Below, piece after piece: positions 1 to 64,000 of a DNA stretch of 64,000 nucleotides. The translations under genes were made by a program, and so were the position numbers. The notes under the pieces were generated by a model, which had not been told where the DNA came from, searched no databases, and was given only the letters and a program-made list of their open reading frames with translations. The stretch comes from Curvibacter sp. GWA2_64_110 (GTDB taxonomy: Bacteria; Pseudomonadota; Gammaproteobacteria; Burkholderiales; Burkholderiaceae_C): NCBI GenBank assembly GCA_001797315.1, contig MGPC01000018.1:186001-250000 (forward strand). The letters are read 5' to 3'. Numbering within the stretch: the stretch's first letter is position 1; each line of letters starts with the position of its first letter.

Positions 1-63
1 GTGGCCGGCATGACACTCGCCACCTACTGGAAAAACCGCGCGCCTGACGGAGCCAGGTCATGA
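1..63 (+). CDS. 3' end of a CDS truncated by the window edge (product unknown)
   Basis: Frame 1 open to TGA at 61-63 (...MTLATYWKNRAPDGARS*), overlapping the ATG of the next gene (ATGA-type overlap). Confidence 0.5.
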   Translation: MAGMTLATYWKNRAPDGARS

Positions 64-1043
64 GCGGACACCGCGTCCTGGTCACCGGCTCCGGTGGCTA
101 TCTGGGCAGCCAGGTGTTGGCCCGGCTGGCGCAAGCGGACCTGCCGGACCGCCCGGCAGTGGTCGTTGCACTCGACATCCGGGAACCTTCGCAGCGCCTG
201 CCCGGCGTGGACTATGCCGTGGCGGACATTCGTTCGCCTGCCGTCGCCGACCTCCTGGCCCGCCACCAGATCGACACCGTCGTGCACCTGGCGTCCATCG
301 TCACGCCCGGGCGCAACAGCCGCCGCGACTTCGAATACGACGTGGATGTGAACGGCACCCGCAATGTGCTGCAGGCCTGCGTGCAGCACGGCGTGCGACG
401 CATCATCGTGTCATCCAGCGGCGCGGCCTATGGCTACCATGCCGACAACCCGGCCTGGCTGACCGAAGACATGCCCCTGCGCGGCAACGAGGTCTTCGCC
501 TACTCGCATCACAAGCGGCTGGTGGAGGAGATGCTGGCCGACTACCGCGTCCGCCATCCGGCGCTGGAGCAGGTGGTGCTGCGCATCGGCACCATCCTGG
601 GCACGACGGTGCGCAACCAGATCACCAACCTGTTCGAGAAACCCCGCCTGCTGGCGATCGCCGGTTCGGAGAGCCCCTTCGTGTTCATCTGGGACCAGGA
701 CGTGGTGGCCATCATCGTGCGCGCCATCGGCAACGGCCCGGCCGGCATCTACAACGTGGCCGGTGATGGTGCCCTGAGCCTGCGCGAGATTGCGGCGCGC
801 CTGGGCAAGCCGCGCCTGGTGCTGCCGGCCTGGCTGCTGCAAGGCGCGCTGGCCGTGCTCAAGCCGCTGGGCCTGACGCAGTACGGGCCGGAGCAGCTGG
901 ACTTTCTGCGCTACCGGCCGGTATTGCTCAACACGCGCCTGAAGACGGTGTTCGGCTACACGCCGTGCTACACCTCGGCCGAGGTGTTCGAGCTTTACCG
1001 CCAGGCACGCGCGGACACAACGCACGCGCGCTCGCCCACATGA
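60..1043 (+). CDS. NAD-dependent epimerase/dehydratase (extended SDR)
   Basis: N-terminal VTGSGGYLGSQV Rossmann motif; YSHHK (YxxxK) active-site motif. Confidence 0.9.
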   Translation: MSGHRVLVTGSGGYLGSQVLARLAQADLPDRPAVVVALDIREPSQRLPGVDYAVADIRSPAVADLLARHQIDTVVHLASIVTPGRNSRRDFEYDVDVNGTRNVLQACVQHGVRRIIVSSSGAAYGYHADNPAWLTEDMPLRGNEVFAYSHHKRLVEEMLADYRVRHPALEQVVLRIGTILGTTVRNQITNLFEKPRLLAIAGSESPFVFIWDQDVVAIIVRAIGNGPAGIYNVAGDGALSLREIAARLGKPRLVLPAWLLQGALAVLKPLGLTQYGPEQLDFLRYRPVLLNTRLKTVFGYTPCYTSAEVFELYRQARADTTHARSPT

Positions 1044-1855
1044 AACAGCGCAGCTTTCGGGACAAGGTTGTCGTCATCACCGGTGCCGCCGGCGGGCTCG
1101 GCCGCAGCCTGTGCCTGCGCTTCGGCGCAGCAGGCGCCCGCATCGCCGCCCTCGACCGCGATGCGGAAAGCCTGCAGGCCCTGGCGCGCGACCTGGCAGT
1201 GCAAGGCTGCGAGGTCCACACGCAACTCTGCGATGTGACCGATGCCGCCGCCTGCGCACAAACCATGCAGGCCATCCATGCGCGCTGGGGCCGTATCGAT
1301 GTCCTCGTCAACAATGCCGGCATCGCCCACCGCAGTGCCTTTGCCGCCACCCGCCTCGAAGTCATCCGCCGCGTCATGGACGTCAACTTCTTCGGTGCCG
1401 TGCATTGCACACACGCTGCCCTGGCCGATCTGCGCGCCGCACGCGGCTTGGTCATCACCATCTCCAGCGTCGCCGGTTTTTCCCCGCTGATCGGCCGCAC
1501 CGGCTACGCGGCGAGCAAGCATGCGCTGCATGGTTTTTTCGACAGCCTGCGCGCCGAGCTGGCCGACGACGGTGTTGGCGTCCTGCTGGTCTGCCCCTCG
1601 TTCATCGACACCGGCATCGACCGGGCCGCGCTGGGTGGCGACGGGCAACCCGCCGGCCACAGCCGCCTGACGACCGGCCGCCAGGCAACGCCGGACGAGG
1701 TGGCCCAGGCCATTCTCCAGGCCGCCTCACATGGAAAAACGCTGCTGCTTTTCAGTGCAACGGCCCGCCTGGCCTGGTGGCTGTCGCGCTGCTGGCCAGC
1801 CCGGTATGCCGCACTCATGCGGCGCCGTCTGCAAGGCGAGATTGCCGCCCCCTAA
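1040..1855 (+). CDS. SDR family NAD(P)-dependent oxidoreductase
   Basis: VVITGAAGGLGRS, NNAG and YAASK motifs; start placed at internal ATG (MKQRSFRDK). Confidence 0.9.
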   Translation: MKQRSFRDKVVVITGAAGGLGRSLCLRFGAAGARIAALDRDAESLQALARDLAVQGCEVHTQLCDVTDAAACAQTMQAIHARWGRIDVLVNNAGIAHRSAFAATRLEVIRRVMDVNFFGAVHCTHAALADLRAARGLVITISSVAGFSPLIGRTGYAASKHALHGFFDSLRAELADDGVGVLLVCPSFIDTGIDRAALGGDGQPAGHSRLTTGRQATPDEVAQAILQAASHGKTLLLFSATARLAWWLSRCWPARYAALMRRRLQGEIAAP

Positions 1856-1870
1856 AAAGAGGAGACTGAC

Positions 1871-3694
1871 ATGAAAAAATGTTTCGCGCACAACGCACCG
1901 CGGGCGGCCCTGGTCGCCGCCATGACGGGCCTGCTGGCGCTGGCCGGCTTGAACGCCCAGGCCCTGACGCTCAAGGTCCAGACCGAAGAGGGTCGGGCCG
2001 CCAGCCTGGTCATGGTGACGCAGACGCCGCAGCCCCCCGCGCGCATCGACGACTCGGACAACGGCTACCCCGCCTCCGGCAAACTGCAGCAGGGCGCGTT
2101 CGAACACACCCGCTTCACCGATGCGCAAGGCCAGGCGACGCTGCCGGACACGCACGGCACTTTTGAACTGCGCCTGCGCAAGCCGGGTTACCAGGACTTG
2201 AAGCTGTCGTCGAAAGACCTGCCCGCCACCCCGGTGCTGACGTTGAAGGCTGAAAAGGACGTGCGCGCACTGGCCCAGCAGCGCCCCTCCAATGCCTGGA
2301 CCGCGACGCTGGAAAAAGCCGTGCCGGATGCATCGATCCGCAAGGAGTTCCTGCTGCATTGCGGTTTCTGCCACCAGCAGGGTTCGGTCTTCCTGCGCCG
2401 CGAACGCAGTGCCGAAGAATGGGAAACCACGATCAAGCGCATGGTGCGCTATGGCTCTCGCCTGTCCAGCCAAGCGCAAAAGGAGCTGCCGGCACAGCTG
2501 GAGGCGCACTGGAAATACATCAACGCCCATCCGGAGCTGGTGCCGGCGTCCACGCCGTGGGGCGAGCATCTGGCGGGAGCGCAGATCACCGAATTGCCGC
2601 TGGGCGACCGCTTCTCGCAAATGCACGACTTCCTGATGCACAGCAATGGCATGGTCTACATCGGCGACAACCTGCAGGACCGGCTGTACGAGGTGAACCC
2701 CGACACCGGGGCCTACACGGTCTACAAGATTCCACCCGAGGCCGGCGACAAGCTGGGCGGCCTGCTGGCCGGCCGGCTGCGTGATTTTCCCAAGCACGAG
2801 ACCTACCAGGGCATCCATTCGCTGGCCGAGTCGCGCAAGGACGGCCATGTGTTCATCACGCCGTCCTACCAGCGCCGGCTGATCGAGTTCGACCCTGTCA
2901 ACAAAACCTTCAAGGCGCACGAGATGGACAGCGGTTTCTACCCGCACACGGTACGCATCGATGCCAAGGACCGCGTCTGGTTCACGCTGGCGTTGTCGAA
3001 CCAGGTCGCCATGTTCGACCGCAGCACGGCGAAGTTCACCACCTACGACCTGCCGTTTCGCAGCTTGATGGAGAAGCTCACCGTCAAGCTGACACCCTTC
3101 TTCTTCAAGCTCATCGGCTGGGGGCTGCCCATCACCAACTGGGTCAAGGTCGACCACGTTTCCACTGGCGTGCCGCTGCCCTATGGCATCGACATCACGC
3201 CTGATGGCACGGTCTGGATCGCACGCCTGCACACCGACGAGATCGCCTCCATCGACCCGGCCAGCGGCAAAGTCACCATGATTCCCACGCCACTGCACGG
3301 CCCGCGCCGGCTGCGCAGCGACCGTGACGGCAATCTCTGGATCGCCATGTTCAACGAATCGGCCATCCTGCGCTACGAGCCGGCGACGGCCAAGTTCACC
3401 ACATTCGACCTGCCGGTGGTGCCCAAGGGCAGCGACACCCCCTATGCCCTGAACGTGGACCGCCAGCGCCACCAGGTCTGGGTCACGGGCACCAACTCCG
3501 ACTCGGCGCAGTGTCTGGACATCAGCAGCGGCACCTGGCGCTTCTACCCACTGCCGCGCAAGGCGACCTTCACACGCGATGTCGAGTTCGGCCGCGATGG
3601 CCGCGTCTTCCTCTCCAGCGCCAGCTTTCCGTCCTGGCACATCGAGGATGCACAACCGACATTGATCCAGCTGCAACCCGGCAACGCGAAGTGA
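1871..3694 (+). CDS. Secreted multidomain protein: Cna/carboxypeptidase-like N-domain, CxxCH haem site, Vgb/NHL-like beta-propeller
   Basis: Signal peptide; CGFCH; repeated propeller blades (DGTVWIARLHTDEIASIDPASGKVTMIPTP, DGNLWIAMFNESAILRYEPATAKFTTFDLP). Confidence 0.75.
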   Translation: MKKCFAHNAPRAALVAAMTGLLALAGLNAQALTLKVQTEEGRAASLVMVTQTPQPPARIDDSDNGYPASGKLQQGAFEHTRFTDAQGQATLPDTHGTFELRLRKPGYQDLKLSSKDLPATPVLTLKAEKDVRALAQQRPSNAWTATLEKAVPDASIRKEFLLHCGFCHQQGSVFLRRERSAEEWETTIKRMVRYGSRLSSQAQKELPAQLEAHWKYINAHPELVPASTPWGEHLAGAQITELPLGDRFSQMHDFLMHSNGMVYIGDNLQDRLYEVNPDTGAYTVYKIPPEAGDKLGGLLAGRLRDFPKHETYQGIHSLAESRKDGHVFITPSYQRRLIEFDPVNKTFKAHEMDSGFYPHTVRIDAKDRVWFTLALSNQVAMFDRSTAKFTTYDLPFRSLMEKLTVKLTPFFFKLIGWGLPITNWVKVDHVSTGVPLPYGIDITPDGTVWIARLHTDEIASIDPASGKVTMIPTPLHGPRRLRSDRDGNLWIAMFNESAILRYEPATAKFTTFDLPVVPKGSDTPYALNVDRQRHQVWVTGTNSDSAQCLDISSGTWRFYPLPRKATFTRDVEFGRDGRVFLSSASFPSWHIEDAQPTLIQLQPGNAK

Positions 3695-3698
3695 GCTG

Positions 3699-4889
3699 AT
3701 GCGCCGGCACATTCCGTTCCTGCTGTCGTGCCTGCTGGCCTTCACCGCCGGGCACATGTTCAACTACACCGTCATCCTCTACCTGCAGGAGGCCGTGGGG
3801 TCCGACCTGTTGTCTGGGCTGGGCTTTGGTCTGGCCTTCGGCAGCTCCATCGTCTTCGGCTGGTTCGGCGGCGTGCTGTGCGACCGCATGGCACCGGGGC
3901 GCGTGATCCACGGGGCCCAGGCCCTGTTCCTGCTGGGCCTGGCCTGCCTCTGGTGGGCAGACACCGGTGCCGCCGCCAACCAGCGGGCGGCCTGGGCGCT
4001 CCTGGGCGCCTTCGCTGGCGGCCTGGCCTGGTCCTTTGTCGGGCCGGCACGCCTGACAGCGCTGGGCCAACTCGCCTCGGCCACCGAGTTGCGGCCGCTG
4101 ACCATCATTTTCAACCTGCAGGTGCTGCTGGGCTTCGGTCTGGCTCCGCTGCTGATCGGCCTGATCCGCAGCGCCCATGCCTGGCCTGCCGTGCTGGCCA
4201 CCGCGGCGCTGGGCTTCGTGCTGTCGTCGGCACTGCTGCTGCGCCTGCACACCCATGCCAATCCCGTGCCGTCGTCGCAGTCGGTATGGGCCGACATCGC
4301 CGAGGGCTTCCGCACCGTCGGCTCCGCACCACTGCTGCGCCAGCTGATGCTGGCGGCGGTGATCGGCTATGCCATGACGGGGCCGCTGCAGATCCTGCTG
4401 CCCAAGCTGGCGCGCCAGCAGCTCGGCCTGACGGAAACGCAACGTGGCGCCTACCTGGGGCTGCTGGCCGTCAGCCTGATCATCGGTGGCGTGCTGGCCC
4501 TGCTACTGGCCCGGCGCCTGCACCACGGCCGCACCATCCTGGGCGGTGTGGCGCTTGGTGGCCTTGTCTTTGCCCTGCTGGGCGCCATTGCGTCGCCGCT
4601 CCTTTCGGCGCTGGCCCTGGCCTGCGTCGGCATGCTGGGCGGGATGGTCATCAGCCTGGTGGTGGCCGGCATCCAGACGCAGGCCCCCGAGGCCCTGCGC
4701 GGGCGGGTCATGTCCATGTACGCCATCACCTCGCAGGTACTGCCGGCCGTGTCGGGAGTGGCTGCCGGCGCGCTGGTCAACCAGGTGGGTGTGGTGCCGG
4801 CCATCGCCGGTGCCGGTCTGACGCTGGCGGGCCTGGCTGCCGTTGCCGCACTGACCATGCCGGTTCTGCGGCGCTATGCCGGCCGGTGA
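3699..4889 (+). CDS. MFS transporter
   Basis: About 12 hydrophobic segments; MFS-like loop FGWFGGVLCDR. Confidence 0.85.
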   Translation: MRRHIPFLLSCLLAFTAGHMFNYTVILYLQEAVGSDLLSGLGFGLAFGSSIVFGWFGGVLCDRMAPGRVIHGAQALFLLGLACLWWADTGAAANQRAAWALLGAFAGGLAWSFVGPARLTALGQLASATELRPLTIIFNLQVLLGFGLAPLLIGLIRSAHAWPAVLATAALGFVLSSALLLRLHTHANPVPSSQSVWADIAEGFRTVGSAPLLRQLMLAAVIGYAMTGPLQILLPKLARQQLGLTETQRGAYLGLLAVSLIIGGVLALLLARRLHHGRTILGGVALGGLVFALLGAIASPLLSALALACVGMLGGMVISLVVAGIQTQAPEALRGRVMSMYAITSQVLPAVSGVAAGALVNQVGVVPAIAGAGLTLAGLAAVAALTMPVLRRYAGR

Positions 4890-4973
4890 CGCAGGGCGCC
4901 GGCCCTAACGGGTCGAGCCGGTCGATCGCATAAAATTGCCCATCTCCTCGCCCTGCCACACCAGGGGCGCCAT

Positions 4974-5007
4974 GGCATCCTGAACCACCCTGAAGGATGC
5001 CGCTTTT
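4974..5007 (+). terminator. Hairpin GGCATCCT/AGGATGCC followed by GCTTTTT upstream of valS
   Basis: 8-bp perfect inverted repeat 4974-4981/4994-5001 then T-run; may terminate the MFS gene or act as a valS leader. Confidence 0.6.
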
Positions 5008-5025
5008 TCCGATCAAGCCGTATCC

Positions 5026-7938
5026 ATGAGCGACACCGTCCAGCAACCCGGCCTCAACAGCCTGTCCAAATCCTTCGAACCGGCCGCCCTCGAGGCGCAC
5101 TGGGGTCCCGAATGGGAGCGCCGCGGTTATGCCACGGCCGGCTACCGCGGCACCGGCAAGGCCAAGGACGGCGCGCCCTCGTTCGCCATCCAGCTGCCGC
5201 CGCCCAATGTGACCGGCACGCTGCACATGGGCCACGCCTTCAACCAGACCATCATGGACTCGCTGACGCGCTACCACCGCATGGCGGGCGCCAACACGGT
5301 CTGGGTGCCGGGCACCGACCACGCCGGCATCGCCACGCAGATCGTGGTGGAACGCCAGCTTCAGGAACAGAAGATCAGCCGCCACGACCTGGGTCGCAAG
5401 AACTTCGTGGCGCGCGTCTGGGAGTGGAAGGAACAGAGCGGCAACACCATCACCACCCAGATGCGCCGCATGGGCGACAGCGTAGACTGGAGCCGCGAGT
5501 ACTTCACCATGGACGACAAACTGTCCAAGGTGGTGACCGAGACCTTCGTCCAGCTCTACGAGCAGGGCCTGATCTACCGCGGCAAGCGCCTGGTCAACTG
5601 GGACCCGGTGCTGCAGTCCGCCGTGTCCGACCTGGAGGTGGAAAGCGAAGAGAAGGACGGTTCGCTCTGGCACATCGCCTACCCGCTGGCCGATGGTTCG
5701 GGTTCTCTCACCGTGGCCACCACCCGCCCCGAAACCATGCTGGGCGACGTGGCGGTGATGGTCCACCCCGAGGATGAGCGCTACAAGGCGCTGATCGGCA
5801 AGATGGTGACCCTGCCTCTCGTGGGCCGCGAGATCCCGGTGATTGCCGACGAGTACGTGGACAAGGAATTCGGCACCGGCGTGGTCAAGGTCACACCGGC
5901 GCATGACTCCAACGACTACCAGGTGGGCCAGCGCCACAAGCTGGAGATGATCTGCGTGCTGACGCTGCAGGCCACCATCAACGACAACGCGCCCGAGAAA
6001 TACCGCGGCCTGGACCGTTTCGTGGCGCGCAAGGCCATCGTGAAGGATCTGGAAGCCATCGGCGCCTTGGTCGAGACCAAGAAACACAAGCTGATGGTGC
6101 CCATCTGCACCCGTACCGGCCAGATCGTCGAGCCCATGCTGACCGACCAGTGGTTCGTGGCCATGAGCAAGGTGAGCGACAAGGACCCGACCGGCAAGAG
6201 CATTGCGCAAAAGGCCATCGACGCGGTGGACAGCGGCGCGGTGAAGTTCGTGCCGGAGAACTGGGTCAACACCTACGACCAGTGGATGAACAACATCCAG
6301 GACTGGTGCATCTCGCGCCAGCTCTGGTGGGGCCACCAGATCCCGGCCTGGTACGACGAAGACGGCAACGTGATCGTGGCACGCAACGAAGCCGAAGCCC
6401 AGGCCAAGGCGCCGGGCAAGAAACTCACGCGCGACGAAGACGTGCTCGACACCTGGTATTCGTCCGCGCTGGTGCCCTTCTCCACCATGGGCTGGCCGGA
6501 AAAAACGCAGGACGTCGACCTCTACCTGCCCTCGACCGTGCTGGTCACCGGTTACGACATCATCTTCTTCTGGGTCGCGCGCATGATCATGATGACGACC
6601 CACTTCACCGGCAAGGTGCCGTTCAAGCACGTCTACATCCACGGCCTGGTGCGCGACGCGCAGGGCCAGAAGATGAGCAAGAGCGAGGGTAATGTGCTGG
6701 ACCCGGTGGACCTGATCGACGGCATCGCACTTGGCCCCCTGCTGGACAAGCGCGTCGTCGGCCTGCGCAAACCCGAGACCGCGCCCCAGGTACGCAAGAA
6801 CACCGAGAAGGAATTTCCCAACGGCATCCCGGCCTTCGGCGCCGACGCGCTGCGTTTCACCTTCGCCTCGCTCGCCACGCTGGGGCGCAACATCAACTTC
6901 GACAGCAAACGCTGCGAGGGTTACCGCAACTTCTGCAACAAGCTGTGGAACGCCACCCGCTTCGTGCTGATGAACTGCGAAGGCCATGACTGCGGCCTGC
7001 AGGAGCACACCAAGGAACAGTGCGCAGCCGGCGGCTCGTTCGAAGGCTACCTGAGCTTCAGCGCGGCCGACCGCTGGATCGTGTCGCTGCTGCAGAAGGT
7101 CGAAGCCGACGTGGCCCAGGGCTTTGCTGACTACCGCCTGGACAATGTTGCCAACACCATTTACGACTTCGTCTGGAACGAGTTCTGCGACTGGTACCTG
7201 GAAATCGCCAAGGTGCAGATCAACACCGGCGACGCGGCACAGCAGCGCGCCACGCGCCGCACCCTGATCCGCACGCTGGAGACCATCCTGCGCCTGGCCC
7301 ATCCGCTGATCCCCTTCATCACCGAAGAGCTGTGGCAGAAGGTGGCACCCGTTGCGGGGCGAGGCACCCCCGCAACTTCCGACTCCTCCGGGCGTGCCGC
7401 CATATCGGTCAGCATCGCCGCCTACCCGGTGAGCCAGCCCGAGCGCATCGACCCGGATGCCATGGCCCAAGTGGCCCGCTTGCGTCAGCTGGTCGATGCC
7501 TGCCGCAACCTGCGCGGCGAGATGAGCGTCTCGCCTTCGACCCGCCTGCCGCTGTACGCGCTGGCCAGCCATGCCGACGAGGCAGCCTTCATCCAGCAAT
7601 GGGCACCGGTGCTGCAGGCGCTGTCCAAGCTGAGCGAAGTACGGGTGTTCAGCGAGGAAGCGGCCTGGGCCGCTGCCGCGCAAGCCGCCCCGGTGGCCGT
7701 GGTCGGCGAGGCCCGGCTGTGCCTGCACATGGAGGTCGATGTCGCCGCTGAAAAAGTTCGCCTGGGCAAAGAAGTGGCGCGTCTCGAAGGCGAAATCGTC
7801 AAGGCCAATGGCAAACTGGGCAATGAGGCTTTCGTGGCCAAGGCGCCGCCGGCCGTGATCGAGCAGGAAAAGAAACGCGTGGCTGATTTCACAGCCACGC
7901 TGGCCAAGGTGAAAGACCAACTGGCCCGTCTGGGCTGA
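5026..7938 (+). CDS. valS: Valyl-tRNA synthetase
   Basis: Class I aaRS motifs HMGHAFN and KMSKSEGN; full-length ValRS with C-terminal coiled coil. Confidence 0.97.
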
Positions 7939-7964
7939 TACCCATTCAAGAAACTCGCAACACC

Positions 7965-8843
7965 ATGCACAAGGTCAAAACCGCCGTCTTCCCCGTGGCC
8001 GGGCTGGGCACGCGCTTCCTGCCGGCCACCAAGGCAGCACCGAAGGAGATGCTGCCGGTGGTGGACAAGCCGCTGATCCAGTACGCCGTGGAGGAAGCCT
8101 ATGCCGCCGGCATCCGCCACATGGTGTTCGTGACCGGACGCAACAAGCGCGCCATCGAGGACCACTTCGACACCGCCTACGAACTGGAAACCGAACTGGC
8201 GCAAAGCGGCAAGCAGGCCCTGCTTGATCTGGTGCGTTCGGTGCAGCCGGACGACATGCTGTGCTCCTACGTGCGCCAGCCGCGCGCGCTCGGCCTGGGC
8301 CATGCGGTGCTGTGCGCCGAACACCTGACCGAAAGCGCACCCTTCGCCGTGCTGCTGGCCGACGACCTGATGCTCGGCCCGCCAGGCGGCCAGCCTGTGC
8401 TGGCGCAGATGGTCGAGCAGTTTGAACGCCTCGGCAACTCGGTGATCGCTGTGCAGGAGGTGCCGCTCGACCACGTGCGCCGCTACGGCATCGTGGCCGG
8501 CACGCCCAACGGCGAACGTTTGCTCAAGGTGAGCCAGATCGTCGAGAAACCGGCACCGGAAAAGGCGCCGTCACGCATGGCGGTGGCCGGTCGCTACGTC
8601 CTGACGCCGGCCGTGTTCGAGCAGATCCGCTGCCAGCCACGCGGCGCCGGCGGTGAAATCCAGCTAACCGATGGCATTGCCGGCTTGCTGGCCAGCGAGG
8701 CCGTGCACGCCTACCAGTACGCTGGCCGGCGCTACGACTGTGGCAGCAAGGAAGGTTTTCTGGAGGCGACCGTGGATATTGCGCTGTCGCATCCCGAGGT
8801 AGGCCTGCGTTTTCGCGACTACCTCAAGATGCTGAAGCTCTAA
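7965..8843 (+). CDS. galU: UTP-glucose-1-phosphate uridylyltransferase
   Basis: [41 protein letters not shown]. Confidence 0.96.
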
Positions 8844-8882
8844 GAAGCGTCAAGCCCGGCCCCGCAGCAGTGGGGCATGGCT

Positions 8883-9110
8883 TTAGCGCCGGCGCAGGAC
8901 GTGGATGTAGTCCTTGCCTTCGGTGGCCTGTTCGATCAGGTCGTTGCCGGTCTGCTTGGCAAACGCCACGAAATCACGCACCGAACCCGCGTCAGTGGCA
9001 ATCACCTTGAGCGTCTGGCCGCTCTGCATCTCGGCCAGTGCCTTCTTCGCCTTGAGGATGGGCAGGGGGCAGTTCAGGCCGCGGGTGTCGAGTTCTCTGT
9101 CAATGTTCAT
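8883..9110 (-). CDS. TusA/SirA-family sulfurtransferase
   Basis: LDTRGLNCPLPILKAKKAL motif; start at MNIDRELDTRGL. Confidence 0.9.
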   Translation of the reverse strand: MNIDRELDTRGLNCPLPILKAKKALAEMQSGQTLKVIATDAGSVRDFVAFAKQTGNDLIEQATEGKDYIHVLRRR

Positions 9111-9157
9111 CACAATTCCTTCAATTGCTTTAATTTTAAGCAATTTCTGGTTGAGGT

Positions 9158-10762
9158 TCAGTGCACCACAACCGCCTCGGAACCTTTGCCGGTAAAGACG
9201 ATGTGGCCGGCCTCATCCACTGAAAACACCCCGGCATCAAAATTGCGCTGCAGGCGCCGCGTGTGCTTGCCGAACATCAGGTCAACCACCCCCGCCACGC
9301 CCAGACTGATCTCCACCCGCGCATCGCGCACCAGCGCCAGTTGCTGCTCCAGCTCGTCCTTCTCCTTGACGGAGTGGGCCCACAGCTGGACGGCATGCTG
9401 CCAGGAGGCCTTGGCGCGCGGCAGCATCCCTTTCGGGTCGCCATGCTGCGCCAGGTGTTTCACCACCTTTTTCAGATTCTCCTGATCGGCGCTCTGTTTC
9501 TCGATCAGTTGCTCCAGCTCCTGGTAGCGCGCTTCCAGCACGGGATTGACACCCACCTGCACACTGGTCACGCCACTGGACTCGGCGCCGAGCAAGGGCG
9601 TTTGAATCAACATCATGCTGCGGGCCGAACCGCCCACCAGCCGCCCGCGTTGCGGCGACTTCACGCCGATCAGGATCTGGTTGAGGGCCTGCAATTCGCT
9701 TTGCAAGGCCATGTCGTCAATGGCGATCACCGTGCCGGCATGGATTTGGGAATTTTCGACAAAGCGCGCCGACACCGAGCCGGCCGCCCGCACCTTGGCA
9801 TGGGCAATGATGCCGGCGCCCACCAGAACGTTACCACCGGCCTCCAGCACACCGCCTTCGACCGTGCCCGTCACCGTGATGTCGCCGGTGACATGGACTT
9901 TCATGCCCGACAGGACGTCGCCCTCGACCCGCACCGAACCGTCGTAGGTGATGTTGCCGCAGTCCATGTCGACGTTGCCGAGCGCCAGCACCTGCTCCAC
10001 CGTCGCACCATGGCTGACGTAGACCGGCTGCCCCTTGATGGCGGCGACCAGCACATTGGGGTCATCCCCGGCCGGAGAAACGCCCCCCAGCTTGTCGGCA
10101 AAAGGATGGTCATGACCGGGCGTGGCCGGCCGCGGCGTACCGCGCACATCGCGCCCCTCGGTACCCGCCGTGGCAGGAATGCGCCGCATCAGGGGAGTGC
10201 CGGCCTCCACGGTCGGGATATCACCGTGCTCGCGGAAATCGATCAGGCCCTGTTCATTGACTTTGGGTGCGCGATCGCGGGCCAGGTCAACCAGCTTCTT
10301 GAACTGGGTATCTTCACCAGGCACCGGCGCCACCCCCGTTGCCACCAGTACACGGGTGGGCTCAGACACATCGCACACCTGTTGCAAGGCGGCTTCGTCA
10401 ATACCGAAGACCACCCCGGCTTCCTCCAACGCCCGCGCGATGTCATCGCGCACCAGGGCCTTGCCGCCATGGGCAGGCACCGCATTCACCCAGGCACAGG
10501 CGACATCCTGGGCAATGTCGAGCGTGAAGCTGCCGTCCCGCCGCTCGCCCACGGTCACCTCGAATTCGGTCGGCACCGTGTTGTAGCGCGCCACCAGCGT
10601 CGCCAAGGCGGCGTCCAGCAGAAACCAGTGGCTGTAGCCGGCCTGGTTCAGCAACGCCCGCAGTGTTGGTTCGTCCAGCGCCGGCCTGTCAGCCGCGGCC
10701 TGGACTTGCGCCAACAGCTTGTCGTCATGCTCGGTGAACACCAATCCTTGAAAGCCCGTCAT
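9158..10762 (-). CDS. DUF342 / FapA family protein
   Basis: Central beta-helix type region (SVRVEGDVLSGMKVHVTGDITVTGTVEGGVLEAGGNVLV). Confidence 0.85.
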   Translation of the reverse strand: MTGFQGLVFTEHDDKLLAQVQAAADRPALDEPTLRALLNQAGYSHWFLLDAALATLVARYNTVPTEFEVTVGERRDGSFTLDIAQDVACAWVNAVPAHGGKALVRDDIARALEEAGVVFGIDEAALQQVCDVSEPTRVLVATGVAPVPGEDTQFKKLVDLARDRAPKVNEQGLIDFREHGDIPTVEAGTPLMRRIPATAGTEGRDVRGTPRPATPGHDHPFADKLGGVSPAGDDPNVLVAAIKGQPVYVSHGATVEQVLALGNVDMDCGNITYDGSVRVEGDVLSGMKVHVTGDITVTGTVEGGVLEAGGNVLVGAGIIAHAKVRAAGSVSARFVENSQIHAGTVIAIDDMALQSELQALNQILIGVKSPQRGRLVGGSARSMMLIQTPLLGAESSGVTSVQVGVNPVLEARYQELEQLIEKQSADQENLKKVVKHLAQHGDPKGMLPRAKASWQHAVQLWAHSVKEKDELEQQLALVRDARVEISLGVAGVVDLMFGKHTRRLQRNFDAGVFSVDEAGHIVFTGKGSEAVVVH

Positions 10763-10871
10763 CTGAAATTCCTTTGACGTATGCCACGTACTCGGCCGCC
10801 CCCTGTGCGAGATCGAATCAGCTACCCAACAAGTTCCAGTGTACGGCTTGCGCCAGGCCCCGGACCTGGGG

Positions 10872-11399
10872 TTAACCGTGAGACCAGTCGATGAATTGCG
10901 GCGTATGGCCGCGCGACTTCAACCAGTCCGCCAGGGCATAACCGGTGCCGGCCGGCCAGCACTTGACGGCCTCGGGCGTGAACAGCCGGTAATCCACCAG
11001 TTCGGGCGACAAGCGCACCTCGCCTTCGCAGCGGGCGTGGTAGGCGACGATGACCTGGTTCATGCGCTGGAAGTCGTAGACGCCGATCAGGTTGAGCTCC
11101 AGCGGCTCCAGGCTGGTTTCCTCGCGGATTTCGCGCGTTATGCCCTCCTGCGGCGTCTCGCCGGCCTCCATGAAGCCGGTGATGAGCGCGTACATCTTGC
11201 CGCTCCAGGCGGCATTGCGCGCCAGCAGGATCTGATTCCTGTACTCGACCACCGCCGCCAGCACCGGCGTCGGGTTGTTCCAGTGCGTGAAATCACAGGC
11301 CGTGCAGCGCAGCCGTTCCCTCTCGCCACCGTCCTCCATCTGCACCGTCGGCGCCAGCGGTGCGGCGCAACTCGGGCAGAACCGGAATTCGTGCGTCAT
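10872..11399 (-). CDS. NUDIX hydrolase
   Basis: N-terminal Zn-ribbon CPSCAAP...CTACDF and Nudix box GFMEAGETPQEGITREIREETSLE. Confidence 0.93.
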   Translation of the reverse strand: MTHEFRFCPSCAAPLAPTVQMEDGGERERLRCTACDFTHWNNPTPVLAAVVEYRNQILLARNAAWSGKMYALITGFMEAGETPQEGITREIREETSLEPLELNLIGVYDFQRMNQVIVAYHARCEGEVRLSPELVDYRLFTPEAVKCWPAGTGYALADWLKSRGHTPQFIDWSHG

Positions 11400-11424
11400 G
11401 GCCTTTCAGTGGTGCGCGCAGCGT

Positions 11425-12327
11425 TCAGGCCGGAAAAACCCCGGTCGACAGGTAACGATCGCCGCGGTCGCAGACCACGAACACGATGGTCGCTTTCTCC
11501 TCGCGCTGGGCGATCTCCTGCGCCACCCAGCAGGCGCCGGCGGCCGAGATGCCGGCGAAGATGCCCTCCTCGCGCGCCAGGCGACGGCACATCTCCTCGG
11601 CGTCGGACTGGCTCACATAGACCAGCTCGTCCACCAGACTGGCGTCGTAGATCTTGGGCAGGTATTCCTGCGGCCACTTGCGGATGCCGGGGATGCGCGA
11701 ACCCTCGCTCGGCTGGGCGCCGATGATCTTGATCTTGGGGTTCTTTTCCTTCAGGAAGCGCGCCACGCCGGTGATGGTGCCGGTGGTGCCCATGGCACTG
11801 ACGAAATGCGTGATACGCCCGCCGGTCTGCTCCCACAACTCGGGGCCGGTGGTCTCGTAATGGATGCGCGGGTTGTCGGCGTTGGCAAACTGGTCCAGCA
11901 CCCGGCCCTTACCGCTTTGCTCCATCTGCGTGGCCAAGTCGCGCGCGTACTCCATGCCGCCGGACTTGGGCGTCAGGATCAGCTCGGCGCCGAAGGCCTT
12001 CATGGTCTGGGCGCGCTCGATCGACAGGTCCTCCGGCATGATCAGCACCATGCGGTAGCCCTTGATGGCCGCAGCCATCGCCAGCGCAATGCCGGTATTG
12101 CCGGAAGTCGCCTCGATCAGGGTGTCGCCGGGTTTGATATCGCCGCGCTCCTCGGCGCGCTTGATCATGGACAGCGCCGGCCGGTCCTTGACCGAGCCGG
12201 CCGGGTTGTTGCCCTCGAGCTTGCCGAGAATCACATTGCCGCGCGCGGCGTTCTCGGCAGCACCGATGCGCTGCAATGCCACCAGGGGCGTCTTGCCGAT
12301 GGCGTCTTCAATGGTCGGGTACTTCAT
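11425..12327 (-). CDS. cysM: Cysteine synthase B (O-acetylserine sulfhydrylase)
   Basis: IGKTPLVALQRI, PLP motif EGNNPAGSVKDR, EATSGNTGIALAM; start at MKYPTIEDA. Confidence 0.95.
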   Translation of the reverse strand: MKYPTIEDAIGKTPLVALQRIGAAENAARGNVILGKLEGNNPAGSVKDRPALSMIKRAEERGDIKPGDTLIEATSGNTGIALAMAAAIKGYRMVLIMPEDLSIERAQTMKAFGAELILTPKSGGMEYARDLATQMEQSGKGRVLDQFANADNPRIHYETTGPELWEQTGGRITHFVSAMGTTGTITGVARFLKEKNPKIKIIGAQPSEGSRIPGIRKWPQEYLPKIYDASLVDELVYVSQSDAEEMCRRLAREEGIFAGISAAGACWVAQEIAQREEKATIVFVVCDRGDRYLSTGVFPA

Positions 12328-12368
12328 GCCCCACACTGTGCCATAATTTCGGTCTTGCCTTCCTCCCT

Positions 12369-12453
12369 GCCCGGGTGGTGAAATTGGTAGACGCAGGGGA
12401 CTCAAAATCCCCCGCCGCAAGGCGTGCCGGTTCGATTCCGGCCCCGGGCACCA
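12369..12453 (+). tRNA. tRNA-Leu (CAA anticodon)
   Basis: Acceptor GCCCGGG/CCCGGGC, long variable arm, GGTTCGATTCC T-arm, anticodon loop CTCAAAA (CAA), encoded CCA. Confidence 0.95.
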
Positions 12454-12454
12454 C
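12397..12454 (+). repeat. att-like direct repeat copy 1 (3' part of tRNA-Leu)
   Basis: 58-bp segment matching 15159-15216 with one mismatch (12404 A vs 15166 G). Confidence 0.95.
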
Positions 12455-12548
12455 GCGGGTTTCGCCTCTTTTCAGAGGCTGGTCGTTTCTACAAATCCCT
12501 CTTGCTTTCTACAAAACGACCTCCAGTTTAGGCTAGAGGGTTTCGATC

Positions 12549-12769
12549 ATGAGCGTATCGAGCGTGAGCAGACTACAGACCGAGACCATTGAGCTGCCGA
12601 CCGACGTGGCCGTGATGCTCAGGGCCGAGGCGCGCGCATCGCAAGCCGATTGCTACCTACATGAAGGAATGGCTCGTCGAGCAAGCTGAACTCCGCGCCG
12701 CGATCAAAGTCAACAAGAGCAAGCCCAGCATCGCCGCGGAGGATCTGTACCGCGAATGTGGTATCTGAA
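12549..12769 (+). pseudogene. Frameshifted RelB-type antitoxin
   Basis: MSVSSVSRLQTETIELPTDVAVMLRAEARASQ then a shift near 12648 into YMKEWLVEQAELRAAIKVNKSKPSIAAEDLYRECGI*. Confidence 0.65.
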
Positions 12770-12985
12770 GTACGAAAAGCCGGCGGCCGACACTTTCCGG
12801 CGGCTCGATTCCTCAATCCCACAGCGCATCAAAACCTACATGGCCGGTGTCTACCGGCCCGAAGACCCAACCGCAGTCGGTAACTATTGCCTGATCTGCC
12901 GCATTGAGCACGGCCAACTTCTAGTTTCCGTTGTCACGCTGGGGCACACCGCTCGACGGTGTACGACTGAAACGTCTCCCGGGCG
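12756..12985 (+). pseudogene. RelE/ParE-family toxin remnant with internal deletion
   Basis: MWYLKYEKPAADTFRRLDSSIPQRIKTYMAGVYRPEDPTAVG | NYCLICRIEHGQLLVSVVTLGH resembles RelE but lacks the central EALKG...FWKYRVGD-type block. Confidence 0.6.
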
Positions 12986-13133
12986 TTCAACGCAGGAGCT
13001 TGACCCGATCCCCGACGCGTGCTTTGACATAGTGCATCGGTCATGTCCCGATGCTTGTGCACCAGCAATCTGTTGCATCGCCCGGTTGAAATCCGCAACC
13101 CCAAGCAAAGACACTTACATAGAGATCCATAAA

Positions 13134-13151
13134 TTCCTACAAACGTAGGTT
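13134..13151. promoter_or_regulatory. hipBA operator 1 (degenerate), centre 13142.5
   Basis: TTCCT-ACAAACGT-AGGTT. Confidence 0.7.
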
Positions 13152-13184
13152 TTCCGGCTCCATTGAGGTTGCTCTTTCAAAAAA

Positions 13185-13202
13185 TTCCTATTAACGCAGG
13201 AA
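13185..13202. promoter_or_regulatory. hipBA operator 2, centre 13193.5
   Basis: TTCCT-ATTAACGC-AGGAA (AAATTCCT/AGGAATTT arms). Confidence 0.85.
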
Positions 13203-13235
13203 TTTTAAATCTCCCCATCTAATTTTCAAATTAAA

Positions 13236-13253
13236 TTCCTATGATCAAAGGAA
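13236..13253. promoter_or_regulatory. hipBA operator 3, centre 13244.5
   Basis: TTCCT-ATGATCAA-AGGAA (TTAAATTCCT/AGGAATTTAA arms). Confidence 0.85.
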
Positions 13254-13286
13254 TTTAATTTGAAGTTTTTCTAATAATCTATAAAA

Positions 13287-13304
13287 TTCCTATAAACATA
13301 GGAA
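13287..13304. promoter_or_regulatory. hipBA operator 4, centre 13295.5, adjacent to hipB start
   Basis: TTCCT-ATAAACAT-AGGAA. Confidence 0.85.
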
Positions 13305-13312
13305 TTAAATCA

Positions 13313-13651
13313 ATGCAGTTTAAGATCAATGATGTCTCAGACATCGCCATACTCATACGTGCGACGCGCAAGGCAGCACACATGCGGATTGATGACTTGG
13401 CAGCTACTGCAGGACTGAGCAAACAGTTCGTCGGCGATGTCGAGACGGCTAAACCGACCGTACAGCTTGCACGGGTACTCCAGCTCATGAATGAGCTAGG
13501 TGTGCACATGTACATCGATGTGCCCAAGGATGCGGAGGCCCAGATCGCGAAGCAGCGTGAGCATGTGCACATGCGCTCAAGTCAGCGCATGGCAACAACG
13601 CAGAAGCGGCGCCTAAAGCGATCCAAGCCGATTATTAAGGTGGAGCCCTGA
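13313..13651 (+). CDS. hipB: HipB-like antitoxin, XRE-family regulator
   Basis: HTH (MRIDDLAATAGLSKQFVGDVETAKPTVQLARVLQLMNELGV); directly upstream of hipA. Confidence 0.9.
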   Translation: MQFKINDVSDIAILIRATRKAAHMRIDDLAATAGLSKQFVGDVETAKPTVQLARVLQLMNELGVHMYIDVPKDAEAQIAKQREHVHMRSSQRMATTQKRRLKRSKPIIKVEP

Positions 13652-13653
13652 AC

Positions 13654-14976
13654 GTGCGCAGCCTCAACGTTAGCAGCAATGGCCACCCGGTGGGTGTCCT
13701 GCGCGATGAGAACAACATCTGGCAGTTCCAGTATGACCCTCAGTGGGTTTCGGATCGCTCAGCATTTGATTTGTCTCCTCACCTGAAACGAACCGACGCA
13801 CCGATCATCGATGGAGCGACAGAGCGCCCCGTGCAGTGGTTCTTCGACAACCTGCTACCAGAGGAGGAGATGCGGACAGCCTTATCCAAAGAGGCGAAGA
13901 TTTCGCACGAGGATGCATTTGGCCTGCTGGAGTACCTGGGCAAGGAATCAGCTGGCTCACTGGTGCTGCAGCCGCCTGACACGCAGCCAGCGCCCGCCCC
14001 TGGCGCGCAAGAGCTCACAGATGCAGAGTTATCCGAACGGATCAAGAATCTGCCGGTGGCTACCCTCAATAGCAAGGCGCCCAAGCGGATGTCGGTGGCC
14101 GGCGCGCAGCATAAGCTGCTCGTCATCTATGCCGACGGCAAGCTATACGAGCCCGTCGGAGCGACGCCATCGACACACCTCCTCAAACCCAACCATCCGA
14201 AACCGGATGAGTACCCCAGTTCGGTCATCAACGAATATGCAATGATGAAACTGGCTGATCGCTTGAACCTGACGGTGCCTAAGGTCTACCGGCACTACTG
14301 CCCTGAGCCTGTCTACATCGTCGAACGCTTTGATCGCGTGACACACGGCGAGACGCCGGCAAATGCAGCACAAACAGAGCGGCTGCAATTGATCGACACC
14401 TGCCAACTGCTCAACAAATCAAGGTCCTTCAAGTACACCGCGGCAACCATAGGAACACTGAATCAGGTCCTCAAAAGCGTGCGCCAAACCGGACCCACAC
14501 GCAGGCCGCTCTATCTCTGGTTGATCTTCAACCTGCTGATCGGGAACAACGACAACCACATCAAGAACATCTCCTACTTAATCGACGCCGAGGGGGTAAA
14601 ACTTGCGCCGTTCTATGACTTGTTGAGCACCGCCAGCTATCTCACGAAAGGGTATGCGAAAGTCGATGGAGGAGCCTGGCCACAGGTAGATCTGGCAATC
14701 CCCCTGCCGAGCCAACCTCGATTTGCGGATGTCACACGCCAGGAACTGCTGAAGGCAGGCGTGGCGCTTGGTCTGAAGTTACCGATTTGTGAGCGTGATC
14801 TCGATTGGATGCTGAAGAATATTGGGCCGAGCCTGGAAAGGCTCATTGCTGAGATCGAGGCTGAAAACACCACACTGCCACCGGAGTGTCATCCCTATCT
14901 GGGTGGCGAAATGCGGTTGCTGCGCACCATCCGCTACGTCGTGGTAGCTGAAATGGTGGCAAGACTGTCAACATAG
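13654..14976 (+). CDS. hipA: HipA-family serine/threonine kinase toxin
   Basis: SVAGAQHKLLV, HLLKP, catalytic GNNDNHIKNIS, FYDLLST motifs. Confidence 0.93.
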   Translation: MRSLNVSSNGHPVGVLRDENNIWQFQYDPQWVSDRSAFDLSPHLKRTDAPIIDGATERPVQWFFDNLLPEEEMRTALSKEAKISHEDAFGLLEYLGKESAGSLVLQPPDTQPAPAPGAQELTDAELSERIKNLPVATLNSKAPKRMSVAGAQHKLLVIYADGKLYEPVGATPSTHLLKPNHPKPDEYPSSVINEYAMMKLADRLNLTVPKVYRHYCPEPVYIVERFDRVTHGETPANAAQTERLQLIDTCQLLNKSRSFKYTAATIGTLNQVLKSVRQTGPTRRPLYLWLIFNLLIGNNDNHIKNISYLIDAEGVKLAPFYDLLSTASYLTKGYAKVDGGAWPQVDLAIPLPSQPRFADVTRQELLKAGVALGLKLPICERDLDWMLKNIGPSLERLIAEIEAENTTLPPECHPYLGGEMRLLRTIRYVVVAEMVARLST

Positions 14977-15158
14977 CGATCAGCAGAAGCGAAACTAAAC
15001 CGCCGTGACAGTAGGTCCGCCCCAGCCAACGTAGCGACTTCAATGACGGGGAAATCATTGGTGCAAAAGTCCTTGTCATTCAACAGGATTTTCACTTTCA
15101 TGGCATTGTTTGAGCCCATGATTAGCCAGAAACCCGCATGGTTGAGCTATTTCGAGAT

Positions 15159-15216
15159 GGGACTCGAAATCCCCCGCCGCAAGGCGTGCCGGTTCGATTC
15201 CGGCCCCGGGCACCAC
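15159..15216 (+). repeat. att-like direct repeat copy 2 (displaced tRNA-Leu 3' fragment)
   Basis: GGGACTCGAAATCCCCCGCC...CCCCGGGCACCAC, 57/58 identical to 12397-12454. Confidence 0.95.
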
Positions 15217-15352
15217 ATAGCTCCCCCTCTTTTCTGAGAGCGAGCAGTATTTACACCTCTCGCTTCTACAAAACGGCTCGCTCCGCTATTTCGGCAAATG
15301 CTTCAATCGTGAGCGCATTGTGCTTACGCAGACTGCAAACCGAGACTGCGTT
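15217..15352 (+). pseudogene. Diverged copy of the 12455-12595 sequence incl. truncated antitoxin start
   Basis: Shared CCTCTTTTC...TTCTACAAAACG...GTGAGC...GCAGACTGCAAACCGAGACT vs CCTCTTTTC...TTCTACAAAACG...ATGAGC...CAGACTACAGACCGAGACC. Confidence 0.6.
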
Positions 15353-15355
15353 TTA

Positions 15356-16153
15356 TCAGACCGTGAACGAAGGAGGTGCATACAGCCTCCAGATCAAACT
15401 TCCGTTTGCAGAAAAACCAATCAGCACTGGGGTAAGCCACTCCAGCAGCAGCCATCGCATGTTTTGACTTTTTAAGAAAAGTTTGAAAGCATGATCGAAT
15501 CTCTCCAACGAAACGGGAATCCGATCATTGTTTAGAAGGACCGATGACTTCTCCAGCGATGACGCAACCTTACTCAAGCTCGTCAAAATTTCTTGGTTTG
15601 ACATTTGAAACGATACCAGCGTGGGATCTTGTGCGAGATCCAGATTCCCTCGAACCCCCTCCATTACGATGCGATGCTTTTCGTCAATCCGTGCCAACGC
15701 ATCTCGAACAGGATGCATGTTTCTAGCTGACTCAAGCCACCAGTTATAGAGCGTTGACTGACGAGGATCAGAAGGTCCATCTACTGACTCATCCCCGAAC
15801 CGTGCGGAAGTTAGAAATGCGACCTTCGCTCCGGTTAGACGTAACCGCCATTCCTGGAAAGCATCGATACTTCCCCAGAAAAAATGGACGAACAAATACA
15901 TGTTCACCAGCAGTAGTGCAACCATAACTTTTGTATCTGTCAATCCTTCAAATTGAAGGCCAAAGACGGCTGAATCTGTTTTGATCCGCAGATTCATAAA
16001 CACTGCTGCAAGACCGATTGAACTCCCGACAAGGAGGTGGGTTCTCATTTTTAGGACCACCTCCGTGAAATCGAGCATAAAAGGCTGTCCAAGTGCTTGG
16101 GCTACAGCATCTCGTTTCTTTTTCAGTTCTACCTGTTCAGTTGCATCACTCAT
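15356..16153 (-). CDS. Hypothetical membrane protein
   Basis: 265-aa ORF, hydrophobic segments near N-terminus and at C-terminus, low GC; no family recognised. Confidence 0.7.
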   Translation of the reverse strand: MSDATEQVELKKKRDAVAQALGQPFMLDFTEVVLKMRTHLLVGSSIGLAAVFMNLRIKTDSAVFGLQFEGLTDTKVMVALLLVNMYLFVHFFWGSIDAFQEWRLRLTGAKVAFLTSARFGDESVDGPSDPRQSTLYNWWLESARNMHPVRDALARIDEKHRIVMEGVRGNLDLAQDPTLVSFQMSNQEILTSLSKVASSLEKSSVLLNNDRIPVSLERFDHAFKLFLKSQNMRWLLLEWLTPVLIGFSANGSLIWRLYAPPSFTV

Positions 16154-16257
16154 ATCGTTTTCTCCGAATAAACCCGCTTCAGCTTATTTGCAGGGACACT
16201 CGCTCCTAAAGCAAACTTTTTTTGCTGCCACCAATCCGAAGCCCTCTCGTCGACACG

Positions 16258-17211
16258 TCACCCGATACCATCCAAAAACCCCTCCCGCACCGTCGGGTAA
16301 TGCAGCGTCACTCTTAGCTCGCTCTTCAGCCGCGCGTTGTCCATGCGGCGCGACTCGCTCATGAAACTCAGCAGCATCAGCGGCAGCTTGTCCTGCGCGG
16401 TCGTGCGCGGCACGCGTGGCGGGCGCGGCAGGCGGTAGAGGTCGGCCGCTAGGTCGAAGTAGTCGCCCATCTTCAACTGGGTGTCGTCATTGACGTTGTA
16501 GACGCGCTGCGGCCGGCTGCGCCACAGCGCGGCGATGCAGGCCAGCGCCAGGTCGTCGGCATGGATGTGGTTGGTGTAGACGTCGTCCTCGGCCTTGAGC
16601 ACCGGCGTGCCTTTGAGCAGGCGTTCGCGCGGTGTGCCGCCTTCGCGGTCAGGCGCGTAGATGCCTGGAATGCGCAGGATGCTGGCGCGCACCAGCGCAC
16701 TGCGGCCTAAGAAACGCACCCGCTGTTCGGCATCAACACGCCGCTGGCCGCGCGGCGTGCGGGCCTGGATCGGCCGGGTTTCACGCACGATGGCACCGTC
16801 GCAGTTGCCGTACACGCCGCTGGTGGAACCGTAGACCAACGCGCCGGGCAGCGAACGCCGCCGCAGCGCCTGCAGCAGGGCCTGGGTGCGCGGGTCGCCC
16901 CAGCCTTCCGATGGCGGTGGCGCCAGGTGCAGCACGCGCGTGGCCAGGCCGGCCAGGCGCTGCAGCGTGGCCGGCTGGTCGAGGTTGCCGGTCAGCGGCG
17001 TGATGCCGCGTGCACGCAGCTCGGCCTGGCGCAACGGCGAGGACGTCAGTGCCAGCAGACGTACCCGGCCCTGCAATTGACGTGCCGCGCGCAGGCCGAC
17101 ATCGCCACAACCGACGATCAACACGCGCTCGCGGCGAAAGCGCGCCGGCAGCGCGCCGAGGGGGCTTTGGTTTGAGGGCAAAATTCCAACCTTTGCAATC
17201 TGATGGTTCAA
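16258..17211 (-). CDS. NAD(P)-binding epimerase-like (SDR) protein
   Basis: RVLIVGCGDVGLRAARQL Rossmann motif; VYGSTSGVYGNCDG. Confidence 0.85.
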   Translation of the reverse strand: MNHQIAKVGILPSNQSPLGALPARFRRERVLIVGCGDVGLRAARQLQGRVRLLALTSSPLRQAELRARGITPLTGNLDQPATLQRLAGLATRVLHLAPPPSEGWGDPRTQALLQALRRRSLPGALVYGSTSGVYGNCDGAIVRETRPIQARTPRGQRRVDAEQRVRFLGRSALVRASILRIPGIYAPDREGGTPRERLLKGTPVLKAEDDVYTNHIHADDLALACIAALWRSRPQRVYNVNDDTQLKMGDYFDLAADLYRLPRPPRVPRTTAQDKLPLMLLSFMSESRRMDNARLKSELRVTLHYPTVREGFLDGIG

Positions 17212-17224
17212 GGATAACGAAAAG

Positions 17225-18304
17225 ATGTCGAGCAGTGATCACACCAGCTTCCAGGTGACGGTACAGCCCAGCGGCCGGGCCTTCAGCGCCAGCGCCGGCG
17301 AAGCCATCCTGGCGGCCGCCATCCACGCCGGCGTCGGCCTGCCCTACGGCTGCAAGGACGGCGCCTGCGGCTCCTGCAAGTGCAAGAAGCTCTCCGGCAG
17401 CGTGGTGCACGGCCCGCACCAGGAGAAAGCGCTCAGCGCTGCCGAGGAAGCTGCCGGCCTGGTGCTGACCTGCTGTGCCGTGCCGCAGAGCGACGTGGTG
17501 CTGGAATCACGCCAGGTGACGGAAGAAGGCGCCTACCCGGTGCGCAAGATGCCGGTGCGCGTGAACCAGCTGGAAAAGAAATCGGCCGACGTGATGGTCG
17601 TGCGGCTGCAGCTGCCGGCCAACGACAGCTTTGCCTTCCACGCCGGCCAGTACGTGGAGTTCCTGCTGCGCGACGGCGCGCGGCGCAGCTACTCCATGGC
17701 CAATGCGCCGCACACCCTGGCCGCGGCCAAGGAAGCCACACCGCCAGTCGGCCCAACCATCGAGCTGCACATCCGCCACATGCCCGGCGGCAAGTTCACC
17801 GACCACGTGTTCGGCGCCATGAAGGAAAAGGAAATCCTGCGCATCGAAGGGCCGTACGGCAGTTTCTTCCTGCGTGAAGACTCGGCCAAGCCCATCGTGC
17901 TGCTGGCCTCGGGCACCGGCTTTGCGCCGATCAAGGCCATCCTGGAGCACATGCAACACAAAGGCATCACCCGGCCGGTGGCGCTGTACTGGGGCGGCCG
18001 CCGCCCGGCCGACCTCTACCTGCACGACTGGGTGGTGCAGAAGGCGAAGGAGATGCCCAACCTGCAGTACGTGCCCGTGATTTCGGATGCGCTGCCGCAA
18101 GACCACTGGCACGGCCGTACCGACTTCGTTCACCAGGCCGTGCTGCAGGACTTGCCCGACCTGTCGGGCCATCAGGTCTACGCCTGCGGCGCCCCCATCG
18201 TGGTGGACTCGGCCCGGCGCGACTACACGGCACAGGCCGGCCTGCCGGAAGACGAGTTCTTTGCCGACTCCTTCACCAGCGAAGCGGACAAGCATGGCGC
18301 GTAG
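17225..18304 (+). CDS. 2Fe-2S ferredoxin / FAD-NAD reductase (CDP-6-deoxy-delta-3,4-glucoseen reductase-like)
   Basis: 2Fe-2S motif CKDGACGSCKCKK; RSYSMAN (FAD) and GTGFAPIKAI (NAD) motifs. Confidence 0.9.
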   Translation: MSSSDHTSFQVTVQPSGRAFSASAGEAILAAAIHAGVGLPYGCKDGACGSCKCKKLSGSVVHGPHQEKALSAAEEAAGLVLTCCAVPQSDVVLESRQVTEEGAYPVRKMPVRVNQLEKKSADVMVVRLQLPANDSFAFHAGQYVEFLLRDGARRSYSMANAPHTLAAAKEATPPVGPTIELHIRHMPGGKFTDHVFGAMKEKEILRIEGPYGSFFLREDSAKPIVLLASGTGFAPIKAILEHMQHKGITRPVALYWGGRRPADLYLHDWVVQKAKEMPNLQYVPVISDALPQDHWHGRTDFVHQAVLQDLPDLSGHQVYACGAPIVVDSARRDYTAQAGLPEDEFFADSFTSEADKHGA

Positions 18305-18447
18305 CGCCATGCTTGCGGTGAAGACTAACTTCGCCTGGCGAAGTTAAGGTACGTCAGCACCGAGTCGAAACCACAACCCTGCGCTTGCGGCGCAGGCCTC
18401 AGGGATAGCCCTCATCGGACATTCGCAATTTTCGGGACAATGACAGC

Positions 18448-19410
18448 ATGAAACGCAGACCTCTACTCCTTGGCGCCGCACTGGCACCGTTCGCCGGCGC
18501 AACCCTGGCACAGACCAAGCCGATCCGCCTGATCGTGCCGTATGCGGCCGGCGGCCCGATCGACATCACGGCGCGGGCCCTGGCCGAGCGCGTGAAGGAC
18601 ACGCTGGGTCCGGTCATCATCGAGAACCGGCCCGGCGCCGGCGGCAACATCGGCGCCGACACCGTGGCCAAGGCCGCGCCGGACGGCCTGACCATCGGCA
18701 TCGCCGCCACCGCCACCCACGCGGTGAACCCCTGGCTCTACAGCCGCATGCCCTACAACGCCGCTACGGATTTCGCCCCCATCACGCAGATGCTGCGCGT
18801 GCCCAATGTGCTGGTGATGAATGCCGACACCGCCAAACGGCTGCACATCAACACCCTGCGCGACCTGATCGCCTATGCCAAGGCCAACCCGGGCAAGCTC
18901 AACTACGGCTCCGGCGGCAACGGCAGCGCCGGCCATCTGGCGGGCGAGATGTTCAAGGCACAGGCCGGCATCTTCGTCGTGCACATCCCCTACAACGGCG
19001 GCAACCCGGCGCAACTGGCGCTGCTGAGCGGCCAGGTGGACTTCAACATCGACAACCTGGCCACCGCCGCGCCCAACATCCGCAGCGGCAAGCTCAAGGC
19101 GATTGCCGTCACCACGCAGCAGCGCTCGCCCGCCCTGCCGGATGTGCCGCCGATGGCCGACACGCTCAAGGGCTTTGCCATCGACACCTGGTGGGGCCTG
19201 GTGGCTCCAGCGGCCACACCGAAGGACGTGATTGCCAAACTCAACCAGGCCTTCGTCGCCGCGCTCAAGGCACCGGAGACGCACACCCGCTTCGCCGCCC
19301 TGATGGCCGAGCCGGTGCCCAGCACGCCCGAGGCCTTCGGCACCTTCATGAAGGGCGAACTGGCGCGCTACGAACGGGTGGTCAAGGCTTCGGGAGCCAA
19401 GGTCGATTGA
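18448..19410 (+). CDS. Bug-family tripartite tricarboxylate transporter substrate-binding protein
   Basis: KPIRLIVPYAAGGPIDITARALAERV...VIIENRPGAGGNIGAD. Confidence 0.93.
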   Translation: MKRRPLLLGAALAPFAGATLAQTKPIRLIVPYAAGGPIDITARALAERVKDTLGPVIIENRPGAGGNIGADTVAKAAPDGLTIGIAATATHAVNPWLYSRMPYNAATDFAPITQMLRVPNVLVMNADTAKRLHINTLRDLIAYAKANPGKLNYGSGGNGSAGHLAGEMFKAQAGIFVVHIPYNGGNPAQLALLSGQVDFNIDNLATAAPNIRSGKLKAIAVTTQQRSPALPDVPPMADTLKGFAIDTWWGLVAPAATPKDVIAKLNQAFVAALKAPETHTRFAALMAEPVPSTPEAFGTFMKGELARYERVVKASGAKVD

Positions 19411-19467
19411 GGCTTCAAGCCTTTCAGGCCTCTCGCGCCGTGGTGACGGCGCGAACAGCTATCAAAT

Positions 19468-19818
19468 TCATAGCTGAACGCCGAACTTGCGCAGCAGCGG
19501 CAGCATGGCCAGGTAGCAGCCAATGGTGGCGGCACTGGCCAGCCCCAGGCTGAGCCAGAAGCCCAGGCCCTGCCGCAACAGCAGCGGCAGCAGCACGAAC
19601 AGCGCCAGTGAAGGCAACACCAGCCAGAAGATCTGGCTCGACAGGCCGGCGATCTCGCTCGCCGGTGTGCCCTCCACATGCAGCCAGATGAAGGCCAGCA
19701 AGGAAGTCAGCGGCAGCGAGGCCACCAGGGCGGCAAAACCCGAACTGCGCTTGGCCATCTCGGTGATGGCCACGATGAGCAGGGCCGATACCAATACCTT
19801 GAGGGTGTAATACAGCAT
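19468..19818 (-). CDS. DUF3147-like small membrane protein
   Basis: MLYYTLKVLVSALLIVAITEMAKRSSGFAALVASLPLTSLLA. Confidence 0.75.
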   Translation of the reverse strand: MLYYTLKVLVSALLIVAITEMAKRSSGFAALVASLPLTSLLAFIWLHVEGTPASEIAGLSSQIFWLVLPSLALFVLLPLLLRQGLGFWLSLGLASAATIGCYLAMLPLLRKFGVQL

Positions 19819-19820
19819 GC

Positions 19821-20703
<883 letters not shown>

Positions 20704-20816
20704 GATGCGTCCTTTCCATCAGTGAGTGGAAGGCGCATGGTAGGCCATCGCAGTGAAGTTGACCATGACGCTGCGCTATTCATTTGCGCTTGCTTCGCCG
20801 ACGGTTGATGCGTGCG

Positions 20817-21536
20817 CTATTCGCCCAGGTAGGCCGCGCGTACCGCCGGGTCGTGCAGCAGCGTCTGCGCCGGGCCGCTGAGCGTGATCAGGCCCGACTC
20901 CATGACGTAACCACGATCGGCAAGGGCCAGTGCACGGCTGGCGTTCTGCTCCACCAGCAGGATGGTGACGCCCTGTGCCGCCACGTCGCGGATGACCTCG
21001 AAGATCTTGTCCACCATCACCGGCGCCAGGCCCATGGACGGCTCGTCCAGCAGCAGCAGGCGCGGCCGGCTCATGAGGGCGCGCGCCATGGCCAACATCT
21101 GCTGTTCACCACCGCTGAGCGTGCCGGCCAGCTGGCCGTGGCGTTCCTTCAGGCGCGGGAACAACGCGTACATCTGCTCGGTGTCGACGGCGATCTGCGC
21201 CTTGTCGTCGCGGCAGTAGGCGCCCATCTGCAGGTTCTCGGCAATGCTCATGCGCGTGAACACGCCGCGCCCTTCCGGCACCATGGCCAGGCCCTGGCGC
21301 ACCAGGTCCCAGGCGCCCTGGCCGGCGATCGGGCGGCCGAGGTAGTGCAGCTCACCCGCGTTGGCCGGCAGGGTGCCGGTGATGGCCTTCATGGTGCTGG
21401 TCTTGCCGGCGCCGTTGGAGCCGATCAGGCACACCAGCTCGCCGGCGCGCACGTCAAAGTCGATGCCCTTGACGGCCTGGATGCCGCCGTAGGCAACCTG
21501 CAGACCGCGGACCTGCAGCAAGGCTTCGTTACTCAT
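20817..21536 (-). CDS. livF: Branched-chain amino acid ABC transporter ATP-binding protein
   Basis: Walker A GSNGAGKTS, LSGGEQQ, LLLDEPSMGL. Confidence 0.92.
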   Translation of the reverse strand: MSNEALLQVRGLQVAYGGIQAVKGIDFDVRAGELVCLIGSNGAGKTSTMKAITGTLPANAGELHYLGRPIAGQGAWDLVRQGLAMVPEGRGVFTRMSIAENLQMGAYCRDDKAQIAVDTEQMYALFPRLKERHGQLAGTLSGGEQQMLAMARALMSRPRLLLLDEPSMGLAPVMVDKIFEVIRDVAAQGVTILLVEQNASRALALADRGYVMESGLITLSGPAQTLLHDPAVRAAYLGE

Positions 21537-22326
21537 GCGGGCTGCTCCTGTGTGGCAGTGCTGGCGCCGTGGCCGAGGTAGGCCTCGATCACCTGGGCAT
21601 TGCGCTGCACTTCGGCCGGCGTGCCTTGCGCGATCTGGCGGCCGTAGTCGAGCACGGTGACGCGGTCGCACAGGCCCATCACCAGCTTGACGTCATGCTC
21701 GATCAGCAACACGGTGCGGCCATCGTTCCGGATCTTGTCGATCAGGGCGCGCAGCTGCACTTTCTCGGTGGCGTTCATACCGGCGGCCGGCTCGTCCAGC
21801 GCCAGCAGCTGCGGCTCGGTGGCCAAGGCGCGCGCGATTTCCAGCCGGCGCTGGTCGCCGTAGCTGAGCGTGCGCGCCTTGTAGTCGGCCAACTGGCCGA
21901 TGCCGACGTAGGCCAGCAGTTCGTGCGCACGCGCAGCGATCGCGGCCTCCTCGGCCTTGAAGGCGGGGGTACGGAAAATGGCGCCCAGCAGGCCGGTGCG
22001 GGAACGGATGTGGCGGCCCACCATCACGTTTTCCAGCGCCGTCATGTCGGCAAACAGGCGGATGTTCTGGAAGGTGCGCGCAATGCCGGCCTTGGCCACC
22101 TCGTGCACGGCGCTGGGCTGGTAGGGCCGGCCGGCCAGCTCGAAGGTGCCGCTGTCGGGCGTGTAGAGGCCGGTGATGACGTTGAAGAAAGTGGTCTTGC
22201 CGGCGCCGTTGGGGCCGATCAGACCGTAGACCTGGCCACGCTCGATGCGCAGGCCGACATCGCTCAGCGCCTGCAGGCCACCGAAGCGTTTGCTCACACC
22301 ACTGACCTGCAACAGCACCTCGCCGC

Positions 22327-22330
<4 letters not shown>
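21533..22330 (-). CDS. livG: Branched-chain amino acid ABC transporter ATP-binding protein
   Basis: Walker A GPNGAGKTT, LALDEPAAGMN; Liv-type order. Confidence 0.92.
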
Positions 22331-23427
<1,097 letters not shown>

Positions 23428-23428
23428 C

Positions 23429-24358
23429 TCAAGCCCGGTCGGCGACCCGCTCGCCCAACAAGCCCGAAGGCCGCAGCGTCAACACCACGATCAGCACGAT
23501 GAAGGCGAAGATGTCGGCATAGTGGCTGCCCAGCACACCGCCGGTGAGGTCGCCGATGTAGCCGGCGCCGATCGATTCGATCAGCCCGAGCAGGATGCCG
23601 CCGACCACGGCGCCGGCCAGGTTGCCGATGCCGCCGAAAACCGCTGCCGTGAAGGCCTTGAGCCCGGGCAGGAAACCCATGCTGTGCTGCACCGTGCCGT
23701 AGTTGGCGGCCCACATCACGCCGGCCACCGCCGCCAGCACGGCGCCGATGATGAAGGTGGCCGAGATCACGCGGTCCGGCCGCACGCCCATGAGCGCCGC
23801 CACGCGCGGGTTCTCGGCGGTGGCGCGCATGGCGCGGCCCAGTTTGGTGGCGTGCACCAGCCACATCAGCCCGGCCAGGCAGACGGCCGTCAACGCCAGA
23901 ATCAGCACCTGCGTCGGCGTGATGGTGGCACCCCCGATCGGAATGGGCTCGCTCGGCAGCAGCGCGGGGAAGGACTTGTAGTTGGGCTTCCAGATGATCA
24001 TGGCCAGCGTCTGCAGCAGGATGGACATGCCGATGGCGGTGATCAGCGGCGCCAGCCGGGGCGCATTGCGCAGCGGCCGGTAGGCGATCTTCTCGATGCT
24101 GTAGTTGAGCGTGGCGGCCACCACACAGGCGATCAGCATGGCCAGCAGCAGGATGAGCCAACCCGGCGCGCCCGGCATGGCGCCCTGCATCAGGCTGATG
24201 ACGCTCCAGCTGGTGAGCGCACCCACCATCAGCACCTCGCCGTGGGCGAAGTTGATCAGGCCGATGATGCCGTACACCATGGTGTAGCCCAGCGCCACCA
24301 GCGCGTACATGCTGCCCAGTACCAGGCCGTTGATGATTTGCTGCAGGAGGATGTCCAT
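23429..24358 (-). CDS. livH: Branched-chain amino acid ABC transporter permease
   Basis: QQIINGLVLGSMYALVALGYTMVYGIIGLINFAHGEV. Confidence 0.93.
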   Translation of the reverse strand: MDILLQQIINGLVLGSMYALVALGYTMVYGIIGLINFAHGEVLMVGALTSWSVISLMQGAMPGAPGWLILLLAMLIACVVAATLNYSIEKIAYRPLRNAPRLAPLITAIGMSILLQTLAMIIWKPNYKSFPALLPSEPIPIGGATITPTQVLILALTAVCLAGLMWLVHATKLGRAMRATAENPRVAALMGVRPDRVISATFIIGAVLAAVAGVMWAANYGTVQHSMGFLPGLKAFTAAVFGGIGNLAGAVVGGILLGLIESIGAGYIGDLTGGVLGSHYADIFAFIVLIVVLTLRPSGLLGERVADRA

Positions 24359-24405
24359 TGAATTCCTAACGCAATGTCTGTGCCATCTGCGTCGGGTCCC
24401 ACGCG

Positions 24406-25704
24406 TTATTTTTTCTTGGCGTCGTTCAGTGCGCGCAGTGTACGCATCTTCTCGGCGATTTTGATCTCCAGGCCGCGTTCCACGGGTCGGTAGAAACCCG
24501 GCTCGGCCATGCCGTCGGGCAGGTAGCGCTCGCCGGCGGCAAAACCGCCCTCCTCGTCATGGGCGTAGCGGTAACCCTTGCCGTAGTCGAGCTCCTTCAT
24601 CAGCTTGGTCGGCGCATTGCGCAGGTGCATCGGCACCGGGCGCGTGCCGTCCTTCTTGATGAAGGCCTTGGCCTCGTTGAAGGCCTTGTAGACAGCATTG
24701 CTCTTCGGCGCAATGGCCAGGTACACCACGCACTCGGCCAGCGCCAGTTCGCCCTCGGGCGAGCCCAGCCGTTCGTAGACCTCGGCCGCATCGAGCGCCA
24801 GGCGCAGCGCGCGCGGGTCGGCCAGGCCGATGTCTTCGCTCGCCATGCGGACCAGACGGCGCGCCATGTAGCGCGGGTCGGCACCGCCGTCGAGCATGCG
24901 CAGAAACCAGTAGAGCGAAGCATCGGGGTCGGAGCCGCGCACCGACTTGTGCAGCGCGCTGATGGTGTCGTAGAACTGCTCGCCGCCCTTGTCGTAACGG
25001 CGCATGCGCTCACCCAGCACCTTGAGCAGCCAGGGTTCGGTGATGGTGGCCTGCTTCTGCTGCTGGGCCGCCACGGCCAACGTCTCCAGCGTGTTGAGCA
25101 GGCGGCGCGCATCGCCGTCGGCATAGGCAATCAGCTTGTCGATTGCTACAGTTTCAATAGCTGGTACCGCTTGTATTTCAAGGGTCCGGGCCACTATTTG
25201 CTTCAAATCCTCTTCCGTCAGCGACTGCAACACATACACCGCCGCGCGCGACAGCAAAGCCGAGTTGACCTCGAAGGACGGGTTTTCGGTGGTGGCGCCG
25301 ATGAAGGTGAACAGGCCGCTCTCGACGTGCGGCAGGAAGGCGTCCTGCTGGCTCTTGTTGAAGCGGTGCACCTCGTCGACGAACACGATGGTGCGCCGGC
25401 CCTGGCCCAGCGCCACCTGCGCCTGCTCCACCGCCTCGCGGATGTCCTTGACGCCGCCCAGCACCGCGCTGATGGTGATGAACTGGGCCCCGAAGGCATC
25501 GGCCATCAGCCGTGCAATGGTGGTCTTGCCCACGCCCGGCGGCCCCCACAGGATGCAGCTGTGCGGCTGGCCCGACTCGAAAGCGATGCGCAGCGGCATG
25601 CCCTCGCCCAGCAGGTGCTGCTGGCCGATGACCTCGCCCAGCGTACGCGGACGCAGGCGTTCGGCCAGGGGTTGATGGGAGACGGCAGTCGAAGAGGTAG
25701 CCAT
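24406..25704 (-). CDS. rarA: Replication-associated recombination protein A (MgsA-type AAA ATPase)
   Basis: LAERLRPRTLGEVIGQQHLL, WGPPGVGKTTIARL, FVDEVHRFNKSQQD. Confidence 0.95.
   Translation of the reverse strand: MATSSTAVSHQPLAERLRPRTLGEVIGQQHLLGEGMPLRIAFESGQPHSCILWGPPGVGKTTIARLMADAFGAQFITISAVLGGVKDIREAVEQAQVALGQGRRTIVFVDEVHRFNKSQQDAFLPHVESGLFTFIGATTENPSFEVNSALLSRAAVYVLQSLTEEDLKQIVARTLEIQAVPAIETVAIDKLIAYADGDARRLLNTLETLAVAAQQQKQATITEPWLLKVLGERMRRYDKGGEQFYDTISALHKSVRGSDPDASLYWFLRMLDGGADPRYMARRLVRMASEDIGLADPRALRLALDAAEVYERLGSPEGELALAECVVYLAIAPKSNAVYKAFNEAKAFIKKDGTRPVPMHLRNAPTKLMKELDYGKGYRYAHDEEGGFAAGERYLPDGMAEPGFYRPVERGLEIKIAEKMRTLRALNDAKKK
25145..25192 (+). repeat. 48-bp dispersed repeat inside rarA
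   Basis: GCTACAGTTTCAATAGCTGGTACCGCTTGTATTTCAAGGGTCCGGGCC. Confidence 0.6.
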
Positions 25705-25746
25705 GGACGGGATAGGATGCAATGGACGCAAGTTTAGAGGACGAAC

Positions 25747-26235
25747 ATGGATACCCCCCGCGACACCCGTTTCCAGGCCGTCGCCGCCCGGCTCGGCCAC
25801 AGCTTCGACGGCCCGCTGCAGGTCGGCGGCCATTACACGCCGATCGTGCAGCACGGCACCACGCTCTACATCAGCGGCCAGGTGCCGCGCGTCGGCCAGA
25901 CCGTGCTCATCACCGGCCGCGTCGGCGCGGACGTGACGCTGGCCCAGGCGCAGACCGCCGCCCAGATCGGCGTCATGCGTGGTCTTACCCTGTTGCGCCA
26001 GACCTTGGGCAGCCTCGACCAGATCGAGCGCGTCCTGCGCCTGACGGTCTACGTGCAGTGCAGTCCCGATTTCACCCTGCTGAGCGAAGTGGCGGACGGC
26101 GCCTCTGACGTGCTGCACGAGATCCTGGGCGAGGCCGGCGTGCACACGCGCACCTCGGTCGGCGTCTACCAGTTGCCGAAAAACGCCTCGGTGGAACTCG
26201 ACCTGATCGCCGCCAGCCGACCTGCCGGCGGCTGA
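25747..26235 (+). CDS. RidA/YjgF-family protein
   Basis: YISGQVPRVGQ...GSLDQIERVLRLTVYVQ. Confidence 0.85.
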   Translation: MDTPRDTRFQAVAARLGHSFDGPLQVGGHYTPIVQHGTTLYISGQVPRVGQTVLITGRVGADVTLAQAQTAAQIGVMRGLTLLRQTLGSLDQIERVLRLTVYVQCSPDFTLLSEVADGASDVLHEILGEAGVHTRTSVGVYQLPKNASVELDLIAASRPAGG

Positions 26236-26301
26236 CGCCCTTCCCTCCCGGGCGGCGAATCGGGTATCGTGTACGACATCGACATCATTCAAAGGAAGCA
26301 C

Positions 26302-26475
26302 GTGGCGAAACCGAACTACCAATACGAGAAACGGCAGCGCGAACTGGAGAAGAAGAAAAAGAAGGAAGAAAAGGCACAGCGCAAGGCCTCGACGCACGAC
26401 ACGCCATCAGCCGACACGCAGCCGGCTGACGCACCCGACGCGGGTCAGGCAGCGCCAGCGCCGGAAACGAAGTAA
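26302..26475 (+). CDS. Small Lys-rich hypothetical protein
   Basis: GTG start after AAAGGAAG; VAKPNYQYEKRQRELEKKKKKEEK. Confidence 0.55.
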   Translation: MAKPNYQYEKRQRELEKKKKKEEKAQRKASTHDTPSADTQPADAPDAGQAAPAPETK

Positions 26476-26508
26476 GGCCTCGGCACCGCCCGGGTGCCGG
26501 CCGTCATC

Positions 26509-27157
26509 TCAGGGCCGGATGACATCCGCCCCCTTGGGCGGCTTGAACTGGAAGGCATCCGCGGCCAGGCGCGGATTGACCTCGAACCGGCTGAAGCTCA
26601 AGCGCGAACGCTGGCCGAAACTGTCCAGGATTTCCAGCGCGGCCAGCTCAGCCGTTTTCTCCCCCACACGAAAACCGACGCGGATCGCCTGCAACTGGCC
26701 GTCCTTGGCCTTCGGCGTGGCCAGCACCCACTGCAGCCCCTCCTGGTCCGGCGCTGCCGCCAGCGCAAAATCGGCCTGCAGCGCACGCAGGTCGGGCGCG
26801 GCGGCAATCAACGCCGCCGGCGTGCTGCCCAGCACCTGCGACTGCTTGCGTGCCGTCACCTGGTTCAGGTCCACGTCATAGAGCCACAGCGTCTGGCCGT
26901 CGGCCACCAAGCTCTGCTCGAAGGGTTTCTTGTAGACGAACTTGAAGCGGTTGGGCCGCACGAACTCGAAGCTGCCGCTGGAGGTCTTGCTGCGCGCCGC
27001 CTGTCCCTCGCGGGCCGGCGTGGTCACCACCTGGGTGAAATCGGCGCGGCCGCTGCTGGTGGTCTTCATGAAAAGCGCCAGGCTTTCCAGGCCATCCGCC
27101 CAGGCAGACATTGCGCCACCGGCTATCAAAATAGTAGCAAAAACGTTTTTCAAACCA

Positions 27158-27168
<11 letters not shown>
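26509..27168 (-). CDS. lolA: Outer-membrane lipoprotein carrier protein LolA
   Basis: FTQVV...[43 protein letters not shown]; downstream of ftsK. Confidence 0.9.
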
Positions 27169-30620
<3,452 letters not shown>

Positions 30621-30630
30621 CCTCCTGCCA

Positions 30631-30725
30631 CCCCCAGGCTCCGCTCCCTTCGTTCGCTGCGTCCCCCCCCCTCTGAAGAGGGGGCGCACCCAGCGGCCCG
30701 GCCAAGCCGGTTCCGCGGGAGCCCT
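30631..30725 (+). repeat. C-rich intergenic repeat copy 1 (3' of trxB)
   Basis: CCCCCAGGCTCCG...CCCCCTCTGAAGAGGGGGCGC...AGCGGCCCGGCCAAGCCGGTTCCGCG. Confidence 0.85.
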
Positions 30726-30766
30726 GGAATGGCCGACGCTGCGCGCAGCCCTGAATTGATCAAATC

Positions 30767-30796
30767 TTGAGCAACCTGTCTAAATTTGGTTATAAT
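30767..30796 (+). promoter_or_regulatory. Putative sigma-70 promoter of rpmB-rpmG
   Basis: TTGAGC (30767-30772), 18-bp spacer, TATAAT (30791-30796). Confidence 0.7.
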
Positions 30797-30897
30797 TGCA
30801 GGCTTTGCTGGGTTCGCCCAGTGATCATGGGTTACCGCCACCCTATTGGCGAGGTGAAGCTCTCACGTCAGTGACAGCTGTTTAACGGAGTGTCCTC

Positions 30898-31131
30898 ATG
30901 GCACGCGTATGTGAAGTCACGGGCAAAGGCCCGATGGTCGGAAACAATGTTTCCCACGCCAACAACAAAACCAAGCGCCGGTTCCTGCCGAACCTGCAAT
31001 ATCGCCGTTTCTGGGTTGAATCCGAGAACCGCTGGGTCCGTCTGCGCGTTTCCAGCGCCGCCCTGCGTCTGATCGACAAGAATGGTATCGACTCCGTGCT
31101 CGCCGACCTGCGCGCACGTGGCCAAGCTTAA
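30898..31131 (+). CDS. rpmB: 50S ribosomal protein L28
   Basis: [34 protein letters not shown]. Confidence 0.97.
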
Positions 31132-31142
31132 GGAGCTGAATC

Positions 31143-31313
31143 ATGGCAACCAAAGGCGGACGCGAAAAAATCAAGCTGGAATCCACGGCCGGTACCGGTC
31201 ACTTCTACACCACCAGCAAGAACAAGAAAACCATGCCCGAGAAAATGGCGATCATGAAGTTTGATCCCAAGGCTCGCAAGCACGTGGAATACAAGGAAAT
31301 GAAGCTGAAGTAA
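31143..31313 (+). CDS. rpmG: 50S ribosomal protein L33 (not in the ORF track, 56 aa)
   Basis: Hand translation [56 protein letters not shown]. Confidence 0.96.
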
Positions 31314-31334
31314 TTCAGTCTTTCCTCACGCAGA

Positions 31335-31360
31335 AAAGCCCGCTTCATGCGGGCTTTTTT
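31335..31360 (+). terminator. Rho-independent terminator after rpmG
   Basis: AAGCCCGC-TTCAT-GCGGGCTTTTTT. Confidence 0.9.
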
Positions 31361-31590
31361 GTGGGCGCTTCTTGCATTCGACGACTAGCATGCCGGCACC
31401 CGAGCCGGCGTGGCGGATGGCTGTGGCGTGACGCTGGAGCCAATTCGCGCTTGCCACCGAGTGGACGCACCAACCAAAGCAGTGACACCAACCCCGCGGC
31501 ACATCTGAGATGCGCAGCCCGCGAGCGCGCAAGCGGCACACCATGGACATCCACCGCGCTCGCCAAATACCTGGACGAGAAACAGCCAAC

Positions 31591-31619
31591 AAAAAAGCCA
31601 CCGAACACGGTGGCTTTTT
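31591..31619. terminator. Bidirectional terminator 3' of the desaturase gene
   Basis: AAAAAAGCCACCGAACACGGTGGCTTTTT. Confidence 0.85.
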
Positions 31620-31635
31620 CATGAGCGCCAATGCT

Positions 31636-32850
31636 TCAGGCGCGTGCTGCCCGCAGCTTGCGCGAAAACTCCTGCAGTGCGGCAATGCCGCTTTCCTCGG
31701 CATGGTGGCACCAGGTTTGCAGATTGACCAGCAGCTGCTCGCGCGAGAGCGAGGTGTTGAGCCAGAGCTGGCGCAGCTCTTCGCGCATGGTCACCATCTT
31801 GTCGAGCACCGGCGAAGCAGCGCGGATCTTGGCCAGCTTAGGCATGACGGCCGCGGGCACCTTGTCGGCATCGCGGTGCAGCCAGCGGTTGGCGGCCTTG
31901 ATGACGGCGGTGTCGGCGCTGCGGGCCTTCAGGGCGGTCACTTCCTGCTGGAGGGCGCGCTGCATGCCATGGGCGTAACCGGCCATGATTTCATAGCGGT
32001 TGGTAATCAGGGCTTCCAGGGTCTTGTCGTCGGCCACCGGCTTGATGTCGCCATAAGCCAGCTTGGGCGGCGTCTTCTTGACCTTGGCCAGACCCACCTT
32101 CTGCATCAGGCTGATGTAGACCCAGCCGATGTCGAACTCATAGGGTTTGACCGACAGCTTGGCCGAGGTCGGGTAGGTGTGGTGGTTGTTGTGCAGTTCC
32201 TCGCCGCCGATGATGATGCCCCAGGGCGAGATGTTGGTGCTGGCATCGGGCGCCTCGAAGTTGCGGTAGCCCCAGTAGTGGCCAATGCCGTTGATGATGC
32301 CGGCGGCGGTGACCGGGATCCAGGCCATCTGCACGGCCCACACGGCCAGGCCGGCGGCGCCGAACAGGGTCAGGTCGATGATCATCATCAGGCCCACGCC
32401 CTGCCAGGAATAGCGAGTGTAGAGATTGCGCTCGATCCAGTCGTCCGGCGTGCCATGGCCGTAACGCGCCATGGTCTCCTTGTTCCTGGACTCGGCACGG
32501 TAAAGCTCGGCACCTTCCCAGAACACCTTCTTGATGCCGTAGACGTGCGGGCTGTGCGGGTCTTCGGCCTGCTCGCATTTGGCGTGGTGCTTGCGGTGGA
32601 TCGAGGCCCATTCCTTGGTCACCTGGCCGGTGGTCAGCCAGAGCCAGAAGCGGAAGAAGTGGGAGGCGATCGGGTGCAGGTCGAGCGCGCGGTGGGCCTG
32701 ATGACGGTGCAGAAAGATGGTGACGCTGGCAATGGTGACGTGCGTCATGGCCAGGGTGAACAGAACGATCTGCCACCAGGCCAGATTCCACAGACCGTGG
32801 GCCAGCCACTCGATGGCGGCATTCAGCACAGCCCAGTCAGGTAACAACAT
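31636..32850 (-). CDS. Fatty acid (acyl-CoA) desaturase
   Basis: Histidine boxes HRHQAH, HRKHH, HNNHH; multiple TM. Confidence 0.92.
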   Translation of the reverse strand: MLLPDWAVLNAAIEWLAHGLWNLAWWQIVLFTLAMTHVTIASVTIFLHRHQAHRALDLHPIASHFFRFWLWLTTGQVTKEWASIHRKHHAKCEQAEDPHSPHVYGIKKVFWEGAELYRAESRNKETMARYGHGTPDDWIERNLYTRYSWQGVGLMMIIDLTLFGAAGLAVWAVQMAWIPVTAAGIINGIGHYWGYRNFEAPDASTNISPWGIIIGGEELHNNHHTYPTSAKLSVKPYEFDIGWVYISLMQKVGLAKVKKTPPKLAYGDIKPVADDKTLEALITNRYEIMAGYAHGMQRALQQEVTALKARSADTAVIKAANRWLHRDADKVPAAVMPKLAKIRAASPVLDKMVTMREELRQLWLNTSLSREQLLVNLQTWCHHAEESGIAALQEFSRKLRAARA

Positions 32851-32989
32851 AGTCGGAAACTCTCAACGAAGTAAATATAGTAATAAGGGTGGCCATCAGC
32901 CACCCTCCATGGGTATGAATTTTAAGGCTTTCGACCCGGTTTGACCATCCCCGTACAGCTGCCGGCGAAAAAGCCCAATTCAAGTCAGA

Positions 32990-34264
32990 TCATGACTTTT
33001 TCTGCCAAATTGCCGCAAAAAAGCCGTCGGTTTGATGCTTGTGCGGCCACAGGCGCAGGTATTTCTGGCCGCTTTCGCCGCCGCTGCACAGGCTGGCGGC
33101 ACCGTCCACCTTCAGTTGAGCCAGGAGTTCACCGGCTTCCAGCGGCTGGAAGTCGCTGTGGGCGGTGGAAAAGGCCTCGGCAATGGCCTCGTTTTCCTGC
33201 GGCAGGATGCTGCAGGTGGCGTAGACCAGCCGGCCACCCGGCTTGAGCAGGCGTGCCGCGCTGGCCAGGATGGCGGCCTGCTTGACGGTCATCTCCTGCA
33301 CCGCCTGCAGGTTCTGGCGCCATTTCAGGTCCGGGTTGCGCCGCAGCGTCCCCAGGCCGGAGCAGGGTGCGTCCACCAGCACGCGGTCGAGCTTGCCGGC
33401 CAGGCGCTTGATGCGATCGTCGCGCTCATGGGCAATGGCGGCGGGGTGCACGTTCGAGAGGCCGCTGCGTGCCAACCGCGGCTTCAAGGCCTCCAGCCGG
33501 TGGGCCGAGGTATCGAAGGCATAGAGCCGGCCGGTGCTGCGCATGGCCGCACCGATGGCCAGCGTCTTGCCACCGGCACCGGCACAGAAATCGGCCACCA
33601 TCTCGCCGCGCTTGGCCTCCAGCAGCAGGGCCAGCAGCTGCGAGCCTTCGTCCTGCACCTCGATGGCGCCGCGGGTGAAGGCATCGAGCTTGTTCAGGGG
33701 CGGTTTGCCCTCAATGCGCAGGCCCCAGGGCGAGTATGGCGTCGGCACGGCCTTGATGCCGGCGGCCTGCAATTCCTTCTGGACCGCCTCACGCTTGGCC
33801 AGCTGGGTGTTGACGCGCAGGTCCAGGCCAGCGCCCAGGTTGAGGCTGTCGACCAGCGGCCAGAAGCCGTCGCCCAGCTGCTCCTTGAGCGGTTGCACCA
33901 GCCAGTCGGGCAGGTTGTGGCGATGCCGGTCCATCAGCTCTTCCGGCTTGACCTGGTCGCACTGGTCGAGCCACTGCTTTTCCTGCTCGGTCAGCGCACT
34001 CTTGAGGAAATCGCGCGGACCGTAGAAGCCGAGGATGGCCAGACGCCGTTCTTTCGGGCCGCTGCCTGAGAGCGCCAACTGGTCGAACAGCAGCTTTTTG
34101 CGCAACACGGTGTAGACGGTTTCGGCCAGCGTGGCGCGCTCGCGCGGCCCCAGGCTGCGGTGGTCACGGAAAAAACGCGACACGATGGCGTCGGCCGGAT
34201 GATCGAATTTGAGGGTGAGCCGGACGAGCTCGGAGCAGACGTCCAGCAGGGATTTGGGATGCAT
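32990..34264 (-). CDS. RsmB/NOP-family rRNA methyltransferase
   Basis: VADFCAGAGGKTLAIG, VDAPCSGLGTLRRNPDLKW; start at MHPKSLLDV. Confidence 0.9.
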   Translation of the reverse strand: MHPKSLLDVCSELVRLTLKFDHPADAIVSRFFRDHRSLGPRERATLAETVYTVLRKKLLFDQLALSGSGPKERRLAILGFYGPRDFLKSALTEQEKQWLDQCDQVKPEELMDRHRHNLPDWLVQPLKEQLGDGFWPLVDSLNLGAGLDLRVNTQLAKREAVQKELQAAGIKAVPTPYSPWGLRIEGKPPLNKLDAFTRGAIEVQDEGSQLLALLLEAKRGEMVADFCAGAGGKTLAIGAAMRSTGRLYAFDTSAHRLEALKPRLARSGLSNVHPAAIAHERDDRIKRLAGKLDRVLVDAPCSGLGTLRRNPDLKWRQNLQAVQEMTVKQAAILASAARLLKPGGRLVYATCSILPQENEAIAEAFSTAHSDFQPLEAGELLAQLKVDGAASLCSGGESGQKYLRLWPHKHQTDGFFAAIWQKKS

Positions 34265-34280
34265 AGGGGAGAATTGTCCC

Positions 34281-34556
34281 ATGCTTGAGGAAAAACTCCC
34301 CCCCTTGGTCGAAACCCGCCCCGGCATCTATCGCCACTACAAGAACCTGATGTACGAGGTGCTGGGCACGGTGCGCCACAGCGAGACACTGGAGCCGATG
34401 ACGCTGTACCGCGCGCTCTATGGCGAGCGTGGCCTGTGGGTGCGGCCGGCGGCGATGTTTGGCGAAGAGGTGGTGATCGACGGCGTGCGGCAGCCGCGTT
34501 TCACCTGGGTTTCAGAACAAAATCAGCAGCAAGCTCCCGAAGAACCTGCGCAATAA
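34281..34556 (+). CDS. DUF1653 domain protein
   Basis: GIYRHYKNLMYEVLGTVRHSETLEPMTLYRALYGERGLWVRPAAMF. Confidence 0.85.
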   Translation: MLEEKLPPLVETRPGIYRHYKNLMYEVLGTVRHSETLEPMTLYRALYGERGLWVRPAAMFGEEVVIDGVRQPRFTWVSEQNQQQAPEEPAQ

Positions 34557-34557
34557 G

Positions 34558-35139
34558 CTATTGTTTTTGCAGCAGTTCGGCCACCGCCCGCGGGTAGATG
34601 AGGTGTTCCTGCGTCAGCACGCGCGCCGCCAGCGTGTGCTCGTCGTCGTCCGGCAGCACCGGCACCACGGCCTGCGCCAGGATGGGACCGTGGTCGAGTT
34701 CGGCGGTCACCTGGTGCACGGTGGCGCCGGCGAACTTGCAGCCGGCTTCGATCGCGCGCTGGTGCGTGTGCAGGCCCGGGAAGGCGGGCAGCAGCGAGGG
34801 ATGGATGTTGAGCAGCCGACCCTCGTAATGACTCACAAAACCGGGCGTGAGAATGCGCATGAAGCCGGCCAGCACCACCAGCGCCGGCTGGTACGCATCG
34901 ATGACGGCCATCAGCGCGGCGTCGAAGGCTTCGCGCGAGTCGTAGCGCTTGTGGTCCAGCACCTCGGTGGCGATGCCCTGCTCGCGGGCGAACAGCAACC
35001 CCTTGGCATCGGCCTTGTTGCTGAGGACGGCGGCCACGCGAGCCCCCAGTTTGTCTTGCCAGCGCTCGCGCTCGGCGGTCTTGACGATGGCGGCCATATT
35101 GGAGCCGCCGCCGGAAATCAGGATGACGATGTTTTTCAT
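34558..35139 (-). CDS. purN: Phosphoribosylglycinamide formyltransferase
   Basis: IVILISGGGSNMAAIV...LAGFMRILTPGFV...NIHPSLLPAFPGLHTH. Confidence 0.95.
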   Translation of the reverse strand: MKNIVILISGGGSNMAAIVKTAERERWQDKLGARVAAVLSNKADAKGLLFAREQGIATEVLDHKRYDSREAFDAALMAVIDAYQPALVVLAGFMRILTPGFVSHYEGRLLNIHPSLLPAFPGLHTHQRAIEAGCKFAGATVHQVTAELDHGPILAQAVVPVLPDDDEHTLAARVLTQEHLIYPRAVAELLQKQ

Positions 35140-35339
35140 TTCTTGCTTCTGAGCCAGACCGGATTGTGCACGGCCAGACGCCCCGACCGCAAAGATGCCG
35201 CACAGGGAACACCGCAGGCCCGGCTCCGGGGCGCGCCTCTCCTCTGTCGCGGTTTGGACAGGCGGATGCGAACGATCGTGCTAAAAATGCAAACTTGAGC
35301 TCGCGAAATGAATCAGCGCAGCCTGTTTGGAGACCCTCT

Positions 35340-36521
35340 ATGGATTTGGCATTTACCCCTGAAGAGCAGAAGTTCCGCGAAGACATCCGCGCCTGGGTGC
35401 GCGACAACCTGCCGGCCGAGATTGCCCACAAGGTGCACAACGCCCTGCACCTGACGCGCGACGATATGCAGCGCTGGGCCAAGATCCTGGGCAAGAAGGG
35501 CTGGCTCGGCTGGGGCTGGCCCAAGCAGTTCGGCGGCCCGGGCTGGAACGCGGTGCAGAAGCACCTGTTCGAAGAAGAATGCGCCCTGGCCGGCGCGCCG
35601 CGCGTGGTGCCCTTCGGGCCCGTGATGGTGGCGCCCGTCATCATGGCCTTCGGCAGCCCGGAGCAGCAGCAACGTTTCCTGCCCGGCATCGCCAGCGGCG
35701 AAGTCTGGTGGAGCCAGGGTTACAGCGAACCGGGCTCCGGTTCCGACCTGGCTTCGGTCAAGACCCGCGCCGAACGCAAGGGCGACAAGTACATCGTCAA
35801 CGGCCAGAAGACCTGGACCACGCTGGGCCAGTACGGCGAATGGATCTTCTGCCTGGTGCGCACCAGCAACGAGGGCAAGCCGCAGACCGGCATTTCCTTC
35901 CTGTTGATCGACATGAAGTCGCCCGGCGTCACCGTGCGCCCGATCAAGCTGCTCGACGGCGAGTGCGAGGTCAACGAGGTGTTCTTCGACAACGTCGAAG
36001 TGCCGGCCGAGAACCTGATCGGCGAAGAAAACAAGGGCTGGACCTACGCCAAGCACCTGCTCTCGCATGAGCGCACCAACATCGCCGATGTCAACCGCGC
36101 CAAGCGCGAACTGGAGCGCCTGAAACGCATCGCCAAGGCCGAAGGCGTCTACGACGACGTGCGTTTCCGCGACGAGATCGCCAAGCTGGAAGTGGACGTG
36201 GTGGCCCTGGAGATGCTGGTGCTGCGCGTGCTCTCGGCCGAGAAGTCCGGCAAGAACTCGCTCGACATCGCCGGCCTGCTGAAGATCCGCGGCAGCGAAA
36301 TCCAGCAGCGCTACAGCGAACTCATGATGCTGGCCGCCGGCCCTTATGCCGTGCCGCTGATCCGCGAGGCGATGGAAGCCGGCTGGCAGGGCGACTATCC
36401 CGGCGGCCTGCTGGCCAATGCCCCGCTGGCCTCGACCTACTTCAACATGCGCAAGACCACCATCTACGGCGGCAGCAACGAAGTGCAACGCAACATCGTC
36501 GCGCAGACGATTCTCGGCTGA
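35340..36521 (+). CDS. Acyl-CoA dehydrogenase
   Basis: YSEPGSGSDLAS; C-terminal YGGSNEVQRNIVAQTILG; start MDLAFTPEEQ. Confidence 0.93.
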   Translation: MDLAFTPEEQKFREDIRAWVRDNLPAEIAHKVHNALHLTRDDMQRWAKILGKKGWLGWGWPKQFGGPGWNAVQKHLFEEECALAGAPRVVPFGPVMVAPVIMAFGSPEQQQRFLPGIASGEVWWSQGYSEPGSGSDLASVKTRAERKGDKYIVNGQKTWTTLGQYGEWIFCLVRTSNEGKPQTGISFLLIDMKSPGVTVRPIKLLDGECEVNEVFFDNVEVPAENLIGEENKGWTYAKHLLSHERTNIADVNRAKRELERLKRIAKAEGVYDDVRFRDEIAKLEVDVVALEMLVLRVLSAEKSGKNSLDIAGLLKIRGSEIQQRYSELMMLAAGPYAVPLIREAMEAGWQGDYPGGLLANAPLASTYFNMRKTTIYGGSNEVQRNIVAQTILG

Positions 36522-36545
36522 TCGCAGCAGGAACAGGAGAACAAC

Positions 36546-37661
36546 ATGGATTTCGATTTCACCGACGACCAGCAGCAACTGCGTGACGCCGTGCACAAAT
36601 GGGTGGAGAAGGGCTACAGCTTCGAACGCCGCCGTGCCACGGAAGCTGCGGGCGGTTTCTCGCGCGAAGCCTTCAACGAACTGGCTGAGCTCGGCCTGTG
36701 CGGCCTCTACATCCCGGAAGATGACGGCGGCCTCGGCATGGGCCCGGTCGACGGCATGGTGGTGATGGAAGAGCTGGGGCGCGGCATCGTGCTCGAACCG
36801 CTGGCGCACAGCCTGATCGCCGGCGGCGTGCTCGCCGGCTACGCGGGTGCCGAACTCAAGGCAGCCTGGCTGCCGCGCATCGCCTCGGGCGAGGCGCTGG
36901 TGGTGCTGGCGCAGCAGGAGCGCCGTGCACGCTACAAGCTCGATGTGTGCGATGCCCAAGCAACCCAGACCGCCAATGGCTGGACCGTTTCCGGTACCAA
37001 GAACGTGGTGCCGGCCGGCGACCAGGCCGACGCCTTCCTGGTGCCGGCCAACGCGAACGGCAAGATCGCCCTGTTTCTGGTCGAACGCAGCGCTGCCGGC
37101 GTCACCACGCGCGGTTACGGCACGCAGGACGGCGGCCGCGCGGCCGACGTGGTGCTGGCCAATGCGCCGGCGCAACTGGTCACGCTGGAGGGCCTGACGG
37201 CGCTGGAGCACGCGGTGGACATCGGCATTGCCGCCACCTGCGCCGAAGCGGTCGGCGTGATGGACCAGACGCTGGCGGCCACGCTGGAATACCTGAACAC
37301 ACGCAAGCAGTTTGGCGTGGTAATCGCCAGCTTCCAGGCCTTGCGCCACCGCGTCGCCGACATGAAGATGCAGCTGGAACTGGCGCGCTCGATGAGCTAC
37401 TACGCCAGCCTCAAGCTCAATGCCCCGGCGGAAGAGCGCCGCCGCGCCATGGCGCGTGCCAAGTACCAGTTGGGCCAGTCGATGCGTTTTGTCGGCCAGC
37501 AGGCGGTGCAGCTGCACGGTGGCATCGGCGTGACCGACGAGCTCATCGTCAGCCACTACTTCAAGAAGCTGACGCAACTGGAAATGACCTTCGGCGACAG
37601 CCTGCACCAGCTGGGCGAGGTGTCGGCGCGCATGCAGGAGACGGCCGGCGTATTTGCCTGA
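36546..37661 (+). CDS. Acyl-CoA dehydrogenase
   Basis: MDFDFTDDQQQLRDAV...QLHGGIGVTDE. Confidence 0.9.
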   Translation: MDFDFTDDQQQLRDAVHKWVEKGYSFERRRATEAAGGFSREAFNELAELGLCGLYIPEDDGGLGMGPVDGMVVMEELGRGIVLEPLAHSLIAGGVLAGYAGAELKAAWLPRIASGEALVVLAQQERRARYKLDVCDAQATQTANGWTVSGTKNVVPAGDQADAFLVPANANGKIALFLVERSAAGVTTRGYGTQDGGRAADVVLANAPAQLVTLEGLTALEHAVDIGIAATCAEAVGVMDQTLAATLEYLNTRKQFGVVIASFQALRHRVADMKMQLELARSMSYYASLKLNAPAEERRRAMARAKYQLGQSMRFVGQQAVQLHGGIGVTDELIVSHYFKKLTQLEMTFGDSLHQLGEVSARMQETAGVFA

Positions 37662-37671
37662 ACGGGGCACA

Positions 37672-37762
37672 CCCCCAGGCTGCGCGCACTTCGTGTCGCT
37701 ACGCCCCCCCCTTGCAGGGGGCGACACCAGCGGCCCGGCAAAGCCGGTTCCGCGGTGTCCTG
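37672..37762 (+). repeat. C-rich intergenic repeat copy 2 (3' of acyl-CoA dehydrogenase)
   Basis: CCCCCAGGCTGCG...CCCCCCTTGCAGGGGGCG...AGCGGCCCGGCAAAGCCGGTTCCGCG. Confidence 0.85.
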
Positions 37763-37820
37763 CGATCAAACTGCTCGCGCGTTGCGAAGCCCGGGAAAGG
37801 CTGATCTATCCAGTCGCGAC

Positions 37821-38378
37821 TCAGGTGAGCAGGCGCGAGGACTTGGGCACGTGGGCCATCAGGAACTCCATCTGGTCCGCCAGGATGCGGCGGTTGCGCA
37901 GAATGAAGTCCTCCCACAAGCTGGGCACGTAGGGCGCATAGAGCAGGGGCATGTTGGCCTGCTCGGGGGTGCGGTGGCTCTTGCGGTGGTTGCAGGCGCG
38001 GCAGGCGGTGACTACGTTCATCCAGTGGTCCTGCCCGTTCTGCGCGAACGGGATGATGTGCTCGCGCGTCAGCTCGGACTCGTGAAAAGGGTCGCCGCAG
38101 TAGGCACAGATGTTGCGGTCGCGGATGAACAGCTTGCTGTTGGTCAGGCTGGGCCGCAGGTTGAAGGGGTTGATCGTGGGCACGCCCTTGGTGCCGATGA
38201 TGCTGTTGACGGCGATGATGGACTGCTGGCCGGTGATGGCGTTGTGCCCGCCATGGAACACCGCCACTTCGCCGCCGGACTCCCAGCGCACCTCATCGGC
38301 GGCGTAGTGCAGCACCGCCTCTTCGAGCGAAATCCACGACTGGGGCAAGCCCTGGGCCGACAGCTTCAAGACTTTCAA
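37821..38378 (-). CDS. HNH endonuclease
   Basis: CAYCGDPFHESELTREHIIPFAQNGQDHWMNVVTACRACNHRKS. Confidence 0.92.
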   Translation of the reverse strand: MKVLKLSAQGLPQSWISLEEAVLHYAADEVRWESGGEVAVFHGGHNAITGQQSIIAVNSIIGTKGVPTINPFNLRPSLTNSKLFIRDRNICAYCGDPFHESELTREHIIPFAQNGQDHWMNVVTACRACNHRKSHRTPEQANMPLLYAPYVPSLWEDFILRNRRILADQMEFLMAHVPKSSRLLT

Positions 38379-38551
38379 AACACGCCTCCTGACCGGTCAC
38401 AAAAACCATTCATACGGAACGCTTGCGTCTGTGGCAGCCGGCCGGGCCATGCTGCCTCGCCATGGGTCACAATATACCCTGTTTTCATGACAAATTGGCG
38501 GCAGTTGCTTTACGTTACAGCGCCGCCTGCTATCAAAACGATATCAAACCG

Positions 38552-39646
38552 ATGAAGGTCTTCCGCGGCTTCCACCACCCCGGCATCGCCCCGGCCTGTG
38601 CTTTGACCATCGGCAATTTCGATGGCGTGCACCGCGGCCACCAGGCCATGCTGGCGCTCTTGCGCAGCGAGGCGCAGCAACGCGGCGTGCCGAGTTGCGT
38701 GCTGACTTTCGAGCCGCACCCGCGCGACTATTTCGCCGGCATCGCCCACAAACCCGAAATTGCACCGGCGCGTGTGGGCACGTTGCGCGACAAGCTGACC
38801 GAGCTGGAACGCTGCGGCGCAGACCAGACCGTGGTGCTGCCCTTCGATGCGCAACTGGCCGCGCTCTCACCGCAGGCCTTCATCGACCAGGTGCTGGTGC
38901 AGGGCCTGGGCGCGCGCTATGTGCTGGTGGGCGACGACTTCCGCTTCGGCGCCAAACGCGCCGGCGACTACGCCATGCTCGATGCCGCCGGCGTAGCCTG
39001 CGGTTTCGACGTGGCCCGCATGAACAGCTACGAAGTGCATGGCCTGCGCGTGTCCAGTTCGGCCGTGCGCGCGGCACTGGGTGAGGGCCGCATGGCGGAC
39101 GCGGCGCGCCTGCTGGGCCACCCGTACCACATCTCGGGCCACGTGGTGCACGGCCGCAAGCTCGGGCGCGAACTGGGTTTCAAGACCCTGAACCTGCGCT
39201 TTGCCCACTGGAAACCGGCCGCCAGCGGCATCTTTGCCGTGCTGGTACACGGCCTGACCGAGCCACCGCCGGGCCGCCCCAAGGCGGCGAACGCCCCCTC
39301 GGGGGGCAGCGAGGACACGTCAGTGCCGAGCGTGGGGGCCTATGGCCAGCCGCTGCGCGGCGTGGCCAACCTGGGTGTACGCCCCTCGCTCGACCCCAAT
39401 GATGTGAACGGCGGGCGCGTGCTGCTGGAGACCCATTGCCTGGACTGGCCCCCCGCCCTGGGCGCCGAGGGGGCCTACGGTAAAATCATCCGCGTGGAAC
39501 TGCTGCACAAACTGCACGACGAGCTCAGATACGACAGTCTGGACGCCCTGACAGCGGGGATAACCAAGGACTGCGACGACGCACGGGCGTTTTTTGCCTC
39601 CATGCACGCCGAGACGCACCGGCAGACGACGCGCGACCGAATTTAG
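38552..39646 (+). CDS. ribF: Bifunctional riboflavin kinase/FAD synthetase
   Basis: [30 protein letters not shown]-terminal riboflavin kinase domain. Confidence 0.94.
39268..39340. repeat. C-rich repeat family member inside ribF
   Basis: GCCGGGCCGC...CGCCCCCTCGGGGGGCAGCGAGGACA...GAGCGTGGGGGCC, same architecture as 52261-52329. Confidence 0.6.
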
Positions 39647-39670
39647 ACGATCTGTCTCGACCGTCCTTGC

Positions 39671-39747
39671 CCTTGGACCAAGCTCAGGGCAGACGGCTTA
39701 CCTCTTGTGGCCCCAACCTGTGCGTTCGGGCCGAGCTTGTCGAAGCC
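39671..39747. repeat. Inverted pair of REP-like sequences between ribF and ileS
   Basis: CCTTGGACCAAGCTCAGGGCAGACGG (39671-39696) and CGTTCGGGCCGAGCTTGTCGAAGCC (39723-39747) in opposite orientation. Confidence 0.7.
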
Positions 39748-39764
39748 CTCACAACACCATCGCC

Positions 39765-42596
39765 ATGTCTGACACCAAAACCGACAAACCGGATTACCGC
39801 AACACCCTGAACCTGCCCGACACCCCCTTCCCCATGCGCGGCGACCTGCCCAAGCGCGAACCGGGCTGGGTCAAGGAGTGGGAAGACAAAGGACTCTACA
39901 AGCAGCTGCGCGCCTCGCGCGCTGGCAAGCCCAAATTCGTGCTGCACGACGGCCCGCCCTATGCCAACGGCCAGATCCACATCGGCCACGCCGTCAACAA
40001 GGTGCTGAAGGACATGATCGTCAAGGCGCGCCAGCTCAAAGGCCTGGACGCCATCTACGTGCCGGGCTGGGACTGCCACGGCCTGCCGATCGAGAACGCC
40101 ATCGAGAAACTGCATGGCCGCAACCTCTCCCGTGATGTGGTGCAGGCCAAGAGCCGCGCCTTCGCCACCGAGCAGATCGCCGGCCAGATGGCCGACTTCA
40201 AGCGTCTCGGCGTGCTTGGCGAGTGGGACAACCCGTACCGCACGATGGACTTCGGCAACGAGGCCAACGAGATCCGCGCCCTCAAACGCATCATGGAGCG
40301 CGGCTTCGTCTACCGCGGTCTGAAGCCGGTCTACTGGTGCTTCGACTGCGGCAGCTCGCTGGCCGAGTTCGAGATCGAGTACCAGGACAAGAAGAGCACC
40401 ACACTGGATGTAGGCTTCGAATGCGCCGAACCCGACAAGCTGGCCGCAGCCTTCGGCCTGCCCAAGCTGGACCAGCCGGCTTTTGCGGTGATCTGGACCA
40501 CCACCGCCTGGACCATCCCCGCCAACCAGGCGCTCAACCTGAACCCCGAGCTGGAGTACGCGCTGGTGCAGACCGAGCGCGGCCTGCTGCTGCTGGCGGC
40601 CGTGCTGGTCGACAAGTGCATGGAGCGCTACCAGCTCACGGGCGCGGTGCTGGCCACCACGCTGGGCAAGAACCTCGGACTGATCAACTTCAAGCACCCG
40701 CTGTACGACGTCGATGCGGGCTACCGCCGCTTCAGCCCGGTGTACCTGGCCGACTACGCCACCGCCGAGGACGGCACCGGTCTGGTCCACTCTTCGCCCG
40801 CCTACGGCGTGGACGACTTCAACAGCTGTGTCGCCCACGGCATGGTTTTTGATGACATCCTGAACCCGGTGCAAGGCGATGGTCGCTACGCACCCGACTT
40901 CCCGCTCTTCGGTGGCCTCAACATCTGGAAGGCGGTGCCGGTGGTGATCGAAGCGCTGCGCAATGCCGGCCGCCTGTTCGCCACCCACGACATCACGCAC
41001 AGCTACCCGCACTGCTGGCGCCACAAGACGCCGGTGATCTACCGTGCCGCCGCCCAGTGGTTCGTGCGCATGGACGAGGGTGAGGGCGTGTTCACCAAGG
41101 ACAAGGCCCCCAAGACGCTGCGCCAGGTGGCGCTCGCCGCCATCGAGGAAACCGGCTTCTTCCCCGAAAATGGCAAGGCCCGCCTGCGCGACATGATCGC
41201 CGGCCGGCCCGACTGGTGCATCTCGCGCCAGCGCAACTGGGGCGTGCCCCTGCCCTTCTTCATCCACAAGGACAGCGGCGAGCTGCACCCGCGCACCATG
41301 GCCATCATGGACCAGGCCGCCAGCATGGTGGAGGCCGGCGGCATCGAGGCCTGGAGCAAGGTCACGGCCGAGGAGATCCTGGGCGCCGCCGACGCCGTGC
41401 ACTACACCAAGGTCAACGACATCCTGGACGTCTGGTTCGACTCCGGCACCACGCACTTCCACGTGCTCAAGCACAGCCACGCCGCCCAGTCCACCTGGCC
41501 GGCCGACCTCTACCTGGAAGGGCATGACCAGCACCGCGGCTGGTTTCACTCCTCGCTGCTGACCGCCTGTGCCATGTACGACCACGCGCCCTACAAGGGC
41601 CTGCTGACGCACGGCTTCACCGTGGACGGCCAGGGCCGCAAGATGAGCAAGAGCGTGGGCAATGTGGTGGCGCCGCAGCAGATCAGCGAGAAGATGGGCG
41701 CCGAGATCATCCGCCTGTGGTGCGCCGCCACCGACTACTCGGGCGACCTCGGCATCGACGACAAGATCCTGGCGCGTGTGGTGGACGGCTACCGCCGCAT
41801 CCGCAACACGCTGCGCTTCCTGCTCGCCAACGTGAGCGATTTCGATCCGGCCAAGGATGCCGTACCGGCCGACCAGCTGCTGGAGATCGACCGCTATGCC
41901 CTGTCGCGCGCGGCCGAACTGCAGGCCGACATCCTGGCGCACTACGAGGTCTACGAGTTCCACCCGGTGGTGGCCAAGCTGCAGGTCTACTGCTCGGAAG
42001 ACCTCGGCGCCTTCTACCTGGACGTGCTGAAGGACCGCCTCTACACCACGGCACCGAAGTCGCTGGCGCGCCGCAGCGCCCAGACCGCACTGTGGCAGAT
42101 CACGCATGCCATGCTGCGCTGGATGGCACCGTTCCTGAGCTTCACCGCCGAGGAAGCCTGGAAGGTGTTCGGCAATTCCGATTCGATCTTCATGGAAACC
42201 TATTCGGCGCTGGGTACACCCGACGCCGCACTGCTCACCAAGTGGAACCGCATCCGCGAGATCCGCGACGTGGTCAACAAGGACATCGAGGCGCTGCGTG
42301 CCGACGGCAAGGTCGGCGCCTCGCTGCAAGCTGAAGTGACGCTCACCGTTGGCGCCGACGACCACGCCCTGCTGGCCAGCCTGGGCGAGGACCTGAAGTT
42401 CGTTTTCATCACATCCGCTATCAAATTGGTAGCTGGCGACGCCATATCCACGAGCGTAGAGGCCTCAAAACATGCCAAATGCGAGCGCTGCTGGCACTAC
42501 CGCGACGATGTCGGTCACGATGCGACCCACCCGACGCTGTGCGGCCGCTGCACCAGCAACCTGCACGGCGCCGGCGAAACAAGAAAGGTTGCCTGA
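39765..42596 (+). CDS. ileS: Isoleucyl-tRNA synthetase
   Basis: [17 protein letters not shown]-terminal Zn motif CERCWHYRD...CGRC; start [18 protein letters not shown]. Confidence 0.97.
42417..42464 (+). repeat. 48-bp dispersed repeat inside ileS
   Basis: GCTATCAAATTGGTAGCTGGCGACGCCATATCCACGAGCGTAGAGGCC. Confidence 0.6.
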
Positions 42597-43093
42597 TGGC
42601 CTCACGCAAACCGCAAGGTACCGGCGGCATGCTGCAGTGGCTTGGTCTGGCCTTCATCCTGCTGCTGGCCGACCAGTTCTCCAAGGTGCTGATCCTGGGC
42701 TACTACCACCTGGGTGAAAGCACCTACGTCACGAGCTTTTTCAACATCGTGCGCGTGCACAACAGCGGCGCGGCCTTTTCCTTTCTGGCCAGCGGCTCGG
42801 GCTGGCAACGCTGGTTTTTCGTCGGCATCGCGGTGGCTGCGGTGGTCTTCATCCTGTTCATGCTGCGCTCGCACGCCGGCCAGCGGCTGTTTTCCTTCGC
42901 CCTGGCCTGCATCCTGGGCGGCGCCGTCGGCAACGTGATCGACCGCCTGCTGCACGGCTACGTGATCGACTTCCTCGACTTCCACCTGCGCGGCTGGCAC
43001 TTCCCGGCCTTCAACGTGGCCGACAGCGCCATCACCATCGGCGCGGCCTGCCTGATCCTGGACGAACTGCTGCGGGTGCGACGCAGCAGATAA
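42596..43093 (+). CDS. lspA: Lipoprotein signal peptidase
   Basis: [54 protein letters not shown]. Confidence 0.96.
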
Positions 43094-43115
43094 AAACACC
43101 TCACGAGGAGACCTC

Positions 43116-44507
43116 ATGCAAGCACCCGAGAGCACCGTCAACCCCGTTCTGCTCGACCGCATGAGGTACCGGGCCGACCCGCTGGCCGATACCACGGTCA
43201 GCCGCATCCTCGGCCCCTGGCACGAAGTGGCGGCCACCAGCAGCAGCGACGATGCCCTGCGCACCAACGCCGCGCAATGGCAGCGGCTCGGTGCCGTCAA
43301 CCGCCTGTTCGGCAAATGGCAGGACAACCGCAGCCTGATCGGCTGGCGCGTTGAAGACCGCGACACACCGCCCGAGATTGCCGCCCTGCTGGAAGACTAC
43401 GTGCGCACAGCGCAGGTGCTGCCGGCCTGGGCCGACCCGGCCAAGATCACGCGTGCCGAGGAACTGTTCATCGACTTCGGCGTGCTGTCCTGCCTGCTGC
43501 TGTTCTGCTCCAGCCTGCCCGAGTGCTACGTGATCCCCGACCTGTCGACCGTGCTGCACGCCAGCGGCCAGCTGGAGACGCGCACCGACCACCGCATCCG
43601 CGCCACCGCAGCCATGATCTTTCCGGTGATGATGCAAGGCGGCCTGACGGACCCGAAAGGCAGCGGGCTGGCGCAGATTCTCAAGGTGCGGCTGATCCAC
43701 GCCACCATCCGCAACCTGATCCTGCGCGGCAACCCCGAGGCCGCGCTGCAGGCTTTCGAAGCCGACGGCCAGAATCCGGCGGCCCGCCGGGTGCTGCCGC
43801 TGGCATCCCTGCAGGCTTCGACCGACATGCAGCAGACCCTGTATGCCCACGGCTGGGACCTGGGCGACATGGGCCTGCCCTGCAACCAGGAAGAGCAGGC
43901 CTACACCCTGCTGACCTTCAGCTACGTCTTCCTGCGCAGCCTGCGCCGGCTCGGGCTGGGCCTGAGCCGTGCCGACGAGGAGGCCTACCTGCACACCTGG
44001 AACGTGGTGGGCCATGTGCTGGGCCTGCAGCGCGAGCTGATGGCCGACACCATGGCGCAGGCGGCCGAACTCTTTGCCGCCATGCAGGCGCGCGGTCGCG
44101 CCCGCCAGGTCGAGCCCGACAGCCGCCCGGCCCTGACACGCGCCCTGATGCAGACCATGGCGCAGGTGCTGCCGCTGCGCGTGCTCAAGCCCTTCCCTGT
44201 GCTGCTGACCCACTACCTCTGCGGCCGCACCACGGCCAAGGCGCTGGGCTTGCGCCAGCAGGTGCCCTGGTTGTCGCGCCTGCTGTTTGCCGCCGGCATG
44301 CTTGTCATCCGCGCCATCGACAGCACGGTACGCCTGGTCGTGCCCGGTTTTTCACTGTCGCGCCTGTTCACCCGCCTGCTGGGCGATCGCCTGATGGCGC
44401 AGATCCTGCTGGACCAGACCCGCCCGCTCAAGCTGCCGGGCACCCTGCTCAACCAGGTCCAGACCATGGTGGTCAACTGGCGCGCCAAGCCCAAAGCGGC
44501 GCGCTGA
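43116..44507 (+). CDS. DUF2236 / MpaB-Lcp-like putative oxygenase
   Basis: FPVMMQGGLTDP...KVRLIHATIRNLI pattern typical of the oxygenase MpaB/latex-clearing superfamily. Confidence 0.65.
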   Translation: MQAPESTVNPVLLDRMRYRADPLADTTVSRILGPWHEVAATSSSDDALRTNAAQWQRLGAVNRLFGKWQDNRSLIGWRVEDRDTPPEIAALLEDYVRTAQVLPAWADPAKITRAEELFIDFGVLSCLLLFCSSLPECYVIPDLSTVLHASGQLETRTDHRIRATAAMIFPVMMQGGLTDPKGSGLAQILKVRLIHATIRNLILRGNPEAALQAFEADGQNPAARRVLPLASLQASTDMQQTLYAHGWDLGDMGLPCNQEEQAYTLLTFSYVFLRSLRRLGLGLSRADEEAYLHTWNVVGHVLGLQRELMADTMAQAAELFAAMQARGRARQVEPDSRPALTRALMQTMAQVLPLRVLKPFPVLLTHYLCGRTTAKALGLRQQVPWLSRLLFAAGMLVIRAIDSTVRLVVPGFSLSRLFTRLLGDRLMAQILLDQTRPLKLPGTLLNQVQTMVVNWRAKPKAAR

Positions 44508-44520
44508 AACCAGCAAACAA

Positions 44521-44556
44521 AAACGGCCGCAGGGAGTTGCTCCCTGCGGCCGTTTG
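44521..44556. terminator. Bidirectional hairpin terminator between convergent genes
   Basis: AAACGGCCGCAGGGAG-TTGC-TCCCTGCGGCCGTTT. Confidence 0.85.
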
Positions 44557-44573
44557 CATGCCCTGACCTGCGT

Positions 44574-45047
44574 TCAACCTTTGGTGGGGTAACGGTTGGG
44601 ATAGAGCTCGTTGAGCTTCTTGCCGGTACCGAGATCGACGATGTCGCCGGTGCGCCGGGCTTCCCGCAACTCGGCATTGACATCAGCACGGCTGCGGCTC
44701 GGCGCAGCCGCCTTGGCCGGATAACGGTTGGGATAGATCTCATTGAGCTTTTGGCCGGTACCGAGATCGGCGATGTCGCCGGTGCGCTGGGCTTCCAGCA
44801 GCTCGGCATTGACTTCCGCACGGCTGCGGCTCGGTGCCGCCACCTTGGCCGGGTAACGGTTGGGATAGAGCTCGTTGAGCTTCTGGCCGGTGCCGAGATC
44901 GACGAGGTCACCGCTGCGCTGGGCTTCCAGCAGTTCGGCCTGGACTTCGGCGCGTGTCTTGGCGGCGGCCGGACCGGCCGCCAGGGCGTTGCCGGCGGCC
45001 AGTGCTGCCAGGGCCAGGGTGATGACGGCGGTGTATTTGCTGTTCAT
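44574..45047 (-). CDS. DUF4148-type secreted protein with three tandem 44-aa repeats
   Basis: Signal peptide and three copies of SRAEVNAELLEAQRTGDIADLGTGQKLNEIYPNRYPAKAAAPSR. Confidence 0.88.
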   Translation of the reverse strand: MNSKYTAVITLALAALAAGNALAAGPAAAKTRAEVQAELLEAQRSGDLVDLGTGQKLNELYPNRYPAKVAAPSRSRAEVNAELLEAQRTGDIADLGTGQKLNEIYPNRYPAKAAAPSRSRADVNAELREARRTGDIVDLGTGKKLNELYPNRYPTKG

Positions 45048-45260
45048 GGTGAATTTCCTTTCGAAGACAAACAAAGTTTTCTGGGCATGGCAGGAAATTT
45101 CTTCCTCATCTGTCCAGCCTCGGTGATTCACTATTTGTTTCGAATCATCGATGGAATGAACTTTATGACGTCCTTATTTCAAGAAAAACAGCGTTTATTT
45201 CAAATAACCATTTCTGATTTAGCAATAAAATGATTCTTGAATTTCAGCAAGAGGTACCTC

Positions 45261-46181
45261 ATGGACCGGCTCCAATCCATGCGCGCGTTTCAGCGCGTGG
45301 TCGAAGAAGGCAGTTTTGCCGGCGCCGCCCGCGCCCTGGACATGTCGCCGGCCGTCGTCACGCGTCTGGTGGCGGACCTGGAGCAGAGCCTGGGCACGCG
45401 GCTGCTGCACCGCACGACACGCAAACTCTCGTTGACCGAAGCCGGCAATGAGTACGGCGCACGGCTGCACAGCATCCTGCAGGACATCGAGGAAGCCGAA
45501 ATGGCGGCAGCGGCCCACAGCAAGGAGCTGCAAGGCACGGTGCGCGTGCTGAGCACGCCGACCATGGCCTCCTACTTCATCGCCCCCAACATCGCGCGCT
45601 GGCGTGAACGCCAGCCCAAGCTGATGCTCGACCTGGCCATCGACACGCGTCCGCTGTCGCGCCTCGAGGCTTTCGATCTGGCGGTGATGGCGGCAGACGA
45701 AGGGTTTGATGCCAATGTGGTCGCCCGCCCGCTGGGCACGAGCGATCTGATCCTGTGCGCGTCCCCCGGCTACCTGCAACGCCATGGTCTGCCGCGCACG
45801 CCGGAGGATCTGATGCAGCACGCCTACCTCAAGACCGCTGAACTGCCCGGCCAGGATCAGGCCGACCGCCGGCTGCGACTGGAGCCGGCCTCGGCCAGCA
45901 TGCCGGCACCCGATCCGCTGGAAATTCCCGTGACGCCGGTGCTGCGCAGCCAGACCTTCGACGTCCTGCAGCAGGCCGGGCTCGATGGAGTCGGCTTCTT
46001 CGCCGCCTCCGAACTGATGGCCAGGCCGTTCCTGAGCAACGGGCAACTGGTACGACTGCTACCCGACTGGATACTGGGGCGCGTGACCGCCTACGCCGCC
46101 TTGTCCACGCGCAAGTTCATGCCGGCCAAAACACGGGCCTTCCTCGACTTTCTGGTCGAACGCGCCTCGGCCTTGAACTAG
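45261..46181 (+). CDS. LysR-family transcriptional regulator
   Basis: MDRLQSMRAFQRVVEEGSFAGAARALDMSPAVVTRLVADLEQSLGTRLLHRTTR. Confidence 0.95.
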   Translation: MDRLQSMRAFQRVVEEGSFAGAARALDMSPAVVTRLVADLEQSLGTRLLHRTTRKLSLTEAGNEYGARLHSILQDIEEAEMAAAAHSKELQGTVRVLSTPTMASYFIAPNIARWRERQPKLMLDLAIDTRPLSRLEAFDLAVMAADEGFDANVVARPLGTSDLILCASPGYLQRHGLPRTPEDLMQHAYLKTAELPGQDQADRRLRLEPASASMPAPDPLEIPVTPVLRSQTFDVLQQAGLDGVGFFAASELMARPFLSNGQLVRLLPDWILGRVTAYAALSTRKFMPAKTRAFLDFLVERASALN

Positions 46182-46218
46182 GACCTGTTCGCACCTGCAA
46201 AAATAGCGTTCACAGGCC

Positions 46219-48015
46219 CTACGGCTTGTGCAGCAATGGCGTGCACGGCTGCGTCCGCAGCAAGTTGGCCAGCAAAGTGCGCAGCTTGCCGGCGGCCAGC
46301 GGCTTGTGCAGCAGCGGATAACCCGACTCCCGAGCTTCGCGCAGGCGCTCCGGATCGGTGTCGCCGGTGAGAATCGCCGCTGGCACCTGCCGGCCGCAAT
46401 GGTCGCGAATCAGGCGGATCGCCTCCACCCCGGTACGCCCCTCCCGCAGGCGATAGTCGACCAGCATCACATCCGGCTGGAATCCCGTGCTGCGCAGCAG
46501 ATGGAGCGCCTCGTCGGCAGACTCCGCCGTCACCACCGCATAGCCCCAGTTCTCCAGCAGTCTGGCGGCAGACAGCCGGATGGACTGATCGTCATCCACC
46601 AGCAGGACCGAGGCGTCCAGGGACTGGCCATACATCACTTGCGCTTCGACAGCCGGCCTGGCGCCCGGCCGGCCCAGAGGCACCGTCACGGCGAACATGG
46701 AGCCGTACTGCGCTTGCGAACGCAAGGTCAGCGGATGCTTGAGCATGCGCGCCAGGCCATCCACGATGGCCAGCCCGAGGCCCAGGCCCTTGTAACGGTC
46801 GCGCTCCGGATTGCCGAGCTGCACGAACTCGTTGAAGATTTCCTTTTGCTGATGGGCCGCAATACCGATACCGGTGTCGTGCACCTCGATGCGCAGATTA
46901 CCCGCCTGGTGCCGGCATCCCAGCAGAATTTTTCCCTTCTTCGTGTACTTGATCGCATTGCTCATGAAGTTGCGCACGATCCGCTCCAGCAGGATGGGAT
47001 CGCTGCGTACCCAGGCCGAGCTCATGACGACGCGGCAGCACAGTCCGTGGGCCAGGGCCTGTGGCACGAAATCATCGGCCATGCGCTGGAGCAGGTCGGC
47101 CACGGGAAAGTCGCGCACCATCGGCTGGGTCGCAGCGGCATCGATTTTCGAAAAATCCAGCAAGGCGCTGAGCAGGTCGCTGAACTCACGGCCCACGGCC
47201 CGGATGTTGCCGACCAGGGAACGACTGGGGTGTTCCTGCAATTCGTTTTCCAGCGTGGCGGAAAACAGTTCCAAGGCCTGCACCGGCTGGCGCAGGTCAT
47301 GGCTGGCCGCCGCAAAAAAGCGTGTCTTGGCCATATTGGCCTGCTCGGCTCGCGTCTGCGCCGCCTCGGCCAGCTCCTTCTGCCGGATCAGCTCCTGGAT
47401 CAGGAGCTGATTGCGAAAGCGCAAGTGGATCGATTCGAGCAGGCCGCTCTGGATTTTCCTCGCCAGCAACAGGTTGACCGGCAGGAACAACAGGCCAAAC
47501 ACGCCCACCGCGACGTAGATGAGTTCGAATTCAAGGATGCAGCGCAGGGAAAACGGCAGGATCACCGGCAGCAGGTAGGCCACATGCGCCGGCAGGTAGG
47601 CCGCATGCATCATGATCGAGCCGATCGACATGATGCCCAGCACGATGGTCAGGGCAAACAGCGCCAGCAATTGATGCTGAAAAAAAAGCAGGCCGGCCGC
47701 CCCCAGCAAAGCACCCGACAACAGCGACGTCACGACATACAGCCTGACCCAACGGACGGGATCGGACGCCGCACCCTGCCGGTGCCGGAAATACAGCTGC
47801 AACACCCAGCGCAGCACGCCCAGCACGAAGACGCCGGCCAGCCAGCCCAGCAGGATCTCGCGCGGCACGCCGCCGACCCACAGCATGCCCACCAGGCCGG
47901 CCGAAATGGCAAAGTTGCTGATGATGGCAAACGGCAGCTTGTCATACAGCTGTCCCACCTGTTCATGCAGGATCGCCGCCTGCGCCTGCGACTGCCCTGA
48001 ACTGGACAGTTTCAT
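46219..48015 (-). CDS. Hybrid sensor histidine kinase/response regulator
   Basis: TM N-terminus, FFAAASHDLRQPVQAL, SNAIKYT, GLGLAIVDGLARML, REC domain ASVLLVDDDQSIRL...VDYRLREGRTG. Confidence 0.93.
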   Translation of the reverse strand: MKLSSSGQSQAQAAILHEQVGQLYDKLPFAIISNFAISAGLVGMLWVGGVPREILLGWLAGVFVLGVLRWVLQLYFRHRQGAASDPVRWVRLYVVTSLLSGALLGAAGLLFFQHQLLALFALTIVLGIMSIGSIMMHAAYLPAHVAYLLPVILPFSLRCILEFELIYVAVGVFGLLFLPVNLLLARKIQSGLLESIHLRFRNQLLIQELIRQKELAEAAQTRAEQANMAKTRFFAAASHDLRQPVQALELFSATLENELQEHPSRSLVGNIRAVGREFSDLLSALLDFSKIDAAATQPMVRDFPVADLLQRMADDFVPQALAHGLCCRVVMSSAWVRSDPILLERIVRNFMSNAIKYTKKGKILLGCRHQAGNLRIEVHDTGIGIAAHQQKEIFNEFVQLGNPERDRYKGLGLGLAIVDGLARMLKHPLTLRSQAQYGSMFAVTVPLGRPGARPAVEAQVMYGQSLDASVLLVDDDQSIRLSAARLLENWGYAVVTAESADEALHLLRSTGFQPDVMLVDYRLREGRTGVEAIRLIRDHCGRQVPAAILTGDTDPERLREARESGYPLLHKPLAAGKLRTLLANLLRTQPCTPLLHKP

Positions 48016-48096
48016 GCCTCTGCCTCGCGCATTGATGTTCCTCCCGTGTGTTATCGGCTGCTAGCCCGAAAAGCTTAGCACGTGCATTCCCTGCCT

Positions 48097-48123
48097 AAAA
48101 GTTTTCAGCCGGCATGTCGAAAA
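48097..48123 (+). promoter_or_regulatory. Sigma-28 (FliA)-like promoter upstream of the flagellin remnant
   Basis: TAAAAGTTT-N11-GTCGAAAA against consensus TAAAGTTT-N11-GCCGATAA. Confidence 0.55.
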
Positions 48124-48199
48124 CACGAGAAGGTGCGGTCGGGCCCGACCGTGTTCGGGCCTGGCCCATCCAAAGGAACAGCAACACGCAGACATTGCC

Positions 48200-48829
48200 A
48201 TGGGACTGGGATCAACACCAACGTCTCAGCACTGACCGTGCAACGCCAGCAGCGGGTACGGGCTCGACGCTGGCCACGACCCTGCAGCGGCTGTCCACCG
48301 GCATGCGCATCAACAGCGCACGCGACGATGCAGCCGGACTGGCCATCAGCGAGCGCATGACGGCCCAGATTCGCGGCAACAACATGGCGGCGCGCAATGC
48401 GAACGATGGCATCTCTTACCTCCAGACAGCCGATGGTGGCCTGGCAAGCGTCAGCGAGAACCTGATGCGCATGCGCGAACTGGCTGTTCAGGCCGGCAAT
48501 TCCATGATGTCCGACTCCGACCGGCAGGCCTTGCAGGCGGAAGTCGACCAGCTGAAGCAGGAGGTCGACCGGATCTCCAGCAGCGCCAAATTCAACGGTG
48601 AGTTCATTTTCGACCAGGCACGCAACAGCGCGGTGGGTGACCTGACGCAACTGGCCGTACTGGATGGCCTGCGCAACGGCGGCTGGCTCACGGATGCAGA
48701 ACGGCTGATCAGCGAACAGACGGCATCACCGCCGACGGCGCGCAGATGAGCATCGAGCTGACCTCCTTCACCGATGGCGCAGGCCAACACCGCACCGCAG
48801 CTGGTGTTGTCCCTGTTGCGCTTCTGAAG
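48200..48829 (+). pseudogene. Decayed, truncated flagellin-like gene
   Basis: INTNVSALTVQRQQ (shift) STLATTLQRLSTGMRINSARDDAAGLAISERM...NDGISYLQTADGGL...FNGEFIFDQ; second shift near 48720. Confidence 0.75.
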
Positions 48830-48833
48830 CCGC

Positions 48834-49829
48834 CTACAGCGTCAGGATGGTGCAGCCGGTGGTCTTGCGTGCTTCCAGGTCGCGGTGCGCCTGCTGCACC
48901 TGCTCCAGCGGGTAGCGCTGGTCGATCCGGATCTTGACCTTGCCGCTGACCACCACGTCGAACAGATCGTCGGCCATGGCCTGCGTGCTTTCGCGCGTGA
49001 CGATGTGGCTGAACAGGGTCTGGCGCGTGACGTAGATCGAACCCTTGGCGCCAAGAATGCCCGGGGCGAACGGCGGCACTGCGCCGGAGGAATTGCCGAA
49101 GCTGGCCATCAGGCCGAAAGGCATCAGGCAGTCGAGCGACTTGTCCCAGGTGTCCTTGCCCACCGAGTCGTACACCACCTTCACGCCCCGGCCGCCGGTG
49201 ATCTCCTTCACGCGCGGCAGGAAATCCTCTTTCGTGTAGTTGATCACATGCGCCGCGCCATGCGCCCGGGCCAACTCGCATTTGGCATCCGAACCGGCGG
49301 TGCCGATGAGCTGCAGGCCCAGCGCCTTGGCCCACTGGCAGGCGATCAGGCCGACGCCGCCGGCCGCGGCATGGAACAGCACGAAGTCGCCCGGCTGCAG
49401 GCCTTCGACCGGGCGGGTCTTCTTGAGCAGGTATTGCGCCGTCAGGCCCTTGAGCATCATGGCGGCACCGGTCTCGAACGAAATCGCGTCGGGCAGCTTG
49501 CACACACACTTGGCCGGCATCACGCGCACCTCGCAGTAGCTGCCGGGCGGCTGGCTGGCATAGGCGGCGCGATCGCCCACCTGGAGGTGCGTGACCCCCT
49601 CGCCCACCGCTTCGATGACACCCGAGGCCTCCATGCCGAGCTGCAGCGGCATGGGCAACTGGTACAGGCCGGAGCGCTGGTAGACGTCGATGAAGTTCAG
49701 GCCAACTGCCTTGTGGCGGATGCGGATCTCGCCCGGGCCGGGGTCGCCCACCGTCACGTCCACAATCCTGAGCTGCTCGGGGCCGCCGTTCTGGTCGATG
49801 CGCACGGCGCGCGATGCAATTTGTGTCAT
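48834..49829 (-). CDS. NADPH:quinone reductase (zinc-less MDR)
   Basis: VFHAAAGGVGLIACQWAKALG; IRHKAVGLNFIDVYQRSGLY. Confidence 0.93.
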   Translation of the reverse strand: MTQIASRAVRIDQNGGPEQLRIVDVTVGDPGPGEIRIRHKAVGLNFIDVYQRSGLYQLPMPLQLGMEASGVIEAVGEGVTHLQVGDRAAYASQPPGSYCEVRVMPAKCVCKLPDAISFETGAAMMLKGLTAQYLLKKTRPVEGLQPGDFVLFHAAAGGVGLIACQWAKALGLQLIGTAGSDAKCELARAHGAAHVINYTKEDFLPRVKEITGGRGVKVVYDSVGKDTWDKSLDCLMPFGLMASFGNSSGAVPPFAPGILGAKGSIYVTRQTLFSHIVTRESTQAMADDLFDVVVSGKVKIRIDQRYPLEQVQQAHRDLEARKTTGCTILTL

Positions 49830-49949
49830 GCAATGTCTCCTGGAATGAATCGTGGAATTCTATTGTCGCGAATTGTCGCTGAACGTACGGCCACGAAGTA
49901 AAAACACCCATGACAGCAAAGGCCAGGACGTCTTGCTACAGTGCGGGCG

Positions 49950-50852
49950 ATGCATGCACGCCTGACCCCCGCCACCGCCCTGCTCCTGATCATTCCACCG
50001 CTGATGTGGGCCGGCAATGCGGTCGTCGGCCGCATGGTGGGGCCGCTGGTGCCGCCGATGACGCTCAACCTGCTGCGCTGGCTGCTGGCTTTCGTGTTGC
50101 TGCTGCCGCTGGCGGCTGGCGTGCTGCGTCCGGGCAGCGGCCTGTGGACGCACTGGCGCCGCTTTGCCGTGCTGGGCCTGCTCAGCGTCGGCTGCTACAA
50201 CGCTCTGCAGTACCTGGCCCTGCACACCTCCACGCCGATCAACGTCACGCTGGTGGCCGCCAGCATGCCGATGTGGATGCTGCTGATCGGCCGCCTGTTC
50301 TTCGGCGCACGGATTTCCCGCCGCCAGTTGCTGGGCGCCTGCCTGTCGATCAGCGGCGTGCTGCTGGTCCTGAGCCGCGGCCAGCTGGCTTCGCTCCTGA
50401 GCGTGCGCCTGGTACCGGGCGACCTTTACGTGCTGCTGGCCGCCATCGCCTGGGCCTGGTACAGCTGGATGCTGGCGCAACCGGCCAAGGACCCGGCGGG
50501 CATGCGTGGCGACTGGGCGGCCTTCCTGATGGCGCAAATCGTGCTCGGGCTGGGCTGGTCGGCCTTGTTCGCGGCCGGCGAGTGGCTGCTGACCGACGTG
50601 CACATCGCCTGGGGCTGGCCGCTGGCCGCTGCCCTGCTGTTCGTGGCCCTCGGGCCGGCCCTGCTGGCCTACCGTTGCTGGGGCGCCGGCGTGCAGCGCG
50701 CCGGGCCGGCGGCGGCGGCCTTCTTCTCCAACCTGACACCGCTGTTCGCCGCCGTACTGTCCTCGGCCCTGCTGGGCGAGTTGCCGCAGGTCTACCATGG
50801 CGCCGCATTTGCGCTGATCGTGGGCGGCATCGTGGTATCGTCACGACGTTGA
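49950..50852 (+). CDS. DMT-family (EamA) transporter
   Basis: About 10 TM; PPLMWAGNAVVGRMVG; C-terminal FALIVGGIVVSSRR. Confidence 0.9.
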   Translation: MHARLTPATALLLIIPPLMWAGNAVVGRMVGPLVPPMTLNLLRWLLAFVLLLPLAAGVLRPGSGLWTHWRRFAVLGLLSVGCYNALQYLALHTSTPINVTLVAASMPMWMLLIGRLFFGARISRRQLLGACLSISGVLLVLSRGQLASLLSVRLVPGDLYVLLAAIAWAWYSWMLAQPAKDPAGMRGDWAAFLMAQIVLGLGWSALFAAGEWLLTDVHIAWGWPLAAALLFVALGPALLAYRCWGAGVQRAGPAAAAFFSNLTPLFAAVLSSALLGELPQVYHGAAFALIVGGIVVSSRR

Positions 50853-50884
50853 GTCTCTGCCAATTGCCATTGCTGGAATTCGCC

Positions 50885-51337
50885 ATGAAACCTGTCGCCA
50901 TCAAGTCCCTGCTGCTGTCCATCTTCATCCTCCTGTCGGGATGCGCCACCACCTCAGGTGGCGACACCAGCGGTGGTTCCGGCACGATGAACGACCTGAT
51001 CGTCAACACCCAGTTGCCGGCCGGCGCCAAGATCAACCACAGCCAGTCACTGATCATGGGCTCGGGCGAAAACTGGATCGGGCGCGTGGTGCTGGAACTG
51101 GGCCAGAACCCCAATGCCGCCTACAACTTCTTTCTCGAGCAGTACCCGCAGCAGGGCTGGACGCTGGTGAGTGCGGTGCGCGGCAAGAGCAGCCTGCTGG
51201 TCTTCACCAAGGCCGACCGCAGCGCCACCGTCGAGCTGACCGAAGCCGGCGTCATGGGCGGCTCGCTGGCCACGCTGACGGTCAGCCCCAAGAGCACCCT
51301 GCCGCCCCCGCCTGCTGCGGCACCAGTGCGCAGGTAG
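50885..51337 (+). CDS. Hypothetical lipoprotein
   Basis: Lipobox LLSGC. Confidence 0.75.
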   Translation: MKPVAIKSLLLSIFILLSGCATTSGGDTSGGSGTMNDLIVNTQLPAGAKINHSQSLIMGSGENWIGRVVLELGQNPNAAYNFFLEQYPQQGWTLVSAVRGKSSLLVFTKADRSATVELTEAGVMGGSLATLTVSPKSTLPPPPAAAPVRR

Positions 51338-51382
51338 TCGGTACAGGCCGACCTCACACAGCGGCCTGACTTTTCTGTTTCC

Positions 51383-52171
51383 TCAGTAGGTACCCGGGTA
51401 GGCACCACCATCCGCCAGCACGTTCTGGCCGTTCATGTAGCCGGCCTGCTGGCTGCACAGGAAGGCACAGATGGCGCCGAACTCTTCGGCGCTGCCGAAG
51501 CGCTGCGCCGGAATCGTCTTCTTGCGCGCCTCGGCCACGGCATCGATGCTCTGGCCGGTTTTCTGGGCTGCCCCCACCATCGTGGCCTTGAGGCGGTCGG
51601 TCTCGAAGGCCCCCGGCAACAGGTTGTTGATGGTCACGCCCCGGGCTGCCAGCTTGGGGTTGCGCGCCACGCCGGCCACAAAGCCGGTCAGGCCGCTGCG
51701 CGCACCGTTGGACAGGCCCAGGATGTCGATCGGGGCCTTCACCGCGCTGGAGGTGATGTTGATGATGCGACCGAAACCACGCGCGGCCATGCCGTCCACG
51801 GTGGCCTTGATCAGCTCGATCGGCGTCAGCATATTGGCATCCACCGCCTTGATCCAGGTCTCGCGGTCCCAGTCGCGGAAGTCGCCGGGCGGCGGGCCGC
51901 CGGCATTGGTCACCACGATGTCGAAGTCCTTGCGCTGCGCGAAGATCGCCTCGCGGCCGGCAACGGTGGTGATGTCCGTGGCCACCGCCAGAACCTGCGT
52001 CCCCTTGGCCTCGGCCTTGAGCTGGTCGGCCGCGGCCTGCAGCGCCTCGGCACCGCGCGCCACGATCAGCACGTTGACGCCTTCGCGCACCAGTGCCTGG
52101 GCGCAGCCAAAACCCAGCCCCTTGCTGGCGCCGCCCACCAGCGCCCACTTGCCTGCGATTCCCAAATCCAT
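51383..52171 (-). CDS. SDR-family oxidoreductase
   Basis: GKWALVGGASKGLGFG...VTNAGGPPPG. Confidence 0.93.
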   Translation of the reverse strand: MDLGIAGKWALVGGASKGLGFGCAQALVREGVNVLIVARGAEALQAAADQLKAEAKGTQVLAVATDITTVAGREAIFAQRKDFDIVVTNAGGPPPGDFRDWDRETWIKAVDANMLTPIELIKATVDGMAARGFGRIINITSSAVKAPIDILGLSNGARSGLTGFVAGVARNPKLAARGVTINNLLPGAFETDRLKATMVGAAQKTGQSIDAVAEARKKTIPAQRFGSAEEFGAICAFLCSQQAGYMNGQNVLADGGAYPGTY

Positions 52172-52237
52172 AGCGATCCTCTCATTTCAAACAAAAATTT
52201 AGCCGATGATAAAGGCCCACTCATCACCACGTCCTAT

Positions 52238-52329
52238 CCAGGGCACTCGCGGAACCGGCTTGGCCGGGCCGCTGAGTGCGCCCCCTCAAGGGGGGTGGCG
52301 TAGCGAACGCAGGGATCGGAGCCTGGGGG
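52238..52329 (-). repeat. C-rich intergenic repeat copy 3 (3' of EamA gene)
   Basis: Reverse complement CCCCCAGGCTCCGATCC...CCCCCTTGAGGGGGCGC...AGCGGCCCGGCCAAGCCGGTTCCGCG. Confidence 0.85.
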
Positions 52330-52332
52330 TGT

Positions 52333-53232
52333 TCATCTCCCTCTGCTGAAGACGAAGATGCCGGCCACCACCAGCACGGTGCCGGCCGCAATCCAGAGCG
52401 TGAAGGGTTCGCCCAGCAGCCACACACCCATCAGGATGGTGGACATCGGCCCGATCATGCCGACCTGCGCCGCCACACCGGCGCCGATGCGCTCGATGGC
52501 CATCATCACCAGCAGCACCGGCACCGCGGTGCAGGCGATGGCGTTGAGCAGCGAGAGCCAGATCACCGCGGACGCCACCTGCGCGGCAGAGAGCGGGCGC
52601 AGCAAGACGAACTGCAGGATGCAAAGAAGACAGGCCACGCTGGTCGCCAGCCCGACCAGGCGCAGCGAGCCCAGGCGCTGCACCAGCTCGCCGCTGTAGC
52701 TCAGGTACAGCGCATAGCTGATGGCGCTGAGGAAAACCAGCGACGAACCCCAGGCCACGTCGGCACCGGCCAGCGTCACCTCGCGACCGAACACCAGCAG
52801 CACGCCGGCGTAGCTGATCAACATGCCCCCGGCCTGTGCGCGGCTGATACGCCGTCCGTAGAGCAGAAAACCGATCAGCAGCACCAGGGTAGGTGTGAGG
52901 TAGAGAATGAGCCGCTCCAGCGAAGCGGAAATAAAGGCCAGTCCGGCGAAATCGAGGAAGCTGGCCAGGTAGTAGCCGCTGAAACCCAGGCCGAGCACGC
53001 CCAGCCAGTCACGCCGCGTCAGCGCTGCCTTGCCACGGCTGGACCACCAGGCCATGGCGGCGAACAGCGGCAGCGCGAACAACATGCGATACATGATGAG
53101 CGTGACCGCATCGACGCCATGGCGATAAGCCAGCTTGACGATGATCGCCTTGCCGCTGAAGGCAATGGCACCGAAGACAGCAAAAAGCAAGCCGAATGCT
53201 ACGTTTTTAGTAGCACTTTGCGCAGGTTTCAC
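52333..53232 (-). CDS. DMT-family (EamA) transporter
   Basis: About 10 TM; EamA repeat features. Confidence 0.88.
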   Translation of the reverse strand: MKPAQSATKNVAFGLLFAVFGAIAFSGKAIIVKLAYRHGVDAVTLIMYRMLFALPLFAAMAWWSSRGKAALTRRDWLGVLGLGFSGYYLASFLDFAGLAFISASLERLILYLTPTLVLLIGFLLYGRRISRAQAGGMLISYAGVLLVFGREVTLAGADVAWGSSLVFLSAISYALYLSYSGELVQRLGSLRLVGLATSVACLLCILQFVLLRPLSAAQVASAVIWLSLLNAIACTAVPVLLVMMAIERIGAGVAAQVGMIGPMSTILMGVWLLGEPFTLWIAAGTVLVVAGIFVFSRGR

Positions 53233-53274
53233 AAGGGCCAGAGTCGAATTTCGTTAACAACTTTCGCCCACCGG

Positions 53275-54912
53275 TCAGAACCCGGCCGCCAGCCCGTCGC
53301 GTCGTGCATCGCTGGCCGCCACATAACCCTGCACCTTCGGGTCGCCGGCGCGCCAGATGAACTGGCCGGCGCCGAAGTCCTGGTAGGAGTCGTTGATGAC
53401 CTCCATGCGGTGGCCGCGCTCGGCCAGGCCCTGCACTGTGGCCAGGTTCATGTTGGCTTCGACGTTGATCTCCAGCCCGGCGTTGTAGCGCCAGCGCGGC
53501 GCATCACAGGCCGCCTGCGGGTTCTGGCCGTAGTCCAGCATGCGCACCAGGGTCTGCATGTGGCCCTGCGGCTGCATGTTGGCGCCCATGACGCCGTAGC
53601 TCATGACCGGCTGGCCGTCCTTGGTCAGAAAGGCCGGAATGATGGTGTGAAAGGGGCGCTTGCCCGGCGCCACCAGATTGGCTGGGTTGTGGCCCTGGGC
53701 GTCGAGGCTGAAGCCGTGGCCGCGATTCTGCAAGCTGATGCCGAAGCTCGGCTCGACGCAACCGGAGCCGAAGCCCATGTAGTTGCTCTGGATGAAGCTG
53801 ACCATCATGCCGTTCTCGTCGGCCGCCGTCAGGTAGATGGTGCCGCCCTTGACCGGGTTGCCGGCCTTGAAGTCCTGTGCCTTCTTCATGTCGATCAGCT
53901 TGGCGCGCGACGCCAGGTAGGCGTCGTCCAGCATCTGCTCGGCCGTCACTTCCATGCTGGCGGGCTCGGCCACGTAGCGGTAGACGTCGGCAAAGGCCAG
54001 CTTCATGGCTTCGATCTGCAGGTGCTGCGAGTCGACGCTGTCCACCGGCAGCGAGCCCAGGTCGAACTTGTCGAGGATGCCCAGGGCGATCAGCGCCGCA
54101 ATGCCCTGGCCGTTGGGCGGGATCTCGTGCAGGGTGTAGCCGCGGTAGTTTTTGCCGATGGGCTTGACCCACTCCGGCTTGTAAGCAGCAAAGTCGCTGG
54201 CCTTGAGACTGCCGCCGTGCTGCGCGGCGAACTTCTCGATCGCCTGCGCAATCTCGCCACCGTAGTAGGCCTGGCCTTTGGTCTCGGCGATGGCGCGCAG
54301 GCCGCGTGCCGCCGCCTTGAACTGGAACAGCTCGCCCACTTGTGGCGCCCGGCCCCAGGGCAGGAAGGACTGCGCAAAACCCGGCAGGCCTTGCAGCTCG
54401 GGCGTGGCCGCGGCCCACTTCTGCTGCACCACCACCGGCAGCAGGTAACCGCGCTCGGCAATCTCGATCGCCGGCTCCATCAGGTCGGCGAAGGGCAGCT
54501 TGCCGAAACGTTCGCTCATGGCGACCCAGCCGGCCACCGCGCCGGGCACGGTGACGGCATCGATGCCGCGCTTGGGCGGGTTCTTCGCATCATCACCGTA
54601 CTTGCGTTTGAAATATTCCGGCGTCCAGCTCTGCGGCGCACGGCCGGAAGCGTTCAGGCCGTGCAATTCCTTGCCGTCCCACAGAATGCAGAAGGCATCG
54701 CTGCCCAGGCCGTTGCTGACCGGCTCGGTGATGGTGATGGCCGCTGCCGCGGCAATGGCGGCATCCACCGCGTTGCCGCCCTTGTAGAGCATGCGCAGGC
54801 CGGCCTGCGCCGCCAGCGGGTGAGAAGTGGAAACAACGTTGCGAGCGAAGACCGGCAGACGGGTGGAAGTATAGGGGTTGGTGTAGTTGAAGTTCATGGT
54901 GGGTTCAGTCAT
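53275..54912 (-). CDS. Gamma-glutamyltransferase family protein
   Basis: GGNAVDAAIAAAAAITITEPVSNGLGSDAF; T-rich processing region GGTIYLTAADENGMMVSFIQSNYMGFGSG. Confidence 0.92.
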   Translation of the reverse strand: MTEPTMNFNYTNPYTSTRLPVFARNVVSTSHPLAAQAGLRMLYKGGNAVDAAIAAAAAITITEPVSNGLGSDAFCILWDGKELHGLNASGRAPQSWTPEYFKRKYGDDAKNPPKRGIDAVTVPGAVAGWVAMSERFGKLPFADLMEPAIEIAERGYLLPVVVQQKWAAATPELQGLPGFAQSFLPWGRAPQVGELFQFKAAARGLRAIAETKGQAYYGGEIAQAIEKFAAQHGGSLKASDFAAYKPEWVKPIGKNYRGYTLHEIPPNGQGIAALIALGILDKFDLGSLPVDSVDSQHLQIEAMKLAFADVYRYVAEPASMEVTAEQMLDDAYLASRAKLIDMKKAQDFKAGNPVKGGTIYLTAADENGMMVSFIQSNYMGFGSGCVEPSFGISLQNRGHGFSLDAQGHNPANLVAPGKRPFHTIIPAFLTKDGQPVMSYGVMGANMQPQGHMQTLVRMLDYGQNPQAACDAPRWRYNAGLEINVEANMNLATVQGLAERGHRMEVINDSYQDFGAGQFIWRAGDPKVQGYVAASDARRDGLAAGF

Positions 54913-54918
54913 GCATGC

Positions 54919-55884
54919 TCAATCGAGCGTGATCTTGCGCTCGGCAATGATCTTTTTCCATTTCACGGTCTCGCTCCGGACCAGGGCGGCAAAAGCCTGC
55001 GGCGTGCCGCCGACGGGTTCGGCCCCCAGGCGGGCGAAGCGTTCCTTCAGTTCGGGCTCGGCCAGCGCGGCATTGACCGCCTGGTTGAGCCGGGCCGTGA
55101 GATCGGCCGGCAGCCCTTTGGGACCATAGAGGCCGAACCAGGTGACGGACTCGAAACCCGGCAGCACGTCGGACACCGCCGGCACACCCGGCGCCAGCGT
55201 GGTGCGCTTGAGGCTGGTGACGCCCAATGCACGCAGCTTGCCTTCCTTGACGTGCGGCAAGCCGGAGACCAGCGAGTCGATCAACAGGTCGAGTTTGCCG
55301 CTGATCAGGTCGGGCATGGCCAGCCCGGTGCCGCGGTAGGGAATGTGGACCAGGTAGGTGCCCGACTCGGCCTTGAAGTACTCGGTGGTCAGGTGCACGA
55401 TGCCGCCGTTGCCGCTGGAGGCGTAGTTCAGGCGTCCCGGGTTCTTGCGCGCGTAGTCGACGAACTCGCGCAGCGTCCTGGCCGGCGAGGACAGCGGCAC
55501 CAGCACGATGTTGGGCGAGGTCGCCACCTGGGCGATGGGCGTGAAGTCCGTTTCGACGTGGTACAGGATGCGCGGGTTGATAGCCGGCCCGATGCTGTGC
55601 GTGCTCGAGGTTGTCAGCAGCAGCGTGTAGCCGTCGGGTGCGGCCTTGGCGCCGGCATCGGCGCCGATGGTGCCGCCGGCACCGGGCCGGTTGTCCACCA
55701 CCACCGGCTGGCCGAGCTTCTTGCCCAGCTCCTGCGACAGCGCACGCGACAGGATGTCGGTCGCGCCACCGGCCGGGAACGGCACCAGCAGACGGACCGG
55801 CTTGGCCGGATAGGTCTGGGCCGCAGCCGGCAGGCCGATGCACAGGGCGGCCAGCAGCAGGCCATACAGGGATTTAACTCTCAT
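54919..55884 (-). CDS. Bug-family TTT substrate-binding protein
   Basis: YPAKPVRLLVPFPAGGATDILSRALSQEL...VVDNRPGAGGTIGADA. Confidence 0.93.
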   Translation of the reverse strand: MRVKSLYGLLLAALCIGLPAAAQTYPAKPVRLLVPFPAGGATDILSRALSQELGKKLGQPVVVDNRPGAGGTIGADAGAKAAPDGYTLLLTTSSTHSIGPAINPRILYHVETDFTPIAQVATSPNIVLVPLSSPARTLREFVDYARKNPGRLNYASSGNGGIVHLTTEYFKAESGTYLVHIPYRGTGLAMPDLISGKLDLLIDSLVSGLPHVKEGKLRALGVTSLKRTTLAPGVPAVSDVLPGFESVTWFGLYGPKGLPADLTARLNQAVNAALAEPELKERFARLGAEPVGGTPQAFAALVRSETVKWKKIIAERKITLD

Positions 55885-57208
55885 GGCCGTCATGCCCCAC
55901 GATCTTGCGATGCAGTTTGCGCAGCGACCACCAGACGGCAAAACCGACCAGCGGCACCGCCAGCGCCGCCGTGGTCTCGCCGGACAGCGGCCAGCCCAGG
56001 CTGTGCGCGCCCTTGGCCAGGTAGCTCACCAGGCCGACGATGTAGTAGGTGATGGCCGCCACCGACAGGCCCTCGACCGTGGACTGCAGCTTGAGCTGCA
56101 GGTCCTGGCGCTGGTTCATGGTGGCCAGCAGGGCCTGGCTGCTCTGCTGCTGCTCGATCTCGACGCGCGTGCGCAGCAGGTTGCTGATACGCGAGACGCG
56201 TTGCGACAGCGCATCCTGCCGGCGCGTGACCCAGTCGCAGGTGCTGCGCGCCGGCGACAGGCGCCGGTCCATGAACTCGCGGATGGTCTGCATGCCGACC
56301 AGCCGGCTCTCGGTGATGTCGTCGATGCGCTTGTCGACCAGTTCGAAATAAGCGGTGCTGGCGGAAAAGCGCGAATGGGTGGACGCGTACTGGCTCTCCA
56401 CCTTCCCCGCCAGCTTGGTCAAGCGATCGAGCAGGCGCGGCTCGTCGTTGCGCGTGGCAGTGCGGATGGACTCGGCCAGCTCGGCCAGCTCGCGTTCTGC
56501 CGATCCCAGGATGCTGGAAGCCTCACGTGCTGCCGGCAGGCCCAGCAAGGCGGCCATGCGATAGGTTTCTATTTCCAGTAGCCGCTGCACCAGCCGGCCC
56601 AGGCGGCGCGGTGTCATGTGTGCCCCGGCATCGGCCGTACTGCCGAGCGGATCGACGAACAGCAAAATGCGCGAGAAACCGTCGGCATGGATGGCGAAAT
56701 CGGTGTAGACCTCGCCGGCGCCGCCGGCCACGCCGGAGGCCACCAGCGAGTCCTCGTGCAGCACGTGGCGTACCAGGCCGCCGGCCCCGTCCTGCTTGGG
56801 CAGCGCCCACAAGTGCAGGCTGGCTAGGCACTGGCCCGGCAAGGCAGCGAACCAGTCCTGCGGCACCACCTCAAGAGCCGGCTCGGGCTCGTCGCCGGCG
56901 TAGCTGGCCGAGGGCAGCACGCGCAGGAACGTCCAGGAAACGAACTCGGTATGCAGCTCCCAGCGCAAACGGAACGGCCCGACGTCCATGCGGAAATGCG
57001 TGGTGTGGGCATCGGGGAGCGGCAGATGGTGGTCGCGCAGCAGCGCCACCACATGGGCGCGGCTGGCTTCGCGCTGGGCGGCATCACAGACCATGACCAC
57101 ATGCGAGATCGCCAGCGGCGTGCTCATCGCCTCGGGCGGCCGGGCATGGATTTCGTTGTGCAGCGCCACCCTGAGCGGGTGCTGGAACGGGTGATTTTTC
57201 AGTTGCAT
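55874..57208 (-). CDS. DUF3422 family protein
   Basis: HPLRVALHNEIHARPPEAM; C-terminal coiled coil and TM. Confidence 0.88.
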   Translation of the reverse strand: MQLKNHPFQHPLRVALHNEIHARPPEAMSTPLAISHVVMVCDAAQREASRAHVVALLRDHHLPLPDAHTTHFRMDVGPFRLRWELHTEFVSWTFLRVLPSASYAGDEPEPALEVVPQDWFAALPGQCLASLHLWALPKQDGAGGLVRHVLHEDSLVASGVAGGAGEVYTDFAIHADGFSRILLFVDPLGSTADAGAHMTPRRLGRLVQRLLEIETYRMAALLGLPAAREASSILGSAERELAELAESIRTATRNDEPRLLDRLTKLAGKVESQYASTHSRFSASTAYFELVDKRIDDITESRLVGMQTIREFMDRRLSPARSTCDWVTRRQDALSQRVSRISNLLRTRVEIEQQQSSQALLATMNQRQDLQLKLQSTVEGLSVAAITYYIVGLVSYLAKGAHSLGWPLSGETTAALAVPLVGFAVWWSLRKLHRKIVGHDGHES

Positions 57209-57322
57209 GGCATCCTCTGGGCCTCATTGTGACGCAAGGCGGTGTCAGGTCCTTGACAGGCCGGCAGCAGACAAAAAAACGGCACCCGCAGGTGCCGCTT
57301 CTGCCACCCGTGAGGTGGAATA

Positions 57323-58837
57323 TCAGTCTTCGACGAAGGCCTCTTCACGTTTGGATTTGATCGCCGGCAGCATCACGATGACCAGCAGCAAGGCGGCAGC
57401 CGCCAGCAAACCGGCCGACAGCGGGCGCGTGACAAACACGCTCCAGTCGCCGCGCGACAGCAGCAGGGCTCGGCGCAGGTTCTCTTCCATCATCGGGCCC
57501 AGGATGAAGCCCAGCAGCAAGGGCGCCGGTTCGACGCCGAGCTTGATGAAGCCGTAGCCGATGACACCGAAGATCGCCACCATCCAGATATCGAAGGTGT
57601 TGTTGTTGGTCGAATAGACGCCGATGGCGCAGAACAGCACGATCGACGGGAACAGCCAGCGGTAGGGCACCGTCAGCAGCTTGATCCACATGCCGATCAA
57701 CGGCAGGTTCAGCACGATGAGCATCAGGTTGCCGATCCACATGGAAGCGATCAGGCCCCAGAACAGCTCGGGGTTGCTGGTCATCACCTGCGGGCCGGGC
57801 TGGATGTTGTGGATGGTCATGGCACCCACCATCAGCGCCATCACGGCGTTGGGCGGGATGCCCAGCGTCAGCAGCGGAATGAAGGAGGTCTGCGAACCGG
57901 CATTGTTGGCCGATTCGGGTGCCGCCACGCCGCGGATGTTGCCCTTGCCGAACGGCACTTCGCCCGGTTTGAGCTTGGTCTTCTTCTCGATCGTATAGGC
58001 CGCAAAGGCCGCCAGCAGTGCACCACCGCCGGGCAAGATCCCCAGGATGGAGCCGATGGTCGTACCGCGCAGGATGGCCGGGAACATGAGCTTCATATCC
58101 CGGGCCGTGGGATAGATATTCTTGACCTTGCCAGTGAAGACTTCACGCTGGTCCTCGGAGTGCGACAGGTTGGCAATGATCTCGCCGTAGCCGAACACGC
58201 CCATGGCGATGGTGATGAAGCCGATGCCGTCGGTCAGTTCTGGAATGTCGAACGAGAAGCGTGCCACACCCGAGTTCACGTCGGTCCCCACCAGGCCCAG
58301 CAGCAGGCCCAGCACGATCATGGCCACCGCCTTGAGCAGCGAACCCGACGCCAGCACCACGGCGCCGATCAGGCCCAACACCATGAGCGAGAAGTACTCG
58401 GCCGGGCCGAACTTGAAGGCCACCTCGGTCAGCGGTGCGGCAAAGGCCGCCAGAATCAGCGTGCCGACGCAACCGGCAAAGAAGGAACCCAGGCCGGCCG
58501 CGGCCAGCGCCGGGCCCGCACGCCCCTGGCGCGCCATCTGGTAGCCGTCGATCACGGTCACCACCGAGGACGACTCGCCCGGCAGGTTCACCAGAATGGC
58601 GGTGGTGGAGCCACCGTACTGGGCACCGTAGTAGATACCGGCCAGCATGATCAGCGCTGCCACCGGTGGCAGCGCATAGGTAGCCGGCAGCAGCATGGCG
58701 ATGGTGGCAATCGGGCCGACGCCGGGCAGCACGCCGATCAGCGTGCCCAGCAGGCAGCCGACGAAGGCGTATATCAGGTTCTGTGCGGTGAAAGCAACAC
58801 CAAAGCCGATCGAGAGGTTGTTGATCAAATCCATCAT
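57323..58837 (-). CDS. tctA: Tripartite tricarboxylate transporter large permease (TctA)
   Basis: GCLLGTLIGVLPGVGPIATIAMLLP; YGAQYGGSTTAILVNLPGESSS. Confidence 0.95.
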   Translation of the reverse strand: MMDLINNLSIGFGVAFTAQNLIYAFVGCLLGTLIGVLPGVGPIATIAMLLPATYALPPVAALIMLAGIYYGAQYGGSTTAILVNLPGESSSVVTVIDGYQMARQGRAGPALAAAGLGSFFAGCVGTLILAAFAAPLTEVAFKFGPAEYFSLMVLGLIGAVVLASGSLLKAVAMIVLGLLLGLVGTDVNSGVARFSFDIPELTDGIGFITIAMGVFGYGEIIANLSHSEDQREVFTGKVKNIYPTARDMKLMFPAILRGTTIGSILGILPGGGALLAAFAAYTIEKKTKLKPGEVPFGKGNIRGVAAPESANNAGSQTSFIPLLTLGIPPNAVMALMVGAMTIHNIQPGPQVMTSNPELFWGLIASMWIGNLMLIVLNLPLIGMWIKLLTVPYRWLFPSIVLFCAIGVYSTNNNTFDIWMVAIFGVIGYGFIKLGVEPAPLLLGFILGPMMEENLRRALLLSRGDWSVFVTRPLSAGLLAAAALLLVIVMLPAIKSKREEAFVED

Positions 58838-58850
58838 GTTCTTGTTCTCC

Positions 58851-59339
58851 TCAGCCCGCGATGAAGGTCGGCCAGACCGGGAACTGCAGTTTGAGCAGCA
58901 TCACAAAAGCCAGGTAGCTGCCCACCGCCAGGACGGCGGCCAGGACCAGCACTTCCTTGAGTTTGAAACGCTCACCCGCCAGGCTGGCTACGATGGTCAG
59001 GGCAAAGATGCCGGCCACCAGGCCCATGGGGGGCAGGCCGATGCTGGGCAGACCGCCGATCATGATGCCGAACAACAGGTTGGCGCTGATGATGAATACC
59101 AGCGGCTTCCAGGCCCATTTGCCGATCTTGTCGCCGTCCTCAGTCTCGACAACCAGAGCCTTGAACATGATCAGTCCGCCCAGGATGGCCAGGACAATGC
59201 CCAACATGAGCGGGAAGTAACCCGGCCCCATGCGGGCGCCGGTGCCCACGTTATAGCCGACGGCACCCCAGGCAAAGCCAACACCAACAGTGGTGAACAT
59301 GAGCCCGGAGAAAAAGTCTTTTTGACTCTTGATCTTCAC
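58851..59339 (-). CDS. tctB: Tripartite tricarboxylate transporter small permease (TctB)
   Basis: Four hydrophobic segments; GARMGPGYFPLMLG; GTG start. Confidence 0.88.
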   Translation of the reverse strand: MKIKSQKDFFSGLMFTTVGVGFAWGAVGYNVGTGARMGPGYFPLMLGIVLAILGGLIMFKALVVETEDGDKIGKWAWKPLVFIISANLLFGIMIGGLPSIGLPPMGLVAGIFALTIVASLAGERFKLKEVLVLAAVLAVGSYLAFVMLLKLQFPVWPTFIAG

Positions 59340-59492
59340 AAACAGTCTCCTGCGAACAATTCCCAAACCGTCGATTCTGCAACGGAAAGCCCCTGCGCCC
59401 GGATGTGGATTCCACCTATGCCTGACACGCAACGGACAGCAAGGCCCCGGGAATACCCTTGGTCTCCGCCCGCTCGCACAGCCCTGGTGCGT

Positions 59493-61283
59493 TCAGACCA
59501 GCGGCGGCGTGGCGCTCAACACCTCGTCCAGCACGGTCAGGCCTTCGGCCACGCGCAGGGCGCCGGCCAGGCGCAGCGGGCGCATGCCATCACTCACGGC
59601 TTGTCGCCGCAGGGCGTCGATGCTGGGCTCGCGGCTGACCTTGTCCTTGAAGGCCTCGCTCACCACCAGCAACTCGTACAGGCCCATGCGGCCCAGGAAG
59701 CCGGTCATGCGGCAATCGACGCAACCCACCGCCTTGTAGGGCTGGTAGCCGCCGCTGAGCTGCCAGGGTTTCACCACCTCGGCCAGCGCCTCGCGTGTGG
59801 CGGTCGCGTCCAGCACCTTGCATTGCGCACACAGGGTGCGCACCAGGCGCTGCGCCAGCACGCCCAGCACCGTGGCATTGATCAGGTAGGACGGAATGCC
59901 GAGCTCCATCAGCCGCGTGATGGCCGACGGCGCGTCGTTGGTGTGCAGAGTGGAGAACACCAGGTGGCCGGTGAGCGCCGCCTGCACCGCCATCTCGGCG
60001 GTTTCCAGGTCGCGGATCTCGCCCACCATGATGATGTCCGGGTCCTGCCGCATCAGGGCGCGCAGCCCTTCGGCAAAGCTGAAGTCGAGTTGCGGCTGCA
60101 CCTGGGTCTGGTTGAAGGCCGGCTCGATCATCTCGATCGGGTCCTCCACCGTGCTGACGTTCACCTCTTCAGTGGCTACGCGCTTCAAGGTGGAATACAG
60201 CGTCGTGGTCTTGCCCGAGCCGGTGGGCCCGGTTACCAGAATGATGCCGTGCGGCCGCGTCACCAGGGCCTCCCAGCGCTGCGCGTCGTGCGGCGTGAAG
60301 CCCAGCGCATCGAGATCCTTGACCGTGGTGTCGGGGTCGAAGATGCGCATCACCATCTTCTCGCCAAACGCCGTGGGCAGGGTCGAGATCCGCATCTCGA
60401 CCTCGTCGCCACGCGGGTTGCGCGTCTTGATACGGCCGTCCTGCGGCCGGCGCTTCTCCACCACGTCCATGCGGCCCAGCAGCTTGATGCGCGCCGTCAT
60501 GGCATTGAGCACGCCCATGGGCATCTGGTAGACCGGATGCAGCACGCCGTCGATGCGGAAGCGGATCACGCCCTGTTCGCGCCGCGGCTCCAGGTGGATG
60601 TCGCTGGCGCGCTGGTCGAAGGCATACTGCCACAGCCAGTCCACCACCTGCACCACACCCTGGTCGTTGGCATCGAGCTGCTTGTTGCTCTTGCCCAGTT
60701 CCACCAGCTGCTCGAAACTGGCGCCGCCGGCGCCGCTACCGGCCTTGACCGCCGCGCGCACCGACTTGGCCAGCGCAAAGAACTCGGCGGTAAAACGATG
60801 GATATCCTGCGGGTTGGCCAGCACGCGGCGCACGCTGCGCCGGCTCTGGCGCTCGACCTCGCCCACCCAGTCGGTGAGAAAGGGTTCGGCGGTGGCCACC
60901 ACCACCTCGGTCGGCGTCACCTGCACCGGCAGCACGCGATGGCGCTCGGCGTAGGCCGCACTCATGATGTCGGCCACCTTGCCCACATCGACCTTGAGCG
61001 GGTCGATGCGCAAGTAGTCCAGCCCGGCGCGGCCAGCCAGCCACTGCGTCAGGGTTTCGATATCGAGCGGCTTCTGATCGCTGGCGCGACGCATCGACAC
61101 GCTGGCCAGGCGCAACAGGGGATGCTGCACGCTCTCGGCCTGGGCGCAGCGTGCAATGGTGCGCTGCGCCTCCTCGTCCGAGATCACGCCATCCGCGAGC
61201 AACCACTCCACCATTCGGCGCCAGTCAATCGGGCCGGCATGCAGCGTCTTGGCCAGGGTTTTGATTTTCACATTGGCACTCAT
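59493..61283 (-). CDS. GspE/PilB-type secretion/pilus ATPase
   Basis: GPTGSGKTTTLYS, DPDIIMVGEIRDLETAEMAVQAALTGHLVFSTLHTNDA; DUF/T2SSE N-domain. Confidence 0.92.
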   Translation of the reverse strand: MSANVKIKTLAKTLHAGPIDWRRMVEWLLADGVISDEEAQRTIARCAQAESVQHPLLRLASVSMRRASDQKPLDIETLTQWLAGRAGLDYLRIDPLKVDVGKVADIMSAAYAERHRVLPVQVTPTEVVVATAEPFLTDWVGEVERQSRRSVRRVLANPQDIHRFTAEFFALAKSVRAAVKAGSGAGGASFEQLVELGKSNKQLDANDQGVVQVVDWLWQYAFDQRASDIHLEPRREQGVIRFRIDGVLHPVYQMPMGVLNAMTARIKLLGRMDVVEKRRPQDGRIKTRNPRGDEVEMRISTLPTAFGEKMVMRIFDPDTTVKDLDALGFTPHDAQRWEALVTRPHGIILVTGPTGSGKTTTLYSTLKRVATEEVNVSTVEDPIEMIEPAFNQTQVQPQLDFSFAEGLRALMRQDPDIIMVGEIRDLETAEMAVQAALTGHLVFSTLHTNDAPSAITRLMELGIPSYLINATVLGVLAQRLVRTLCAQCKVLDATATREALAEVVKPWQLSGGYQPYKAVGCVDCRMTGFLGRMGLYELLVVSEAFKDKVSREPSIDALRRQAVSDGMRPLRLAGALRVAEGLTVLDEVLSATPPLV

Positions 61284-62032
61284 TCAATCGGTTTGAAACC
61301 GCGCAGCCACTTGGGCGCCGGCAGGCCCCACTGAGTCTGGATGATTTCGGCCCGCGCGGCAAGCTCGGCCCGCTTCGGGCGGCTGGGTGTGCGTTGCGCC
61401 AGCACCACCGTGTTGCCTTCGCGCGTCGCCTTGAAGGCCCAGATAGCATCGCGGCCAAAGGCGGCGGCAATCTTCTCCACGCTGCGGTCGAAGCTGGAGG
61501 AGCGGCCGAACAGGTTGACCGTCATGCAGCCCTCCTCGGTCAGCAGACGCCGACAGTCGGCATAGAACTCCGCGCTGTCGAGCACCGGGGCGGCAGCCTC
61601 GTCGTCGTACAGATCGACCTGCAGCGCGTCGACCGTGCCCCACCACTGCGGCTTCTTGATCTCCTGCGCCGCATCGGCCAGGATCACCTGCAGCTTCGCG
61701 CTGTCGTCCGGCAGATGGAACCAGCCGCGGCAGGCGTGCAGCACCTGCGGGTTGAGCTCGATGGCGGTGGTCTTCATGCGCAGCACCTTGGCGCAGAACT
61801 TGGTGAGCGAGCCGGCGCCCAGGCCGAGCTGCACCGCCTGGCGCTGCGGCACCGTGGCCGGATCGACGAACAGCAGCCAGGCCATCATGCGCTGGACGTA
61901 CTCGTGCACCAGCGCGGTCGGGTCGTCCATGTCCATGGAACCCTGGATCCAGATGGTGCCCAGGTGCATGTGGCGGATGTCGCCTTCGTCGGAGAAGTGG
62001 ACTTCGGGGAGAGTGTGTTGGCGTGTTTTCAA
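61280..62032 (-). CDS. Spermidine synthase-like methyltransferase
   Basis: VQLGLGAGSLTKFCAKVL...AIELNPQVL...DALQVDLYDDEA. Confidence 0.75.
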   Translation of the reverse strand: MKTRQHTLPEVHFSDEGDIRHMHLGTIWIQGSMDMDDPTALVHEYVQRMMAWLLFVDPATVPQRQAVQLGLGAGSLTKFCAKVLRMKTTAIELNPQVLHACRGWFHLPDDSAKLQVILADAAQEIKKPQWWGTVDALQVDLYDDEAAAPVLDSAEFYADCRRLLTEEGCMTVNLFGRSSSFDRSVEKIAAAFGRDAIWAFKATREGNTVVLAQRTPSRPKRAELAARAEIIQTQWGLPAPKWLRGFKPIE

Positions 62033-62080
62033 GATCGGGGCATTATCCCCAAACGCCGCCGCCCGCCTGCGCGGTGTGCT

Positions 62081-62635
62081 TCAGACCAGACCGGCCTCGA
62101 CCATCACCGCCCGCCAGGCGGCCAGCTTGCGCTCGAAACTCCAGCTCGCATTGGCCGGGCTGGTGGACGGCAGCTTCACCACGGCGAAATCCTCGATACC
62201 GAGACTGTGTCGCACCAGCTTCGCATGCTTGAAGCTCTCGCCGCCGTTGTGCGCAATCATCCTCAGCTGCGGGCAATGCGCCTTGAGACTGGCAAAGTCG
62301 TTGACCTGCGGGTTGCGGATGGCACTGTCCAGGCTGCCGCTGCGCTCGCAGCTGGCATAGACATCCCACAGCCCCAGACCCCGGTCGAGCAGCCAAGTGC
62401 TACGTTTTTCATAGCTGTTGGTGCCCGTATCCATTGGCACAGAAGGCCAAATCGCTTGCAAAATCTTCCAGAACTGGTTGTGCGGGTGGCCGTAGTACTG
62501 CTGCGCCCGCAACGAGGCCACACCGGGGAAACTGCCCAGGATCAGCAGGCGGGTGGTGGCCGAAACGATGGGCGGCAAGCCAAACAGCCGCTCGGCACCG
62601 GCTTGCGGAACAACGGGTTGCGGCTTGCGCGTCAT
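62081..62635 (-). CDS. DNA-deoxyinosine/uracil-DNA glycosylase family protein
   Basis: RLLILGSFPGVASLRAQQYYGHPHNQFWKIL...LGLWDVYASCERSGSLDSAI. Confidence 0.85.
   Translation of the reverse strand: MTRKPQPVVPQAGAERLFGLPPIVSATTRLLILGSFPGVASLRAQQYYGHPHNQFWKILQAIWPSVPMDTGTNSYEKRSTWLLDRGLGLWDVYASCERSGSLDSAIRNPQVNDFASLKAHCPQLRMIAHNGGESFKHAKLVRHSLGIEDFAVVKLPSTSPANASWSFERKLAAWRAVMVEAGLV
62399..62448 (+). repeat. 50-bp dispersed repeat inside the DNA glycosylase gene
   Basis: GCTACGTTTTTCATAGCTGTTGGTGCCCGTATCCATTGGCACAGAAGGCC. Confidence 0.6.
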
Positions 62636-62639
62636 GGTG

Positions 62640-63491
62640 TCACGCCGGCAGCAAGGCTTGCAGGCGCGGCAGAGCCGCCATGGCATTGCGCGTGGTTGCC
62701 GCGGCCAGCACCTCCGGCTCGATGCCGCGCAACTCAGCCAGCACCTGCGCGATGCGCGGCAGTTCGCCCGGCTCGTTTCGGCCTTGCGGCGTACCGGCAG
62801 CCCGCGCTTCGGCCGTCTGGTACAGCCAGTGCGGCGGCATGTCGGGCGCATCGGTCTCCAGCACAAGCGCCTCCAGCGGCAGCGTGGTCGCCAGCCGGCG
62901 CAGGTTCTCGGCACGCTCGTAGGTCAGCGCGCCGCCGAAGCCGAGCTTGAGCCCCAGGGCGATGAAAGCCTGCGCCTGCTGCGCGCTGCCGTTGAAGGCG
63001 TGGGCAATGCCCTGCCATTGATAGCCCCCATTGCCGACCGCGCGCAAGCCCTTGAGCAGCATGTCCGCCGAACGGCGCACGTGCAGGATGACCGGCAAGC
63101 CGTGCTGGCGCGCCAGCTTGAGCTGCTCGACATAGAAAAATTCCTGCCGCTCGCGCAGCGGGCTGGCGCAAAGCTCCGGCACGAAGTAGTCGAGCCCGAT
63201 CTCGCCCACCGCCACCAGGCGCGGGTCGTCGCGCTGTGCGGTCAGCGCGGCATCGAGCCGGGCCAGGTCGTCATCCTGCGCCTGCTTCACGTACAAAGGG
63301 TGGATGCCCAGCGCGTAGCTGTCGCCGGACTCATGGGCCAGCGTACGCACCCGCTCGAAGTCCTGCGCCTGCACCGCCGGCAGCACGCAGTGCGCTACGC
63401 CACGCGCCCGTGCACGTTCGCGTACGGCAGCCACGTCCGGGGCGAATTCCGGGGCGTCCAGATGGCAATGGGTGTCGATCCAGAATCGCAT
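62640..63491 (-). CDS. TatD-family deoxyribonuclease
   Basis: WIDTHCHLDAPEF, AVGEIGLDYF, LETDAPDMPP. Confidence 0.93.
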   Translation of the reverse strand: MRFWIDTHCHLDAPEFAPDVAAVRERARARGVAHCVLPAVQAQDFERVRTLAHESGDSYALGIHPLYVKQAQDDDLARLDAALTAQRDDPRLVAVGEIGLDYFVPELCASPLRERQEFFYVEQLKLARQHGLPVILHVRRSADMLLKGLRAVGNGGYQWQGIAHAFNGSAQQAQAFIALGLKLGFGGALTYERAENLRRLATTLPLEALVLETDAPDMPPHWLYQTAEARAAGTPQGRNEPGELPRIAQVLAELRGIEPEVLAAATTRNAMAALPRLQALLPA

Positions 63492-63505
63492 CGCCCCACC
63501 GCCGT

Positions 63506-64000
63506 TCAGGCGCTCAACCGCCCCTGCTCCAGTCGGAGCTGACGCTGGCAGCGCGCCGCCAGCGTCTCGTCGTGTGTCACCACGATGAAGGCCGTGCCCT
63601 GCTCGCGCGCCAGGCGCAGCATGAGTTCGAACACGCCGTCGGCCGTGCTGCGGTCCAGGTTGCCGGTCGGCTCATCGGCCAGCACGCAGGCCGGCTGCGT
63701 CACCAGCGCGCGCGCAATCGCCACGCGCTGGCGCTCACCGCCCGACAGTTCGGACGGGCGGTGCAACACGCGCTCGGCCAGCCCGACCGCCGCCAACATG
63801 CGCGCGGCGGTCTGCGCCGCTTCGGCGCGCTCCTGGCGCCGGATCCACAACGGCATGGCCACGTTGTCGAGCGCGCTGAATTCCGGCAACAGATGGTGGA
63901 ACTGGTAGACGAAGCCGAGGTGCTGGTTGCGCAACTGGCCCTGGGCCGCCGGCGACAGCGTGGACATCGCCTGCCCCATCAACTGGACCGAGCCGGTCGT
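63506..64000 (-). CDS. lolD: Lipoprotein-releasing ABC transporter ATP-binding protein (5' end beyond window)
   Basis: [50 protein letters not shown]; no ORF boundary inside window. Confidence 0.85.

Follow-up and report, generated by a model that had tools for sequence, protein, structure and literature searches.

The region upstream of a hipBA operon in Curvibacter sp. GWA2_64_110 raises the question of which protein would read the four palindromes of the form TTCCT-N8-AGGAA that stand there, and why they should be set at exactly equal distances (51/51/51 bp) from one another. Here, we addressed this question in a 64-kb stretch of DNA (64,000 nucleotides, hereafter the window) and in homologous loci. 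The number of the palindromes, their centres and their 51-bp spacings agree with what a sequence-only reading of the window had described, and the first of them, which it had called degenerate on its right arm, carries two mismatches in that arm. The palindromes and the genes that follow them are listed below.

13134 to 13151, no strand assigned: O4, degenerate candidate HipB operator TTCCTACAAACGTAGGTT, with two right-arm mismatches; centre 13142.5
13185 to 13202, no strand assigned: O3, perfect candidate HipB operator TTCCTATTAACGCAGGAA; centre 13193.5
13236 to 13253, no strand assigned: O2, perfect candidate HipB operator TTCCTATGATCAAAGGAA, just upstream of the predicted −35 element; centre 13244.5
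13287 to 13304, no strand assigned: O1, perfect candidate HipB operator TTCCTATAAACATAGGAA; centre 13295.5
13313 to 13651, plus strand: hipB, antitoxin and repressor of 112 aa, with an ATG start and a helix-turn-helix (HTH_3) domain
13418 to 13429, plus strand: SKQF recognition-helix tetrad of HipB (residues 36–39), the best half-site predictor among four-residue windows
13654 to 14976, plus strand: hipA, toxin kinase of 440 aa, with a GTG start and Couple_hipA and HipA_C domains

The HTH_3 match of HipB lies above the gathering score, and its TIGR03070 score of 50.1 bits falls under the cut-off of that model (71.65). HipA matches both Couple_hipA (80.5 bits) and HipA_C (141.4 bits) well over their cut-offs, is full-length, having both its N-terminal and its kinase domain, and in an alignment with E. 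coli HipA conserves the positions equivalent to S150, D309, N314, and D332. Only a single copy of hipA was found in the genome, directly 3' of hipB with a gap of 2 bp, and this order of an HTH antitoxin followed by hipA is that of a HipBA type II toxin-antitoxin system. Moreover, HipA is one 440-aa protein and is not split into HipS and HipT as in HipBST systems. The C-terminal Trp (W88) of E. coli HipB is universally conserved among the HipBs compared in an earlier study (PMC3376134); HipB of this locus ends in ...KPIIKVEP, without a Trp of that type.

As for the genomic setting, the 3' end of tRNA-Leu(CAA) recurs as a 58-nt direct repeat (98%) at 12397–12454 and 15159–15216, and these two copies flank a 2,762-bp unit with hipBA inside. 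Because two congeners (about 95% identical here) pass from the tRNA to about position 16277–16289 of the window within about 35–170 bp, the stretch from 12455 to about 16280 is an accessory insertion at the tRNA site, and no integrase was recognised inside it. A broken ParE/RelE-like toxin-antitoxin remnant (12540–13148; weak Pfam ParE_toxin match, E 0.029) separates the tRNA repeat from the operator array, and the second half of the insertion carries a 265-aa open reading frame on the minus strand (15356–16153) that matches no Pfam family and is possibly an accessory gene.

Perfect matches to TTCCTN8AGGAA in the 64-kb window all fall within the hipBA array, and with up to two mismatches allowed there are 25 matches, where shuffled sequences lead one to expect 10.7. 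Across the whole 3.4-Mb assembly, the A/T-flanked form WTTCCTN8AGGAAW occurs in three places only, which are the perfect sites O3, O2, and O1, and the reversed control pattern does not occur at all. A chance origin of the palindromes was ruled out by this genome count together with the shuffles.

To identify what reads the palindromes, we gathered hipBA loci by protein search, both from genome contigs, at the levels of family, order, class, and phylum, and from plasmids. Among the genome contigs, 81 distinct upstream regions were obtained, and the named plasmid loci were treated apart from these; searching for HipA across the class with a strict E-value made few additions. The half-sites differ among the homologous arrays and include TTCCT, ATCC(T/C), TCGA, ATAT, TTCAC, GCCT, and others. 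Here, we noticed that they follow the recognition-helix tetrad of the cognate HipB: TTCCT accompanies SKQF in 15 of 18 cases (the rest being AATCCT or ATGCCT), ATCC(T/C/G) accompanies SENF in 17 of 18, S/GHVF goes mostly with TCGA, and G(P/A/Y)VF, GPVF included, goes with ATAT. Over all pairs of loci, which are not phylogenetically independent, tetrad match and half-site match correlate at r = 0.76; the partial correlation is 0.66 for the tetrad given the rest of the domain, and 0.08 for the rest of the domain given the tetrad. No other four-residue window of the HipB domain predicts the half-site as well as residues 36–39. Moreover, among locus pairs that are 35–45% identical outside the tetrad, those with an identical tetrad share 4.7 of 5 half-site letters, and those with one or two matching tetrad residues share 1.4–1.9.

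Since the half-site tracks the recognition helix and the array is conserved in front of homologous hipBA genes, it is very probable, as judged from this covariation, that HipB reads these palindromes, and the earlier designation of them as HipB-type operators thus gains strong support. These four putative operators upstream of hipB also accord with a HipBA assignment of the locus. Equally spaced repeat arrays are known as well for replicon iterons and for nucleoid proteins, and the locus lies in an accessory islet, so that the palindromes might bind some other protein (a global regulator, or one that acts on replicon iterons) with hipBA merely adjacent. We find this hardly credible, however, given that the half-site follows the HipB helix from locus to locus, that the sites occur nowhere else in the genome, and that no replication gene was seen within the islet.

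The spacing was examined across the same homologues by a motif-free lag scan, in which the best 20-nt self-match of each upstream region was taken at lags of 20 to 130. The mean self-match peaks at lag 50 (13.5) and lag 51 (11.8), against an overall mean of 9.7 and, for shuffled sequences, a mean of 9.6 and a maximum of 10.0. The best lag is 49–52 in 52 of the 81 loci and 100–102 in a further 15 (together 67/81). A palindrome-pair search that allowed all distances from 18 to 120, without a spacing prior, placed 64 of 81 loci at 49–52 or 98–104; in the controls, 5.8% of shuffled sequences and 2 of 81 hipB coding sequences gave 49–52. When HipBs were clustered at less than 50% identity, the best lag (within 20–90) was 49–52 in 26 of 33 clusters, and at less than 40% identity in 12 of 17. 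Arrays of two to five sites each could be reconstructed at 61 of the 81 loci, with spacings of 49 (7), 50 (77), 51 (40), and 52 bp (4) that are conditioned on the search range of 48–53, and the family mean pitch is 50.3 bp. The degenerate O4 holds the same lattice position as its equivalents in homologous arrays. On plasmids, the lag scan gave 50 and 100 for Rhizobium T136, 50 and 99 for R. tumorigenes, 51 and 102 for Delftia acidovorans, 50 and 100 for both Acidovorax carolinensis and Alteromonas 76-1, and 49 and 98 for y4mF of S. fredii NGR234. Several distant loci on the alphaproteobacterial side showed no array at the thresholds used.

A periodicity of about 50 bp is therefore the rule among the hipBA loci examined and not a peculiarity of this one. 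Random spacing in homologues, which had been named beforehand as the result that speaks against HipB operators, was not seen; instead, 49–52 bp recurs nearly everywhere outside the E. coli-like clade. In most of the related pairs examined, the ruler is kept while the sequence of the landing sites changes.

Exactly equal spacing and A/T-rich filler are also what a recent tandem duplication of a 51-bp unit would leave behind, and such an origin had been suggested from similar A/T-rich filler between the sites. The filler is A/T-rich (13%, 23%, and 45% GC), but it is not similar, since adjacent fillers are 26% identical, which is the level expected by chance. In addition, the same pitch is found in homologues with different half-sites. 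We thus consider a recent duplication very improbable and the proposal largely refuted in that form; at most, an ancient duplication may have occurred.

The pitch may in turn be viewed against the helical repeat of DNA. At 10.5 bp per turn, 51 bp makes 4.86 turns and 50.3 bp, the mean of the family, makes 4.79 turns, which is about 0.15–0.25 turn below a whole number, so that neighbouring sites would be rotated by 50–75 degrees relative to each other; identical facing would need the bound DNA to be overwound (about 10.1 bp per turn) or bending to compensate. The earlier suggestion that all sites lie on nearly the same DNA face is hence correct only in part, since exact phase would need such overwinding or bending. 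Helical phase by itself was rejected as the constraint: in the best-pair histogram, the phase-keeping alternatives of about 40 or 61 bp are essentially absent, with no spacing near 40 and one of 62, the latter from a pair well upstream at a single locus (L010). Given this absence, it is the distance itself that is kept, and not only the phase.

How the array relates to the promoter was assessed in 55 loci brought into register at the centre of O1. The highest TTGACA score falls at O1−37 and the highest TATAAT score at O1−14, with a 17-bp spacer, and the following elements can be placed accordingly at this locus.

13259 to 13264, plus strand: predicted −35 element, TTTGAA (or TTGAAG, shifted 3' by one base), where the family has its O1−37 peak
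13282 to 13287, plus strand: predicted −10 element, TAAAAT, at the conserved O1−14 position
13300 to 13304, plus strand: AGGAA, the O1 right half-site and sole Shine-Dalgarno-like stretch before the hipB ATG, 8 nt before 13313

O2 ends just 5' of the predicted −35 element and O1 starts at the last base of the predicted −10 element, which is why the start site is expected near the O1 centre. O1 thereby overlaps the end of the predicted −10 element, the predicted start site, and the ribosome-binding site. At 33 of the 55 loci, among them the present one, O1 carries a Shine-Dalgarno-like word in its right arm, and in all 33 it lies at −11 to −17 relative to the start codon. Among the remaining 22 loci, O1 lies mostly at −20 to −25, and 10 have a separate Shine-Dalgarno-like word after O1. 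The difference in O1 position between the two groups gives p = 6e-7 (Mann-Whitney, uncorrected for kinship). O1 would therefore cover the promoter end together with the predicted start site, and at many loci the ribosome site too, as far as these predictions go. With a Shine-Dalgarno-like sequence as the right arm of O1, the palindromes could also be imagined to work as RNA hairpins that control hipB translation, but a transcript starting near the O1 centre, as predicted, would not allow O1 to fold whole and would leave O2–O4 untranscribed from this promoter. We give the hairpin explanation next to no weight.

Taken with the conserved pitch, this geometry makes it likely, in our judgement, that the four palindromes are autoregulatory hipBA operators set to a ruler of about 50 bp (49–52) that holds across the family, and on which neighbouring HipB(A) complexes would be in contact and bind cooperatively. 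A HipB dimer, alone or with flanking HipA, would bind each palindrome through its SKQF recognition helix. On O1, HipB(A) would cover the end of the −10 element, the start site, and the Shine-Dalgarno sequence, on O2 it would abut the −35 element, and with both sites filled the core promoter would be enclosed, by analogy with E. coli HipB and HipA. Adjacent complexes would touch across a constant interval of about five DNA turns, and the resulting cooperative filling could produce a sharp switch that opens once HipB is lost. The cooperative wrapping or looping proposed in the sequence-only reading may likewise take place. In E. coli, HipB fills its four palindromes cooperatively and HipA acts as co-repressor (PMC3920265), HipA flanks the HipB dimer on both sides and the DNA is bent by 70 degrees upon binding (PMC3920265; PMC3376134), and the hipA7 mutant G22S implies a HipA-HipA contact on the promoter (PMC7029023). 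As a counterpoint, HipA of this locus has Asn in place of Gly22, which in E. coli has been connected with dimerisation of HipA on promoter DNA, and the position is variable within the family.

Contact may, however, not be needed for all of the array, as promoter geometry alone could explain the O1–O2 spacing. The palindromes could be HipB operators without any contact between complexes, in that O1 and O2 bracket a promoter with a 17-bp spacer and the upstream sites are ancient duplicates at about 50 bp, serving as decoys or extra sites. The promoter does keep a constant phase within the O2–O1 interval, about 50 bp is about the room that a core promoter takes, and duplication of a unit would leave an array of equal pitch. 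Yet O3 and O4 repeat the same pitch with no promoter to bracket, and O2–O3 and O3–O4 hold 50–51 bp across HipBs less than 50% identical. Identity between fillers has fallen to the chance level (mean 0.29, with 0.26 for shuffled sequence and 0.26 at this locus), and a pitch that drifts by no more than 1–2 bp despite this decay calls for selection on distance. We thus regard operators without contact as unlikely. Because the promoterless intervals keep the pitch while the filler has decayed to chance, selection has probably acted on the distance, and contact between neighbouring complexes would be its simplest reason. Most likely, then, HipB(A) binds cooperatively at a fixed interval of about 50 bp and occludes the promoter and ribosome site, with a contact between complexes that we infer.

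Comparison with E. coli K-12 hipBA shows the same gene pair and order, an HTH antitoxin, a kinase toxin with conserved catalytic positions, and, 5' of hipB, four palindromes whose 5-nt arms are separated by 8 nt. In contrast, the E. coli sites are TATCC-N8-GGATA, centred at −125.5, −97.5, −58.5, and −30.5 before hipB and so spaced 28/39/28, whereas the Curvibacter locus has TTCCT half-sites at 51/51/51, which places it outside the E. coli K-12 subtype. E. coli O1 is also further from the start codon than Curvibacter O1. Since E. coli HipB is cooperative at 28/39/28, contact at about 50 bp is not a general requirement. HipA of this locus falls in a different part of the HipA tree from that of E. 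coli. In a quick tree of 88 HipAs, with several long branches and an arbitrary root, E. coli and four relatives with 27–28-bp or irregular spacing form one group (support 99) that is nested among lineages with arrays of about 50 bp, and we leave the direction of change unclaimed. Two of the E. coli-like loci show a shorter regular pitch, with best lags of 28 and 56 (L098) and of 27 and 54 (L100).

Other known systems share parts of this arrangement. Legionella hipBST carries three operators at even intervals, with 53 bp between successive sites; they are conserved from species to species, and HipB binds them in vitro (PMC10653801), though these sites are 18 nt with six-nt arms and the toxin is split into HipS and HipT. 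Assignment of Legionella hipBST to the same lattice was rejected, as the pitch of L. adelaidensis hipBST, read from sequence, is 71–72 bp and not 51. A partial precedent is found in hipBA1 and hipBA2 of Caulobacter crescentus, which the text of two reports (PMC7029023, PMC8545095) describes as in keeping with the higher-order complex of E. coli, and that text gives no spacing and reports no family-wide ruler or half-site code. S. fredii NGR234 y4mF (annotated as a Y4mF family antitoxin) and hipBA-like pairs of Rhizobium likewise have a 49–50-bp array before the antitoxin gene, but with contiguous palindromes of the TTTCCCG..CGGGAAA type and the recognition helix GLRF. Another Burkholderiales hipBA is that of Acidovorax citrulli, whose HipB binds its own promoter in EMSA (PMC11990009), in passages that describe neither an operator sequence nor a spacing. 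On a B. pyrrocinia plasmid (L114, 2001–4231), a HipB-like regulator is followed by a protein annotated as DUF4132 instead of HipA, which is possibly a different partner for a HipB-type antitoxin. In a literature search that lay outside the main structural papers, we found no published description of a family-wide ruler of about 50 bp, a half-site code, or O1 as a ribosome site, and priority for the ruler and the code cannot be claimed firmly.

Regulation of HipBA, the founding persistence module, has been modelled on E. coli K-12. A broader proposal, to which we would assign a little less than even chances, is that the ruler of about 50 bp is the common HipBA architecture, maintained through direct HipB-HipA contacts in a regular nucleoprotein array whose site sequence drifts with the helix, and that the E. 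coli K-12 complex, the basis of present structural models, is a derived exception. If most HipBA operons use this ruler, the E. coli promoter complex would be unrepresentative, and if the ruler is general, most bacteria may have another way of keeping HipA inactive on DNA. Moreover, the four-residue recognition code would predict HipB targets from sequence, and a conserved distance combined with changing half-sites would offer a simple system for learning what sets cooperativity, be it contact distance or helical phase.
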